Part shown: positions 1 to 64,000 of the stretch, in pieces
How positions within the stretch are numbered: position 1 is the stretch's first letter
Layout: each line of letters starts with the position of its first letter
NCBI GenBank assembly: GCA_902568875.1
Contig: CACFSG010000003.1
Coordinates: 1-64,000, forward strand
DNA from: an uncultured Pelagibacteraceae bacterium
GTDB lineage: Bacteria; Pseudomonadota; Alphaproteobacteria; Pelagibacterales; Pelagibacteraceae
Direction of reading: 5' to 3'
Length of the DNA stretch: 64,000 bases
Notes under the pieces: generated by a model
Database searches by the model: none
Seen by the model: only the letters and a program-made list of their open reading frames with translations
Told to the model about the DNA's origin: nothing
Position numbers and translations under genes: made by a program

Positions 1-560
1 ATTTGGCTAATAAAACTAATACTAAAAATTTTGCAATGTTGATTTATAATAAAAACTTATCAGTCTGCCCAATCACTACACACTTACCTTTAAAAAAAGT
101 ATCAAAAAAAATTAATAAAAAATTAATCATTCAAAAAATTAAGTTAATTAATATTTTTTTTAATAAATATATTAAAAGAAAACCTAATATTGCTATATCA
201 GGGTTGAACCCTCATTGTGAAACAAATGATTTATTTGATGAAGATCAAAAAATATTAAAACCAGCAATAAAACATTTATCTAAATTAAGATATAAAGTTT
301 CAGGACCTTTTGCAGCAGATACTATCTTTTTAAAAAAAAATAGAAAAAAATATGATGTAATTATAGGAATGTATCATGATCAAGTATTAACACCTATTAA
401 GACTTTATTTGAATATGATGCTATCAATATTACTTTAGGACTTCCATTTATTAGAATTTCTCCAGATCATGGTCCAAATGAAAAAATGCTAGGTAAAAAT
501 TTATCAAATCCATTAAGTTTAATAAAAGCAATAATGTTTTTAGATTCTAAAAATGATTAA
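1..560 (+). CDS. pdxA: 4-hydroxythreonine-4-phosphate dehydrogenase PdxA, C-terminal part (truncated by window edge)
   Basis: ORF open to the window start; motifs GLNPHCETNDLFDEDQ, GPFAADTIF, YDVIIGMYHDQVLTPIKTL, PFIRISPDHGP; followed by rsmA as is common. Confidence 0.93.
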   Translation, partial: LANKTNTKNFAMLIYNKNLSVCPITTHLPLKKVSKKINKKLIIQKIKLINIFFNKYIKRKPNIAISGLNPHCETNDLFDEDQKILKPAIKHLSKLRYKVSGPFAADTIFLKKNRKKYDVIIGMYHDQVLTPIKTLFEYDAINITLGLPFIRISPDHGPNEKMLGKNLSNPLSLIKAIMFLDSKND

Positions 561-1341
561 AGCAAAAAAAAGTTTAGGCCAAAACTTTTTAACAGATCAA
601 AATATTCTTAAAAAAATAGTTGAAATAACAAAAATTAAAAATCATTCAATTCTTGAAGTTGGGCCTGGAACTGGAAATCTAACCTCACATATCTTAAAGA
701 ATAATCCTAAAAAAATTTTCGTTATAGAAAAAGATAACAATTTAGCTTCTTTTTTAGCTGATCAATTTAAAAACAAAATAATAATTATTAATGAAGATAT
801 TTTAAAAATTAATGAAAAAAAAATCGCAAAAGAGAAGTTAATTGTTTTTGGGAATCTTCCTTATAATATCTCAACTGAAATATTGTGTAAATGGATATTA
901 AATTTAGATAATAATTATTTTTGGTTTAACTGCTTAATTTTAATGTTTCAGAAAGAGGTTGCAGACAGAATTATTTCAAATTTTAATTCATCTAAATATG
1001 GAAGATTGTCAGTATTAGCTAATTGGAAATTAAATATAGAAAAAATTTGTGATATCAAATCGAATAGTTTTTCTCCAAAACCAAGGGTTGATAGTTCTTT
1101 GTTATTTTTTAAACCAAAAAAAATTTTTTATGAAATTAAAAATCCAAAAAATTTAGAAAAGATAACTAGGGTTTTTTTTAATCAACGCAGAAAAATGCTA
1201 AAAAAACCATATAATCAAATGTTTAACGGTAATTTAGAAATTATAAAAAAATTAAAAATTAATTTAAATTTAAGACCTCAAAATTTAAATTCTGACACCT
1301 ATTACAAATTAACGAGAGAATATGAAAACTTAAGACGTTAA
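553..1341 (+). CDS. rsmA: 16S rRNA (adenine1518/1519-N6)-dimethyltransferase
   Basis: [38 protein letters not shown]; overlaps pdxA by 8 nt. Confidence 0.96.
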
Positions 1342-1965
1342 TTTTTCAACATGATTTTTAATAAACCCTTTATCATAATCTTTTGAACTATTATTTATCT
1401 CTGCTTCTATTAAATTATAAATTTTAGAATAACAATTTTCTAAATTATCATTAACAACCACATAATCATAATTAATCCAACGCAATACATCATGACTAAA
1501 TTGTTTCATTCTTTCTTCCACAATTAATTTATCTTTCATATCTCTACTAGATAATCTTTCAAATAAAACTTCTTTACTTGGTGGTAAGATAAAAAAAGTG
1601 ATTAATTTATAATCTAATTTTTTATTTTTTATTTGATCTGCACCTTGCCAATCAATATCAAATAAAACATTTTTTCCTTTATTTAAATTTTTAATTACAG
1701 GAGTTTTTGTTGATCCATAAAAATTATTAAAAACTTTAGCATATTCTAAAAACTCTTTATTTTTTATAAGTTTTTTAAATTCAGCTTCATCTACAAAATA
1801 ATAATTTTTATTTTGAATTTCATTGGCTCGAGGTTGTCTTGTTGTGTGAGAAATAGATACTTCAAAATTATCTAATTTAGATAATAAACTAACCAAAGTA
1901 GTTTTACCAGCTCCAGATGGAGAGGATAAAATAATCATTATCCCATCATTCTCTCTGGGCATCAA
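1330..1965 (-). CDS. gmk: Guanylate kinase
   Basis: [15 protein letters not shown]-loop, [21 protein letters not shown]. True start may be an internal Met closer to [11 protein letters not shown]. Confidence 0.95.
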
Positions 1966-1970
1966 AAAAA

Positions 1971-2210
1971 TTAATTAGCTTTTCCTTCAATAAATTTTAC
2001 AGCATCACCTACTGTTAAAATTTTCTCAGCTTCACTATCAGAAATCTCTGAACCAAATTCCTCTTCGAAAGCCATTACTAATTCAACTGTATCTAAACTA
2101 TCGGCTCCTAAATCATCTATGAAACTTGACTCCTCAGTAACCTTGGCTTCATCAATACCTAAATGATCTGCTACTATCTTTTTTACTTTGCTTGAAACAT
2201 CTTCTGACAT
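1971..2210 (-). CDS. acpP: Acyl carrier protein
   Basis: 79 aa acidic protein with the [19 protein letters not shown] phosphopantetheine site. Confidence 0.97.
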
Positions 2211-2258
2211 ATTGATCCTTTTTGTTTTAAATTCTTAATAGTTTAAAAACTTATTTTG

Positions 2259-2996
2259 TCAAGCCATATACATGCCTCCATTAACATGTATTGTTTCCCC
2301 ATTAATATAATCAGATTGATCTGAGGCTAAAAAAAGAACTGCATTAGCAATATCTTCTGGTTCTCCTAATCTTGCTGAAGGTATTTTGGATATTATAACT
2401 TCTTTAAATTTTTCATCTATCTTGTCTGTCATTGCAGTTTTGATAAAACCAGGTGAAATACAATTAATATTGATATTCTTTTTAGCATATTCTATTGCCA
2501 AACTTTTTGACATAGCAACTATCCCAGCCTTAGACGCCGTATAATTAGCTTGACCTAAATTACCTGTATGACCTACAACTGAAGTAATATTTATAATTTT
2601 TCCTGATTTGTTTTTAAGCATTTTTTTAATTGCAAATTTACTTAATAAAAAGGTTGAGGTTAAATTTATATCAATAACTCTTTTCCATTCATCTAAGTTC
2701 ATTCTAATTGCTAAATTATCTTGAGTTATCCCTGCATTATTAACTATACAATTTAAACTTCCATTTAGTTCTTTTGTTGCATTTTCAATAAACTCCTCAA
2801 TTTTATCACTTTGTGAAATATCAAACTTTATAATTTTCACATTTTTAAATTTAGATTTTAATTCCTCAAGTTTTTCTATTTTAGTTCCTGTGGCTAATAT
2901 ATTTGCTCCACAATCATTAAGTTTTTTAATTATTGAATTACCTATTCCTCCTGAAGCTCCAGTTACAATAATTTTTTTATCTTTTAAATTACTCAT
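2259..2996 (-). CDS. fabG: 3-oxoacyl-ACP reductase FabG
   Basis: SDR motifs TGASGGIG, NNAGIT, YTASKAG; next to acpP and fabD. Confidence 0.94.
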   Translation of the reverse strand: MSNLKDKKIIVTGASGGIGNSIIKKLNDCGANILATGTKIEKLEELKSKFKNVKIIKFDISQSDKIEEFIENATKELNGSLNCIVNNAGITQDNLAIRMNLDEWKRVIDINLTSTFLLSKFAIKKMLKNKSGKIINITSVVGHTGNLGQANYTASKAGIVAMSKSLAIEYAKKNININCISPGFIKTAMTDKIDEKFKEVIISKIPSARLGEPEDIANAVLFLASDQSDYINGETIHVNGGMYMA

Positions 2997-3919
2997 ATTT
3001 TTAAATCTTTTATATCACTCACATTGTTTATTGTATTAATTTTTACATTCTTATCTATCCTTTTAACTAAGCCTGACAACACTTTTCCAGGTCCTATCTC
3101 AATAAACTGCTTAATACCTTTATTAATCATATTAATAACACTTTCTCTCCATCTTACTCTATTTTCAATTTGATCAATTAATAATTTTTTTAACTCTTCT
3201 TTATCTGAAATTTCATTTGCTGTTACATTTGAAATTAATATATTTTTTGAGTCTTGAAAATTAGCTTTTTCAATTTCTTTTTTCATCACATCTGTTGCTT
3301 TATTCATAAGCTGACAATGAAATGGAGCACTTACGGGTAATTTTATATTTTTAATATTTTTTGATTTTAAAACATCAATTAATTTAATTAAATTATTATT
3401 TTTTCCACTTAATACAATTTGGCCTTGTGAATTGTCATTAGCTATTTGAACTGAAAAGTTATTTTGATTTTCTTTTAAAATATCTTCTATAATTTCAACA
3501 GTTGAACCTAATACTGCCAACATACCTCCTTCTCCTTTTGGAACTGCATTTTGCATTGCATCTCCTCTGATTCTTAAAAGTTTGATAGTATCTGAAAAAT
3601 TTAAATAATTTGCAGATGACAAAGCAGAATATTCTCCTAATGAATGCCCAGCAAAATATTTTGCCTGATTTAAATCAATATTAAATTCTTTTTTAATAAC
3701 TTGAAATATAGAATAACTGATTAAAAATATTGCTGGTTGAGTATTAATAGTAAGATCTAAATGTTCTTTAGGACCTTCCAAAATAATTTTTGATAAAGAA
3801 ATTCCCAGTGAATCATCAGCTTCTTTAAACAGTTCTTTAACTAAATTATATTTATCAAAAAACTCTTTTCCCATACCAACTATTTGAGATCCTTGTCCTG
3901 GAAAAATTACTGAAAACAT
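2993..3919 (-). CDS. fabD: Malonyl-CoA:ACP transacylase
   Basis: FPGQGSQIVGMGKEF, AGHSLGEYSAL, VSAPFHCQLM. Confidence 0.95.
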   Translation of the reverse strand: MFSVIFPGQGSQIVGMGKEFFDKYNLVKELFKEADDSLGISLSKIILEGPKEHLDLTINTQPAIFLISYSIFQVIKKEFNIDLNQAKYFAGHSLGEYSALSSANYLNFSDTIKLLRIRGDAMQNAVPKGEGGMLAVLGSTVEIIEDILKENQNNFSVQIANDNSQGQIVLSGKNNNLIKLIDVLKSKNIKNIKLPVSAPFHCQLMNKATDVMKKEIEKANFQDSKNILISNVTANEISDKEELKKLLIDQIENRVRWRESVINMINKGIKQFIEIGPGKVLSGLVKRIDKNVKINTINNVSDIKDLKI

Positions 3920-4006
3920 CTAAAAAAACCTATTTTTTTTATCCTTTTTGCTATTGTAATTAAAGATTTATAATAGTATATCCTCATTTTTTATTAAAGA
4001 ACTTAA

Positions 4007-4360
4007 ATGAATTTATACGAGCATACAATTATAGCAAGACAAGATGCTTCTCCAAGTGAAATAAAACAATTAACCGAAAAATATTCTAAAATTGTAAAAA
4101 AAAATAATGGTGAGGTTATAAAAACAGAAAATTGGGGACTTTTAAATCTTTCTTACTTAATAAAAAAAAATAAAAAAGGAAGCTATATACATTTTAAAAT
4201 TAAAGGCAAAGGTAATGTTATAAATGAATTAGAAAAAAGTGAAGCAATTGATAAAAAATTATTAAGATATTTAACAGTTAAAGTTAAAGAATTTGATCTT
4301 GATACAAATTACTTTTCAAAAAAAGATGAAAATGAAAAAAAAGAAAGTATTAAAAACTAA
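4007..4360 (+). CDS. rpsF: 30S ribosomal protein S6
   Basis: [16 protein letters not shown]-terminus, S6 size, rpsF-rpsR-rplI order. Confidence 0.95.
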
Positions 4361-4362
4361 AT

Positions 4363-4635
4363 ATGCCCAAGAGAAAAAATGTAAATAAAAAAAGTAAGCA
4401 AAGCAATTTTGCAAAATTAAGTTTATTTCAACCAAATAAATATAAATTTAAAAAAAATTGTCCTCTATCAATTAAAGGATCTCCAAAAATTGATTATAAA
4501 AATATAAAATTACTGAAAAAATATATTTCTGAAAATGGTAAAATTTTACCTTCAAGAATAACAAATGTAAGTCAAAAAAAACAAAGGGAATTATCTTTGT
4601 CAATAAAAAGGGCTAGAAATCTAGCATTATTATAA
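4363..4635 (+). CDS. rpsR: 30S ribosomal protein S18
   Basis: [35 protein letters not shown]-terminus. Confidence 0.95.
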
Positions 4636-5094
4636 ATGAAAGTAATCTTATTAGAAAATTTAAAAAAAATTGGATCTATTGGTGAAATAATAGATGTTAA
4701 AAGAGGTTTTGCTAGGAATTTTTTAATTTCTAATAAAAAAGCTTTATACGCCTCAAAAGAAAATATCCTTCAAGTTGAAAAAATTAAATCTCAACTTTCA
4801 AAAAAAGATAATGAAAAAAAGTTAGCGGCAAAAAAAATAGCAGAAAAAATTAACAAAAAAGTATTTAATATTAAAAAACTAAGTACTGAAAACAAAGAAT
4901 TGTATGGCTCTGTTAAACCAACTGAAATTTCAAAGATTATTAAAGAAAAAGAACAATTAGATATTAAACCATCAATGATACAACCAATTAAAGAAATTAA
5001 ATCTCTAGGAAAATTTAAAGTAAAAATCTCTTTACATTCTGAAGTTGATGCAGAAATACTAATTATAGTTGAGACAGCTGAAATTATTCAATAA
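4636..5094 (+). CDS. rplI: 50S ribosomal protein L9
   Basis: MKVILLENLKKIGSIGEIIDVKRGFARNFLI N-terminus. Confidence 0.96.
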   Translation: MKVILLENLKKIGSIGEIIDVKRGFARNFLISNKKALYASKENILQVEKIKSQLSKKDNEKKLAAKKIAEKINKKVFNIKKLSTENKELYGSVKPTEISKIIKEKEQLDIKPSMIQPIKEIKSLGKFKVKISLHSEVDAEILIIVETAEIIQ

Positions 5095-5163
5095 TTATAC
5101 AATTTTTTCCCCAATCTTTTTTTTAAATTCATTTTAATTTTTTTTTCTTATAAATTTAAAAAA

Positions 5164-6582
5164 ATGGAAAATAATTTAAGTATAGTTAAAGATCAATTTA
5201 AAGAATTACCTAATAACATAGAAGCAGAACAAGCTGTTATTGGCTCTATACTTGTAACGAATGAAATTTTTGATGATATAAATACTATTATTTCAAGTGC
5301 TAATTTTTATGATCCTATGCACCAAAAAATTTTTGGGGCAATTGAAAATTTAATTTTTAAGGGAATGTTGGCTAATCCAATTACTTTAAAAAATTACTTT
5401 GAAGATGAAAAAGATGAATTAAATGTTCCGGAATATTTAGTTAAAATTACAAAATTTTCTACTTCTACAAGGCAAGCAATTGAATACTCAAGAATAATTT
5501 ACGATATGTTTGTTAGAAGAGAATTAATAAAAATTTCAGAACAAACTATCGATACTGCAAAATTAAATGATCTTGATACTAACGGTCAAACTATAATTGA
5601 AAACTCTGAAAGACTATTATTTGATTTAGCAGAAAAAGGTTCTTTCAATTCATCTTTAATTAAATTTGATGAAGCAGTGAAACAAACTATTGAAATGGCT
5701 TCAGCAGCTTACAAAAATGAAGAAGGAATAGTTGGGGTTCCTACAGGTTTACGAGATTTAGATGATAAATTGGGTGGTCTTCATCAATCAGATTTAATAA
5801 TTATAGCTGGACGTCCTTCAATGGGAAAAACATCTCTTGCAACAAATATTGCTTTCAATGCTGCTCAAAAATTACAAGATACTGGAAAAAAATCTACTAT
5901 AGCTTTCTTTTCACTTGAGATGTCTTCTGAACAACTATCTACTAGAATTCTAGCTGAACAAGCAAGAATTAGATCAAATGATATCAGAAGAGGAAAAATT
6001 TCAGATGAACAATTTGATAAATTTATTGAAACGTCAAAAAATATTTCTGAGTTACCATTATATATTGATGAAACTCCAGCATTAAGTATTGCTGCAATGA
6101 GTAATAGAGCTAGGAGAATAAAAAGATTATTTGGTCTAGATATGATCGTTGTTGATTATATCCAGCTAATGAGAGGAACTTCGTTTAATAAAGATGGTAG
6201 AGTTCAAGAAATTTCACAAATTACTCAAGGGCTAAAAGCTATCGCTAAAGAATTGTCTATTCCTGTTTTAGCTTTATCTCAACTTTCTAGACAAGTAGAA
6301 CAAAGGGATGATCATAAGCCATTATTATCTGATTTAAGAGAATCGGGCTCAATTGAACAAGATGCAGACGTAGTAATGTTTGTATATAGAGAAGGTTATT
6401 ATTTACAAAGAAAAGAACCTAGAGAAGCAACGGTCGAACATGCGGAATGGCAAGCTAAAATGAATGAGGTAGCTCATTTGGCTGAAATAATTATTGGAAA
6501 ACAAAGGCATGGCCCTGTTGGTAAAGTAACTCTCGAATTTGAGGAACAATTTACCAAATTTAAAGATACTCAATTAAGTTAA
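5164..6582 (+). CDS. dnaB: Replicative DNA helicase
   Basis: LPNNIEAEQAVIGSIL, IIAGRPSMGKTSLA, FFSLEMSSEQL, DYIQLM, LSQLSRQVEQR. Confidence 0.97.
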   Translation: MENNLSIVKDQFKELPNNIEAEQAVIGSILVTNEIFDDINTIISSANFYDPMHQKIFGAIENLIFKGMLANPITLKNYFEDEKDELNVPEYLVKITKFSTSTRQAIEYSRIIYDMFVRRELIKISEQTIDTAKLNDLDTNGQTIIENSERLLFDLAEKGSFNSSLIKFDEAVKQTIEMASAAYKNEEGIVGVPTGLRDLDDKLGGLHQSDLIIIAGRPSMGKTSLATNIAFNAAQKLQDTGKKSTIAFFSLEMSSEQLSTRILAEQARIRSNDIRRGKISDEQFDKFIETSKNISELPLYIDETPALSIAAMSNRARRIKRLFGLDMIVVDYIQLMRGTSFNKDGRVQEISQITQGLKAIAKELSIPVLALSQLSRQVEQRDDHKPLLSDLRESGSIEQDADVVMFVYREGYYLQRKEPREATVEHAEWQAKMNEVAHLAEIIIGKQRHGPVGKVTLEFEEQFTKFKDTQLS

Positions 6583-6594
6583 ATTCAAATATAA

Positions 6595-8985
6595 ATGGGT
6601 AAGATGTTCGCCCAGTTTTATCAAAATATAATACTTAAAAATCCAAGGTCCATTTTTGTAATATTATTAATTGTTTTATTAAGTTTTGGATATCATTCAA
6701 AAGATTTTAGGCTAGATGCCTCTTCTGAGACTTTGTTAATTGAAGGTGACCCTGATCTTAAATACCTTAAAGAAATTACAAAAAGATATGGTTCTAAAGA
6801 ATTTTTAATTTTAACCTATACTCCTAAAGAAAGTATGGTTTCAGATAACTCAATTAACAATCTTTTAAGTTTAAAATATAAAATTCAAAGTTTAGATTGG
6901 GTACATAGTGTTATTACTCTTTTAGATATACCTTTATTAAATAGTTCAGATACACCTTTGCAAGAACGACTTCAAAACTTTAAAACTTTGAAAGATGATA
7001 ATGTTGATAGATCAAGAGGTTTCAATGAAATTGTAAACAGTCCAGTCTTTAGAAATTTTGTGATCAGCGAAGATGGAAAAACAAGTGGAATTATTATTAA
7101 TATCAAAAAAAATGATGAACTAGAAGATATCGAAAATAAATCAAAAGAAGAAATTGAAAATTATAAAGATTTTATTAAAAAGCAAAATCATCAAAATATT
7201 CTTGAAATAAGAGATGTTATCAAAAGTTACGAAGATATTGGAAAAATACATTTGGGTGGAATACCTATGATTGCTGATGACATGATGTCATTTATAAAAA
7301 ATGACATTATTGTATTTGGTATAGGAGTTTTTTTATTTATTATAGGTACTTTGTGGTTTGTATTTAGAAAACTAATTTGGATTATAGTTCCAATTAGTAG
7401 TTGTTTTTTTTCTGTAATAATTATGATGGGACTACTTGGTTTATTAGGTTGGAAAGTAACCGTCATTTCCTCAAACTTTATTGCTCTAATGTTAATTTTA
7501 ACAATGGCAATGAACATTCATATGAGCACTAGGTTTTTACAACTAAAAGAAAATCATCCTAATATGAAAATTTTAGAATTAATTACTTTAACTACAGCTA
7601 AAATGTTTTGGCCAATTCTATACACTGTTTTAACAACTATTATTGCTTTTCTTTCTTTAATTTTTAGTGAAATAAAACCTATTATTGATTTTGGTTGGAT
7701 GATGACCTTAGGACTTATAACTTCATTCATTATAACTTTTACCCTGCTCCCTGCTCTAATCAATTTAGTGGCTAAAGAAAATATATCCTTAAAAGAATAT
7801 AAAAATTCTGTAATTACTTCTTTTTTTGCAAAGATATCTCAAAATAATCATAAAATAATTTTTATTATTACTACTATAGTAATAATTTTAAGTTTAATTG
7901 GAATTAGTCGTCTTAAAGTTGAAAATAGTTTTATAAATTATTTTAGTAAAAAAACTGAAATTTATAAAGGAATGAAACTTATAGATAAAAAACTTGGAGG
8001 AACCACGCCTCTTGAAGTTATCTTAAAATTTCCAAAAAAAGAAAAATCAAAAACAGATGATGAATTTGAGGATTGGGAAGACGAAAATGAAGATGACAAT
8101 GAAAAATACTGGTTTACAAAAGATAAGGTTGATAAAATTTCATCAGTACATAATTATCTTGATGGTTTGCCTCAAGTCGGAAAGGTTTTATCATTTTCAT
8201 CAATTATCGATGTAGCAACATTACTTAATAACAATAAACCATTAGGCACTTTAGAAATGGGTGTCCTATATTCTAAAATACCAGAAAGTATTAAAACAGA
8301 AATTATTGATCCCTATATTTCTATTAAAGACAATGAAGCACGAGTTAACCTTAGAATAATAGACTCTCAAGAAGATTTAAGAAGAAATGAATTAATTCAA
8401 AAAATAAATTTTGATTTAAAAAATAAAATTGGACTAAATGAAAATGAATTTAAACTTGCTGGTGTTTTAATTTTATTCAATAATTTACTTCAAAGCCTTT
8501 TTAAATCTCAAATTCTAACTTTGGGTTTAGTAATGATAGGTATATTTGCAATGTTTATAATACTTTTTAAAAATATTAAATTATCTTTAATTGGCGTAGT
8601 ACCAAATTTTATTGCAGCTTTTTTTATATTGGGAATTATTGGATTGCTTGAAATTCCATTAGACATGATGACTATTACTATTGCAGCAATTACAATTGGA
8701 ATTGCTGTTGATAACAGTATTCATTATATCTATAGATTTAAAGAAGAATTTAATAATTTAAATGATTATAATAAAACTCTTAACTTATGTCATTCAACAG
8801 TAGGTAAAGCAATTTTAAATACTTCTATTACGATCGTTTTTGGTTTTTCAATATTAGTTTTGTCTAATTTTATTCCTACAATTTATTTTGGGATTTTTAC
8901 AGGACTTGCAATGTTATTAGCTATGATATCAGTTTTAACACTACTTCCATCTTTGATTTTATTAGTAAAACCTTTTGGAAAATAA
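6595..8985 (+). CDS. RND/MMPL-family exporter (hydrophobe/lipid transporter-like)
   Basis: 796 aa with two repeated 5-6 TM halves separated by soluble loops; AITIGIAVDNSIHYIYRFKEE motif of MMPL proteins. Confidence 0.85.
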   Translation: MGKMFAQFYQNIILKNPRSIFVILLIVLLSFGYHSKDFRLDASSETLLIEGDPDLKYLKEITKRYGSKEFLILTYTPKESMVSDNSINNLLSLKYKIQSLDWVHSVITLLDIPLLNSSDTPLQERLQNFKTLKDDNVDRSRGFNEIVNSPVFRNFVISEDGKTSGIIINIKKNDELEDIENKSKEEIENYKDFIKKQNHQNILEIRDVIKSYEDIGKIHLGGIPMIADDMMSFIKNDIIVFGIGVFLFIIGTLWFVFRKLIWIIVPISSCFFSVIIMMGLLGLLGWKVTVISSNFIALMLILTMAMNIHMSTRFLQLKENHPNMKILELITLTTAKMFWPILYTVLTTIIAFLSLIFSEIKPIIDFGWMMTLGLITSFIITFTLLPALINLVAKENISLKEYKNSVITSFFAKISQNNHKIIFIITTIVIILSLIGISRLKVENSFINYFSKKTEIYKGMKLIDKKLGGTTPLEVILKFPKKEKSKTDDEFEDWEDENEDDNEKYWFTKDKVDKISSVHNYLDGLPQVGKVLSFSSIIDVATLLNNNKPLGTLEMGVLYSKIPESIKTEIIDPYISIKDNEARVNLRIIDSQEDLRRNELIQKINFDLKNKIGLNENEFKLAGVLILFNNLLQSLFKSQILTLGLVMIGIFAMFIILFKNIKLSLIGVVPNFIAAFFILGIIGLLEIPLDMMTITIAAITIGIAVDNSIHYIYRFKEEFNNLNDYNKTLNLCHSTVGKAILNTSITIVFGFSILVLSNFIPTIYFGIFTGLAMLLAMISVLTLLPSLILLVKPFGK

Positions 8986-8991
8986 ATTTAA

Positions 8992-9537
8992 ATGATTAAT
9001 GTCTTAAAAGATTTTTATAATTCAATTTCTATTATAGATTTGATTTATTTAATTATTACAATCTTATCTTTAATAAAATGCTATCGTAAAGGCTTTGTCT
9101 TAAGTATTCTTGCTATGGCCAAATGGTTGTTGGCTTATATTATTACCTTGATCATTTTTCCTAAAGCAAAACCCTATGTTAAAAATATTATTGATAACGA
9201 ATATGTTTTGGATGTCATCCTTGGTATTATCATCTTTATAATTGTAATTTTTTTAATTTTACTTATCAGTAAAGGAATAAGTAGAGCTATTAGTTACACT
9301 GGTCTTGGAAATTTGGATAGTATTTTTGGATTCTTTTTTGGATTTATTAGATCTTATATAATCTCTATTTGTATATTTTCAGCAATACATATTGTCTATA
9401 ACTTCGATAAATGGCCAATAAATTTAAATAAATCATACATCTTTCCATATTTAGAAAAAGGTAGTAATTATTTATTGAAAGAGTTTCCTAATGAAAAAAC
9501 ATATCAAGATTCTAAAGAAAAAATTAAAGAACTTTAA
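8992..9537 (+). CDS. cvpA: CvpA family membrane protein
   Basis: Four-TM protein directly upstream of purF; CYRKGFVLSI and LDSIFGFFFGFIRSY motifs. Confidence 0.85.
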   Translation: MINVLKDFYNSISIIDLIYLIITILSLIKCYRKGFVLSILAMAKWLLAYIITLIIFPKAKPYVKNIIDNEYVLDVILGIIIFIIVIFLILLISKGISRAISYTGLGNLDSIFGFFFGFIRSYIISICIFSAIHIVYNFDKWPINLNKSYIFPYLEKGSNYLLKEFPNEKTYQDSKEKIKEL

Positions 9538-10972
9538 TCCTAAATTAAAAGAAGAATGTGGAATATTCGGCATAAGTAATAATAAAGATGCTGCAGCATT
9601 GACTGCACTTGGACTTCATGCTCTACAACATCGTGGTCAAGAAGGTTGTGGAATAGTTACTTTTGATGGCAAACAATATTATTCAGAAAAAAGATTTGGA
9701 CTAGTTGGTGACAATTTTAATAAAGAAAAGGTACTTAAAAATCTTCTAGGAAATTATGCTATTGGACATAATCGATATAGTACTACTGGTGAAAATACTT
9801 TAAGAAATATTCAGCCTTTTTTTGCAGACACTAATGCTGGGGGCATTGGTGTGGCACACAATGGAAATTTAACAAATTCAATTTCTCTAAGAAATAAATT
9901 AGTTAAAGATGGTGCAATTTTTTACACGACATCTGACACAGAAACAATTGTCCAACTAATTGCTAAATCTAAAAGAGTTAAAAAGATAGATAAAATTGTT
10001 GATGCGATTTTTCAAATACAAGGTGGTTATGCTCTAGTAATGCTTACTCAAGCTTCTTTGATTGGAGCAAGAGACCCTTTTGGTATCAGGCCATTAATAA
10101 TTGGAAAATTAAAAAATAGTTATGTTTTAGCATCAGAAACATGTGCTTTAGATATCATTGGTGCAAAATTTATCAGAGAAGTAGAAAATGGAGAAATTGT
10201 TTTAATAGAAAAAGATCAACTAAAAAGTATTAAACCATTTCCACCTAAAAAAATTAGGCCATGTGTTTTTGAATATATATATTTTTCAAGACCAGATAGT
10301 ATCTTAAATGGTAAAACAGCTTATGAACACCGAAAAAATCTTGGTGTTGAGCTTGCAAAAGAAAATGATGTGAACGCAGATATAATTGTACCTGTTCCAG
10401 ATTCAGGTAACGCAGCAGCACTTGGTTTTGCACAACATTTAGGTAAAAATTTTGAATTAGGTCTAATTCGTAATCATTATGTAGGAAGAACTTTTATTGA
10501 ACCAAGTCAAAAAATTAGAAACTTAGGAGTAAAATTAAAATTAAATGCTAATCAATCAACAATCAAAAATAAAAAAATAATTTTAATTGATGACTCATTG
10601 GTTAGAGGAACTACTTCTCATAAAATAGTTAAAATGCTATATGATGCTGGAGCAAAAGAAGTTCATGTAAAGATTGCTTGTCCTGAAATAAAGTATCCAG
10701 ATTTCTATGGTGTAGATACACCAACTAAAAAAGAATTGCTTGCCGCAAATAATACAAATGATGAAATTTGTGAATATATTGGAGCCAAATCTTTAAAATT
10801 TTTATCTTTAGAAGGAATGTATAAAGCAATAGGCTTTGATAAAAGAAATGAAAATTATCCTCAACTAACAGATCATTACTTTACAGGAGATTATCCAGTA
10901 AAACCAATTGATGAACTTGGAGATAGTAAAATAACTCAACTATCTTTACTTAATACTGCATCAAATAATTAA
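9491..10972 (+). CDS. purF: Amidophosphoribosyltransferase
   Basis: EECGIFGIS, LHALQHRGQEGCGI, GHNRYSTTG, VPVPDSGNAAA, IILIDDSLVRGTTSHKIV. Confidence 0.97.
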   Translation: MKKHIKILKKKLKNFNPKLKEECGIFGISNNKDAAALTALGLHALQHRGQEGCGIVTFDGKQYYSEKRFGLVGDNFNKEKVLKNLLGNYAIGHNRYSTTGENTLRNIQPFFADTNAGGIGVAHNGNLTNSISLRNKLVKDGAIFYTTSDTETIVQLIAKSKRVKKIDKIVDAIFQIQGGYALVMLTQASLIGARDPFGIRPLIIGKLKNSYVLASETCALDIIGAKFIREVENGEIVLIEKDQLKSIKPFPPKKIRPCVFEYIYFSRPDSILNGKTAYEHRKNLGVELAKENDVNADIIVPVPDSGNAAALGFAQHLGKNFELGLIRNHYVGRTFIEPSQKIRNLGVKLKLNANQSTIKNKKIILIDDSLVRGTTSHKIVKMLYDAGAKEVHVKIACPEIKYPDFYGVDTPTKKELLAANNTNDEICEYIGAKSLKFLSLEGMYKAIGFDKRNENYPQLTDHYFTGDYPVKPIDELGDSKITQLSLLNTASNN

Positions 10973-10974
10973 AA

Positions 10975-11532
10975 ATGAAAAAAGTAAGTTTTACAGAAAT
11001 GAAAAAAGGAACTAAAGAAGACTATCTTTTTTTAGATAAAAATGAAAAAGATTTTGCAAGTAAAACTGCAGAAAGAATACTTAATTTCATGTCAGGGCTT
11101 ACAGAAACATTGGAAGGATATCAAATTTCAAGATTAGAACACTCACTTCAAAGTGCTACTAGAGCTTATAATAATGGTGAAAATGAGGAAATGATTGTTG
11201 CAGCTTTATTGCATGATATTGGAGATGAATTGGCTCCAATGAATCATTCAGAATATGCCGCAGCAATTCTTAAACCATATGTGACAGAAAAAACCCACTG
11301 GATTATTGAAAAACATGGAGAATTTCAAATGTTTTATTATGCGCACCATTTGGGTGGAGATAAAAATAAAAGAGATAAATATAAAGGTCATAAATATTAT
11401 CAAGATACTATAAATTTTTGCGAAAAATATGACCAAAATTCATTTGATCCTAATTATAAATCTTTTCCATTAAAATTTTTTGAACCGATGGTTAAAAAAA
11501 TTTTTTCAAGAAAGCCGTATTCTTTACTTTAA
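10975..11532 (+). CDS. HD-domain protein, possibly of the PhnZ/MIOX-type diiron oxygenase group
   Basis: Metal-ligand pattern H (EHSLQSA) / HD (ALLHDIGDE) / H (MNHSEYAA) / H (YYAHHLGG) / D (FCEKYDQNSFDP). Confidence 0.65.
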   Translation: MKKVSFTEMKKGTKEDYLFLDKNEKDFASKTAERILNFMSGLTETLEGYQISRLEHSLQSATRAYNNGENEEMIVAALLHDIGDELAPMNHSEYAAAILKPYVTEKTHWIIEKHGEFQMFYYAHHLGGDKNKRDKYKGHKYYQDTINFCEKYDQNSFDPNYKSFPLKFFEPMVKKIFSRKPYSLL

Positions 11533-11544
11533 ATTTATTAATGT

Positions 11545-12405
11545 GTGAATAATTTAACAAATCAACAAAAAGGTTCATTGCTTGCTTTTATAGCGGTAAT
11601 TTTTATCACACCAGATTCATTGTTTATTAGACTTTCTAATATTGATACTTGGGGACTAGTTTTTTACAGAGGAATCATTCCTTTTATAACTGTATTTTTA
11701 GGAATGCTATTAATTTATAAATTAAATTTTTTCAAAATTCTTTTTTCAAGTGGTTACCACGGACTTATTTATATAGGCACTTTTAGTATAACAAATATTA
11801 CTTTTGTAGTTTCAATACAAAATACCAATGTAGCAAATACGCTGGTAATGATTGCTACTGCGCCAGTATTATCGGCTATTCTTGGCGCAATTTTTCTAAA
11901 AGAACCACCAGATAAAAAAACATGGATCTCAATAATTATTACTTTTTTAGCGGTTATTTATATTTTTTTCGATTCTATTAAATTGGGTAATTTTTATGGA
12001 GATATTTTAGGATTTGTTACTGCTATTGGTTTGGCAGTAGGTGCTGTTACAATAAGATCTGCTAAATCCAAAAATTTAGTTCCAGCCGCTGTAGTTGGAA
12101 AATTATTAGTAGCAACTTTCGCATTATTATTTGTTGAAAGTTTCATACTTGCTGAAAATGATCTTATAATAGTCCCTTTAATGTGTATTCTGTGTGTTGC
12201 AATACCCTTTGTACTAGTAACTATTGCACCAAGATTTATACCTGCTGCTGAGGTTAATCTATTTTTCTTGTTAGAAACCATTATAGGTCCTATTTGGGTT
12301 TGGTTAATAATTAAAGAACAACCAAGTATAGAGACCCTTCAAGGAGGCGTTGTTATAATAGCTACCATTGCAGTCCACTCATTTTTAAAGCTTAGAAAAT
12401 CTTAA
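11545..12405 (+). CDS. EamA/DMT family transporter (GTG start)
   Basis: About ten hydrophobic segments, internal duplication, PAAEVNLFFLLETIIGPIWVWL signature. Confidence 0.85.
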   Translation: MNNLTNQQKGSLLAFIAVIFITPDSLFIRLSNIDTWGLVFYRGIIPFITVFLGMLLIYKLNFFKILFSSGYHGLIYIGTFSITNITFVVSIQNTNVANTLVMIATAPVLSAILGAIFLKEPPDKKTWISIIITFLAVIYIFFDSIKLGNFYGDILGFVTAIGLAVGAVTIRSAKSKNLVPAAVVGKLLVATFALLFVESFILAENDLIIVPLMCILCVAIPFVLVTIAPRFIPAAEVNLFFLLETIIGPIWVWLIIKEQPSIETLQGGVVIIATIAVHSFLKLRKS

Positions 12406-12463
12406 GCTTGTCACAATTAAGACTTGATTTACTAATACATCGCGAATAGTTACAGCAATTATT

Positions 12464-13792
12464 ATGAATAAGGTTTTAAAAAATTCTTGGGCATTATTTT
12501 TAGGTATGGGAGGCATAATGATGGCCTATGGCTTTCAAAGTTCTCTTCTAGGAGTACGAGCTGTTCAAGAAGAATTTACTCTAACTGCTACTGGTTTTTT
12601 AATGTCTGGGTATTTTATAGGATACTTCATTGGGGCAGCAACGATACCAAATATAATTTCAAGAGTTGGTCATATTAGAGTCTTTGCTGCTTTTGCATCA
12701 TTATCATCTTTAGTTATTTTAATTCATGCTATTTTAATAAGTCCATTTATTTGGTTTTTATTAAGAGTCTTAACTGGAATAAGTATGGTTTGTATTTATA
12801 CAGTTGCAGAGAGTTGGTTAAACGATAGATCAAGTAATAAAAATAGAGGAAGTGTATTATCTATTTATATGGTTACACTTTATGGGTCTGTGGGTATTGG
12901 TATGTTTTTACTTAACTTTAGTACTCCAAAAAATTTTGAACCTTTTATTTTAATTTCCGTTATTACGTCGATAGCTTTAATTCCTATTTTGCTAACAAAA
13001 AAGAAACCACCAAATTTTAAAAAAATTGAAGCTATGACTTTAAAAAATCTTTATAAGTCTTCTCCTTTCGGAGCAATAAGTTCTTTTTTTTATGGAACTA
13101 TTCAATCTGCATTATTTACTTTACTAGCAGTTTATGCAACGTCAATGAATTTTACAATTTTAGAAATATCAATAGTAACATTTTTATTAGCTATTTCTGG
13201 AGCTATAGCTCAGTTTCCAATTGGAAAATTTTCAGATTTATATGATAGAAGAAAAATTTTAATTTTTTCTACTTTTGGTGCAGCAATATTTGCTATCATA
13301 GCAATTCAAGTATCACAACAAATGTACATGCCTGGTGATCTTGCAACAAGTAAATTTTGGTTTTATGTTTTCTTTATTTTATTTTCTTTTTGTAGTTTGC
13401 CAATGTTTTCTTTAATTTTAGCACATACCAATGATTATATTCCAAAAGAAAAATTTGTTGCTGCTGGTGCTGGTCTTCAATTCTTATTTGGTTTAGGAGC
13501 AATGAGTGGTCCTTTTTTATGCTCAATATTTATGAATATTATTGGTCCAAACGGATTTTTTATATTCTTATTTTTCTTTCACTCTGTGATTGGAGTGTTC
13601 GGAATTTATAGAATGAAAGTAAGACCAACAGTTGATAACCCTGACTCACAATTCGTTGCCATGCCTCAAACAATTACACCTGCTGGAATTGAGCTAAATC
13701 CAACTACTGAACATATAGAAGAACCTTATTCCGAAAAAGTTAAAGAAATATTGGAAAGAAAAGGCGTAAAATATAAAAAAAATGATAATTAA
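12464..13792 (+). CDS. Major facilitator superfamily transporter
   Basis: About 12 TM segments; FSDLYDRRKILI loop 8-9-type motif; RVLTGISMVCIYTVAESWLNDRSSNKNRG. Confidence 0.85.
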   Translation: MNKVLKNSWALFLGMGGIMMAYGFQSSLLGVRAVQEEFTLTATGFLMSGYFIGYFIGAATIPNIISRVGHIRVFAAFASLSSLVILIHAILISPFIWFLLRVLTGISMVCIYTVAESWLNDRSSNKNRGSVLSIYMVTLYGSVGIGMFLLNFSTPKNFEPFILISVITSIALIPILLTKKKPPNFKKIEAMTLKNLYKSSPFGAISSFFYGTIQSALFTLLAVYATSMNFTILEISIVTFLLAISGAIAQFPIGKFSDLYDRRKILIFSTFGAAIFAIIAIQVSQQMYMPGDLATSKFWFYVFFILFSFCSLPMFSLILAHTNDYIPKEKFVAAGAGLQFLFGLGAMSGPFLCSIFMNIIGPNGFFIFLFFFHSVIGVFGIYRMKVRPTVDNPDSQFVAMPQTITPAGIELNPTTEHIEEPYSEKVKEILERKGVKYKKNDN

Positions 13793-13886
13793 TTTTATAA
13801 AAATAATCACTTTCAGGTTGTACCCAATTTAGTCAGATTTAATATTCAAGTAATAAAATTTATATTGAAAAATATTTTTTTCTCTA

Positions 13887-14645
13887 GTGAAATCAATAAA
13901 ATATAAAATGGTTAAAAGAAAAAAAAATACTTCAAAAACTTTAAAGAAAAATAATGGTTTAGCTAAGATAGCAACATTTACCACCAAATCTTTAAGTAAT
14001 GCTTATTCAAATTATAAAAAGAAAAAAGAACTTAGTAAAATTAAAGCTATAAAATTACAAAAACTTGAAGAAAAAAATCAATTCTTAAAAGAAAGAAAAG
14101 ATCTTAGAATTTGGGAAGAAAGACTTAATAAAGAAAGTAACAAAATCAGACTAAATGAAGAAGAATTAAGAATTAAAGAAAAAGAAATTAAATCTAAAGA
14201 AGAAAAACTAAGAATAGAAACTGATCGTTTAATAAAAAAAGACGAGGATTTAGTTCAAATTGCTAAAGAATTACGAAATAAAGAGAAAGAACTAAAATTA
14301 AAAGAGGAAGAACAAAGTAGAAAAGATATTGACTTACAAGTGAGAGAGGAAGAACAAAAAAATCTTGAACTAAAAGAAAAAAGAAGAAGAGAAAGAGCTT
14401 TAAAATTAATTAAACAAGAAGAAGAAAAACAAAAAGAATTAGAATATATAAAAATTAAAGAGTGGGAAGAAAAATTTGATAAAGAACAAAAAGCAAAAGA
14501 ACATCGAGAAAATTTAAGAGAACAAAGGCTTAGACAAAAAGAATTAGATAAAATAAGATCATTTGAAGAAGAAGAAAATTCAATAAAAAACAATATATCG
14601 TCTGGTTTAGAAAAATTTGATATAAACAAAACTAAAGAAAACTAA
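13887..14645 (+). CDS. Lys/Glu-rich coiled-coil protein of unknown function (GTG start; alternative ATG at 13908)
   Basis: Long uninterrupted heptad-like K/E/R/L-rich region after a basic N-terminus. Confidence 0.6.
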   Translation: MKSIKYKMVKRKKNTSKTLKKNNGLAKIATFTTKSLSNAYSNYKKKKELSKIKAIKLQKLEEKNQFLKERKDLRIWEERLNKESNKIRLNEEELRIKEKEIKSKEEKLRIETDRLIKKDEDLVQIAKELRNKEKELKLKEEEQSRKDIDLQVREEEQKNLELKEKRRRERALKLIKQEEEKQKELEYIKIKEWEEKFDKEQKAKEHRENLREQRLRQKELDKIRSFEEEENSIKNNISSGLEKFDINKTKEN

Positions 14646-14649
14646 AAAA

Positions 14650-15096
14650 TTAATCTAAAATTTCTATTTTATCTCCAGAATTAATCTTTGAAGATGATAA
14701 TATTTGACATCTAATTCCTCCTCTTTTAAAGAATTCTTTAAGAATATTGTCTTGATTTAACATCTCAGTCAAATGTTTGCAGGGTCTACATAAATCAATA
14801 ACTTCAACTTTAACATTTCCAATTAATAGTTTTTTTCCAACTAATTCATTTAATTTAATTCCTTTAGTCACAACATTTCTTCTAAAATCTATATAAGGAA
14901 TTTTTAAACCATATTTAATGTTATAATAATCAATATTTTCCGACTCAATTAATGACAACTGGCAATAAGGATCATTAAAATCTTTAAAATGTCTATCTCC
15001 AACAACTCCTTTATTTGTTAAAACATCGATTGAACTAACTTCATTTATTTTTTTATTGTTAGAATTGGCAATACCTAGTTTAAAAACTTTAGACAT
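14650..15096 (-). CDS. MOSC-domain protein
   Basis: GVVGDRHFKDFNDPYCQLSLIE, DFRRNVVTKGI, DLCRPCKHLTEML, RGGIRCQILSS. Confidence 0.8.
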   Translation of the reverse strand: MSKVFKLGIANSNNKKINEVSSIDVLTNKGVVGDRHFKDFNDPYCQLSLIESENIDYYNIKYGLKIPYIDFRRNVVTKGIKLNELVGKKLLIGNVKVEVIDLCRPCKHLTEMLNQDNILKEFFKRGGIRCQILSSSKINSGDKIEILD

Positions 15097-15136
15097 AATT
15101 AAATATTAATAATAAACTTATAATATTTATTGTTAA

Positions 15137-15364
15137 ATGAATAAAGAAAATGCTATCAAACTGTGGAAAATTATTCAGGAAGCTGGCGATTATTTGGCTG
15201 GACAATTGCCTGATCATCCAAATCACCCTAAAGGTCGAAACTCTTATGCTCATGTTGCTTTATGTGTTAAAGAAAAATTTGGTAATACTTATAAAGATAT
15301 TCCAGATGAAAAATTTAATGAAGTTTTAGAATATATAGAATTTCTAAAAAAAAATCCTAGTTAA
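15137..15364 (+). CDS. Small protein of unknown function
   Basis: 75 aa ORF filling a gap between oppositely oriented genes; codon-like composition. Confidence 0.5.
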   Translation: MNKENAIKLWKIIQEAGDYLAGQLPDHPNHPKGRNSYAHVALCVKEKFGNTYKDIPDEKFNEVLEYIEFLKKNPS

Positions 15365-15366
15365 TT

Positions 15367-16482
15367 TTATTGTTTAGGAAAATAATCTTTTAATTCTCCT
15401 TCTCTATAAACATCTGCTGTACAGCAGTGAAGTCCACCTCCAAAAGCATAAGCGTCTCTTAATTCAACAGGAATAACTTCCATTCCAAGTTTATCTAATT
15501 GTTCAGCTTGATATTTTTCACTTTTTTCAACACAAACTGTTTTTGGATCTAAAACTAAAACATTCATTGAAAGCCACACAGATGAATAACAAAGAGAAGG
15601 TGGTTTATTATGAGCAGGTTGTGCAGCATCAATTATTTCCCATCCATTTTTTTCAAATAACTTTCTTTGTTCCTTTGGAAGTTTTCTTTGTGGATTGTTT
15701 ATTATCAATCCCTCTTTTATTGGAGTAAAAGTTGCATCAATATGAATTGGGTAAGGATCTCCTGGAAAATTTACTGCATGTACTCTATGATCTTTATAAT
15801 GACGCTTAAGCCAATCTATTCCTTTTAAATTTGTGGTAAATCCGTGTTGAACAACTAAATCTTTACCAAATCTTAAAACATCAGCAGCATCAAATAATGG
15901 CTCTTCTTCAGTAGTTACAAAAAATTTATCTTCAGTCCATTGTAATCTTTTTTGAATTCCAATTTTATCTGAAAGGTAATCTTTTCGATAATCAGCATCA
16001 GTTAATCTTGGTTTTGGAGCAGATTCATGTCTCATATTAGGGTCTAAGTTATAATACTCTTTCAAAAGTGGTCGATAACAAAGATATTCAAACCATCTAC
16101 ATCTATAACTCATAGTTGCTTCTAATATTTCATTTCCAACAGTTAACAATACGTCTCTTGGAGGCATACAACCAAACATGGTTTCTGATTCCCAGTCAGG
16201 CGTTGATGTTTTTTGATTAAAATCTATTGGTGAAGGTCTATCTACTTTAATTCCACGTTTTATTAATATATTAGAAAAATCATCTAGCAATTGATTTGCT
16301 TTATCTACAGTATCCTTTGTTCTCGGACCAAACTGACCTCTCATGTCAGAATCTTCTGGAACTTTAGCATCTAATGCTGGCTCTGGAGCTGGAATACAAG
16401 TGCCATCAGCTCTTCCAACTATTACGTGCTTAAGTGGATCCCACTCATTCCAACTATTAACAATTATTTTGTCTTTGTTCAT
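15367..16482 (-). CDS. Glycine amidinotransferase (AGAT family); start placed at internal ATG 16482, ORF track start 16515
   Basis: NSWNEWDPLKHVIVGRADGTCIP, PSPIDFNQKTSTPDWES, MPPRDVLLTVGNEILEA, HIDATFTPI, AFGGGLHCCTADVYREG (catalytic Cys region). The 16482 ATG lies 1 nt after the creatinase stop and has an AGAG upstream. Confidence 0.9.
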   Translation of the reverse strand: MNKDKIIVNSWNEWDPLKHVIVGRADGTCIPAPEPALDAKVPEDSDMRGQFGPRTKDTVDKANQLLDDFSNILIKRGIKVDRPSPIDFNQKTSTPDWESETMFGCMPPRDVLLTVGNEILEATMSYRCRWFEYLCYRPLLKEYYNLDPNMRHESAPKPRLTDADYRKDYLSDKIGIQKRLQWTEDKFFVTTEEEPLFDAADVLRFGKDLVVQHGFTTNLKGIDWLKRHYKDHRVHAVNFPGDPYPIHIDATFTPIKEGLIINNPQRKLPKEQRKLFEKNGWEIIDAAQPAHNKPPSLCYSSVWLSMNVLVLDPKTVCVEKSEKYQAEQLDKLGMEVIPVELRDAYAFGGGLHCCTADVYREGELKDYFPKQ

Positions 16483-16483
16483 T

Positions 16484-17701
16484 TTACTCTTTAATAATAT
16501 TGTGTTCTGGTCCAAAAGGAAACTTAGTTATATTTTCTGTTTTATTTTTACCGATTACTAAAATATCATGTTCTCGGTATCCACCTGCACCAGCTTTTCC
16601 TTCAGGGATTAAAATCATTGGTTCCATTGATACGACCATATTTTCTTTTAAAACAGTATCAATATCTTCTCTAAGTTCTAAACCAGCTTCCCTGCCATAA
16701 AAATGTGATAAAACACCAAAAGAATGTCCATAGCCAAAAGTCCTATATTGTAAATATCCAAGCTCAGCGAAAAGTTCATTTAATTCATTACAAATATCTG
16801 AACATTTAACTCCAGGTTTAATTAGTTCCAATCCTCTTTTGTGAACTTTCACATTTGCTTCCCAAGCTTTTAATGATGCGTCATCAATTTTATTTAAAAA
16901 AAGAGTACGTTCTAAAGCCGTATAATATCCTGATATCATTGGGAAAGTGTTTAAAGATAAAATATCTCCATTTATTAACTTTCGATTTGTTTTTGGATTA
17001 TGAGCACCATCCGTATTAATTCCAGATTGAAACCAAACCCAAGTATCCATATATTCAGCATTTGGATAGGTTTTAGCAATCTCTCTTTCCATTTTGTCTC
17101 TCCCTGCAATAGCAATTTCTATTTCAGTTGCTCCCTCTTTAATATTTTTTACTATTTCTTGTCCTCCAATATCAGCAATTCTTGCTCCATTTTTTATAAT
17201 TTCTATTTCTTCGTTGGATTTTATCATTCTAAGTTTCATTAATTTTTTCGAAACATCTTTGAAAACTGAAAATGTAAAAATTGATCCAATTTTTTCCTTC
17301 ATGTCTAAAGTGACATGATCATTTTCTATTCCTATATTTTTTGGAGGATTATCTCTTCCAATAATTGAAACTATTGCTTTTAAAAAATTATCTCTTCTCC
17401 AATCTGTATAAATAACATTTTCACAATGAGATCTTCTCCAAGGTTGGCTGGCATCTATATTTGCTGAAATAGTAGAAATTTTATCATTAGTTACAACACA
17501 ACCATAAGGTCGACCAAAAGAACAATAAATAAATCCTGTATAATAAGCTATATTATGCATTGAAGTTAAAATAATCATATCCAGATTGTTTTTATCCATC
17601 GCTGATCTTAATTTACTTACTCTCTGATCATATTCTTTGTTTGAAAATGGAAGTTTTACTTTTTCACCATTTTTTAATTTAAAAAAATCAGGTCTTTCCA
17701 T
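16484..17701 (-). CDS. Creatinase (creatine amidinohydrolase)-like M24 family protein
   Basis: Full-length resemblance to Pseudomonas creatinase as I recall it: YCSFGRPYGCVVT, ISANIDASQPWRR, DTWVWFQSGINTDGAHNP, YYTALERTLF, QYRTFGYGHSFGVLSHFYGREAGLELREDIDTVL, VVSMEPMI, GAGGYREHDIL. Confidence 0.9.
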   Translation of the reverse strand: MERPDFFKLKNGEKVKLPFSNKEYDQRVSKLRSAMDKNNLDMIILTSMHNIAYYTGFIYCSFGRPYGCVVTNDKISTISANIDASQPWRRSHCENVIYTDWRRDNFLKAIVSIIGRDNPPKNIGIENDHVTLDMKEKIGSIFTFSVFKDVSKKLMKLRMIKSNEEIEIIKNGARIADIGGQEIVKNIKEGATEIEIAIAGRDKMEREIAKTYPNAEYMDTWVWFQSGINTDGAHNPKTNRKLINGDILSLNTFPMISGYYTALERTLFLNKIDDASLKAWEANVKVHKRGLELIKPGVKCSDICNELNELFAELGYLQYRTFGYGHSFGVLSHFYGREAGLELREDIDTVLKENMVVSMEPMILIPEGKAGAGGYREHDILVIGKNKTENITKFPFGPEHNIIKE

Positions 17702-17715
17702 AAATTTTTTAGAAT

Positions 17716-18621
17716 TTAATTAAGAGCAATATATCTCTTATTCCATCTCATGATAAGACTATAGTAAAAAAGTGATATAAAAAGAAAAAAACCACCAACT
17801 ATTGTATTTGTGGTTGGCACTTCATTTATTCCAAATAATGGCAACCATACCCAAAAAATTCCACCAATAACTTCTGTTAAGGATAACAAAGTTAATTCAG
17901 CTGCTGGAATTACTTTTGATCCAATAGAGTATAAAATTAAGCCTAAACATACTAAAGTACCGTGTAGTGAAAACATTGCACTATTATAACTTGTTGTAAA
18001 AAAAGGTTGTTTATTAATTAAAATCATAATTGTAGCTAAACTAAAACAAAATAGACCTGCTATAGCAACAGTAGTAAACTTGGGAGTTTCTTTTCTCCAT
18101 CTAAGTGTTACTGAAAATATAGAAAAACCAATAGAAGATGTAATTCCAAAAACAAATCCTATTAAAGAATTTTTTTCAGTATTGCCCATAGCCATAATTA
18201 TAATTCCCACTGTAGCAATAATGATTGATATCCAGACATTAATGCTAATTTTTTCTTTTAAAAACAAAAACGCTAATAAAGCTGTAAAGAAAGGCATTGC
18301 AGCTAAACATAAAAGTGTAATTGCTGCACTAGTATTTGTTATTGAATAAATAAATGAAATCATAGCAGTTCCAAGACCTACACCACCAACAAGCCCTGAT
18401 TTACCTATTTTTTTGTAATTTTTATAAAAATTTATTCCTTCTTCAAAATACAAATATAAATTTAAAATTATAAAAATAGTTAAACCTCTACTGAAAATAT
18501 ATTGCCATGGAACCAAATGTGGATCACTCATATATCTTACAACTAAAGGACCAAATGACCAAACTAGACCAGCAATCAAGACAATTGGTACAGCTATTTT
18601 TTCATTTTTAAGCTCAAGCAT
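17716..18621 (-). CDS. EamA/DMT family transporter
   Basis: About ten TM segments, VIPAAELTLLSLTEVIGGIFWVWLPLF signature; same strand as the creatinase/AGAT pair. Confidence 0.85.
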   Translation of the reverse strand: MLELKNEKIAVPIVLIAGLVWSFGPLVVRYMSDPHLVPWQYIFSRGLTIFIILNLYLYFEEGINFYKNYKKIGKSGLVGGVGLGTAMISFIYSITNTSAAITLLCLAAMPFFTALLAFLFLKEKISINVWISIIIATVGIIIMAMGNTEKNSLIGFVFGITSSIGFSIFSVTLRWRKETPKFTTVAIAGLFCFSLATIMILINKQPFFTTSYNSAMFSLHGTLVCLGLILYSIGSKVIPAAELTLLSLTEVIGGIFWVWLPLFGINEVPTTNTIVGGFFLFISLFYYSLIMRWNKRYIALN

Positions 18622-18672
18622 AAATTATCATTTAATTCTAATTAGTTTGAACTACAACAAAAATTATTTCTA

Positions 18673-19929
18673 TCATATTAAATTTTTATTTGAATAATTT
18701 TGAAAAAAACAATCTACAATTTCTCCCTTTTTAAATTTAGTTTTTCCAGAAGGTAACAAAATCCAGATATTTGATTGAACAAATGACTGAATTCTAAATG
18801 ACTCTTGACCTTTTAAAATTTGAACCTCGATTTTACCATTTTTAGTTGTATTAATTTTGCTTTTGATAAAACGGGTAAAATTTATTTTTTTATTAAACTC
18901 ATTTTTCAAGATTGCTTTCATAGGTTTTTCATCTTTAATTCCCAGTAAGCTTAGTAAATATGGATAAACAAAAAATCTAAAACAAGCTGCTGATGAAATT
19001 GGATTTCCTGGAAGACCAAAAATTGCTTTGGATTTTTTTTTAATTTTTGCAAATAAAATTGGTTTTCCAGGTCTTATTGCAACATTTTTAAAATAATTTG
19101 AAAGTTTAAATTTTTTAACAACAGCAGGTATAAAGTCAAATTTTCCAGCTGAAACCGCACCAGAAGTAAGAATAATATTAATTTTTGAATTAAACATTTT
19201 TTTTATTTCTTTTTTAAAAATTTTTTCATGCTTATCTCTTAATATTCCTCCATCTTTAAAATTAAACAAAAAATTTTCTTGTAATGATTTAATATAATAA
19301 CTGTTTGAATTTCTCACTTTCCAATTTGAGATTCTTTCTTGATTTGATATTTCATTGCCAGTTGAAAAAAACAATATGTTTGGTTTTTTTTTAACTTTAA
19401 TAAATTTAATACCTAATGTTTTTAAAGTTAAAATATGATTAGGTTGTAAAATAGTTCCTTTCTTTATCAACAAATCATTTTTTTTATAATCAGATCCTTT
19501 AAATCTTATATTTTGATTTTTTTTAATTTTTTTATTAATTACAATATATTCAGGTCTTTTTTTTTTATTAGGATAAAATACTATTTGCTCTATAGGTATA
19601 ATTGTATCAAAACCTTTTGGTATTATTCCACCTGTCATTATTTCTACAGTTTGAAATTTTTTTATTTTTTTATTTAATGGTTTATCACCTGCAGCAACTG
19701 TTCCTAAAATCTTAAATAATTTATTTTTTTTTTTACTTAAATTTTTGGTATCAATAGAGTTTATTGCATATCCATCAAAGGCAGAATTATTTCCTGCAGG
19801 ATTATCAACTTTACAAAAAATATTTGAAGCAGAAACTCTATTTAAACAATTGTCACTTTTTAAAATTTCATTACCAATTATAATTTTTGATTTTTTTAAT
19901 ATATTTTTTGATTGTTTATAACTAATCAT
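18673..19929 (-). CDS. moeA: Molybdopterin molybdotransferase MoeA
   Basis: NSAFDGYAINS, VEIMTGGIIPKGFDTIIPIEQ, FFSTGNEI, ILTSGAVSAGKFDF, IFGLPGNPISSAACFRFFVYP. Confidence 0.93.
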   Translation of the reverse strand: MISYKQSKNILKKSKIIIGNEILKSDNCLNRVSASNIFCKVDNPAGNNSAFDGYAINSIDTKNLSKKKNKLFKILGTVAAGDKPLNKKIKKFQTVEIMTGGIIPKGFDTIIPIEQIVFYPNKKKRPEYIVINKKIKKNQNIRFKGSDYKKNDLLIKKGTILQPNHILTLKTLGIKFIKVKKKPNILFFSTGNEISNQERISNWKVRNSNSYYIKSLQENFLFNFKDGGILRDKHEKIFKKEIKKMFNSKINIILTSGAVSAGKFDFIPAVVKKFKLSNYFKNVAIRPGKPILFAKIKKKSKAIFGLPGNPISSAACFRFFVYPYLLSLLGIKDEKPMKAILKNEFNKKINFTRFIKSKINTTKNGKIEVQILKGQESFRIQSFVQSNIWILLPSGKTKFKKGEIVDCFFQNYSNKNLI

Positions 19930-20530
19930 TGTTCATTATTTTTATTGCTTTTTCTAAATCTTCCTTAGTATTAATATTAAAAAAAGGGTCAATTTTTTTA
20001 TACTCAATATTGATTATACTTACACCAACTGAATTGGCCCATAATTCAACTTTTCTTTCACCTTTTAATAGATCAGATTCTAATTGATCCATTAAATCCA
20101 TAGACCATAATCCAAATATATTATGTCTTGTTTTTTTACTTTTAATAAAAAATAATTTGCTATCACTAATTTTAATATTTTTATAAAAATTTTTAAGTTC
20201 TTTTTTTTTAAAAAAAGGTGTGTCTGTAGGAAATGTTGAAATCCAATTATATTTTTTATTATTTTCCTTAACCCATTTCATTGCTGTAAAAACACCTCCT
20301 AATGGGCCCAATCCATTCTTAAAATCTTTAGTTAAAAAAATTTTATCAGAAGACATAAAATTAATTAAATTATTTGTTACTATTAAAGTCTCATTAAATT
20401 CATCAACTATTTCTGATAAAATATAATCTATTAATATTTTACCTTGTAATTTAACTTGGGACTTATCTTGACCAAATCTTTGTGACTTTCCACCTGCTAG
20501 CACTACTCCTAAAATCTTGTTATGATCCAT
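19922..20530 (-). CDS. mobA: Molybdenum cofactor guanylyltransferase MobA
   Basis: GVVLAGGKSQRFGQDKSQVKLQGK, GPLGGVFTAM, FPTDTPF. Confidence 0.92.
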   Translation of the reverse strand: MDHNKILGVVLAGGKSQRFGQDKSQVKLQGKILIDYILSEIVDEFNETLIVTNNLINFMSSDKIFLTKDFKNGLGPLGGVFTAMKWVKENNKKYNWISTFPTDTPFFKKKELKNFYKNIKISDSKLFFIKSKKTRHNIFGLWSMDLMDQLESDLLKGERKVELWANSVGVSIINIEYKKIDPFFNINTKEDLEKAIKIMNND

Positions 20531-20573
20531 TAAACAAAATATAAAACATTAAAATTTGTTTTAAAGATATATT

Positions 20574-20972
20574 ATGGATTTAAGAATTTTAGAAATTGCT
20601 ACAAATACAGAAAACAACAAAGTTCTAGATAAACATACACATAAATCAAAAAACAAAAATCCAATTTGTGGTGATGAAATGGAAATAAGTCTATTGATTA
20701 AGAATAACAAAGTAATTGATATAGGTTATCAATGTAAGTCATGTATTTATTGTCAAGCTTCAGTGAGTCTTCTTTCTCGAAATATAAAAAATAAAAATTT
20801 AGATGAAATTAAAGAATTTATTATAATTTGTGAAAATATATTTGAAAACACTAAAATCAACTTAGAAAAAAAATGGAAAAATTTTAAAGAACTTTTTAAT
20901 AAAAAAAATAAATCTAGAAAAGAATGTTTGCTCCTTCCTTTAAGGACTGTATTAAAAGCTCTTGATGATTAA
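20574..20972 (+). CDS. NifU/SufU-like iron-sulfur scaffold-type protein
   Basis: NPICGDEMEISL, GYQCKSCIYCQASVSLLS, RKECLLLPLRTVLKAL. Confidence 0.75.
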   Translation: MDLRILEIATNTENNKVLDKHTHKSKNKNPICGDEMEISLLIKNNKVIDIGYQCKSCIYCQASVSLLSRNIKNKNLDEIKEFIIICENIFENTKINLEKKWKNFKELFNKKNKSRKECLLLPLRTVLKALDD

Positions 20973-21441
20973 ATTAAATAAAAATATTTTTAAAAAAGCT
21001 TTACTTGCTGGATTCTTTTCAGCTTTTACAATTGGGATATTAACAATTTTAACTTACAAAAGTGCTTTGGGATTATTCTTGGCGACGTCTTTTGGATCAT
21101 CAATGGTTTTGTTGTTTGGTTTTCCTGAAAGTCCATTTGCACAACCCAAAAATGTTTTTTTTGGGCATTTGATAACAGCTTTAGTTGGAGTTATTTTTGT
21201 TAATTTAATACCCTTGCCAATTTATATTAGCATAGCATTAGCAGTAGGTATTGGAATTTTTTTTATGATATTATTTAATGTAGTTCATCCTCCTGCTGGT
21301 GGAAATCCTATTATGGTTATAATTGGAAGTGTATCTTTCGATTATTTAATTCTACCAATTATTTCTGGTTGTATAATAATCATATCATTGGCAATATTAA
21401 TAAATAAATTTATCTTAAAAAAAAAATACCCATTAAAATAA
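20962..21441 (+). CDS. HPP-family membrane protein
   Basis: FGSSMVLLFGFPESPFAQPKNVFFGHL and VVHPPAGGNPIMVIIGS motifs, TM segments. First 10 nt overlap the upstream gene. Confidence 0.85.
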   Translation: MMIKLNKNIFKKALLAGFFSAFTIGILTILTYKSALGLFLATSFGSSMVLLFGFPESPFAQPKNVFFGHLITALVGVIFVNLIPLPIYISIALAVGIGIFFMILFNVVHPPAGGNPIMVIIGSVSFDYLILPIISGCIIIISLAILINKFILKKKYPLK

Positions 21442-21445
21442 ATTA

Positions 21446-22285
21446 ATGAATTCAAAATATAAAATAACAAAATTTAAAAAAAATAAATTTGAAAATATTG
21501 AAGATTTAATATCTATAGAAGAGCCATTAGAAATTTCTTTAAAATATAAAGAAAAAAAAAGTTGGCTCACAAAAAGCTTATCAATAACGATGAGAACTCC
21601 CGGCCATGATAAAGATTTAGTTAGAGGTTTTTTATTTAATGAACAAATTATCCAAAATATAAAAGATATTAAAAGTATAGAAAGTTATGGAGAAAAAGTT
21701 GGTCAATACAATATTCAAAATAAAATACTCATTACATTAAATAATTCTGATAATGTAAATATTTCAAAAATAAAAAGAGATTTTTTAACTAATTCTTCTT
21801 GTGGAGTTTGTGGCAAATCCTCTTTAGATGCCTTGGAAATTATAAAAAAAGATAAAACACCAAAATTAAATCCCAAATTAACTAAAGATATAATAATTAA
21901 ATCACCATCCATTCTTAAAAAAAACCAATCTGAATTTTCTAAAACAGGCGGAATTCATGCTAGTGGATTGTTTTCATCAGATGGAAATTTGATATCATTA
22001 AGGGAAGATGTGGGAAGACATAATGCTTTAGATAAAATGATTGGAGATTCTTTGTTAAAAAATATCCTTAAACCAAATGATCAATTTATAACGTGTTCTG
22101 GTCGCTTAAACTTTGAGCTGGTACAAAAAGTATTAATGACAAATATTGGATTAATGATAGGTGTAGGTGCGCCAACAAGCCTTGCAATTGATTTAGCGAA
22201 TAAATTTGACATGACCTTGATAGGTTTCGTAAAAGAGGACAGTTTTAATATTTACACAAATAACCAAAAAGTTATTGTGAGTTAA
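21446..22285 (+). CDS. fdhD: Formate dehydrogenase accessory sulfurtransferase FdhD
   Basis: MRTPGHDKDLVRGFLFNE, SSCGVCGKSSLDAL, TGGIHASGLF, REDVGRHNALDKMIG. Confidence 0.95.
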   Translation: MNSKYKITKFKKNKFENIEDLISIEEPLEISLKYKEKKSWLTKSLSITMRTPGHDKDLVRGFLFNEQIIQNIKDIKSIESYGEKVGQYNIQNKILITLNNSDNVNISKIKRDFLTNSSCGVCGKSSLDALEIIKKDKTPKLNPKLTKDIIIKSPSILKKNQSEFSKTGGIHASGLFSSDGNLISLREDVGRHNALDKMIGDSLLKNILKPNDQFITCSGRLNFELVQKVLMTNIGLMIGVGAPTSLAIDLANKFDMTLIGFVKEDSFNIYTNNQKVIVS

Positions 22286-22300
22286 AAAAGGAATTTTGCG

Positions 22301-23956
22301 GTGTCCAAAAATATAAGTAATTTATCTGGGAGAATTGGTTTAAAAGACAACTTATTTAAAAAGATGTCAGAAAATATTCTTAAAGATTCACCAAAAGATA
22401 TTAAAGAAATTGCTAAAGAATATAATATGGGTGTTTCTACAATTCATGGTGCTGAAAGCTTCTATGAATTTTTAAGACCTTCCCATAGAAAAAAAAAAGC
22501 TTTTGTTTGTAATGGTAGTGCATGTATGTGCTCTGGAACTCAGGAAAAATTAAAAAAGAAATTAAAAGAAAAATTGGGAGATGATAAAGTTGGAGAAATG
22601 TTTTGTTTAGGTCATTGTTATGAAAACAATGCTTTTCATTATGATGGTGAAAACTATGCTGGGAAAGATATTCAAAAAATAGATCAAATTCTTAAAGGTG
22701 AAAAAATTAAACAAGATAAGTTTTTTTCAAAAAGTTACGCTACTACAAGTTTTTTAATGGATAATAGTTTGTCTTCAATTGATTTATTTAAAAAATATCT
22801 AACAAAATTTTTAAAAAATAATAAAAAAGAAATTATAAAATCTTTACTTGATTCAAATTTAACAGGAAGAGGTGGAGCTGGATTTCCTACAGGGGTAAAA
22901 TGGGACTTTTGTAGTAAAGAACAATCAGAAAAAAAATATGTAATTTGTAATGCTGATGAAGGTGATTCAGGTGCCTTCTCAGATAGATATTTGTTAGAGG
23001 ATCAACCGCTTAAAGTTTTATTTGGAATGGTAATTTGTGGTTACGTGATTGGAAGTAATGAAGGAGTTTTATATATTAGAGGTGAATATCCAAAATCTAT
23101 TGAAGCAATTAATGGATGCATTAATGAATTAAAAAAATCTGGTTTATTAGGTAAAAATATTTTAGGAACTGATTTTTCTTTTGAATTAAATATTTGTATT
23201 GGTCAAGGAGCATACATTTGTGGTGAAGAAACTGCACTGATTGCTTCTATTGAAGGAAGAAGAGCTGAAGTTGACGTAAGACCCCCTTTTCCTGTTACTG
23301 AAGGACTTTATAAAAAACCAACTGTAGTAAATAATGTTGAAACTTTAGCAGCAGCATCAGGAATTCTAATTAATGGAGCAGATAATTTTTCAGCTATTGG
23401 AAATAAAAAATCTGCAGGAACAAAATTGGTTTGTTTAGATAGTTTTTTTAAAAATCCTGGTGTCTATGAAATTGATATGGGTACACCAATGAAAAAAATA
23501 TTTCATGAAATTGGTGGTGGTTATAAAGAGGAAATTAAAGCATTTCAAATTGGTGGTCCTTTAGGAGGTGTTGTCCCTATCACTGAAATTGATAATTTAA
23601 ATTTAGATTTTCAAGAATTTACCTCAAAAGGTTTTATGTTAGGTCATGCTAGTGTAGTAAGTATTCCTAAAAATTTTTCAATGACTGAATATATACATCA
23701 TTTGTTTGAGTTCTCTGCTGAAGAGTCTTGTGGCAAATGTTTTCCAGGACGACTTGGATCTTACAGAGGAAAAGAAATGTTTGATCAAGTTAAGAAAAAA
23801 ACTTCTAAAATTCCACTAAAATTACTTAATGAATTATTGATAACTATGCAAAAAGGCTGTTTATGTGCTCTTTGTGGTGCAATTCCTACTCCTATTATGA
23901 ACATCTTAAAATATTTTGGTGATGAAATGAAAAGTGATATGGTAAAAGATAATTAA
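22301..23956 (+). CDS. fdsB: NAD-dependent formate dehydrogenase, fused gamma/beta (NuoE-NuoF-like) subunit (GTG start)
   Basis: N-terminal NuoE-like 2Fe-2S region (CNGSACMCSGT...CLGHCYENN); NuoF-like region (GRGGAGFPTGVKW, CNADEGDSGAFSDR, YICGEETALIASIEGRRAEVD, SCGKCFPGRLG). Confidence 0.9.
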   Translation: MSKNISNLSGRIGLKDNLFKKMSENILKDSPKDIKEIAKEYNMGVSTIHGAESFYEFLRPSHRKKKAFVCNGSACMCSGTQEKLKKKLKEKLGDDKVGEMFCLGHCYENNAFHYDGENYAGKDIQKIDQILKGEKIKQDKFFSKSYATTSFLMDNSLSSIDLFKKYLTKFLKNNKKEIIKSLLDSNLTGRGGAGFPTGVKWDFCSKEQSEKKYVICNADEGDSGAFSDRYLLEDQPLKVLFGMVICGYVIGSNEGVLYIRGEYPKSIEAINGCINELKKSGLLGKNILGTDFSFELNICIGQGAYICGEETALIASIEGRRAEVDVRPPFPVTEGLYKKPTVVNNVETLAAASGILINGADNFSAIGNKKSAGTKLVCLDSFFKNPGVYEIDMGTPMKKIFHEIGGGYKEEIKAFQIGGPLGGVVPITEIDNLNLDFQEFTSKGFMLGHASVVSIPKNFSMTEYIHHLFEFSAEESCGKCFPGRLGSYRGKEMFDQVKKKTSKIPLKLLNELLITMQKGCLCALCGAIPTPIMNILKYFGDEMKSDMVKDN

Positions 23957-26724
23957 TGAGTTCTGAAAAAAGAAAAATTGCTTATATAGATGGTAAACCA
24001 TACGAAATTGGTACTAACCACACTTCTATTTTAAAATTCGTAAAAAGTTATGTAGGAGAAAAAAAAGTTCCAACTCTTTGTGATGATCCTAATTTAGCAC
24101 CTTATGGTGCTTGTAGAGTCTGTTCTGTTGAAGTTGCATTGCAAAAAGATGGACCAACAAAAGTGGTTGCCTCTTGTCATACTCCAGTTGCAGAAAATCA
24201 ACATATTTTTACATCTAATGAAAATCTTCAAAGTCTTAGAAAAAATATTGTAGAATTGGTTTTAAGTGACCACCCAATGGAATGTAATACTTGCGAAGTA
24301 AATAATAATTGTGAACTTCAAACAGTTGCTAATGATTTGGGTATTTCAGATCATAGATATAATAATCCAAAACAACACAAAGGTATTCCAAGAGATACTT
24401 CTCATGACTACATGAGAATGAATTTAGATAATTGTATTAACTGTGGAAGGTGCGTAAGAGCTTGTGATGAAATTCAAGGTTCATTTGTCCTAACTATGTC
24501 TGGAAGAGGATTTGAGTCCAGAATAACTACTGATAACGATATGATGTTTGGAGACTCTTCATGTGTTTCTTGTGGAGCTTGTGCTCACACATGTCCGACT
24601 GATGCAATTTCAGATGTTTTTCAATCTAAATCAGTTGCTGTAGATAAAAAGGTAAGAACTACTTGTTCTTATTGTGGAGTTGGTTGTAATTTAGAAGCAT
24701 CAATTAAAGATAATAAAGTAGTAGCAATAGATACACCTAAACAAACTGAAGTAAATGCCGGTCACACCTGTATTAAAGGAAGATATGCATTTGGCTTTTA
24801 TGATCATCCAGATAGATTAAAAACACCATTAATCAAAAGAAATGGTAAATTTAAAGAAGCAACTTGGGATGAAGCTTATGATTTTATTAAAAAAGAAATG
24901 CAAAGAATTATTAAAGACAATGGTCCGGACGCATTTGCCGGAATTTCATCAGCAAGATGTACTAATGAAGAAAATTATATTTTTCAAAAAATGATAAGGG
25001 CAGCTGTAGGAACAAATAGCGTAGATTGTTGTGCAAGAATTTGTCACTCACCTACTGCATGGGGGATGCAACAAACATTTGGAACAGGTGCTGCAACAAA
25101 CTCTACAGAAGATATTTATCACGCAGACCTTTTTTTAGTTATCGGTGCAAATCCAACAAATGCGCACCCTGTTACAGGGGCTAAAATAAAACAGCAAGTG
25201 ATGAAAGGTAAAAAACTTATTGTTTTAGATCCTATTACTACTGAGCTTGCAAAACTTGCAGACTACCATATTAAATTAAGACCAGGTACTAATGTTGCGG
25301 TTCTTAACATGATGTTACATTTTATAATTAAATCAAAATTATATAACGCTGATTTTATAAGAGACAGAACAGAAGGATTTGATAATTTTCTTAAAAATAT
25401 CGAAAGACAAGATGTTGATCATCTAGCAAAAGTTGCTGGTGTTAATAAACAACAAGTCAAAGAGGCTGCAATTGCATATGCCACTGCAAAAAATTCAATG
25501 GAGTTTCATGGTTTAGGGGTTACTGAACATGAACAAGGTTCAAAAACAGTAATGTTAATCGCTGACCTTGCAATGATTACTGGAAATATTGGAAGAAAAG
25601 GAGTTGGTGTAAATCCCCTAAGAGGTCAAAATAATGTTCAGGGTGCTGCTGACATGGGATGTCAACCTCACCAAGGTGCAGGGTATTTCGAAGTTTCAGA
25701 TAAAAAAAATCAAAAGTTTTATTCTGAAAAATATGGTGTTACTCATCCAACTAAACCTGGTCTTAAAATACCTCAAATGTTTGATGCTGCTATTAAAAAA
25801 GAAATTAAAGGAATTTGGATTATTGGTGAGGATATTGTTCAAACAGATCCTAATAGTGCTCATGTAGTTGAAGCTATGAATTCATTAGAGTTATTAGTGG
25901 TTCAAGAAATATTTATGAGTGAAACAGCAAAACTTGCAACTGTAGTTTTACCAGGAACTACATTTTTAGAAAAAGATGGAACATTTACTAATACCGAGAG
26001 AAGAGTACAAAGAGTTAACCGAGCAGTTCCACCATTACCAGGAACAAAACCTGATGGCGTTATAGTAACAGACATGATGCAAAAACTTGGATTTAATCAA
26101 CCTACTTATGATGCAGATCAAGTGTTATCAGAAATTGCTGATATTGTACCTTTTTTTAAAGGTATTACTCGAGAAAGATTAGGAAAATTTGGATTACAAT
26201 GGCCTGTAAAAGAAGATGGAACAGATACTGAAATATTACACACTGAAGAATTTAAATTAGGTAAAGGCCGATTAAAAAGTTTTGATTGGAAAGAATCTAC
26301 TGAAATTACAAATAACCAAAAAGATTACCCTTTAATATTAACTACTAGCCGTGTTTTACAACACTACAACGCTGCTACTATGACTAGAAGAACTAATAAT
26401 ATTAATATTGTTAACGAAGATGTTTTATTAATCCATCCTAAAGATGCGGCTGATAGAGATTTGAATACTGGTGATATTGGAAGATTATATTCAGGAAGAG
26501 GTGAAGTAGCTTTAAAAGTCGAAGTTACTGATAAAGTAAAAGAAGGAATCGTCTTTACAACGTTCCATTTCCCAGAACATATGGTGAATATGGTAACAGG
26601 ACATGGGAAAGATGAGGAAACAATGTGTGCAGAATATAAAGTGTCCTCAGTACAAGTTCAAAAAATTTCAAATCAATTTAAAACTGAAGTTAAACCAAAA
26701 GAGAATCAAGCAGAAGTTAGTTAA
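23956..26724 (+). CDS. fdsA: NAD-dependent formate dehydrogenase alpha (molybdopterin) subunit
   Basis: NuoG-like N-terminus (LCDDPNLAPYGACRVC), 4Fe-4S clusters, TCSYCGVGCNLEA, SARCTNEENYIFQKMIRAAVGTNSVDCCARICHSPTAWGM (Cys rather than Sec), DxGCQP. Confidence 0.93.
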   Translation: MSSEKRKIAYIDGKPYEIGTNHTSILKFVKSYVGEKKVPTLCDDPNLAPYGACRVCSVEVALQKDGPTKVVASCHTPVAENQHIFTSNENLQSLRKNIVELVLSDHPMECNTCEVNNNCELQTVANDLGISDHRYNNPKQHKGIPRDTSHDYMRMNLDNCINCGRCVRACDEIQGSFVLTMSGRGFESRITTDNDMMFGDSSCVSCGACAHTCPTDAISDVFQSKSVAVDKKVRTTCSYCGVGCNLEASIKDNKVVAIDTPKQTEVNAGHTCIKGRYAFGFYDHPDRLKTPLIKRNGKFKEATWDEAYDFIKKEMQRIIKDNGPDAFAGISSARCTNEENYIFQKMIRAAVGTNSVDCCARICHSPTAWGMQQTFGTGAATNSTEDIYHADLFLVIGANPTNAHPVTGAKIKQQVMKGKKLIVLDPITTELAKLADYHIKLRPGTNVAVLNMMLHFIIKSKLYNADFIRDRTEGFDNFLKNIERQDVDHLAKVAGVNKQQVKEAAIAYATAKNSMEFHGLGVTEHEQGSKTVMLIADLAMITGNIGRKGVGVNPLRGQNNVQGAADMGCQPHQGAGYFEVSDKKNQKFYSEKYGVTHPTKPGLKIPQMFDAAIKKEIKGIWIIGEDIVQTDPNSAHVVEAMNSLELLVVQEIFMSETAKLATVVLPGTTFLEKDGTFTNTERRVQRVNRAVPPLPGTKPDGVIVTDMMQKLGFNQPTYDADQVLSEIADIVPFFKGITRERLGKFGLQWPVKEDGTDTEILHTEEFKLGKGRLKSFDWKESTEITNNQKDYPLILTTSRVLQHYNAATMTRRTNNINIVNEDVLLIHPKDAADRDLNTGDIGRLYSGRGEVALKVEVTDKVKEGIVFTTFHFPEHMVNMVTGHGKDEETMCAEYKVSSVQVQKISNQFKTEVKPKENQAEVS

Positions 26725-26729
26725 ATCTA

Positions 26730-28178
26730 ATGACCATTGGATGGTGTTTCGATAATACCTATTACAAACTACCAAACTCATTTAAAGAAAATACAAAACC
26801 AATTCCAGTTAAAAAACCTGAATTAATTATATTAAATAAAAATCTTACAAAAGAATTAAATCTCGATTTTTCAAATTTAAATAATAAAGAAATATCAGAA
26901 ATATTTGCTGGTAATTCACTCCCTAAAGGAAGCAACAGTATTGCTCAAGCATACGCAGGACATCAATTTGGTCATTTTACAATGTTAGGTGATGGCAGAG
27001 CCGTTTTAATTGGAGAACACTTATCTAAAAAAAAAGATAGATATGATATTCAGTTTAAAGGGTCAGGAAAAACTGCTTTTTCAAGAAATGGTGATGGAAG
27101 AGCTGCATTAGGACCAATGTTGAGGGAATATATTGTAAGTGAAGCTATGCATAATTTATCTATACCAACAACAAGAAGTTTGGCAGTTGTTAAAACAGGT
27201 GAAGAGGTAATAAGAGAAACTCCTTTGCATGGGGCAATACTTACAAGGGTCGCCTTAAGTCATATTAGGGTTGGAACTTTTCAATATATTGCAGCTAGAC
27301 AAAAAAAAAATGAATTAGAAACTTTATTAAATTATGTGATTAAAAGACATTACCCAAATATTGAAAATTCTAAAAATAAAGCAATAGATCTCTTAAAAAC
27401 TGTTTTAGATAAACAAATTGACCTTGTGGTTAACTGGATGAGAGTTGGTTTTATACATGGAGTAATGAATACTGACAATATGAGTATCTCTGGTGAAACA
27501 ATTGATTACGGTCCATGTGCGTTTATGGACACCTATGATCCAAAAACTGTATTTAGTTCTATAGATCAAATGGGTAGATATGCATATTGTAATCAACCAA
27601 TTATTACAAAATGGAATCTTTCAAGATTTGCTGAATGCTTAATACCATTAATTGATCAAGATCAAAATAAAGCAATTCAATTAGCTACTGAAATAATTAA
27701 TACATTCGAGAAAAAATATGAAGAAAAATGGCTCAACATGATGAGGGACAAACTAGGTTTATTTGGTACTGATGAAAAAGATAAGTTTTTAATTTTAGAT
27801 TTGTTAACTTGGATGCATCAAAAAAAAATAGACTACACAAATACTTTTTGTCATTTAATGAACTTTAAAATTCAAAAAATCAAAAACTATGAAGATAATA
27901 TCTTCCAAAATTGGAAAAAAAGATGGCAAAAAAGATTATCAACTAATAACAATACGCCAGAAAAATACATAAAATTGATGAGGAGTGTTAATCCACTTGT
28001 AATACCAAGAAATCACAAAGTCGAAGAAGTCTTACATGAAGCAAATCAGAATAATCTAAAACCAATCAATCAACTTTTAGAAATTTTAAACAATCCCTAT
28101 ACTGAACAAAAAAATATAATTGAATATCAAACCCCATCTATTTCAAATGAAAAATATCAAACTTTTTGTGGAACTTAA
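26730..28178 (+). CDS. selO: Protein adenylyltransferase SelO (YdiU/UPF0061 family)
   Basis: AYAGHQFGHFTMLGDGRAVLIGE, DIQFKGSGKTAFSRNGDGRAALGPMLREYIVSEAMH, GFIHGVMNTDNMSISGETIDYGPCAFMD. Confidence 0.93.
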   Translation: MTIGWCFDNTYYKLPNSFKENTKPIPVKKPELIILNKNLTKELNLDFSNLNNKEISEIFAGNSLPKGSNSIAQAYAGHQFGHFTMLGDGRAVLIGEHLSKKKDRYDIQFKGSGKTAFSRNGDGRAALGPMLREYIVSEAMHNLSIPTTRSLAVVKTGEEVIRETPLHGAILTRVALSHIRVGTFQYIAARQKKNELETLLNYVIKRHYPNIENSKNKAIDLLKTVLDKQIDLVVNWMRVGFIHGVMNTDNMSISGETIDYGPCAFMDTYDPKTVFSSIDQMGRYAYCNQPIITKWNLSRFAECLIPLIDQDQNKAIQLATEIINTFEKKYEEKWLNMMRDKLGLFGTDEKDKFLILDLLTWMHQKKIDYTNTFCHLMNFKIQKIKNYEDNIFQNWKKRWQKRLSTNNNTPEKYIKLMRSVNPLVIPRNHKVEEVLHEANQNNLKPINQLLEILNNPYTEQKNIIEYQTPSISNEKYQTFCGT

Positions 28179-29282
28179 TTAAAGAACATAAGGTTCTGGT
28201 CTAGCTTTTTTGCCTAAAACTCTCTCAACTGCCATATTTGAAATATCAATAGATTGATAAGCTCCTGTAATTATTAATTCTGTTAAAGCTCTACCAATAC
28301 CAGGAGCTTGCATTAACCCTCTTCCAGTAAAACCAGTAGCTAAATAAACATTCTCATATTTAGGGTGTTTACCTACAACTGCATTATTATCTAATCTATT
28401 ACAATCATAATATCCTGCCCATCCTCCAGTTAATTTTAATTCTTCAAAAGCTGGAATTCTATTTGCAAGTGCTGGCCAAACTAATTCTTCAAAATCATCC
28501 CAAGCAGGTTCTAAGTCTTTAGCATCAAAAACAGATTTTGGAGATCCAGCTAAATATTCTTTACCTTCTGGTCTCCAATAAACTCCTGAAGGTAAGTCTC
28601 CTGTCAAAGGCATTTCAGGAATATGTTTAGGACACTTAACTCTAAATACAGTATGTTTTTGTGGTTCTACAGGTATATCGTCCAGTAATTCTTTAGTCCA
28701 ACATCCTGCAGCAGAAATAATTATTTTTGCTTTAATTTCTGAAAGACTTTTAATATTACCTTTTACAAATTCAGCTCCAAGTTCAGTTGCTTTACTTTTT
28801 AAAGCACTATGAAACATAAATGGGTCAATCCAACCTTCGGTTTTGTTGTCAGTAAAAGTTGCTGTTTCTATACCTTCGTTATTAATATATGGAAATATTT
28901 TTGATAATTCTGAGCCTTTAATATTTTTTGTACCAGCATCACATGCTTTGTGATTCTCTAAAGCACGATATTGTTCCTCAGCATCATCAGGTCCAAACAT
29001 TAATAAATATCCATTTGGAACCATGCTAGCTGTAGGGTTTGGATTTTTTTCAGTTTTTAATATTTCAGGTATCTGAAATATAAATTCTTTAGCAAATTTT
29101 CCCAATAAAATATTCTCTTTTTGATAAAATTGTCTTCTAAAACCACCCAGAGATAAAGGGAATGAAGCTTGTTTATAAGTTGGATCTCTCTCTATAACTT
29201 TAACTTTTCTTCCTTCTTTAGATAAAAAATAAGCCGATGCAGCACCTATAATTCCACCACCAACTATAACAACATCATCCAT
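28179..29282 (-). CDS. FAD-dependent amino-acid oxidase/dehydrogenase (DadA/sarcosine-oxidase-like family)
   Basis: DVVIVGGGIIGAASAYFLSKEGRKVKVIER Rossmann motif; GWAGYYDCNRLDNNAVVGKHPKYENVYLATGFTGRGLMQAPGIGRALTELI. Confidence 0.8.
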   Translation of the reverse strand: MDDVVIVGGGIIGAASAYFLSKEGRKVKVIERDPTYKQASFPLSLGGFRRQFYQKENILLGKFAKEFIFQIPEILKTEKNPNPTASMVPNGYLLMFGPDDAEEQYRALENHKACDAGTKNIKGSELSKIFPYINNEGIETATFTDNKTEGWIDPFMFHSALKSKATELGAEFVKGNIKSLSEIKAKIIISAAGCWTKELLDDIPVEPQKHTVFRVKCPKHIPEMPLTGDLPSGVYWRPEGKEYLAGSPKSVFDAKDLEPAWDDFEELVWPALANRIPAFEELKLTGGWAGYYDCNRLDNNAVVGKHPKYENVYLATGFTGRGLMQAPGIGRALTELIITGAYQSIDISNMAVERVLGKKARPEPYVL

Positions 29283-29365
29283 AAATATAAATTAATTATA
29301 ATAATAAAATCTATAAAAAGTAATTATAGAATCATCTTAATATTCATATTATATATTAAATATCA

Positions 29366-30118
29366 ATGAATAATAAAGTTATTTGGATAACTGGAGGAAG
29401 TAGTGGTATTGGCAAAGCATTAGCTTATAAATTTGCCAATGAAGGTTGGCAAGTTGCATTGTCTGCTAGAAGAGAAGAATTATTAAATGAAATATCTAGA
29501 TCAAATAACAACATTCATTCTTTCCCTCTTGACGTGTTAAATGTTGAAAAATGCAAAGAAGTTTTTAATAAAATTGTTAGTAAATTTAAAAATATAGACA
29601 TTGCTGTATTTTCTACTGGAATTCATGATCCAAATTCTGAAAGAAAATTAAATTTAGAAAGTATCAGAAAAATTATGGAAACAAACTTTTTTGGAACAAT
29701 AAATAGTGTAAATTCAGTTTATAATTATTTTAAAGATAAAAAATCTGGCCACATTTCAATTGTCTCTTCTGTGGCTGGATATAGGGGTCTACCAATGGCT
29801 GGGGCTTATTGTGCATCAAAATCGGCACTTATTAGTTACGCAGAAAGCTTATATTTTGAAATGAAAAGATTTAATGTAAGGGTATCAGTTGTTAATCCTG
29901 GCTTCATTAAAACTCCAATGACCAATCAAAATCCTTTTCCAATGCCAATGATAGTATCAGCAGAATTCGCTGCTGAAGAAATGTTTAAAGGTTTAACAAA
30001 ATCAAATTCTTTTGAAATTCATTTTCCTAAAAAATTTACGTTTATTATGAAAATTTTAAAAATAATGCCCAATTGGCTTTATTTAAAACTTATTAAAAAA
30101 GGTATGAAATTAATTTAA
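29366..30118 (+). CDS. Short-chain dehydrogenase/reductase
   Basis: WITGGSSGIGKALA, SVAGYRGLPMAGAYCASKSAL, VNPGFIKTPMT. Confidence 0.88.
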   Translation: MNNKVIWITGGSSGIGKALAYKFANEGWQVALSARREELLNEISRSNNNIHSFPLDVLNVEKCKEVFNKIVSKFKNIDIAVFSTGIHDPNSERKLNLESIRKIMETNFFGTINSVNSVYNYFKDKKSGHISIVSSVAGYRGLPMAGAYCASKSALISYAESLYFEMKRFNVRVSVVNPGFIKTPMTNQNPFPMPMIVSAEFAAEEMFKGLTKSNSFEIHFPKKFTFIMKILKIMPNWLYLKLIKKGMKLI

Positions 30119-30120
30119 AG

Positions 30121-30669
30121 TTAATTTTTTTTAAAGAAAACTGTTAGTTCTCCTACTTTAAAACCAAATTTTGAAAGCGTTGCTCTATTAATTGCAACTT
30201 TATCATCTTGTTTGAAAATCCAATCATCAAATCTAATTTTTATACTTTTACCCTTAAATGGTACCATTAAATTATATTCAAATTTAAATGCGTTACCATA
30301 AGAAACTCCTTTTGCAATACCCACTACATCTGGTGCAGTTCCAGAATAATTGTGTTCATCAATTTTTTCAATTTTCCAAATTCTTTTTTGTTCTTCTCCA
30401 TCTTTCCAATAAAAATCTTCCTCTAATGTAAGTATATTATTTTCAAATTTCCCACTCATATTTGCTTTAAAACTTCTGGTAACTTTTCCTTTTCTATCTT
30501 GCAATATTCCCCAAGCTTCAACCTCACCTTCAAAATATTCTTCTATTTTAATTATTGGTTTTGTATTTTTAAAATCTTCTGGTCTCATATTTTCATTGTT
30601 AAAATAGTTTTTATATATTGCAAAAAAAATAACTAATATAGTTAAAAAAATAAGTATTTTTTTTATCAT
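30121..30669 (-). CDS. DUF3833-like lipoprotein-sized protein
   Basis: N-terminal hydrophobic segment; YFEGEVEAWGILQDRKGKVTRSFKANMSG, EEDFYWKDGEEQKRIWKI, DDWIFKQDDKVAINRATLSKFGFKVGELTVFFKK; neighbour of CFA synthase. Confidence 0.75.
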   Translation of the reverse strand: MIKKILIFLTILVIFFAIYKNYFNNENMRPEDFKNTKPIIKIEEYFEGEVEAWGILQDRKGKVTRSFKANMSGKFENNILTLEEDFYWKDGEEQKRIWKIEKIDEHNYSGTAPDVVGIAKGVSYGNAFKFEYNLMVPFKGKSIKIRFDDWIFKQDDKVAINRATLSKFGFKVGELTVFFKKN

Positions 30670-30676
30670 TAATTAA

Positions 30677-31852
30677 TTATCTATTTTGCATTGAAAATTG
30701 TATTAAATCTATATTTTTAGATTTAAATCCTGCATCGCAATAAGATAAATAAAAATTCCACATTCTTTTAAATGTTAAATCAAAACCTTGTTTTGAAATC
30801 TCTTCCCATTTATTAACAAATTCTCTTCTCCAAATATTCAAAGTATCTGAATAATGTGATCCATAGGAATTATATTCTACTACATTTAACCCACTTTGAT
30901 TTGCATATTGATGTAAACTTTTTTTACATGGTAAAAAACCCCCAGGAAATATATATTTTTGGATAAAGTCTTCCTTAGTTTTATATCTATCAAATAATTT
31001 ATCATCAATTGTTATGGCTTGAATTGCTGCTGTTCCATTATTTTGTAAATTATCTTTGATAGTTTTAAAATAACTTTCTAAATAGTTTTTTCCTACAGCT
31101 TCTATCATTTCAATAGACGCAATAGAGTTATATTTATTTTTTACATCTCTATAATCTTTCATATAAATATTAATTTTTTCAGTTAATTGATTTTTTTGAA
31201 TTCTTTCTTTAGCAAAATCATATTGTTTTTTTGAAATAGTAATACAATCAAGCTTTACATCAAAATTTTTTCCTAAATATTCTGCAAAACCGCCCCACCC
31301 ACATCCGATTTCTAAAATTTTATCACCTGTTTTTGGTTTTATTAAATTAATTAATTTTTTATATTTATTAATTTGTGCTTCTTCTAAATTATTCTTATTT
31401 TCTTCAAATATTGCACTTGAATATGTAAGTGTTTTATCTAACCATAATGAAAAAAATTCATTTCCCAAATCATAATGTCTTGAAATATAATTTTTGCTAT
31501 TTTTTTTTGTATTTTTTAAAAAAATATTTTTTAAGTAATTAATAAATGAAAAATCAAAAAGTCCTGAAAATTTATAAATAATATTTATATTCTTTGCTGT
31601 AAGTTCAATTAAATCTGAAAGATTATTTGTTTCAAATTCTCCTCGCATATAAGCTTCTGCAAGACCTATGCTACCTTTTTTTATAATACTAAAAGTTAAT
31701 CCTGGTTTATTAATTATTAATTCTACATTTAAATTTTTATCTTTTTCGCCAAAATAATATTTTTTTCCATCATAATTAGTTACTTTTAATTGGCCATGTT
31801 TAATAAACTTTAAAGCTTTGAATATAAGATTATCTGAAATTGTTTGGATCAT
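30677..31852 (-). CDS. Cyclopropane-fatty-acyl-phospholipid synthase family SAM methyltransferase
   Basis: ISRHYDLGNEFFSLWLDKTLTYSSAIF, ILEIGCGWGGFAEYLG, SIEMIEAVGKNYLESYF, KYIFPGGFLPC. Confidence 0.9.
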   Translation of the reverse strand: MIQTISDNLIFKALKFIKHGQLKVTNYDGKKYYFGEKDKNLNVELIINKPGLTFSIIKKGSIGLAEAYMRGEFETNNLSDLIELTAKNINIIYKFSGLFDFSFINYLKNIFLKNTKKNSKNYISRHYDLGNEFFSLWLDKTLTYSSAIFEENKNNLEEAQINKYKKLINLIKPKTGDKILEIGCGWGGFAEYLGKNFDVKLDCITISKKQYDFAKERIQKNQLTEKINIYMKDYRDVKNKYNSIASIEMIEAVGKNYLESYFKTIKDNLQNNGTAAIQAITIDDKLFDRYKTKEDFIQKYIFPGGFLPCKKSLHQYANQSGLNVVEYNSYGSHYSDTLNIWRREFVNKWEEISKQGFDLTFKRMWNFYLSYCDAGFKSKNIDLIQFSMQNR

Positions 31853-31854
31853 AA

Positions 31855-32622
31855 TTAACTTTCAAATGTAATGTTATTTTTTATTTTAAATTTCTTTTTT
31901 ACTAATTTAATGCCTTTTATCCAAAGTTTGAATGCTTCAAAGTGTATTGCCCCAATAATTTTGAAAGACATTAACGGATTTGAAATATATGAAATCATTA
32001 AATTCTTATTATTTAACTCATTTTTTAAGCCATCTTGTGAGGCAAATAAAAGTTTTCCACTGTCATCATTTTGATTAATTACAACTGAGAGTTTATCTGT
32101 AGGTTTCAAAATTTTAAAATAATATAAACAATTCATTTCAATAAATGGAGACACATGAAATTTTTTTTTACATGAATGTTCTAAGAATTGATTATCCTTA
32201 TCTATCTTAAAAACATATGTATGCTGTTCTCCAAATGTATTTTTAACTTCATATAATATTGAAATTAGATTCAAATTTTTATCATAAACAAAAAAAATAC
32301 TTAAAGGGTTAAAAACATAACCCAATACCCTCGGATAGCATAAAAGTTTAATTTTTATTTCGTTAGAATTAATATTGTTATTATTTAGATTTTCTTTAAC
32401 CCATGAAATCAAAGATGTCCCATCTCTTGGTCCATGATCGACATCATAAAAACTAAGTATGTTAAATTTATTATAAGAAAATATTTTAAGTTCTCTATCT
32501 AATAAGTTTAGTTCAGATAAATCTAATAAAAGTGAAAATACTTTATATTTAAAAAAATGTTCTTTAGGTTTAAAACGCTTATGAATTACTTGACCATTAT
32601 AAATACAGGAAGAATTAATCAT
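31855..32622 (-). CDS. DUF1365 family protein
   Basis: YNGQVIHKRFKPKEHFFKYKVFSLLLDLSEL, YPRVLGYVFNPLSIFFVYD, KKFHVSPFIEMNCLYYF. Confidence 0.85.
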   Translation of the reverse strand: MINSSCIYNGQVIHKRFKPKEHFFKYKVFSLLLDLSELNLLDRELKIFSYNKFNILSFYDVDHGPRDGTSLISWVKENLNNNNINSNEIKIKLLCYPRVLGYVFNPLSIFFVYDKNLNLISILYEVKNTFGEQHTYVFKIDKDNQFLEHSCKKKFHVSPFIEMNCLYYFKILKPTDKLSVVINQNDDSGKLLFASQDGLKNELNNKNLMISYISNPLMSFKIIGAIHFEAFKLWIKGIKLVKKKFKIKNNITFES

Positions 32623-33853
32623 TTAAGTGCTTTAACATATTTATAGAAGACTTTATTCCATCTTCATGAAACCCATAACCAAAATAACTTCCACAAAAAA
32701 GGATATTTTTTTTGTTTTGTAAATTTTCAAGCTTACTTTGATAATCCAAAGTTAATTGATCAAAATATGGATGTGTAAATCTCACTTTTTTTAAAATTTT
32801 AGATTGATCTATTTCAAGATATGGATTTAAAGTAAGAAATATATTTTCTTCACATTTTAAATTTTGTAATAGATTTAGCCAATATGTTATAGAATTTTTC
32901 TCAATCTCATATTTATTTATTGAAGAATTCCATGAACACCATGTTTTTTTATTTTTTGGCATAATTTTTTCATCAGTATGAATATATGCATAATTTTCTT
33001 TGTAACTAAAATTTGATAGAATTTTTTTTTCTTCCTCTGAAGGATTTTCTATAATTGAAAGTGCTTCATTTGCATGAGTTGCTAATATAACTTTATCATA
33101 ATTGAAAAATTCACTTTTTCCACCATAATATAAATCTATACCTGTGCTTTTGCTTACAATTTTTTTTATAGGATAATTTTTATAATGTTCTCCACTCAAT
33201 TTAGAAAGAATATTTTTAACATAAGCTCTACTTCTATTTGATACTGTAAACCATTGAGGTCTATTTTTTAATTTAAATAAACCATGATTTTGAAAAAATT
33301 TTATAAAAAATTTTAGTGGCATTTTATTAGCCTCATTAGAAGGCATTGACCAAATAGCTGAAACCATTGGTATCAAATGATAGTTTATAAATTCTTTTGA
33401 TAATTTATTATTATTTAGATATTCCCCCAAAGTTATTTTTTCATCAAATTGATTTAATTTATCACATTTCTTATAAAAATTAATTATATCAAAAAACATT
33501 CTTAAAAATTTTAAATTAAATAAATTAAGTCTATTTGAAAAAATTCCATTTAAACCTTTTCCACAATACTCAAAGTTTGTATTTTCAACAGAAACAGAAA
33601 AAGACATATCACTTTTTTCTATTTGAATATTATTTTCTTCAAAAAAATTAATTAAATTTGGATAAGTCTTAAAATTAAAAACAATAAATCCAATATCTAC
33701 TGATACTTTTTTTGCTCCAAAAATTAAATCAATTGTGTGAGAATGTCCGCCAAAATGATCTTCTCGCTCAAAAAGATCTACATGATGCTTTTTTGATAAA
33801 TAATAAGCTGCACTTAAACCTGATATACCTGATCCAACTACTGCAATTTTCAT
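32615..33853 (-). CDS. FAD/NAD(P)-binding oxidoreductase (amine-oxidase fold) of CFA-synthase clusters
   Basis: MKIAVVGSGISGLSAAYYLSKKHHVDLFEREDHFGGHSHTIDL, FCGSYFGYGFHEDGIKSS. Confidence 0.87.
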   Translation of the reverse strand: MKIAVVGSGISGLSAAYYLSKKHHVDLFEREDHFGGHSHTIDLIFGAKKVSVDIGFIVFNFKTYPNLINFFEENNIQIEKSDMSFSVSVENTNFEYCGKGLNGIFSNRLNLFNLKFLRMFFDIINFYKKCDKLNQFDEKITLGEYLNNNKLSKEFINYHLIPMVSAIWSMPSNEANKMPLKFFIKFFQNHGLFKLKNRPQWFTVSNRSRAYVKNILSKLSGEHYKNYPIKKIVSKSTGIDLYYGGKSEFFNYDKVILATHANEALSIIENPSEEEKKILSNFSYKENYAYIHTDEKIMPKNKKTWCSWNSSINKYEIEKNSITYWLNLLQNLKCEENIFLTLNPYLEIDQSKILKKVRFTHPYFDQLTLDYQSKLENLQNKKNILFCGSYFGYGFHEDGIKSSINMLKHLND

Positions 33854-33865
33854 TTAAAAAAAACT

Positions 33866-36724
33866 TTATGCTGCAGAATCCTCGTATTCTTCCATTGATG
33901 GGCAAGTACAAAATAAATTTTTATCTCCATAAACATTATCTACTCTAGCAACAGGAGGCCAATATTTAACTGTTTTTAAAATTTCAGATGGATAAGCTGC
34001 TTCTTCCCTTTCGTACTTATGTTCCCATTTGTTTGAGCTTAATTCAACGTGAGTATGTGGCGCATTTTTAAGTGGATTATCAATTTTATCATAATGACCT
34101 GATTGAATTTTATCTATTTCTTGCTTAATCTTTTGTAATGCTGAACAAAATCTATTGATTTCGCTCAAACTTTCACTCTCTGTAGGTTCAATCATCATCG
34201 TACCAGCTACTGGCCAAGACATTGTAGGAGCATGATACCCAAAATCAATGAGTCTTTTAGCTATATCTTCTTCTGTAATTCCAGTATCAGTTTTAATTTT
34301 TCTAATATCAATAATACACTCATGTGCAACATTGCCGTTTTTTCCTTTATATAAAATTGGGAATGAATTTTTTAACTTATGAGCAATATAGTTAGCATTT
34401 AAAATTGCAACTTGAGAAGCTTTTTTTAAACCTTCAGATCCCATCATTTTAATATACATCCATGAGATAGATAAAATACTAGAGCTTCCCCATGGAGCTG
34501 CTGAAATAGCACCAATTCCTGTAGCAGGTCCACAGTCTTTAATTACAGGATGTTTAGGTAAAAATTTTTCTAAATGTTTTTTACATGCAATTGGACCCAT
34601 TCCTGGACCGCCTCCTCCATGTGGAATACAAAAAGTTTTATGTAAATTGATATGACATACATCAGGACCAAAATTTCCAGGCTTTGCAATTCCTACTAAA
34701 GCATTTAAATTTGCTCCATCCATATACACTTGTCCTCCATGCTTATGTATTAAATCACATATATCAGTTATCTTTTCTTCAAAAACTCCATGTGTTGAAG
34801 GATATGTAACCATTAATGCTGCTAAATTTTCAGAATGTTCTTCGGCTTTTTTCTTTAACTCTTCATAATCTACATTTCCATGTTTATCACATTTAACTAC
34901 AACTACTTTCATTCCAACCATTTGAGCACTGGCTGGGTTAGTACCATGTGCTGAACTTGGAATTAAACAAATGTTACGATTAAATTCACCATTTTTTTCA
35001 TGAAATTTTCGAATTACCATTAATCCTGCAAATTCTCCTTGAGCTCCTGCATTTGGTTGAAGTGAAACCCCAGAAAAACCAGTAATTGATCTCAACCAAT
35101 TTTTTAAATCAGTAAAAAGTTCTCTATAACCATCCATTTGTTCTATTGGAGAAAATGGATGAGGTTGTGAAAATTCTTTCCATGTTACAGGAATCATTTC
35201 AGAAACTGCATTTAATTTCATAGTGCATGAGCCTAGAGCTATCATTGTTCTATTTAATGCAATATCAGAATCTTCTAATCTTTTTAAATATCTAAGCATT
35301 TCTGTTTCTGAGTGATAACTATTAAAAACAGGATGGTCTAAATATGTAGATGTTCTCAATAATTTTTTTGGTAAATTTGATAAACTTTCATTCATCGACT
35401 CTTTTATAGTTTCTGAACAATTAAATATTTTTAATAATTGATTTGCCCTAAATAGGTTTTTTCTTTCATCAAAAGATACGGCTAGTAATTCAGAATTAAC
35501 TTTTCTAATATTTACTCCTTGATCTAAAGCATTTTTATATATTTTATCTGTCTTATCTAAAGTTTTTACTGTTACGGTATCAAAGAATTGATCAGAATAA
35601 AGTTCGTAACCTGAATGTTTTAATTTATCTGCAAAATTTTTAGTGAGTTGTGAAACAGTTTCTGCAATTTTTTTAATGCCTTTTGGTCCATGATAAACTG
35701 CATAAGCAGCTGAAACTATGGCTAATAAAGCTTGAGCTGTACATATATTGCTTGTAGCCTTATCTCTTCTAATGTGTTGCTCTCTAGTCTGAAGAGCTAA
35801 TCTAAATGCTTTTTTTCCATGTCTATCAACAGAAACACCTACAATCCTTCCAGGCATTGATCTTTTGAATTCATCTTTTGTTGCAAAAAATGCTGCATGT
35901 GGACCACCATAACCCATTGGAATTCCAAATCTTTGAGAACTACCGACTGCAATATCAGCTCCTAATTCGGCTGGTGTTTTAAGTTTAGCTAAAGCAAGTA
36001 AATCACATGCTAAAACAGCTTTACCATTATTTTTATGGATTTTGCTTATAGCTTCACTAGGATCTTTAATATCACCTAAAGTTCCTGGATATTGAAGTAT
36101 TCCACAAATAATATCTTCTTTAATATCTTTATCCTCATCACCAATGATTATTTCTAATCCTAATGGTTCAGCTCTAGTTCTAATAACATCAATAGTTTGT
36201 GGATGACAATTTTTTGAAACAAATACTTTTTTTGTATTAGTTTTTGATAATCTATAACTTAATCCCATTGCTTCTGCAGCAGCAGTACCTTCATCTAATA
36301 GAGAAGCATTTGCTATATCCATGCCCGTAAAATCTATAACCATTTGTTGAAAGTTTAATAACATTTCAAGTCGACCTTGAGCTACTTCAGGTTGGTATGG
36401 CGTGTACGAAGTATACCAGCCAGGATTTTCTAATATATTCCTTAATATCACATAAGGTGTATATGTTCCGTAATACCCCATGCCTATAAAACTTGAAAAA
36501 ATCTTATTTTTTTGTGAAATATTTTTTAATTTTCTAAGAGCTTTATATTCAGAATTGGAATCTCCAATATCTAAACTATCTTTAAGTAGAATTTTTTCAG
36601 GAACAGTTTTTTTTATAAGCTCATCTAAATTTTTATAACCAAGTTCTTGGAGCATAGTCCCTTGTTCTTTTTCTGAAGGACCTATATGTCTCTGGATAAA
36701 ATCTTTTTGAGCATTCTTTAACAT
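33866..36724 (-). CDS. gcvP: Glycine dehydrogenase (decarboxylating), single-chain P protein
   Basis: FIQRHIGPSEKEQGTML, MDGANLNALVGIAKPGNFGPDVCHINLHKTFCIPHGGGGPGMGPI; 952 aa. Confidence 0.97.
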   Translation of the reverse strand: MLKNAQKDFIQRHIGPSEKEQGTMLQELGYKNLDELIKKTVPEKILLKDSLDIGDSNSEYKALRKLKNISQKNKIFSSFIGMGYYGTYTPYVILRNILENPGWYTSYTPYQPEVAQGRLEMLLNFQQMVIDFTGMDIANASLLDEGTAAAEAMGLSYRLSKTNTKKVFVSKNCHPQTIDVIRTRAEPLGLEIIIGDEDKDIKEDIICGILQYPGTLGDIKDPSEAISKIHKNNGKAVLACDLLALAKLKTPAELGADIAVGSSQRFGIPMGYGGPHAAFFATKDEFKRSMPGRIVGVSVDRHGKKAFRLALQTREQHIRRDKATSNICTAQALLAIVSAAYAVYHGPKGIKKIAETVSQLTKNFADKLKHSGYELYSDQFFDTVTVKTLDKTDKIYKNALDQGVNIRKVNSELLAVSFDERKNLFRANQLLKIFNCSETIKESMNESLSNLPKKLLRTSTYLDHPVFNSYHSETEMLRYLKRLEDSDIALNRTMIALGSCTMKLNAVSEMIPVTWKEFSQPHPFSPIEQMDGYRELFTDLKNWLRSITGFSGVSLQPNAGAQGEFAGLMVIRKFHEKNGEFNRNICLIPSSAHGTNPASAQMVGMKVVVVKCDKHGNVDYEELKKKAEEHSENLAALMVTYPSTHGVFEEKITDICDLIHKHGGQVYMDGANLNALVGIAKPGNFGPDVCHINLHKTFCIPHGGGGPGMGPIACKKHLEKFLPKHPVIKDCGPATGIGAISAAPWGSSSILSISWMYIKMMGSEGLKKASQVAILNANYIAHKLKNSFPILYKGKNGNVAHECIIDIRKIKTDTGITEEDIAKRLIDFGYHAPTMSWPVAGTMMIEPTESESLSEINRFCSALQKIKQEIDKIQSGHYDKIDNPLKNAPHTHVELSSNKWEHKYEREEAAYPSEILKTVKYWPPVARVDNVYGDKNLFCTCPSMEEYEDSAA

Positions 36725-37105
36725 TTAACTAACACTTTCTTTTGCAAATTTATCGTATTCTTCTTTGTTCATTAAACTATCTATTTCAGATTTATCTTTA
36801 ATCTTTAATTTAAAAAACCAAGCTTCATTTTCTGGATCAGAATTAATTTTAGCAGGATCATCAACAATAGATTGATTATTTTCAACAACTTCACCTGAAA
36901 TAGGAGTGTATACATCACTCGCTGCCTTTGTAGACTCAACTACTCCAGCTGTTCCATCTTTTTCTATTGAAGTTCCAATATCTGGAAGTTCAACAAAAAC
37001 AATGTCTCCTAGCATTTCAGTAGCATGTTTCGTAATTCCTATTGTGGCAACATCACCCTCCACTTTTAACCATTCATGTTCTTTTGAAAATTTAACATCA
37101 CTCAT
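36725..37105 (-). CDS. gcvH: Glycine cleavage system H protein
   Basis: [58 protein letters not shown] lipoyl site. Confidence 0.97.
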
Positions 37106-38208
37106 TTATTTGCTCCTTTCACATAACTTTTTTTATAAAATGGTAGTCCGCATATATTTGCTGGATATTTTTTTCCTCTTATTTCCAGAAAAACTTTTGT
37201 ATCTTTTTTTGAAAATTGATTATCAACATATCCCATAGCAACCGGACCATTTACACTTGGTCCAAAAGTACCACTCGTAACTTCTCCAATTATTGACTCG
37301 GAGTCGTTAAATATTTTGGTTTTTTGTCTAGCTATAATTTTACCCTCAGGTTTAATACCTACTCTAATTTGTTTAATACCATTTGTTAATTGTTCTAAAA
37401 TAGTTTTTGATCCTATAAAACCACCATTTGAAATTCTCTCTTTTGACATTGCCCATTTAAGATTTGACTCAATGGGTGTTTTTTTAATATTTAATTCATG
37501 TCCATACAAACATAATCCTGCTTCCAATCTTAAAGTATCTCTTGCACCAAGACCTATTAATTTTGCACCTTTGTTTATTAATTCTTTTGTAAATTGTTCT
37601 GCTAAATCATTATGTACTGATATTTCAAAACCATCTTCACCAGTATAACCTGATCTTGTTACGAATATTTTTTGATTTTCATATTTAAACCAACTACCAG
37701 TCATAAAACTTAAATTAATAGTATTATTAATAATTTGATTTAAAATTTCAGCAGATTTGGGTCCTTGAATAGCTATTAATGAACGTTTTTCATCTAAAAC
37801 CATTTTATATTTATTATTCAATAATTGATTTAAAATTTTAAAATCATTTTCTTTACATGCAGCATTTAAAATTATTAAAAAACCATCCTCTATTTTTGTA
37901 ATTATTAAATCATCATGAATTCCAGCAGCATCATTCATTAAAAAACTATATTTTGAGTGATTTAATTTTAAATTTTTTAAATCTAAAGGAAAAATTTTTT
38001 CAAGATCTTCTACTAAATCTTCCTTTCCATAAATAAATAGTTGACCCATGTGAGACACATCAAAAATTCCAGATTGATTTCTTGTAAACTTGTGCTCTTC
38101 AATAATGCCTTCTTTATATTGAATAGGCATTTCATAACCTGCAAATTCAACAAACTTAGCTTGATACTCTTGATGTAATTTATTTAATGATGTTTTTTTT
38201 ATTTCCAC
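37102..38208 (-). CDS. gcvT: Aminomethyltransferase (T protein)
   Basis: [69 protein letters not shown]. Confidence 0.96.
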
Positions 38209-38219
38209 ATTAACTCTTT

Positions 38220-38372
38220 CTACCCATCTGTATACTTGCCTGAGAGTATTACTCCTTCGGCGAGAACTTAATCTCTTTCCAGAGTTAATATGTTACGGTC
38301 CTTTTGCCTGAGAGATTCCTGGGTGGTTGCTCCTTCGGCGCTACAAACTTATGTAGTCTCTCCCGTGGGGAA
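38220..38372 (-). ncRNA. Tandem (two-aptamer) glycine riboswitch in the gcvT leader
   Basis: On the minus strand: GGGAGAGAC...GCGCCGAAGGAGCAACC...AATCTCTCAGGCAAAAGGACCGT, then CTCTGGAAAGAGAT...CTCGCCGAAGGAGTAATACTCTCAGGCAAGTATACAG; ends ~12 nt before gcvT. Confidence 0.95.
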
Positions 38373-38406
38373 CACTATTAGCACAAATTCAAATAAACTT
38401 AAATAT

Positions 38407-39279
38407 TTAAAGTGTCTGTTTTTTTGTAATAAATTTATTCAAAAATTGTAAAATTACTGCTGTTATAATTATTGATCCTCCAATTAAAACAGATATAGGA
38501 GGATTTTCGTTTACAAACATCCAGGCCCATAATGGTCCTAATACAGCTTCAGTTAACATTATAATTCCAACAAAAGCTGCTGGTGTTGATTTTGCTCCTA
38601 TTGTTATAAAAATAAAACCAAATCCAACTTGAAAAAATCCTGCTAAAAAACCTAAAAATATATCTTTTGAGGATACAATAATTGTTGGTGACATTAATAA
38701 ACCAATAATCATTGCAAAAATACCTGCGACAAGCTGAAGTGGAATCATATCTACTTTTGGAAACTTCCTTACAATCAATATTAAAACTGCAAAAGATATT
38801 GGCATTATAAATGCAACAAGATTCCCTGTCATTTCTCCTGGAGAGATAGAATTTCCAAGCATTAAAAAAATTCCTGAAATTGCAAGTATAATGCAAAAAA
38901 AAGTAAGTTTAGAAATTGTTTCTTTTAAAAAAATATATCCAAAAATTGCTAAAAATAAAGTTTGTGTTTGGATTATAAAATTAGTATTAGCAACTGTTGT
39001 TTCATACATAGCAAATACATAGCTTGAAAAACCAATAGATAAAATAATTCCACCAATTAATCCTGGAATACCTGATTTATATAAAGCGCTAAAGAATGTT
39101 TTTTTATAATTAAGTAAAAGAAAAATAGTAACAACAATTATAAAAAATACTGATCTCCAAAATAAAATTTGCCAAAGTGTTGAACCTTCAAAAGATTTAA
39201 CTATTAATCCACCAAAACTTAAACTAACAGCTCCTAAAAAAACTAAAAAAGGACCAGGTAAATTTTTAATTAAATTCAT
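38407..39279 (-). CDS. EamA/DMT family transporter
   Basis: About ten TM segments; STPAAFVGIIMLTEAVLGPLWAWMFVNE signature; overlaps the pxpC stop by one base. Confidence 0.85.
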   Translation of the reverse strand: MNLIKNLPGPFLVFLGAVSLSFGGLIVKSFEGSTLWQILFWRSVFFIIVVTIFLLLNYKKTFFSALYKSGIPGLIGGIILSIGFSSYVFAMYETTVANTNFIIQTQTLFLAIFGYIFLKETISKLTFFCIILAISGIFLMLGNSISPGEMTGNLVAFIMPISFAVLILIVRKFPKVDMIPLQLVAGIFAMIIGLLMSPTIIVSSKDIFLGFLAGFFQVGFGFIFITIGAKSTPAAFVGIIMLTEAVLGPLWAWMFVNENPPISVLIGGSIIITAVILQFLNKFITKKQTL

Positions 39280-40223
39280 TAAATCTGAGATATTAAATTT
39301 TGAGTCTCTAAGTCATACAGTTTAAATAAATTTTCTGCACTAGATAATTCAACTTCTTTAAATTTAATTTTTGAACCTGGTGATAGTTGAACTAATTTGT
39401 CATAATCAGCACTTATTACTACACCTATTTTAGGATATCCACCAATTGTACCATGATCAGAAAGCATTATAATTGGATTACCATCAGCAGGTACTTGAAT
39501 TACACCCTTTATTAAACCTTCAGATTTTATATTGGTATCAACAGTATTTTCTATTTTTGGCCCTTCTAATCTCATACCCATTCGATCAGATAGCTTTGAA
39601 ACTATAAATTCTTTTTCTAAAAAAATTTTTTTTCCTTGTTCTGAAAAATAATCAAAATTTGTTCCTTTTATAATTCTAATATTTTCTATTTTTGTATTTA
39701 TATAATTTAATTTTTTTTTATTTAAATTTTTATTTATCCTAGAAATATTTATTTTTTGATTATTTTCTAATTTTTTTCCATTGTTAGCACCTATATTTGC
39801 TTTTGTATTAACTGAACAACTTTCCCATTGACGTTTTATATCAAATTCACCACTTATTGCTAAATATCCATAAACAGATTTATTAGTTGAAAAAATATTT
39901 AATTCATCTTCATTTTCTAAATTAAAACATTCATAACAATTTCCATCTATCTCATTATTATTTTTTTTTACTTTAAATTTTACATCTCCAGTTATTACAA
40001 TATTTATTTTATCTCCAAAATATTTTAATAAAGGACCTTGATAAGCAAACTCTATAACAGGAAAATCTAATGCATTACCAACAAGTTTATTCGCCAATAA
40101 ATAATTTCTATTATCCATTGCTCCACTAAAAGGAATTCCAATATGACAAAGGTTTTTTCTGCCAAGATCTTGAAAAGTTGTATTAATTCCTGATCTTATA
40201 ATTTGAAAATAATTTTTACTCAT
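39279..40223 (-). CDS. pxpC: 5-oxoprolinase subunit C (biotin-dependent carboxyltransferase family)
   Basis: IRSGINTTFQDLGRKNLCHIGIPFSGAMDNRNYLLANKLVGN, SDRMGMRLEGP, PADGNPIIMLSDHGTIGGYPKIGVVISAD. Confidence 0.9.
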   Translation of the reverse strand: MSKNYFQIIRSGINTTFQDLGRKNLCHIGIPFSGAMDNRNYLLANKLVGNALDFPVIEFAYQGPLLKYFGDKINIVITGDVKFKVKKNNNEIDGNCYECFNLENEDELNIFSTNKSVYGYLAISGEFDIKRQWESCSVNTKANIGANNGKKLENNQKINISRINKNLNKKKLNYINTKIENIRIIKGTNFDYFSEQGKKIFLEKEFIVSKLSDRMGMRLEGPKIENTVDTNIKSEGLIKGVIQVPADGNPIIMLSDHGTIGGYPKIGVVISADYDKLVQLSPGSKIKFKEVELSSAENLFKLYDLETQNLISQI

Positions 40224-40890
40224 TATGATTTTTATATTGTTCTTTTGTTATTTTTTTAAAGACTATTGTATCCCCAGGATTTATTAAATTTGGTTCCTTT
40301 TCTTTAGAATTATCAAAAATACTTAATGGAGTATTTCCAATAATATTCCAACCACCAGGACTTTCAAATGTATAAATATTTGCAAATTGTTCTGTTAAAC
40401 CTACTGATCCTTTTGGAACTTTTACTCTCGGTGTCTCAAGACGTTCTATTCTCATATTTTTATCTAGATCTCCAAGAAAAGGCATACCAGCTATAAATCC
40501 TGTCATGTAACAAAAAAATTCTTTATTAAAAAAATTTTCAAAAATTTTTTCACGATTTAACTTTAATTTTCCTTCTAATCTTTTTATGTCTAATGAAAAA
40601 CTATCATCACAACAAACTGGTATTTCAATTTTTTTTTTAGATAAATTTTCAACACTATTTATATCAAGATCTTCAATTATTTTTTTTAGATTTTCATAAT
40701 TTGTTTTTTTTAAATCAAAAGATATGATTAATTTATTGTAAGATGGAGTTAAGTTATTTACTCCATTAATATTTTTTTTTTGTATACTTTTAAAATACTT
40801 TATTACTTGGGAATTAATATCTTTATTTATCTCTTTACCAAAATCGCAATATAAAGCTGCGTCACCAAGATTTGATATATTTTTTATCAT
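40216..40890 (-). CDS. pxpB: 5-oxoprolinase subunit B (KipI-like)
   Basis: GFIAGMPFLGDLD, LETPRVKVPKGSVGLTEQFANIYTFESPGGWNIIGNTPL. Confidence 0.92.
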   Translation of the reverse strand: MIKNISNLGDAALYCDFGKEINKDINSQVIKYFKSIQKKNINGVNNLTPSYNKLIISFDLKKTNYENLKKIIEDLDINSVENLSKKKIEIPVCCDDSFSLDIKRLEGKLKLNREKIFENFFNKEFFCYMTGFIAGMPFLGDLDKNMRIERLETPRVKVPKGSVGLTEQFANIYTFESPGGWNIIGNTPLSIFDNSKEKEPNLINPGDTIVFKKITKEQYKNHNE

Positions 40891-40911
40891 GTCATGTTAT
40901 ACTTAACTATT

Positions 40912-41694
40912 ATGAGTATGGAAATTAATATAAACTGTGATTTAGGAGAAAAATCAAAACATCATTCTAATAAACATGATCCAGATTTATTAAAAATAGT
41001 AAATTCAGCAAATGTTGCTTGTGGTTATCATGCTGGAGATGAGGAAACCATGAATCAAGTAGTAGAAATCTCAAAAAAAAATGGTGTTAGTATAGGTGCG
41101 CACCCATCTTTTAATGATCCTGAAAATTTTGGAAGAGAAAGAATGAATTTGTCTTCATCTGAAATAAGAAAGCTTATAATTAATCAGTATGAAATTCTTC
41201 AAAATATAGCTGTTAAACATGGTGAAAAGGTAACTCATATAAAACCTCACGGAGCATTAAATAATATGGCTTGTGAGGATATAGAATTATCAACAACATT
41301 GGCAAAATCGATTAAAGAAATTAGTAAAGACTTAATCTATTTAGTTCCAACTGGATCAAAAATGGAAGAAGCAGCCAAAAAATTAGATATGAAAATTGCA
41401 TGTGAAATTTTTGCAGATAGAAATTATGAAGATGATGGAAATTTAGTCTCAAGAAAAAAACCAAATGCACTTATAACTGATCCAGAGCAAGCAAAAAAAC
41501 ACGTATTAACTATGGTTAAAAATCAGACTCTTAATTGTCATAGTGGAAAGCAAATACCTTGCGAAATAGACTCTATATGTATACATGGAGATAACGAAAG
41601 TTCTTTAGCAACAGCAAAATCTATAAGAAATAATTTACTAGATAATAAATTTAAATTAAAATCTTTAAATAATATGGAAAAATTTAAAAAATAA
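40912..41694 (+). CDS. pxpA: 5-oxoprolinase subunit A (LamB/YcsF family); ORF track start 40894, ATG at 40912 or 40918 more likely
   Basis: EININCDLGEKS, SANVACGYHAGDEETM, GAHPSFNDPENFGRERM, HIKPHGALNNM, ICIHGDNESS. Confidence 0.92.
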   Translation: MSMEININCDLGEKSKHHSNKHDPDLLKIVNSANVACGYHAGDEETMNQVVEISKKNGVSIGAHPSFNDPENFGRERMNLSSSEIRKLIINQYEILQNIAVKHGEKVTHIKPHGALNNMACEDIELSTTLAKSIKEISKDLIYLVPTGSKMEEAAKKLDMKIACEIFADRNYEDDGNLVSRKKPNALITDPEQAKKHVLTMVKNQTLNCHSGKQIPCEIDSICIHGDNESSLATAKSIRNNLLDNKFKLKSLNNMEKFKK

Positions 41695-41716
41695 TAAAAA
41701 AGATTTTTGCTAAAAT

Positions 41717-43027
41717 TTAATTTAAATTTTTAACCATTTGTTCTGGCATCCAAAGTGCTATTTCTGGAAAAATTACCACTAATATAACTGCTAAAACCAT
41801 GAGTAAAAATAAAGGGAAAGCACTTTTTGCAATATATCCCATATCTTTATTAGCCATACCTTGTAGAACAAATAAATTAAAACCTACAGGAGGAGTAATT
41901 TGTGCCATTTCAACAACAATTACTAAAAAAATACCAAACCAAATCATATCAAAGCCTGCTTGTCTTATCATTGGTTCTATTATTGCCATTGTTAGTACTA
42001 CAGCAGATATTCCATCAAGAAACATTCCTAGAATAATATAAAAAATCATTAAAACAAAAATTAACACATAAGGAGATAAATCCATATTTTGAATCCATAA
42101 TGCTAAATTTCTGGGTAATCCAGTAAACCCCATAGCTAAAGATAAAAATGTTGATCCTGCTAATATAAATGCAATCATACAAGAAGTTTTGGTTGCACCT
42201 AATAATGAAGATTTAAATGTTTCTAAATTTAAACTTTTTTGAAAATAAGATAAAATTAAAGCTCCAACAACACCCAGAGAAGCTGCTTCCGTTGCTGTTG
42301 CTATTCCAGTATATATTGATCCTATAACAGCTGAAATTAACAATATCACAGGTAAAAGTTGTTTTGATCTTTTTATTTTTTCTAAAAATGAATATTCTTC
42401 AATAATTTTTGGCATATCTTTTTTATTAATTAAAGACCAAATAATCACATACGACATAAAAATTAATGCAATCATTATTCCTGGAATAATTCCTGCAATA
42501 AACAATTTTGCTATAGACTCCTGAACGGCAACTCCATAAATAATTAGAATAATAGAAGGAGGTATTAACAATCCAAGAGTACCTGAGCCAGCTAAACTAC
42601 CTAATAAAATTTTTTCTGGATATTTTCTTTTTCTTAATTCAGGAATAGACATTTTTCCTACTGTTGCTACAGTTGCAGCAGATGATCCTGATATTGCTGC
42701 AAAAAGTGCACATCCAACAACATTAACATGAATTAATCCACCAGGTAATTTTTGCATCCAAGGAGATAAACCTTTAAATAAATTTTCAGACAATTTGGTT
42801 CTAAATAATATTTCTCCCATCCATACAAATAAAGGTAATGCAGTTAAAGTCCACGAAGATGATGTCCCCCATATTGTAGTTGCCATAGCATCACCAACGG
42901 GTCGAGAAGTAAATAACATCATACCAATTGCGGATACACCAATCATGCTTAAAGCTACCCAAATGCCTGTCCCTAAAAAAAACAATAAAACACTAATAAA
43001 GAAAATTGTTAAAAATATTTCATCCAT
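41717..43027 (-). CDS. TRAP transporter large permease (DctM family)
   Basis: Polytopic protein, GSSAATVATVGKMSIPEL, LGLLIPPSIILIIYGV, QITPPVGFNLFVLQG. Confidence 0.93.
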   Translation of the reverse strand: MDEIFLTIFFISVLLFFLGTGIWVALSMIGVSAIGMMLFTSRPVGDAMATTIWGTSSSWTLTALPLFVWMGEILFRTKLSENLFKGLSPWMQKLPGGLIHVNVVGCALFAAISGSSAATVATVGKMSIPELRKRKYPEKILLGSLAGSGTLGLLIPPSIILIIYGVAVQESIAKLFIAGIIPGIMIALIFMSYVIIWSLINKKDMPKIIEEYSFLEKIKRSKQLLPVILLISAVIGSIYTGIATATEAASLGVVGALILSYFQKSLNLETFKSSLLGATKTSCMIAFILAGSTFLSLAMGFTGLPRNLALWIQNMDLSPYVLIFVLMIFYIILGMFLDGISAVVLTMAIIEPMIRQAGFDMIWFGIFLVIVVEMAQITPPVGFNLFVLQGMANKDMGYIAKSAFPLFLLMVLAVILVVIFPEIALWMPEQMVKNLN

Positions 43028-43511
43028 TTGCTTTTTTTTTAATAGTTAAAATAAATTGATGAAAAACACTTATAAAAAATATTGTTGATCCAATCGCAAC
43101 ACTAGTTTGAGGAATCCAAATTAAAATTTCATCTGCTCCTTCACTACGTTCTTGAAATTTATAAGATATAATTAACATTTTTATAAAATAAAATGATAAA
43201 TATGCTGAAAAAAAACTTGCTACACTTAAACACCAAACTTCTATTAATTTTTTTTTAAAACCTGACAACTTTTCTAAAAAGAGAGTTATCCTTATATGGC
43301 TACCATCAACAAACGTAAAAGCTAAAGCAAAAAAAGATGCTGAAGCCATACAATAACCAGAATACTCTGCTAAACCTCTAATATAAAAACCAAATATTCT
43401 TGATGAAATGCCTATAAGAATAAATACCGCTACTAAAATTAAAAAAGTTGCAGCAATATAACCAGAAAATTTATATAACTTATTTAAATTTCTATTTAAA
43501 AATTCTAACAT
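43020..43511 (-). CDS. TRAP transporter small permease (DctQ family)
   Basis: Four-TM protein overlapping dctM; EYSGYCMASASFFALAFTFVDGSHIRITLF. Confidence 0.9.
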   Translation of the reverse strand: MLEFLNRNLNKLYKFSGYIAATFLILVAVFILIGISSRIFGFYIRGLAEYSGYCMASASFFALAFTFVDGSHIRITLFLEKLSGFKKKLIEVWCLSVASFFSAYLSFYFIKMLIISYKFQERSEGADEILIWIPQTSVAIGSTIFFISVFHQFILTIKKKANG

Positions 43512-43517
43512 AATGAT

Positions 43518-43551
43518 TTAAGGCCACTTAAGATAAATTAAGTGGCCTTAA
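43518..43551. terminator. Perfect 14-bp inverted repeat with 6-nt loop between dctP-like and dctQ-like genes
   Basis: TTAAGGCCACTTAA-GATAAA-TTAAGTGGCCTTAA read directly in sequence. Confidence 0.75.
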
Positions 43552-43567
43552 TAAAGATTTAATTAAA

Positions 43568-44539
43568 TTATTTATAAGCTGATAAAACAGCCGCTCCTCT
43601 TGATCCAGCTTTTTGAGACCATTCCTTAGCCATAGTCTCTCCCACTTTTTCAAAATGAGCTTGTAGAGATGCGTTAACTTTTCCCACAACCATTCCAGCT
43701 TCTGCTAAAGCTTTTTTATCTCCAACATTTCCTTGCTTGGATAATTGCCAACCTTTCCTTTCAGCTAAAGCTGCTTGTTTCATCACTAGATTTTGAGTTG
43801 CTTTATCTAGTTTATTCCAAGCATCTTTATTTACAATCACCATATTTTTTGGAAACCAAGCTGCAATATCATAAAAATATTTCACACCATTTTCCCAAAT
43901 TTTAGAATTTTTTCCTGTAGTTGGTGATGTGATCATACTTTCAACAGCTCCTGTAGAAAATGCCTGACTAATTTCTGCAGCTTCAATTTTAGTTGGAGCC
44001 ATTCCTGTTAGTTCAGCTATTCTAATTGTTGCTGAATTATATGCTCTAAATTTTAAACCTTTTAGATCATTAACAGAATTAATTTCTTTTTTGCTATATA
44101 AACCTTGTGCCGGCCATGGAACTGCATATAAAAAAACAAGTCCTTTTTCATCCAAACCTTTTACAATTTCATCTTTTGATGCTTTGTACAATTTCATAGC
44201 ATCTGAATAAGATGTTGCTAAGAATGGTTGAGAATCTATTTCTAATAAAGGGTCTTCTTTTCCTAAAGCAGACATAAATCTTTCACCAATTTGTGCTTGA
44301 CCAGTTCTTACGGCTCTAAAAATTTCCCCACCTTTAAACAAAGAACCACCTGGATGAGTTACAATTGTTAGTTTGCCACCACTTTTTTCTGTTACATTTT
44401 TTGCAAATTCAGTAGCATTTGCAGAATGAAAGTTTCCAGCTCCATACGCTAAAGCCATGTCCCATTTTTCTGCAATTGCAACATTTATTGAAAAAATTAA
44501 CGAAATTAAAACGCTTAAAAAATATTTCATTAGTTTCAT
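43568..44539 (-). CDS. TRAP transporter periplasmic substrate-binding protein (DctP family)
   Basis: Signal peptide; FKGGEIFRAVRTGQAQIGERF, LKGLKFRAYNSATIRIAELTGMAPTKIEAAEISQAFSTGAVESMITSP. Confidence 0.93.
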   Translation of the reverse strand: MKLMKYFLSVLISLIFSINVAIAEKWDMALAYGAGNFHSANATEFAKNVTEKSGGKLTIVTHPGGSLFKGGEIFRAVRTGQAQIGERFMSALGKEDPLLEIDSQPFLATSYSDAMKLYKASKDEIVKGLDEKGLVFLYAVPWPAQGLYSKKEINSVNDLKGLKFRAYNSATIRIAELTGMAPTKIEAAEISQAFSTGAVESMITSPTTGKNSKIWENGVKYFYDIAAWFPKNMVIVNKDAWNKLDKATQNLVMKQAALAERKGWQLSKQGNVGDKKALAEAGMVVGKVNASLQAHFEKVGETMAKEWSQKAGSRGAAVLSAYK

Positions 44540-44651
44540 TTAATCTCCTTTTTTTAATAAGCATTTCATTATGTATTAAAATATTAATCAATAAAAAAAT
44601 AATACTACTTTTAATTGAATTTTTTTAAATATAAAATAATATAGTCCTATA

Positions 44652-45263
44652 TTGTTAGAAGAAACACTCATACTACTGCAAATTATTTTTATAGATATTA
44701 TCTTAGCTGCAGATAATGCAATTATTATAGGTTTAATTGCTGCAAATTTTGCGCCAAAAAATAGAAGGCAAATAATTTTATGGGGTGTTGCTGGTGCTTT
44801 AATATTTAAAATAATTTTTGCTTTATTTGCAACATACTTATTTGAATTTTATTTTATAAAAATTTTAGGTGGATTGCTTTTAATTTGGATAGTAAATGAT
44901 TTAAGAAAAGATCTTTTTGAAATTAAAAAAATAAAATCACCTACTAAAAAATCAAAAGAACCATCATATATTCAGAGTGTATATAAAGTTTTATTCGCTG
45001 ATATTACAATTAGTTTTGATAATGTAATAGGTGTTGTTGGAGCCGCTAAAGGTAATTTTGGTTTTATGATTTTCGGACTTGTATTATCTGTAATTCTAAC
45101 TGGAGCAATGGCTACTTACCTAGCTAATTATATTCAAAAACATTTGTGGATAGCGTACATTGGTTTAGGTTTTATTTTATTAGTGGCAATTCAATTAGTA
45201 ATAGGTGGTCTAGTTGATCTAGATATTTTATCAATCAACGAGCAATTCAAAAAATACTTTTAA
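44652..45263 (+). CDS. TerC family membrane protein (YjbE type; predicted TTG start)
   Basis: FIDIILAADNAIIIGLIAA, FADITISFDNVIGVVGAAKGN. Confidence 0.85.
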   Translation: MLEETLILLQIIFIDIILAADNAIIIGLIAANFAPKNRRQIILWGVAGALIFKIIFALFATYLFEFYFIKILGGLLLIWIVNDLRKDLFEIKKIKSPTKKSKEPSYIQSVYKVLFADITISFDNVIGVVGAAKGNFGFMIFGLVLSVILTGAMATYLANYIQKHLWIAYIGLGFILLVAIQLVIGGLVDLDILSINEQFKKYF

Positions 45264-46036
45264 TAAGAATGTTTTTTAGACGGATATTTTTTAGACTTTA
45301 CTTCTATAGTAAATTTTTTTAATCCTAAATTAATATTTTTTTTAATATTAACAAATTTTTTAACAAATTTTATATTTGTATTATTTAAACCTATTAAGTC
45401 ATCAGTTACTAATACTTGACCATCGCAATATACAGATGATCCTATTCCAATAGTTGGAATTTTTAATGTTTGAGTAATTTGTTTTGCTGTGAATGTTTTT
45501 ACACATTCTAAAACGATTGCAAATACTCCGCTACTTTGAAGTAGAAGCGCATCATTTATTAATTGTTTTTTTTCTTTAGCAGTTCTTCCTTTGGATTTGA
45601 ATTTACCTTTGGCTGTCTGTGGAAGAAGACCCAAATGACCCATTACTGGAATTTTATTTTTAACTAAAATTTTGATTTGATTGATAATGTTTTTTCCACC
45701 TTCTAATTTAACAGCATCACATTTAGTTTCTTTAATTATTTTTTTTGCATTTTTCAAAGCTGAATTATTTGAACTATAAGTTTTATAAGGCATATCCACT
45801 ACCATTAAGCTTTTTTTTACTCCAAGTCTTACACTCTTTGAATGATCAATCATGTTAATTAAAGTTACTTTTCTTGTTGTTTTATAATTATATAAAACAG
45901 ATCCAAGAGAATCTCCTACTAAAGTTATATCTGTATACTTATCAACTTCTTCAGCAATATTTTTTGAATAAGCTGTTAGACATATAATTTTAGATTTATT
46001 TTTTTTTTTAAGAATTTTTTTAATTTTACTATTCAT
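45260..46036 (-). CDS. panB: 3-methyl-2-oxobutanoate hydroxymethyltransferase
   Basis: ICLTAYSKNIAEEVDKYTDITLVGDSLGSVLYNY, DMPYKTY, VMGHLGLLPQTA, IPTIGIGSSVYCDGQVLVTDD. Confidence 0.93.
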   Translation of the reverse strand: MNSKIKKILKKKNKSKIICLTAYSKNIAEEVDKYTDITLVGDSLGSVLYNYKTTRKVTLINMIDHSKSVRLGVKKSLMVVDMPYKTYSSNNSALKNAKKIIKETKCDAVKLEGGKNIINQIKILVKNKIPVMGHLGLLPQTAKGKFKSKGRTAKEKKQLINDALLLQSSGVFAIVLECVKTFTAKQITQTLKIPTIGIGSSVYCDGQVLVTDDLIGLNNTNIKFVKKFVNIKKNINLGLKKFTIEVKSKKYPSKKHSY

Positions 46037-46069
46037 TTAATACTATTTACAATTTTATTTAAAATTCGA

Positions 46070-46546
46070 TCAAGAATCATTATTATTTTTAGGCTCTATA
46101 TTTTCAAGAGACTCTAAAATACTTTTGTTTTCATCACATAATTTTTCACAAACTTCTATAAAAGTTTTTGACAAATCTTTTACTTTTAAATAATTAGATT
46201 TTTCTAAAGCTATTTTTATTAACATTAATATTGCTTCTTCATTATTAGGTTCAATTAATAAGGTTGCCTCTAAATTTTTTTCCTCTTTTTCTTGATTTTC
46301 TTCATGATTATAGATTTTTGCTAAATATAGATAAGATTTTGAATGTTTTGGGTTAAAAACAATATTTCTTTCAAACATAAATCTAGCATCTTCATATTTT
46401 TTATTTTCATATAACTCTAAAGCTTTATTAAAAAATTTTTCACTACTAATTGAAATATTAAAAATATTTATCAATAAATAAAAGAATAGTGTAAATTTAA
46501 ACATCTTGTTCATTGACGAGTGTTCTCTTGTTAGAGATATAATCAT
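46070..46546 (-). CDS. TPR-repeat protein with N-terminal signal/anchor (start more likely 46513 or 46504)
   Basis: FFNKALELYENKKYEDARFMFERNIVFNPKHSKSYLYLAKIYNHEEN TPR-like pattern. Confidence 0.65.
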   Translation of the reverse strand: MIISLTREHSSMNKMFKFTLFFYLLINIFNISISSEKFFNKALELYENKKYEDARFMFERNIVFNPKHSKSYLYLAKIYNHEENQEKEEKNLEATLLIEPNNEEAILMLIKIALEKSNYLKVKDLSKTFIEVCEKLCDENKSILESLENIEPKNNNDS

Positions 46547-46577
46547 TTATATATGATTCCTTTTTAATTTAAATAAT

Positions 46578-47189
46578 CTATCTAAGATTTTTACAAATTA
46601 CAAAACTTTCCTTAGAGTCTTTACGACTTGATTTGGGTTTAAAAACCTTAACTTCTTTAAAAATATTTTTTCCTAATTTAATAATTTCATTAAATGAACT
46701 GCCCATAAATATTTTTGATATAAAAAAACCTTTATTTGACATTACATTTTTTGAAAAAATCATAGCTTCTTTACATAATTCTCCTGTTTGAATTGAGTCT
46801 ACATTTTTTATTCCAGTTGTATTAACAGCCATATCTGACATAACAACGTCAGCTTCTTTGTTAAGATAAGCTTTTATCTGATTTTGAACATCTGCTTCTG
46901 TAAAATCTCCCCTAATTTGAATAGTATTTTTAATTTTCACCATCTCTTTTAAATCAATTGAAATTATTTTTCCATTTTTTACGACTTTCGATGTATATTG
47001 AGACCAACTACCTGGGGCAGCTCCAATATCAATAACATTCATGCCCCCTCTAAAAATTTTAAATTTTTCATCTATTTCTATTAATTTATATACAGACCTG
47101 GCCCTATAACCTTCTATTTTAGACTGACGTACATGGATATCTCTTTTTTGTTTGTTAACCCAATTTTTTGAAATTTTATTTTTTTTCAA
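46578..47189 (-). CDS. rlmE: 23S rRNA (uridine2552-2'-O)-methyltransferase
   Basis: YRARSVYKLIEIDEKF, VIDIGAAPGSWSQY, DVVMSDMAVNTTGI, SRKDSKESFVI. Confidence 0.94.
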   Translation of the reverse strand: MKKNKISKNWVNKQKRDIHVRQSKIEGYRARSVYKLIEIDEKFKIFRGGMNVIDIGAAPGSWSQYTSKVVKNGKIISIDLKEMVKIKNTIQIRGDFTEADVQNQIKAYLNKEADVVMSDMAVNTTGIKNVDSIQTGELCKEAMIFSKNVMSNKGFFISKIFMGSSFNEIIKLGKNIFKEVKVFKPKSSRKDSKESFVICKNLR

Positions 47190-48101
47190 TTAATTATTAT
47201 ATCTAAGACTTTTAAGAATTTTATTATTATTTAAAGTTTCAATTTCAATTTTTATATTTTTATCTACTCTCATGTCTTTGCCATCTTTCCAAATTCCAGC
47301 TGCTAAGTGCATTATACCAATTTTATAATTAGGTAAATATGGCTCAACAAATGTTTTTTGTTGTTCATCATATTTTGGAAGTAAATTACTTGTAATCCAA
47401 TTACAATTTAAAGGTAAAAATTCCGTTTCTAAATCATCTATATATACAGACATATTTATAGCTAATCCCTCTGATCCAAAAATATTTCCTGCTTTTAATG
47501 TTTTTGCTAAATTGTTTTGCCAAAAACTCCATCCTTTAGAATTTTTTTCTAATGAAAATACTCCAATATTAATGTGTGGAGCAAAAGCTAGCTTTCTTGC
47601 TTTATCATAACCAATTTTTGATTTAACAGCATGTTTAAAATTTTGGGATTTTATTAGCGCTAGTTTACCAAATAACCAACTAACTTTTGAAGTTATTTTA
47701 TATCCAGGTCCAATCGTTTGGGTAATCCCCAACTTTCCATTTTCACAAGCTTTAAAATATAATTTAATACAGTTCCAATCATTCACCCATGCATCACAAT
47801 CTATCCATAAGTATTTTTCGTAATTAGGAAAATATTTGGGTAAAAATGCTCTTGAAACTTGACTTTTTAACCATTCTTTTCCTTTTACTTTAAATTCGGG
47901 AACTTTAATATCCCATTCTGCAGATTTTATTTCTTCTACTTTTTTTAATAATTTTTCTTTTTGCTCTTGAGTTAGTCCTGCATCTAATATGCAAATTGCA
48001 ACATTTTCACTCTCTTTAAATCTTTTAATAGAATCTACTAATTCATCTAACAATGGAAAATAATTAGCATCAGCTAAAGAAACAATTACATTTTTTTTCA
48101 T
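47190..48101 (-). CDS. Putative GT-A fold glycosyltransferase (GT8-like)
   Basis: NYEKYLWIDCDAWVND (DxD-type), APHINIGVFSLEKNSKGW, FGSEGLAINMSVY. Confidence 0.6.
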   Translation of the reverse strand: MKKNVIVSLADANYFPLLDELVDSIKRFKESENVAICILDAGLTQEQKEKLLKKVEEIKSAEWDIKVPEFKVKGKEWLKSQVSRAFLPKYFPNYEKYLWIDCDAWVNDWNCIKLYFKACENGKLGITQTIGPGYKITSKVSWLFGKLALIKSQNFKHAVKSKIGYDKARKLAFAPHINIGVFSLEKNSKGWSFWQNNLAKTLKAGNIFGSEGLAINMSVYIDDLETEFLPLNCNWITSNLLPKYDEQQKTFVEPYLPNYKIGIMHLAAGIWKDGKDMRVDKNIKIEIETLNNNKILKSLRYNN

Positions 48102-48904
48102 TAAAGTTCGTCTTCAAGTTCATCATCATCCTGAATTTTGTCATTTTCATGTTGTTTTTTAATTTTTTGAAAATGTAGATAACTAATTGGTAATAAAAAC
48201 ACATAAATCACTGCACTAATAGCTATTACATTAAAAGTATAAATTAATAAAAGCCCAAAAAATAAAACAATTCCAAATAATAAGAAAATTGTAGTTCTTC
48301 TTGGTATAACTATTTTTTTAAAAGAATAGCTTGGAAATTTACTAATCAATAAAAATGAAATTACTACAAAAAATATTGGAACAATTACATCATAATTTAA
48401 TTGAATATAATCAAATCCACTTAAACTAATAATTAATGGAGTTAAAACTAATATTGCTCCTGCAGGTGAAGGTACTCCCTCAAAAAAATTATCTTTCCAA
48501 GAAGGTTCTTGATTTGAATTAATATTAAATCTTGCTAATCGCAACGCTACACAAATTACATACACTAAACACAACAACCAACCAAATCTCTCTAAAGTGT
48601 TAAGTTTCCAAAAATACATTATAAACGCTGGAGCGACTCCAAAACTTATCATATCTGTAAGAGAGTCTAATTCTTTCCCAACTTTTGATGTTCCTTTAAT
48701 TAATCTTGCAATTCTTCCATCAAGACCATCTATTAATGCAGCAAAAATTATTGCTATAATCGCAAATTCAAATCTTCCATCTAATGCAAATCTAATTGAT
48801 GTTAAACCAATACAAACACCTATTAATGTAAGCATGTTTGGTAAAATCATCCTAGCATTTTTTTTATCTGTTACGATTTTTAAATTACTTTTTGGTTTTT
48901 CCAT
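48101..48904 (-). CDS. pssA: CDP-diacylglycerol-serine O-phosphatidyltransferase
   Basis: DGLDGRIARLIKGTSKVGKELDSLTDMISFGVAPAF CDP-alcohol phosphotransferase motif. Confidence 0.94.
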   Translation of the reverse strand: MEKPKSNLKIVTDKKNARMILPNMLTLIGVCIGLTSIRFALDGRFEFAIIAIIFAALIDGLDGRIARLIKGTSKVGKELDSLTDMISFGVAPAFIMYFWKLNTLERFGWLLCLVYVICVALRLARFNINSNQEPSWKDNFFEGVPSPAGAILVLTPLIISLSGFDYIQLNYDVIVPIFFVVISFLLISKFPSYSFKKIVIPRRTTIFLLFGIVLFFGLLLIYTFNVIAISAVIYVFLLPISYLHFQKIKKQHENDKIQDDDELEDEL

Positions 48905-48905
48905 A

Positions 48906-49553
48906 TTATTTTTTGGCTAACAATGTTTCTCCTGAAATTGCTTTCTGACCAACTTTTACTAGTGGCTCATAATTTTCATAATATACATCGACTCGACTTC
49001 CAAATCTTATCATACCTAATCTATCACCTTGATTTAATTCTTGATCTTTATTTGTTTCACAAACAATTCTTCGGGCAATTAAACCAGCGATTTGAACTAC
49101 GATTACATCGTTGTTTTGATTGTCTTTAATTTTAAAATAGTTTCTCTCATTTTCTTCACTTGATTTATCAAGTGAGGCATTTAAAAATTTACCCGGTTTA
49201 TATAAAATTTCTTCTATCTTTCCACTGCATGGTATTCTGTTAACATGACAATCAAAAGCATTCATAAAAATACTTATCTTTTTAAATTTTTTATTTTCTA
49301 AACTGAGTTCCTTTGGACCATCTACTTCTCCAACATTTACTACCTCTCCATCTGCTGGACTTACAAGATAATTGTCATCTTCAATGATAATTCTTTCAGG
49401 ATCTCTAAAAAAATAATAAACCCAAATAGTTAAAACTAAACCTATTAAACCCAAAAAATCACTAAATGTATAAAATACCATAGTGACTATTCCAGCTACA
49501 GCTAAAAACTTGTATCCTTCAGAGTGAATTTTTGGAAATATCTTGCTAAACAT
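48906..49553 (-). CDS. psd: Phosphatidylserine decarboxylase
   Basis: SPADGEVVNVGEVD, IFMNAFDCHVNRIPCSGKIEEI, GMIRFGSRVDVYYE (LGxx/GS-type processing region). Confidence 0.93.
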   Translation of the reverse strand: MFSKIFPKIHSEGYKFLAVAGIVTMVFYTFSDFLGLIGLVLTIWVYYFFRDPERIIIEDDNYLVSPADGEVVNVGEVDGPKELSLENKKFKKISIFMNAFDCHVNRIPCSGKIEEILYKPGKFLNASLDKSSEENERNYFKIKDNQNNDVIVVQIAGLIARRIVCETNKDQELNQGDRLGMIRFGSRVDVYYENYEPLVKVGQKAISGETLLAKK

Positions 49554-49627
49554 ATTCTTCTATTTGATAATTTGTCATTAATATGTATATAAAATTGCGA
49601 AATTCAATTATTAAGATAAAAATTTAA

Positions 49628-50842
49628 GTGAGTAAAATAGGCATAAAAAACCCAATTGTAGAGTTAAATGGTGATGAAATGACCAGAATAATCTGGGATT
49701 TTATTAAAAAAAAATTAATTCTTCCATATCTTGATCTTGGTATTGAATATTATGATTTAGGTATCAAAAGTAGAGATGATACCGACGATCAAATTACAGT
49801 TGATGCAGCTAATGCAATAAAAAAAATTGGGGTTGGTATCAAATGTGCAACTATCACTCCAGATGAAGCGCGTGTAGAAGAATTTAATTTAAAAAAAATG
49901 TGGAGATCACCTAACGGAACAATAAGAAATATTATTGGAGGAACAGTATTTAGAGAACCAATAATTTGTTCTAATATTCCAAAATTAGTACCATCATGGT
50001 CAGATCCTGTAGTGATTGGAAGACATGCATTTGGAGACCAATATAAAGCAACAGATTTTAAAGTACCTGGTAAAGGTAAGATGGAAGTAAAATGGACCTC
50101 AGAAGATGGTAAAGATGAAATTAAATATGAAGTTTTTAATTTTACTGGCCCTGGAGTAGCTCTTTCAATGTACAATTTAGATAAATCAATTGAGGATTTT
50201 GCAAGATCTTGTTTTAATTACGGTCTTATTAAAAAATGGCCAGTTTATTTATCTACAAAAAATACAATTTTAAAAAAATATGATGGGAGATTTAAAGATA
50301 TATTTGAGGAAGTGTTTAATAAAGAATTTAAGAAAAAATTTGAGGATGCAAAAATCACTTACGAACATAGATTAATCGATGACATGGTAGCTTGTGCGAT
50401 GAAATGGAGTGGTAAATACATATGGGCATGTAAAAATTATGATGGTGATGTTCAATCAGATACTATGGCTCAAGGGTATGGTTCATTAGGTTTAATGACT
50501 AGTACGTTACTAACTCCTGATGGAAAAGTCATGGAAGCTGAAGCTGCTCACGGAACCGTAACAAGACACTATCGTATGCATCAACAAGGTAAAGAAACAT
50601 CTACTAATCCAATTGCATCAATTTTTGCTTGGACAAGAGGATTGGCTCATAGAGGTAAGCTTGATGAAAATAAAGAACTTATTAAATTTTCAAATACAGT
50701 AGAAAAAGTTTGTATTGAAAGTGTTGAGAATGGTTCTATGACGAAAGATCTTGCAATTTTGATTGGACCTTCAAGTAAATATCTTACGACTAATCAATTT
50801 TTAGATGTGATTGATAACAATCTTAAAAAAAAATTAAATTAA
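49628..50842 (+). CDS. icd: NADP-dependent isocitrate dehydrogenase (eukaryotic-like subtype; GTG start)
   Basis: [95 protein letters not shown]. Confidence 0.95.
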
Positions 50843-53500
50843 AGACTTTATTTTTTCAAAAGCTTCATTAATTTTGCTTTGATCCTGGCCTCCAGCTTGA
50901 GCAAAATCTTTTCTTCCACCACCACCTTGACCACCAATAATTTCAGAACTTAACTTTACAAACTTAACAGCATCAAATTTCTCAGTTAATTTATTTGTTA
51001 TACCAACTGCAACTCCTACTTTGTTGTCTTTGCTAGCAAATACTACAACTATTCCATCTCCCAATTCTTTTTTACCATCATCCACAAGTTTTCTTAATTC
51101 TTTAGGTGGAAGACCTTCTACATTTTGAAATCTTATTTTAACTCCTTTAATTTCTTCATCTTTTATTTTGTTTTTTGTTTTATCATTCAAAATTAACTTA
51201 ACTGATAAAGTTTCCAACTGTTTTGTTAAATTTTTAATTAATAATTTTTGGTCTGTTTGATCTAATGTTGGCTTACCACCCAAGTTAGTTATTTGTTGAG
51301 TTAAGTCTTTAATTATTTCATCATTTTTTTCTGAAGATATACTTGATAATTTTTCTTTATTTTTTAAATAATCTTCCAATTGTTTATCTCTTAAAGCTTC
51401 TACTCTTCTAACTCCTGCAGCAATTGAAGATTGGCTTATTATTTTAAATTTTCCAATATCACCAGTATTTTTAACGTGAGTTCCACCACAAAGCTCTGTT
51501 GAAAAATACTTCCCATTTTCATCACCCATAGAAAGTACCCTAACTTCCTCACCATATTTTTCTCCAAATAACGCTAATGCACCGTTTTCAACAGCTTCAT
51601 CTGGTGTCATTAATCTAGTTCTAACATCTGTTTTTTTTGAAACCATAGAATTTACAAATGTTTCTATTTTATCAATTTCCTCACTAGAAATTGGTTTCAT
51701 ATGACTAAAATCAAATCTTAAGCGACTTGGTTCAACTAAAGAACCTTTTTGAGTTACATGAGTTCCTAAAACTCTTCTTAGTGACTCATGTAATAAATGT
51801 GTTGCAGAATGATAAGCACGAGTATCATTTCTACTTTCAATATTTATTTTCATTTCTACATTATCTTTAAGTTTTACAGAACCACTTATTACTTTTCCAT
51901 AATGAACAAAAAGATCCCCTAATTTTTTTTGAACATCATTTACTTCAAATTTAAAATCTCCTGAAATAATTTCTCCAGTATCGCCAACTTGACCTCCAGA
52001 TTCTCCATAAAAAGGTGTTTGGTTTGTTATAATCATTCCTTCATCTTTCGATTTTAATTCTTTAACTTCTTTATTATTTTTCAATAAAGATAAAATTGTG
52101 CCTTCAGCTTGGTTAGTTTCATAACCTAAGAATTCTGTAACTCCCAATCTATCTTTGATACTAAACCAAATGTCTTCAACCGCAGAATCTCCTGACCCTT
52201 TCCAATTTTTTTTAGCAAGCTCCCTACTCTCATTCATTAATGATTGAAATTTTTTTGTATCAATGGATAAAGATTTATTTCTTAAAATATCCTCTGTGAG
52301 GTCTAACGGAAAGCCATAAGTATCATATAATTTAAATGCAACTTCACCAGGAAGTACTTTGTCAATTTTAGAAATTTCATCATTCAATATTTTTATTCCA
52401 CGATCTAACAAAACTAAAAATTTTTCTTCCTCCATTTTTAAAGTTTCTTTAATCAAAGACTCTGCTCTTTTAAGTTCAGGATAACTTCCTGACATTTCAT
52501 TTTTTAATGTTTCAAACAAATTATAAAAAACTGGTTCTTTAGATCCCAATAAGTGTGAGTGCCTCATACCTCTTCTCATAATTCTTCTAAGCACATAACC
52601 TCTGCCTTCATTTGATGGCAAAACTCCTTCAGCTATTAAAAAAGAACTTGCTCTTAAATGATCTGCAATAACTCTATAACTTGAAAGATTAGATTGATCA
52701 GGTTTTTTCTTTACAATATCTGATGTAGATTGAATTAATTTTTTAAAATGATCTGTTTCATAATTGTCATGTGTACCTTGTAGTACAGCAGCAATTCTTT
52801 CTAAGCCCATCCCAGTATCTACAGATGGCTTTGGGAGATTTATTCTTTTATCTTTAGAAACTTGTTCATATTGCATGAAGACTAAGTTCCAAATTTCAAT
52901 AAATCGATCTCCTTCCTCATCTTTTGTTCCTGGCAAACCTCCTTTTAAATGATCACCATGATCATAAAAAATTTCTGAACATGGGCCACATGGACCTGTT
53001 TCTCCCATTGACCAAAAATTATCTGACGTAGAAATTCTAATAATTCGATCATCATTAAAACCCGCTATTTTCTTCCAAAAATCAAATGCTTCGTCATCTT
53101 CATGAAATACTGTTACATAAATTTTATTTTTATCTAATCCAAAATCTTTAGTAATTAAATCCCATGCATAATGAATTGCTTTTTCTTTAAAGTAATCACC
53201 AAAAGAAAAATTTCCCAACATCTCAAAAAATGTATGATGCCTTGGTGTATAACCAACATTTTCTAAATCATTGTGCTTTCCACCTGCTCTTACACATTTT
53301 TGTGAAGTTGTAGCTCTTTGATAATCTCTTTTTTCCAAACCTGTAAATACATTTTTAAACTGAACCATTCCAGAATTTGCAAACATCAGTGTTGGATCAT
53401 TGTTTGGAACTAAATTACTAGACTCAACTATTTTATGATCGTTTTTCTCAAAATATTTTAAGAAAGTTTCTCTTATTTGATTTAATGATTTTTGAGCCAT
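50834..53500 (-). CDS. alaS: Alanine-tRNA ligase
   Basis: [62 protein letters not shown]. Confidence 0.97.
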
Positions 53501-53551
53501 ATTTTTAAAATACAGCTTTTTTATTTTATGTCTAGATAGTGATAAAGGGGG

Positions 53552-53576
53552 AAAGGCGCTTATATTAAGCGCCTTT
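53552..53576. terminator. GC-rich hairpin downstream of recA, upstream of alaS
   Basis: AAAGGCGCTT-ATATT-AAGCGCCTTT in an otherwise AT-rich spacer. Confidence 0.75.
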
Positions 53577-53603
53577 TTTATAATTTAAAGATGACCTTTA
53601 ATT

Positions 53604-54740
53604 TTAGTTCTTTTTAGAAGGAGCAACTTCTTCTTTCTCTGCTACTTTCTTCTCTTTTTCAATTTTTTCAGGATCTAAAGGATTTCCTTCAATTTTTTTA
53701 GAAATCACACCAGCTTTTTCTCTAATTGCCATTTCAATTTCTGCGGCAACTTTTGAATTTTGAGTTAAATAGACTTTAGCATTTTCTCTTCCTTGGCCTA
53801 TTTTTTCTCCTTTATAAGCATACCATGCTCCTGATTTTTCAATAATATCGGCTTTAGCACCTAGGTCAACTAACTCACCCATTTTACTAATTCCTGTTCC
53901 ATACATTAAATCAAACTCAACAACTTTAAATGGTGGTGCAACTTTATTTTTGACTACTTTCACTCTTGTAGAGTTACCAATAATTTCATCTTTATCTTTA
54001 ATTGCGCCAATTCTTCTAATATCCATTCTTACTGATGAATAAAACTTAAGTGCATTTCCACCAGATGTTGTTTCGGGACTTCCAAACATAACTCCAATTT
54101 TCATTCTAATTTGATTGATGAAAATCATCATTGTGTTTGTGTTTGAAATTGAACTTGTTAATTTTCTTAAAGCCTGACTCATCAATCTTGATTGTAAACC
54201 AACATGATGATCGCCCATCTCACCTTCAATTTCAGCTTTAGGAGTTAAAGCTGCAACAGAGTCAATTACAATTACTGAAATAGAGCCTGATTTTACTAAT
54301 GTATCAGCTATTTCTAATGCTTGCTCACCTGCATCTGGTTGTGAAATTAATAGTTCTTCAGTATTTACACCTAATTTTTTAGCGTAAACTGGATCTAAAG
54401 CATGTTCTGCATCAACAAATGCACAAATTCCACCCGCTTTTTGAGCTTCAGCAACAACTTGTAATGCTAGTGTTGTTTTTCCAGAAGACTCTGGTCCATA
54501 AACTTCAATAATTCTTCCTTTGGGCAATCCGCCTATTCCCAAAGCTAAATCCAAACTCAAAGATCCTGTTGATATCGACTCAATATCCATAGCTCTTTTT
54601 TGGCCTAACTTCATAACTGAGCCTTTTCCAAAATTGTCTGTTATTTGGCTGATTGCAGCATCTAATGCTTTATTTTTCTCTTTGATATCTGCTTCTTGGT
54701 CCTTAGTAGATTTAACTACTTTTAGGTTATTTTTAGTCAT
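53604..54740 (-). CDS. recA: Recombinase RecA
   Basis: [76 protein letters not shown]. Confidence 0.98.
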
Positions 54741-54789
54741 TTTTTACCTCTTTTTTTAATTTTTTTAACATTCGAATCATAAAATAAAT

Positions 54790-54804
54790 GTACACATTTT
54801 GTTC
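54790..54804 (-). promoter_or_regulatory. Putative alphaproteobacterial-type LexA/SOS box upstream of recA
   Basis: Minus-strand GAAC-AAAATGT-GTAC, 7 of 8 positions of GAAC-N7-GAAC, ~50 nt upstream of the recA ATG. Confidence 0.6.
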
Positions 54805-54847
54805 TCATTGGCAAGATTAATTTAAATTAGGTTAAAAAAACCAATTA

Positions 54848-56143
54848 TTATCTAATTTTTAGATGATCGCTATTCAGTAATCCTACTGATTTTAAGAGAT
54901 TAAATTGTGAGAGAATATAGTTTCTTTCAGAATCAGCTAGTGAAATTTGAGCATTTAATAATAAAGAATTAGATTGAATAACTTCTAAAGTAGTTCTGTC
55001 TGATCCACTATTATATTCAGCTACAATTCCTTCATTTGCAATTTCGGCGGCGTTTACTTGTGCTCGAACAGAATTTAATAAACTTTTATTAGACTGGTAA
55101 TTTGACCATGCGCTAGCTACATCTGTTTGGTTTTTTTTAGTCATGTTATCAAGTAATAAATTTTTTCGTGACTCAGAACTTTTATTTTTTTTTAATGAAG
55201 CAATATTTTTTCCTCCTGAAAAAAATGGCCATGTTACTGTAGCTTTAATGGTATCTTTTTCCCTTTCATCATAAGTAGAGCTTAGGTCGTCTGTTTTAGT
55301 TCTATCAAATGATAAGGTTGCAGATGGTTTTAAATCAGATCTAGCGCTTATTGTATCTTTTTTAGCTTGTTCATATTCTAATTTAGCAATTATTAAATCA
55401 GGATTATTTTTAATGGATATCTCAATTGCAGAATTCAATTGTTCTGGTAAGTTAATCTTTTTTATTGAATCTTTATCTAACAATTCAGGATCATTCAATT
55501 TTCCAATAACATTTTCATAATTAAGTTTGCTAGTTAAAAATTCATTTTCTGCTTGTATTAATTTTGCTTGAGCTCCTGCTAAAGATGACTCAGATTGTGC
55601 CACATCAGATAAAGCCACTTGTCCTCTTTCAAGTCTAATTCTGTCTGTTTCAACTTGTCTTTCTAATAAATTTACATTTGATTTGTTTATCTTTAATTTT
55701 TCATTCGCAGAGATAAGTCCTGTATAGGCTTCAATAGATTTATATAAAATTTCTTGCTCTTTCTTTAAAAGTTTAGCTTCAGCTAAATCAATTCCTATTT
55801 TGCTTTTTTCTAATTCTGCACCTCTTCCAAAATCAATTAAAGTTTGTGTAATTGTTATTGATTTAACTGTTGGATCTACGTCAGTAATTGTAGCATCTGC
55901 CCCGCTTCGATTAGTTAACTTATCAGTGTGTTCTTGACTTTTACTACCACTTAAAGTGACTGTCGGAAGATAAGATCCTTTAGAAATATTTAATTCTTGT
56001 TCTGAAATATTTAAATTTTCTCTTTCTGCATTTAACTCAGGATTTGTTTCATAAGCTCTTTTTAAAGCTGACATAAAAGTTTCTGCAAAAACAGAACCGG
56101 TAAATAAAATTACAATAAGTAAAGCTTTTAAAAATATTTTCAT
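54848..56143 (-). CDS. TolC-family outer membrane efflux protein
   Basis: Signal peptide, SALKRAYETNPELNAERENLNISEQELNISKGSYLPTVTLSGS, long coiled-coil repeats. Confidence 0.88.
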   Translation of the reverse strand: MKIFLKALLIVILFTGSVFAETFMSALKRAYETNPELNAERENLNISEQELNISKGSYLPTVTLSGSKSQEHTDKLTNRSGADATITDVDPTVKSITITQTLIDFGRGAELEKSKIGIDLAEAKLLKKEQEILYKSIEAYTGLISANEKLKINKSNVNLLERQVETDRIRLERGQVALSDVAQSESSLAGAQAKLIQAENEFLTSKLNYENVIGKLNDPELLDKDSIKKINLPEQLNSAIEISIKNNPDLIIAKLEYEQAKKDTISARSDLKPSATLSFDRTKTDDLSSTYDEREKDTIKATVTWPFFSGGKNIASLKKNKSSESRKNLLLDNMTKKNQTDVASAWSNYQSNKSLLNSVRAQVNAAEIANEGIVAEYNSGSDRTTLEVIQSNSLLLNAQISLADSERNYILSQFNLLKSVGLLNSDHLKIR

Positions 56144-57069
56144 TTGTTTTTATATACAGCAGATTTAATCTGATGATTACTATTTAAATTTAATATAATT
56201 GATGCATACTTTGGCATATTCTTGAACATATTTTGCGTAATTCTTTGATAAGTCTGCATAAATTTAATCACATCATTTTTACTCATTATTTTATTCTTTG
56301 AGCTTTTTTTACTTTTTAATCGAAGCTTATGTTCTTGCTTTAACCTCCATTTTTGTAACAAACTAAAATTTTTTGCTTTTAAGTAAATTAAACAATTAAG
56401 TTGTGAATATAATTTTTTGTATTTAAATTTCAATTGTTGGTTTACATATTTCCTCCAAATAAGTTTTTGATCATCGGTTTTTTCAAGATAATTTAATGAT
56501 TTTTTTAGTGTCAGATTTTTTTCTGACTTTGCTCCGACACACCATCCTTCAAAAATAATTACATCTGGTTTTTTTCTTAAATCATACCAATATTTCTTAC
56601 TAAATCTATCATCTATTGCTTTATTAAAAGTTGGAAGTTTAATTTTTTTAAATTTTTTACTTTTTGTTTTTTTGAAAAAATTTGACATCATATTCACATC
56701 ATGAGTTCCAGGAACCCCTCTAGTTAATAGCATTGGATGAATTTTTTTTGACAAAATTCTTCTCTCTTTTCTTGTTTTGTAAAAATCATCTATAGAAATT
56801 CTAAAAACTCTCAATTTAAAGTATTTAGTTAAAATTATCTTGATTATTGAACTAATTGTTGTTTTACCAGTTCCTTGACCTCCTGCTAAACCTACAAAAT
56901 AAGGTCTTTTTTTATCTGCCTTTTTACTAATCCAAAAACATAATGGAATTAAGAATAACCTTATCATTCTTTCTTTATTCTTAAATTTATCTAATTTTGT
57001 CTCTTGAGATTTAATAAACTTTAAACAATCTTTTTTTACGCTATTAAAACAAAAACTAACTGATTGCAT
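56140..57069 (-). CDS. P-loop kinase of the D-glycerate 3-kinase (GLYK/Tda10-like) family
   Basis: YFVGLAGGQGTGKTTISSII, RISIDDFYKTRKER, LLTRGVPGTHDVNMM, FEGWCVGA. Confidence 0.82.
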   Translation of the reverse strand: MQSVSFCFNSVKKDCLKFIKSQETKLDKFKNKERMIRLFLIPLCFWISKKADKKRPYFVGLAGGQGTGKTTISSIIKIILTKYFKLRVFRISIDDFYKTRKERRILSKKIHPMLLTRGVPGTHDVNMMSNFFKKTKSKKFKKIKLPTFNKAIDDRFSKKYWYDLRKKPDVIIFEGWCVGAKSEKNLTLKKSLNYLEKTDDQKLIWRKYVNQQLKFKYKKLYSQLNCLIYLKAKNFSLLQKWRLKQEHKLRLKSKKSSKNKIMSKNDVIKFMQTYQRITQNMFKNMPKYASIILNLNSNHQIKSAVYKNK

Positions 57070-57074
57070 GAATA

Positions 57075-57443
57075 TTATTTTTTTTGATCTAATGGATGAT
57101 TTTCACCATCATTAACAGGAACATCTTTAATTTCAAATGGTTTAATTCCTTCTACACAAGCAATATTAACACCATATATTTTTGGATTAATTCTTGGTCT
57201 ATTATGAGTATGAATGCCACATACTTTACAAAAATAATGCTGAGCAGTTTTTGTTTTAAATTGATAAAGTGTTAAATTTTCTTCACCTTTGATTATTTTA
57301 AAATCATCTGGTCCAACCACTCCTATAATATACCCTTTTCTTTTACATATAGAACAGTTACAGCGCATAATTTTTTCAAATCCTTTTTCAGAAATATTAA
57401 CTTCTGCTTCTACAACTCCACAATGACATGTTAATTTTTTCAT
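57075..57443 (-). CDS. GFA/CENP-V family zinc protein
   Basis: LTCHCGVVEAEV, MRCNCSICKRKGY, AQHYFCKVCGIHTHNRPR. Confidence 0.87.
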   Translation of the reverse strand: MKKLTCHCGVVEAEVNISEKGFEKIMRCNCSICKRKGYIIGVVGPDDFKIIKGEENLTLYQFKTKTAQHYFCKVCGIHTHNRPRINPKIYGVNIACVEGIKPFEIKDVPVNDGENHPLDQKK

Positions 57444-57456
57444 TTTTTATCCTTAT

Positions 57457-57840
57457 TTAATTTGAAATACTTTTTGCTGCAATTTTATTTCCATCAATAT
57501 CACGAACATACGCATAATAATTTCCATCGCTTCTTACTCCAGGTGATCCTTCATCAATTGCTCCTTTTGAAATAGCGATCTTATAAAATTTATCTACTGC
57601 ATCTCTTGATTTGGCTAAAAAAGTTACTTGTGATCCGTTTCCAAAAGTTGCCGGTTCTCCATTCACAGGTTTTGTTATATAAAATTTAAGTTCATCTGGT
57701 TCATTAGAATGGCCATATCCAATGTATCTTTCTGTAGTAACTATCTTTTTTATTTCTAAAGGTGCAAATATAGCATCATAAAATTCACTTGATTTTTTAT
57801 AATCATTAGAACCAACCATCACAAAACTAAAAATATTCAT
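57457..57840 (-). CDS. VOC-family glyoxalase/dioxygenase-like protein (ORF track start 57906; MNIFSFVMVGSND start at 57840 more likely)
   Basis: FSFVMVGSNDYKKSSEFYDAIFAPLE, RSDGNYYAYVRDIDGNKIAAKS. Confidence 0.82.
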   Translation of the reverse strand: MNIFSFVMVGSNDYKKSSEFYDAIFAPLEIKKIVTTERYIGYGHSNEPDELKFYITKPVNGEPATFGNGSQVTFLAKSRDAVDKFYKIAISKGAIDEGSPGVRSDGNYYAYVRDIDGNKIAAKSISN

Positions 57841-58012
57841 AAACAGATTAAAAAATATAAATTTTATTTTTTGATTTAAACTATCTTTGGTTGAAGTTAT
57901 CCACAAGCATACAAAATGTAGTTTTGATGTTCACGTTTTGATTCACTTTTGATTCAGTTACAGACTCAAAATGCAACCTATTGACTGTATTGTATAACTA
58001 GGTTAAAAATGA

Positions 58013-58027
58013 GAACAAAACAAGAAC
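58013..58027 (+). promoter_or_regulatory. Putative LexA/SOS box (GAAC-N7-GAAC) abutting the umuD start codon
   Basis: GAACAAAACAAGAAC immediately before ATG at 58028; exact match to the alphaproteobacterial SOS consensus; shares ATGAGAACAAAA with the recA site. Confidence 0.75.
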
Positions 58028-58423
58028 ATGAAAATAACTATACCCTATTATCTGCATAAAGCTGGTGCTGGATTTCCATCACCTGCCACTGATTATATTG
58101 AAGAAGACATTGATCTCAATATGCATTTAATAAGAAATGTTCCCGCTACCTTTATTATCAGAGTGCAAGGAAAATCCATGGTGGATGTTGGTATTAATGA
58201 TGGAGATTTATTAGTTGTTGATAAAAGTTTAAAACCAAAAAATTTTTCAACAGTAATTGCAAATGTTCATGACGAACTTGTAGTTAAAACTTTAATTCAA
58301 AAAAAAGATAAAAAATTTTTAGCGTCAGGATCTAAAGAATTTTCTAACAAAATTTTAATTAATGAAGAACAAGATACTTTTATTTGGGGAGTTGTAACTT
58401 ATGTTATCCACTCAGTATTCTAA
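58028..58423 (+). CDS. umuD: UmuD-like S24 peptidase / DNA polymerase V subunit
   Basis: AGFPSPATDYIEEDIDLN with Ala-Gly cleavage site, GKSMVDVGINDGDLLVVD (Ser), ELVVKTL (Lys). Confidence 0.92.
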   Translation: MKITIPYYLHKAGAGFPSPATDYIEEDIDLNMHLIRNVPATFIIRVQGKSMVDVGINDGDLLVVDKSLKPKNFSTVIANVHDELVVKTLIQKKDKKFLASGSKEFSNKILINEEQDTFIWGVVTYVIHSVF

Positions 58424-59678
58424 AAAAATAGCACTAATTGATTGCAATTCTTTTTATGTTTCTTGTGAAAGATTATTTAATCCAAAAATAAGAAAAAAAC
58501 CTGTTATAGTTTTATCCAATAATGATGGTTGTATTATATCAAGATCTAATGAAGCAAAAGCTTTAGGAATTAAAATGGGTGAACCTTATTTTAAAGCTAA
58601 AGATATAATTATTAAAAACAAAGTTGAAGTTTTTTCATCAAATTATTCTTTATATGGTGATTTATCTAGAAGAGTAATGAGAACTCTAAAAAGATTCAAT
58701 TCAGAAATAGAAATTTATTCAATCGATGAAGCATTTATAGACCTATCAAATTTTCTAGATTCAGAAGTTGAAAGAGTTGGTAAAGAAATTAGAGAAACAG
58801 TTTTACAATGGACTGGTATTCCAACTAGTATTGGTATTGCTAAAACTAAAACTTTAAGCAAAGTTGCAAATCATATTGCTAAGAAAAAACAATCAGGTGT
58901 TACGAGTTTAATTGGTATAAAAAACTTAGATCCAATTTTAGAAAAAGTTAAAATTAATGATGTGTGGGGTGTTGGTAGACAACTCACAAAATTTTATCAA
59001 AAAAATGGAATCTGTAATGCTAAACAACTTAAAAATAAATCTAATACTTGGATTAAAAAATGTTCCAATGTTTTAAGTTCAAGAACAGCAATGGAACTAA
59101 AAGGAATTCCTTGCATCAATTTAGAAACAACTACCACAAAAAGAAAAAGCTGCGTTGTCTCTAGATCATTTGGAAAAAGAATTGAAAAATTTCAAGAATT
59201 AAAAGAAGCAATTGCAAACTATTGTTTAAATGCATCTGAAAAAATTAGATCAGAGTCTTTAGTTGCAAAAGCAATTACAGTTTTTATTAGAACGAATCCA
59301 TTTCAAAGAGATTATATTTACTATTCAAATTCAAAAACTGTTGATTTTCCAATTGCAACAAACAATAGTATTGAAACTGTTAAAACTGCAGTTTCAATCT
59401 TAGAAAATATTTTCAAAAATGGATATCGTTACCAAAAAGCAGGAGTTATGCTCACGGGATTACAAAATGATGTTGGTATAAAAAACTTATTTTCATCTGA
59501 AAAAGATGAAAAAATAAAAATTTTAATGCAATCAATTGATAAAACTAATTATAGATATGGCAGATCGACATTAAGTCTTGCAAGTGCTGGCGTTCATAAA
59601 AAATGGAATATGAGAAGACAATATTCGTCTAAAATAGATACAGCTGATTTTTATTATTTACCAACGATAAGAGCTTAA
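58401..59678 (+). CDS. umuC: Y-family DNA polymerase UmuC
   Basis: IALIDCNSFYVSCERLFNPKIRKKPVIVLSNNDGCIISRSNEAKALGIKMGEP, YSIDEAFIDLS, GIPTSIGIAKTKTLSKVANHIAKK. Confidence 0.94.
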   Translation: MLSTQYSKKIALIDCNSFYVSCERLFNPKIRKKPVIVLSNNDGCIISRSNEAKALGIKMGEPYFKAKDIIIKNKVEVFSSNYSLYGDLSRRVMRTLKRFNSEIEIYSIDEAFIDLSNFLDSEVERVGKEIRETVLQWTGIPTSIGIAKTKTLSKVANHIAKKKQSGVTSLIGIKNLDPILEKVKINDVWGVGRQLTKFYQKNGICNAKQLKNKSNTWIKKCSNVLSSRTAMELKGIPCINLETTTTKRKSCVVSRSFGKRIEKFQELKEAIANYCLNASEKIRSESLVAKAITVFIRTNPFQRDYIYYSNSKTVDFPIATNNSIETVKTAVSILENIFKNGYRYQKAGVMLTGLQNDVGIKNLFSSEKDEKIKILMQSIDKTNYRYGRSTLSLASAGVHKKWNMRRQYSSKIDTADFYYLPTIRA

Positions 59679-61969
59679 ATCACTTTTTCGCTATGCAAAA
59701 GCGACATAAATTTATTAAATTCATTTGAATAAAATTTATTTGCAACTGACATAGTTTCTTTAATATCTGACTTGTTTATCGAAGCTAAAGTCTCATATGT
59801 TTCTGGTTTTTGAGCACAATTCATTGATACCATTTTTTCTGCAAAAGCATGTGCCAAAATATCATTAAAAAACATCTTCCATTGAGGAGTTTTAAAATTC
59901 GGAAACTTACCATTAATAGGTTCTTTTGAGCCTAAATAATGCCTAACCAGTGAGTGATCAGTTGTGATCTCAAGAATATTTTCTTCTTTTGGCTTCCATG
60001 CAGCTCTTACATTGTTCCCTAAAAAATGAGTAACATATTTTGGCTTATATTCAGTACCACTATCATCTTTTTCTTTCATCACATTAACGATAGTTGAGCT
60101 TGATATTGCTTCATGACTAACAGAAATTATCGATGAATCTAAAAGTTTTAAACCTTTAACTTTTAAAAAGCCTTTTAAATAATTTGTGCCTTCAACATGA
60201 TGAAGAGTTATTTCAGAACTTGAGCTCACAGCTTTTTGATTTAAATTAGAGATTGTAAGTTTGATCTTTTTTGTATCAATAAATTCTGGATATTTAGCAA
60301 AAACTGTTAAATTTTTTCCTGAATTTTCTTTTACGAAATATTTTTCTTTTTCAAATTCAAGTTGTTTTTTAAATTCTCTACTTTTTTCAAGAAAAACACA
60401 AACTCTGACTTGAGTCTTTAAATTATTTTTATAATTAATATTCAAGTCAAAATAATCACACTCTTTTATACCTTCTAACTCAAAAGATGCAAAACACTGC
60501 TCGTTTCTGAGTGGATTAACTCTAAATTTTGATTTTAAGTTTTTGATTAAAATATTATTTTTATATTTTTCAGGAAAAGAAATACTAACTTCGCTTTTTA
60601 AATCTACCTCAGATACATTGGTATAAACTCTAAAAGATCCCTTTTCTCCCTCTTTAATTTTCAAACCCTTAGGAAATACCATCCATTTACCAAACGGTAA
60701 TTTTTTTCCATTTAAATTTTGATAATTTTTTAACTCTTGATGAAGAATATCAAATTTTTTCTTTTGTTGATCTAAATCTTCTTTATCAGTTATATCATTT
60801 CCTGATTCTTTTCTATGCTTAACAACAATTTCATTTAAAATTTTTATTGGTTCTTTAAATAAATGATTCTTTACAAATGGATGATCTTTAATAAGTCCTC
60901 TTCTTCTTTCTTGATCATGAATTTGTTTTGGATTATCAGTTGTATACATTTTCTTTTTTGATCTTTTATCTTCAAAATCATGTGCTAATTCGTCAATATA
61001 ATGACATTTCAAAACACCATAATAAGATTTCAAAATTGATTCATTATTAAGTGTGTCATCTAAAAATGAATTTTCGTAAATTGCTTTAATTCCTTGAATT
61101 AAAATACCATAATGTCTGTATTCATGTGTAGACTCTTCCATTGGACTTTCGGTTTTGTATAATTGAAAATGCGCTAAAACTTTCTTTCCTTCTTTTGGAA
61201 ATAATTCTATTTTTTTATCAATTTCTAATTTTGCTTTTGGACTAGCAAAAGTAATTGAATATTTATTTTTTTTCTTATCAAATAAAACTAAATTAAGAGT
61301 GTTTTTAAACTCTTTATTTTTTACATCACTTAAAATATTTCTTAATTGGTACTGTTTTTTTAAATTATCTATTAATGTTTTTACTTGAGGAATATTTATT
61401 TGTGAATTTGGTGGAATTTTTAAAATAATATCTGTTCCATTTTTTAATTTTTTTGATTTGTGAAAATCAAATCCTTCAATATCTTTAGCGATAGTTTGAT
61501 TAATTTTATTTATAGGCACATCTCTATCAACGATTTTATATTGAAAAGTTTGATATTTAATTTGTCCAGTAGATATCTTTTTATCTTTTACTGTTTGAAT
61601 ATATACATCTGCAATTGAAGATACATCTAATAAACCTCTGGCAAAAAATCCTCTGCTAGCACCCTCACTTTTGATTTTATCTCCATGTTTTTTTAATACA
61701 GAGTATAATTTATCTGAGTCCATCCCAGCAGCTTTATCTGAAACTTTTACAGTTGTTGATCTAGCCTCACCTCCTCTATCATAAAAAATTGCACAATCTC
61801 CTTGATAAGTTTTATTTGGCTTATTTAATCTTTCATAAGCATCATCTACATTTGTTATCAATTCTACAAGTGCTTGAGTTAAAGACGTAATCGAACCTAA
61901 TGCTGTTAGCTGAGCTTGTCTTCTTGATCCCTCTACATCTTTCCATTCTGGAATTCTTTTTTTTTTCAT
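59675..61969 (-). CDS. GHKL-type (HSP90/MutL/MORC-like) ATPase with C-terminal beta-rich region, function unknown
   Basis: LTQALVELITNVDDAYERL (Bergerat N-box), VKVSDKAAGMDSDKLYSVL (variant D-x-G-x-G), GASRGFFARGLLDVSSIADV (G box), KNGTDIILKIP (GT box); residues ~430-680 look Ig-like/beta-rich. Confidence 0.75.
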   Translation of the reverse strand: MKKKRIPEWKDVEGSRRQAQLTALGSITSLTQALVELITNVDDAYERLNKPNKTYQGDCAIFYDRGGEARSTTVKVSDKAAGMDSDKLYSVLKKHGDKIKSEGASRGFFARGLLDVSSIADVYIQTVKDKKISTGQIKYQTFQYKIVDRDVPINKINQTIAKDIEGFDFHKSKKLKNGTDIILKIPPNSQINIPQVKTLIDNLKKQYQLRNILSDVKNKEFKNTLNLVLFDKKKNKYSITFASPKAKLEIDKKIELFPKEGKKVLAHFQLYKTESPMEESTHEYRHYGILIQGIKAIYENSFLDDTLNNESILKSYYGVLKCHYIDELAHDFEDKRSKKKMYTTDNPKQIHDQERRRGLIKDHPFVKNHLFKEPIKILNEIVVKHRKESGNDITDKEDLDQQKKKFDILHQELKNYQNLNGKKLPFGKWMVFPKGLKIKEGEKGSFRVYTNVSEVDLKSEVSISFPEKYKNNILIKNLKSKFRVNPLRNEQCFASFELEGIKECDYFDLNINYKNNLKTQVRVCVFLEKSREFKKQLEFEKEKYFVKENSGKNLTVFAKYPEFIDTKKIKLTISNLNQKAVSSSSEITLHHVEGTNYLKGFLKVKGLKLLDSSIISVSHEAISSSTIVNVMKEKDDSGTEYKPKYVTHFLGNNVRAAWKPKEENILEITTDHSLVRHYLGSKEPINGKFPNFKTPQWKMFFNDILAHAFAEKMVSMNCAQKPETYETLASINKSDIKETMSVANKFYSNEFNKFMSLLHSEKVI

Positions 61970-62586
61970 ATTTCTGTAAAAACTTCTTTCAAATATTTCT
62001 TAAAACTTTTTTGTTTTTTTATCTTTTTATCTATTAAATCTAAAACTTTTTGATCATCAGAAATTTTTGCCCATCTGTATATTTTAATAATTGTGCTATT
62101 TAATAAAGGAAGGTTGTTTACTGAAATGTTTAAGACATCAGCTAGATGATATATTGTAAAATCTTTCCCTTTTAATTCAAAATTTTTATGCTTTTTAAAT
62201 TCTGAAAGAACTTTTCTTTGAAATTGAGATAAAGTTTTCTTTGATGTTTTAACATTTACTAAACTTGATAATGACTCGGCTTTTTCAAGACCTTTATCAG
62301 TTAAAGTCCACCCATCTTTAGACAAAAATTGCTGATCATATGTGCCTTTTAATAAACCATATTTTCTTGCTTTAAATAATCCTTGTGAAAGAGGAAGAGT
62401 ATTAGGGTAATTTTTATATGTTTGTTTTCGCCATCCGAACTTTTCTTTATTCCATTGAAATGCCTTATTCATTATATCTTCGCTGTGAATAGAATTTTTA
62501 GATCCACCTAAAGCATAACATGCCATTAATAATATTATATGCCTCTCTTTATGGGCGATACTATCTCTTGGTTTAGTCAATTTCAA
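61966..62586 (-). CDS. Uncharacterised protein, winged-helix-like N-terminal half
   Basis: 206 aa; HKERHIILLMACYALGGSKNSIHSEDIMNKAFQWNKEKFGWRKQTYKNYPNTLPLSQGLFKARKYGLLKG...WTLTDKGLEKAESL resembles a wHTH; overlaps ATPase gene by 4 nt. Confidence 0.6.
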   Translation of the reverse strand: MKLTKPRDSIAHKERHIILLMACYALGGSKNSIHSEDIMNKAFQWNKEKFGWRKQTYKNYPNTLPLSQGLFKARKYGLLKGTYDQQFLSKDGWTLTDKGLEKAESLSSLVNVKTSKKTLSQFQRKVLSEFKKHKNFELKGKDFTIYHLADVLNISVNNLPLLNSTIIKIYRWAKISDDQKVLDLIDKKIKKQKSFKKYLKEVFTEI

Positions 62587-62803
62587 AATCCTTTACTTCT
62601 CTACCTCCTGCAGGACTATTAAACTTGTTTTTAACAAAATTAATCTCTTGCTGAAGGGCATCTATGATTTGTTTGGATTGTTTTTTTGAATAACTATAAT
62701 GGCTCTTATTAGATAAATTTCCTATTAACTTTATAAGCTTAATGGCCTTATTAACTCGAGCATTTGCCAATTTTTTAAATTTATTATTGTTTTCAATAGA
62801 CAT
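62573..62803 (-). CDS. Small helical protein, first gene of the GHKL ATPase operon
   Basis: 76 aa ORF overlapping the downstream gene by 14 nt; NARVNKAIKLIKLIGNLSNKSHYSYSKKQSKQIIDALQQEINFVKNKF. Confidence 0.6.
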   Translation of the reverse strand: MSIENNNKFKKLANARVNKAIKLIKLIGNLSNKSHYSYSKKQSKQIIDALQQEINFVKNKFNSPAGGREVKDFEID

Positions 62804-62935
62804 ATCATATGTTATATCATATTTATGTAATATGACAAGAAAAAAAATGTAATATTATAAAAATATTATCAATCTATGATTGAATAAATAATTCCTAGGT
62901 TATTAGTTATTTTTATTGTCTACCTGCAATTAGAA

Positions 62936-63769
62936 TTATCTAAATTTTTCTTCTTTTTTAGGTTTTCTGAAAACAATACTATCTAAATAAACTCTTTGGT
63001 CTTGTAAACTTTCCCAATCAGAATTCCAATAACCAATAGTTCGATGTCTATAAATTCCAAATTTCATATATCCACCAGTACAAGTATCAGCAAGTGTTTT
63101 TATATTTTTAAGATCAGCTATAACTTCATTATTTTTATAAATTTTAAACCTACCTGTTTCATCAAGCTTCCAAAGAACATGAAATTTTAGATGAGTCCAC
63201 TTCCCTTTTAAATCTTCAATTTTTCCAATTATTACAGGTTCGGATGAATAGGCTGCTTTACTTGCCCAACTGTAATAATGTTCTCCTTTGTATTTAAAAT
63301 CTTGAGCCCAAAAATGACAACAACTGTGACAACCTTTTGCTTTGTTGTCAGTATGCATTTGACCAATTATAACCACAGCGCCTTTTTCTAAAGGTTCATA
63401 ACTTTCATCAAAGTAAACTGCATATTCAAAAATATGTTCTTTGTTTTTTAATTTCATGTTGCCAAGATGTATTTCTTGTCTACTTCTGTTTCCTCTACCA
63501 TCACATTGAATTTGTGTTGTTTGCGCTTTTCCTTTTCCGCAACCTGCATCTTCTCTATTAACTGTTACTTGAATACTCGTTTTTCCTTCATAAACTGGAA
63601 ATCCTTCTGAAGCTTTTACTTCTTTAATTCTATTAACTTTTTTTTCAGACATAGAAATAAATTGTTTTTTATATCCCTTAATATCTTTAAAATTTGTTTT
63701 ATGATTATCTGAAAAACAGTGAGTGTTAAAAAATAAAATTAAAATTAATATACTTAAAATTTTTTTCAT
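62936..63769 (-). CDS. Secreted polysaccharide-lyase-like (heparinase I/PL jelly-roll type) protein
   Basis: Signal peptide MKKILSILILILFFNTHCFS; RSRQEIHLGN, HIFEYAVYFDESYEP, VIIGQMHTD, WTHLKFHVLWKLDETGRFKIYKNNEVIADLKN, YMKFGIYRHRT, VYLDSIVF. Confidence 0.65.
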   Translation of the reverse strand: MKKILSILILILFFNTHCFSDNHKTNFKDIKGYKKQFISMSEKKVNRIKEVKASEGFPVYEGKTSIQVTVNREDAGCGKGKAQTTQIQCDGRGNRSRQEIHLGNMKLKNKEHIFEYAVYFDESYEPLEKGAVVIIGQMHTDNKAKGCHSCCHFWAQDFKYKGEHYYSWASKAAYSSEPVIIGKIEDLKGKWTHLKFHVLWKLDETGRFKIYKNNEVIADLKNIKTLADTCTGGYMKFGIYRHRTIGYWNSDWESLQDQRVYLDSIVFRKPKKEEKFR

Positions 63770-64000
63770 CTATTTTATTTTATCAATATCATTTATGTTA
63801 GATAAAGCTTTGTCAAATTCAGCCATATTTTCTCTTAAAGCTAAATTTGAAATTGAATAAACTGCAATTAATAAAAATACTAGTGGTATAGCTGTTATTA
63901 AAGAAGCATTACTCTTAATTAATAAAATATAAATAATTACAAATAAAGCTGAACGAATTAAAAATGTTTTTCTAAAAACACTAATAATTGAAAGCGAATG
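63770..64000 (-). CDS. C-terminal fragment of a small membrane protein, runs off the window end
   Basis: Uninterrupted 77-codon frame from the window edge to TAG at 63770-63772: HSLSIISVFRKTFLIRSALFVIIYILLIKSNASLITAIPLVFLLIAVYSISNLALRENMAEFDKALSNINDIDKIK. Absent from the ORF track. Confidence 0.55.
   Translation of the reverse strand, partial: HSLSIISVFRKTFLIRSALFVIIYILLIKSNASLITAIPLVFLLIAVYSISNLALRENMAEFDKALSNINDIDKIK

Follow-up and report, generated by a model that had tools for sequence, protein, structure and literature searches.

ATPases of the MORC and paraMORC type have been known from prokaryotic conflict systems since 2008 (Iyer, Abhiman and Aravind, PMC2292703). These proteins combine a GHKL ATPase domain with an S5 domain, are sporadic and mobile, and are found near conflict systems of the restriction-modification (R-M) type. 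The MORC family proper is marked by the S5 motif G-h-x-h-h-p-x-x-R-h-l (PMC2292703). In VcSduA, a GHKL-Shedu protein of type I-D, the GHKL ATPase was shown to be necessary for anti-phage defence (PMC12137116). CapK, a GHKL protein, and CapS, a wHTH protein, control immune operons (PMC13373217). PDC-M33 is already listed in PADLOC as a phage-defence candidate. In eukaryotes, MORC3, MORC4 and SMCHD1 are nuclease-free chromatin proteins.

SAR11 bacteria are among the most abundant bacteria of the ocean and have streamlined genomes. To our knowledge, they are not noted for rich defence arsenals. We analysed a stretch of 64,000 nucleotides (the window) of a 66%-complete Pelagibacter-type genome, which contains an operon of three genes encoding a GHKL ATPase and two smaller proteins. 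This ATPase probably works by the same mechanical principle as the prokaryotic MORC and paraMORC proteins (PMC2292703), but it lacks the MORC S5 arginine motif, carries an Ig-like arm, is accompanied by a constant small protein and a 206-aa partner, and its operon comprises neither helicase, nuclease nor methylase. The triplet resembles a known theme and is not wholly new, as against the undescribed kind of system proposed in an earlier, sequence-only reading of the locus. What is new is the nuclease-free GHKL-S5-Ig-Ig triplet, together with a small-protein family that links many GHKL operons. No published description of either was found in the literature searched, preprints and most subscription papers lying outside its scope.

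Results

Organization of the locus

The three minus-strand ORFs, at 59675-62803 (Table 1), reproduce exactly the coordinates, the sizes (76, 206 and 764 aa) and the 14-nt and 4-nt overlaps given in the sequence-only reading. The sequence AAAGGA lies just 5' of the TTG start of the 206-aa gene, and the start contexts of the trio are consistent with translational coupling, which may link the three genes. The operon is flanked by umuDC and a polysaccharide lyase gene, and no defence gene was seen among the flanking genes inspected. The G+C content (26.6% in the operon vs 27.4% in the window) gives no sign of a recent foreign origin of the operon.

Table 1. Genes of the operon and predicted domains of the ATPase
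Feature	Coordinates	Strand	Basis and remarks
Small helical protein, 76 aa (gene 1)	62573..62803	-	ATG start; two-helix hairpin and flexible C-terminal tail, last residues F-E-I-D
Putative winged-helix protein, 206 aa (gene 2)	61966..62586	-	TTG start; 14-nt overlap with gene 1; fold inferred
GHKL ATPase gene, 764 aa (gene 3)	59675..61969	-	ATG start; 4-nt overlap with gene 2 (ATGA)
GHKL (Bergerat) ATPase domain, residues ~1-190	61400..61969	-	Invariant motifs; MutL match; Foldseek
S5-like transducer domain, residues ~225-340	60950..61297	-	GyrB/MORC3/MORC4/SMCHD1 fold matches and predicted strands; borders inferred
Two tandem Ig-like beta domains, residues ~430-631	60077..60682	-	AlphaFold and Foldseek; borders from strand pattern
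C-terminal, mostly helical domain, residues ~655-764	59678..60007	-	AlphaFold, low to moderate confidence

Motifs and predicted structure of the ATPase

The 764-aa protein belongs to the GHKL ATPase superfamily. Its Bergerat boxes are E36-L-I-T-N40-V-D-D43 (N), D78-K-A-A-G82 (G1), GFFARG at 107-112 (G2) and G178-T, and residues E36, N40, D43, D78, G82, G112 and G178 are invariant across 7 homologues. When a five-sequence family profile was compared with 386 alphaproteobacterial genomes, bona fide MutL was the best match outside the family (E 4.6e-4), and HtpG/Hsp90 chains were the top PDB match of a seven-sequence profile (E 0.0035); the boxes are thus no accidental resemblance. The homologue L094 exceeds the PF13589 cut-off (26.0 vs 25 bits). 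With hhalign, the SAR11 ATPase matched the GHKL protein of locus L049 (E 1.7e-8) and MutL (E 1.6e-6), the latter in the GHKL region alone. This restricted match and a prevalence of ~1% led us to reject a MutL orthologue. A candidate distant relative at class level, L013, was also rejected, as it is MutL itself.

The AlphaFold2 model, based on seven sequences, is moderate (pLDDT 70, pTM 0.46). Foldseek matched it over ~370-440 columns to the ATPase modules of GyrB, ParE, MORC3 (E 4.6e-9), MORC4 (TMt 0.52) and SMCHD1 and, separately, to tandem Ig domains (titin Z1Z2 and other Ig tandems, E ~1e-7). On account of these two sets of matches, the modelled architecture runs from GHKL and S5 through a linker of helices and a pair of Ig-like domains to a C-terminus that is helical as well. 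The predicted S5-type transducer following the GHKL domain fits the clamp ATPases of the MutL/GyrB/MORC type. K272, which is invariant in the homologues, is a candidate for the S5 lysine, and W658, N664, H672 and L679-G680 are conserved in the C-terminal domain. No nuclease, TIR or HEPN domain or other effector was found with Pfam, PADLOC or Foldseek. The ATPase had been read from its sequence as GHKL/MORC-like, with Bergerat boxes, a beta-rich C-terminal region and no recognisable nuclease, and each of these points is borne out: the catalytic positions are invariant, the profiles match MutL and HtpG, the fold matches include MORC3, MORC4 and SMCHD1, and the beta-rich region corresponds to the tandem Ig-like domains.

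Comparison with known families

No protein of the window exceeds the cut-off of any PADLOC, NCBIfam or Pfam family, PHROGs are also negative, and membership in a known defence family detectable by HMM was rejected. With regard to the MORC family proper, the stretch nearest to its S5 motif, GILIQGIKAIY, exhibits an A in place of the R, which is also missing in L005, L094 and L095 (by eye, with the register assumed). As the MORC-specific arginine is absent, we consider the ATPase paraMORC-like rather than a MORC protein proper. ParaMORC3 and Shedu I-D are defined by a C-terminal PD-(D/E)xK (DUF4263) nuclease, for which no Pfam or PADLOC match was obtained, the C-terminus being Ig-like. The TIR domain of paraMORC4 was found neither in the ATPase nor in the flanking genes. 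For paraMORC2 and paraMORC5, no obvious conserved ExxxH in S5 or C-terminal HxH domain is seen in our alignment, which contains no reference sequences of these groups.

Among better-characterised systems, VcSduA has an N-terminal GHKL ATPase like that of the triplet, but carries a DUF4263 nuclease at its C-terminus (PMC12137116). CapK-CapS also places a GHKL protein beside a wHTH-type protein; however, both proteins have STAS domains, for which no match was found here, the GHKL protein is of the kinase type, and S5, Ig and small protein are absent (PMC13373217). MORC3, MORC4 and SMCHD1 are among the best fold matches, together with GyrB/ParE, whereas no CW, PHD or SMC-hinge domain was found in the triplet ATPase, which has bacterial operon partners. 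PDC-M33 has a member of the same small-protein family in front of it, and a GHKL-like ATPase gene comes next. In contrast to the triplet, its further partners are PDC-M33B and DUF6339 instead of the 206-aa protein, the two ATPases share no significant sequence similarity, and the PDC-M33A/B/C HMMs match no protein of the window.

Distribution and chromosomal sites

The triplet was detected in 3 of 397 family-level and 5 of 399 genus-level genomes (own genome included in both), so that ~1% of the Pelagibacter species sampled carry it, and it lies at more than one locus. Relatives are present in two SAR11 single-cell genomes (L002 and L003), and no relatives of the SAR11 ATPase were found in viral contigs, phages or plasmids. 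The identity of the ATPases to the window copy ranges from 77% down to 25-30%. Every copy not cut by a contig end exhibits the small protein, the 206-aa-type protein and the ATPase in the same order with overlapping ends, which shows that the trio is conserved together; in L094, the contig ends within the second gene. Lack of co-conservation, or orthology of the ATPase with a housekeeping GHKL protein, had been named beforehand as grounds for abandoning the sequence-only reading. Neither was encountered, since the trio is intact in all complete SAR11 copies, even at the lowest identities, and the low prevalence and strong divergence of the ATPase are not those of a housekeeping protein.

The divergent copies in L002, L003 and L057 share another site, adjoining a conserved 75-aa gene and an amidinotransferase-like operon, and L094 has the same right flank as L002. 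At this site, L115 carries a Z1 gene (3.9e-33), a HATPase_c_3 GHKL gene (9.6e-13) and NERD/UvrD-like genes, L121 carries a Z1 gene (3.4e-20), and no such system was seen on inspection of L116-L120. As Z1 and GHKL genes co-occur in R-M-like conflict systems (PMC2292703), this site behaves as a conflict/defence-type hotspot in Pelagibacter. The triplet thus has its integration site in common with these Z1 + GHKL (+NERD/helicase) systems and a GHKL ATPase in common with L115, but it has no Z1 or NERD/UvrD, and the GHKL sequences are not close (hhalign E 0.005). The neighbourhood of the window copy itself shows no hotspot signal. Flanks vary between the copies of the triplet, and there is no conserved downstream operon.

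The 206-aa protein

An alignment of homologues of the 206-aa protein shows an invariant G-G, W52 and the motif D-G-W-x-L-T-x-x-G. This motif resembles the wing of a winged helix, which makes such a fold, suggested in the sequence-only reading, plausible. The protein has no match in any library searched, so that the fold is counted here as putative. A homologue lies between the small protein and the GHKL ATPase in the L049 operon (hhalign E 5.8e-10), so that the three-part logic of the module reaches beyond SAR11. In that operon, the gene after the trio encodes both an RpoA-CTD and a sigma-70 region 4 domain. The third gene of the Ensifer operon (P0002) is suggestive by eye, its similarity to the 206-aa protein not being significant.

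The small protein and its family

The 76-aa protein, noted from its sequence as small and helical, was indeed modelled by AlphaFold as a two-helix hairpin with a flexible tail (pLDDT 89). Searches including PDB fold and sequence searches gave no known fold or family, and an identity as HEPN or DUF4145 was rejected because of weak, inconsistent matches and the two-helix fold. All 33 family sequences aligned share F9, R16, Y36 and F73, and a C-terminal F-x-[L/I/F] is kept in nearly all. The family extends over SAR11, Bacilli, Actinomycetota, Deinococcota and phages. Of the 386 genomes of the class-level sample, 20 contain the small protein (a count that includes the source genome), and three of these are weak, partial matches.

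A GHKL-type ATPase gene follows the small protein at 16 of the 18 non-redundant loci of the class-level sample and at all six further loci of the phylum sample. With an assumed 2% of genes encoding such ATPases, the probability of this linkage arising by chance would be ~1e-25. In the two exceptions, the partner is a GmrSD protein (L050) or nothing recognisable (L053). The same arrangement occurs at plasmid loci of Rhizobiales, Dinoroseobacter, Planococcus, Priestia, Arthrobacter and Deinococcus, and three plasmid loci (L060-L062) carry the small protein without a GHKL-type gene. The sequence-only reading, which had described a self-contained accessory module, missed this recurrence in other GHKL operons.

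The linked ATPases form at least five groups with no detectable similarity beyond the GHKL region (hhalign); a common C-terminal domain, suspected by eye, is not supported by hhalign. The types of partner include those of the SAR11 triplet, PDC-M33, the 830-aa and 620-aa types, L049 and Ensifer. The SAR11, L049 and 620-aa types have a firm GHKL assignment, and that of the 830-aa type is good (HATPase_c_3 2.6e-4 in L047); for PDC-M33A and the Ensifer partner, it draws on motifs and weak profile scores. Several small-protein operons adjoin cytosine methylases or other defence genes, and the raw listing of neighbours at individual loci of related operons includes dcm, Vsr, AlwI, MutH/Sau3AI, Shedu and DRT9. 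Many of these operons hold extra downstream genes of no known function, such as PDC-M33B and DUF6339. Phages carry the small protein alone (IMG/VR contig L059, S-CRES1 gp47 and gut phage L066).

Discussion

A defence role of the triplet is likely. Our main reading, to which we give a probability of roughly 45%, is that the triplet is a mobile, paraMORC-like conflict module, directed against phages or other foreign DNA, whose small protein partners GHKL engines in general. The 764-aa protein would be an ATP-gated dimeric clamp built from the GHKL ATPase and the S5 transducer, and the Ig-like and helical domains would form its substrate-contacting arm. The three proteins would act as a physical complex, in which the 206-aa protein may bind DNA and, as an adaptor, direct the clamp towards foreign DNA or a signal. 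Regulation of the GHKL/S5 engine would fall to the 76-aa hairpin, docking by means of its C-terminal F-x-[L/I] tail. This hairpin would recognise a feature common to GHKL engines, and it recurs in many GHKL systems that are otherwise unrelated. Given the lack of a nuclease, the most likely output is that DNA is clamped or silenced, much as has been proposed for eukaryotic MORC/SMCHD1, rather than restricted. If this is true, bacteria would use a nuclease-free MORC-like clamp for defence, a prokaryotic counterpart of silencing by MORC/SMCHD1.

The points in favour of a defence module are the preserved gene order, the patchy occurrence (~1%), the hotspot copies, the MORC/SMCHD1/GyrB folds without nuclease, the linkage of small protein and GHKL genes, the defence-gene neighbours of related operons and the candidate status of PDC-M33. 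Against it stand the lack of a family match over cut-off, the lack of a defence gene beside the window copy, the moderate ATPase model, the unconfirmed fold of the 206-aa protein, the weak GHKL calls for PDC-M33A and Ensifer, and the exceptions L050 and L053.

The main rivals of this reading are abortive infection and regulation in the manner of CapK-CapS. In abortive infection, the GHKL protein would be a sensor or switch, and a toxic effector, concealed either in the 206-aa protein or in the Ig/C-terminal part of the ATPase, would convert phage sensing into death or arrest of the cell. The extra downstream genes seen in many small-protein operons (PDC-M33B, DUF6339) would agree with this, and VcSduA is a precedent for GHKL-controlled defence, although its effector is a nuclease (PMC12137116). 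Since none of the effector domains searched for was found with Pfam, PADLOC or Foldseek, we regard this possibility as doubtful. A selfish or plasmid-stability cassette without benefit to the host, in which the small protein would be antitoxin-like, could account for related operons on plasmid and prophage-like carriers; however, the small protein pairs with ATPases and not with known toxins, and its occurrence alone in phages fits poorly, which makes such a cassette improbable.

The adjoining umuDC can be brought forward for two other explanations. One is a regulatory pair in which DNA damage would be sensed by the GHKL protein, with the 206-aa protein, a putative wHTH transcription factor, under its control, on the model of CapK-CapS and their control of immune operons (PMC13373217). 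The GHKL and wHTH-type pairing speaks for it, but the STAS domains of CapK and CapS are missing, the S5 and Ig architecture fits clamp ATPases and not SpoIIAB-type kinases, and the variable flanks offer no conserved operon to control; we consider such a pair unlikely. The other is a role in DNA repair or as a substitute for MutL, which is the best profile match outside the family, and nothing in the 66%-complete source genome exceeds the HATPase_c_3 family cut-off. Presence in ~1% of relatives, fast divergence and hotspot location do not form a housekeeping pattern, and this role appears highly improbable.

Returning to the conflict module, the 76-aa hairpin may tentatively be viewed as an unnamed shared small subunit, whose C-terminal F-x-L tail would dock on the GHKL ATPases of unrelated conflict systems (SAR11 triplet, PDC-M33, 830-aa, 620-aa, L049 and, once, GmrSD) and serve all of them as sensor or licensing factor. 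The stand-alone phage copies (S-CRES1 gp47, L059 and L066) could then be decoy inhibitors. The small-protein family provides a single searchable marker for largely undescribed GHKL conflict operons, and it is found in ~5% of the sampled alphaproteobacterial species.

Genomic context of the small protein and the triplet

The small protein, the family of the 76-aa hairpin, is encoded directly 5' of 830-aa GHKL-like family genes at loci L037, L041, L044, L045, L047, L048, L052, L055 and L087; two members of this family (L037, L041) gave no match in a PADLOC scan. In the operon of L049, the small protein is accompanied by a 219-aa protein, which is homologous to the 206-aa protein of the window, by a GHKL ATPase of 558 aa, and by a 600-aa protein that carries both RpoA-CTD and sigma-70 region 4 domains. 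At L042, a small-protein/PDC-M33A-like operon is adjoined by a cytosine methylase gene and, immediately upstream, by a DRT9 reverse transcriptase gene. The sole clear partner swap is L050, where a GmrSD/PDC-M55C protein replaces the GHKL ATPase behind the small protein.

Phage homologues of the 76-aa protein stand alone, without a GHKL gene, that of L059 with an extra Cys-rich N-terminus, and are possibly decoys or regulators.

Beside the triplet, the umuD-like gene encodes Peptidase_S24 and the umuC-like gene IMS and DUF4113 domains; none of the other triplet-bearing genomes showed this pair beside the module. The Pelagibacter Z1 systems occupy the chromosomal site that holds the triplet in other genomes; this site behaves as a SAR11 defence-type hotspot.

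Positions of the features (locus-internal for L-numbered loci)
Locus	Position	Feature
L049	6671-10962	four-gene operon, small protein and GHKL ATPase
L050	10203-12429	small protein, then GmrSD/PDC-M55C protein
L042	12790-14451	DRT9 reverse transcriptase gene
L059	7866-8309	stand-alone 76-aa protein homologue, phage
L065	3001-3279	stand-alone 76-aa protein homologue, Synechococcus phage S-CRES1 gp47
L066	4983-5204	stand-alone 76-aa protein homologue, phage
Window	58028-59678	umuD-like and umuC-like genes, converging on the ATPase gene
L115	1-6048	Z1, GHKL and NERD/UvrD system, Pelagibacter
L121	903-2819	Z1 alone, Pelagibacter
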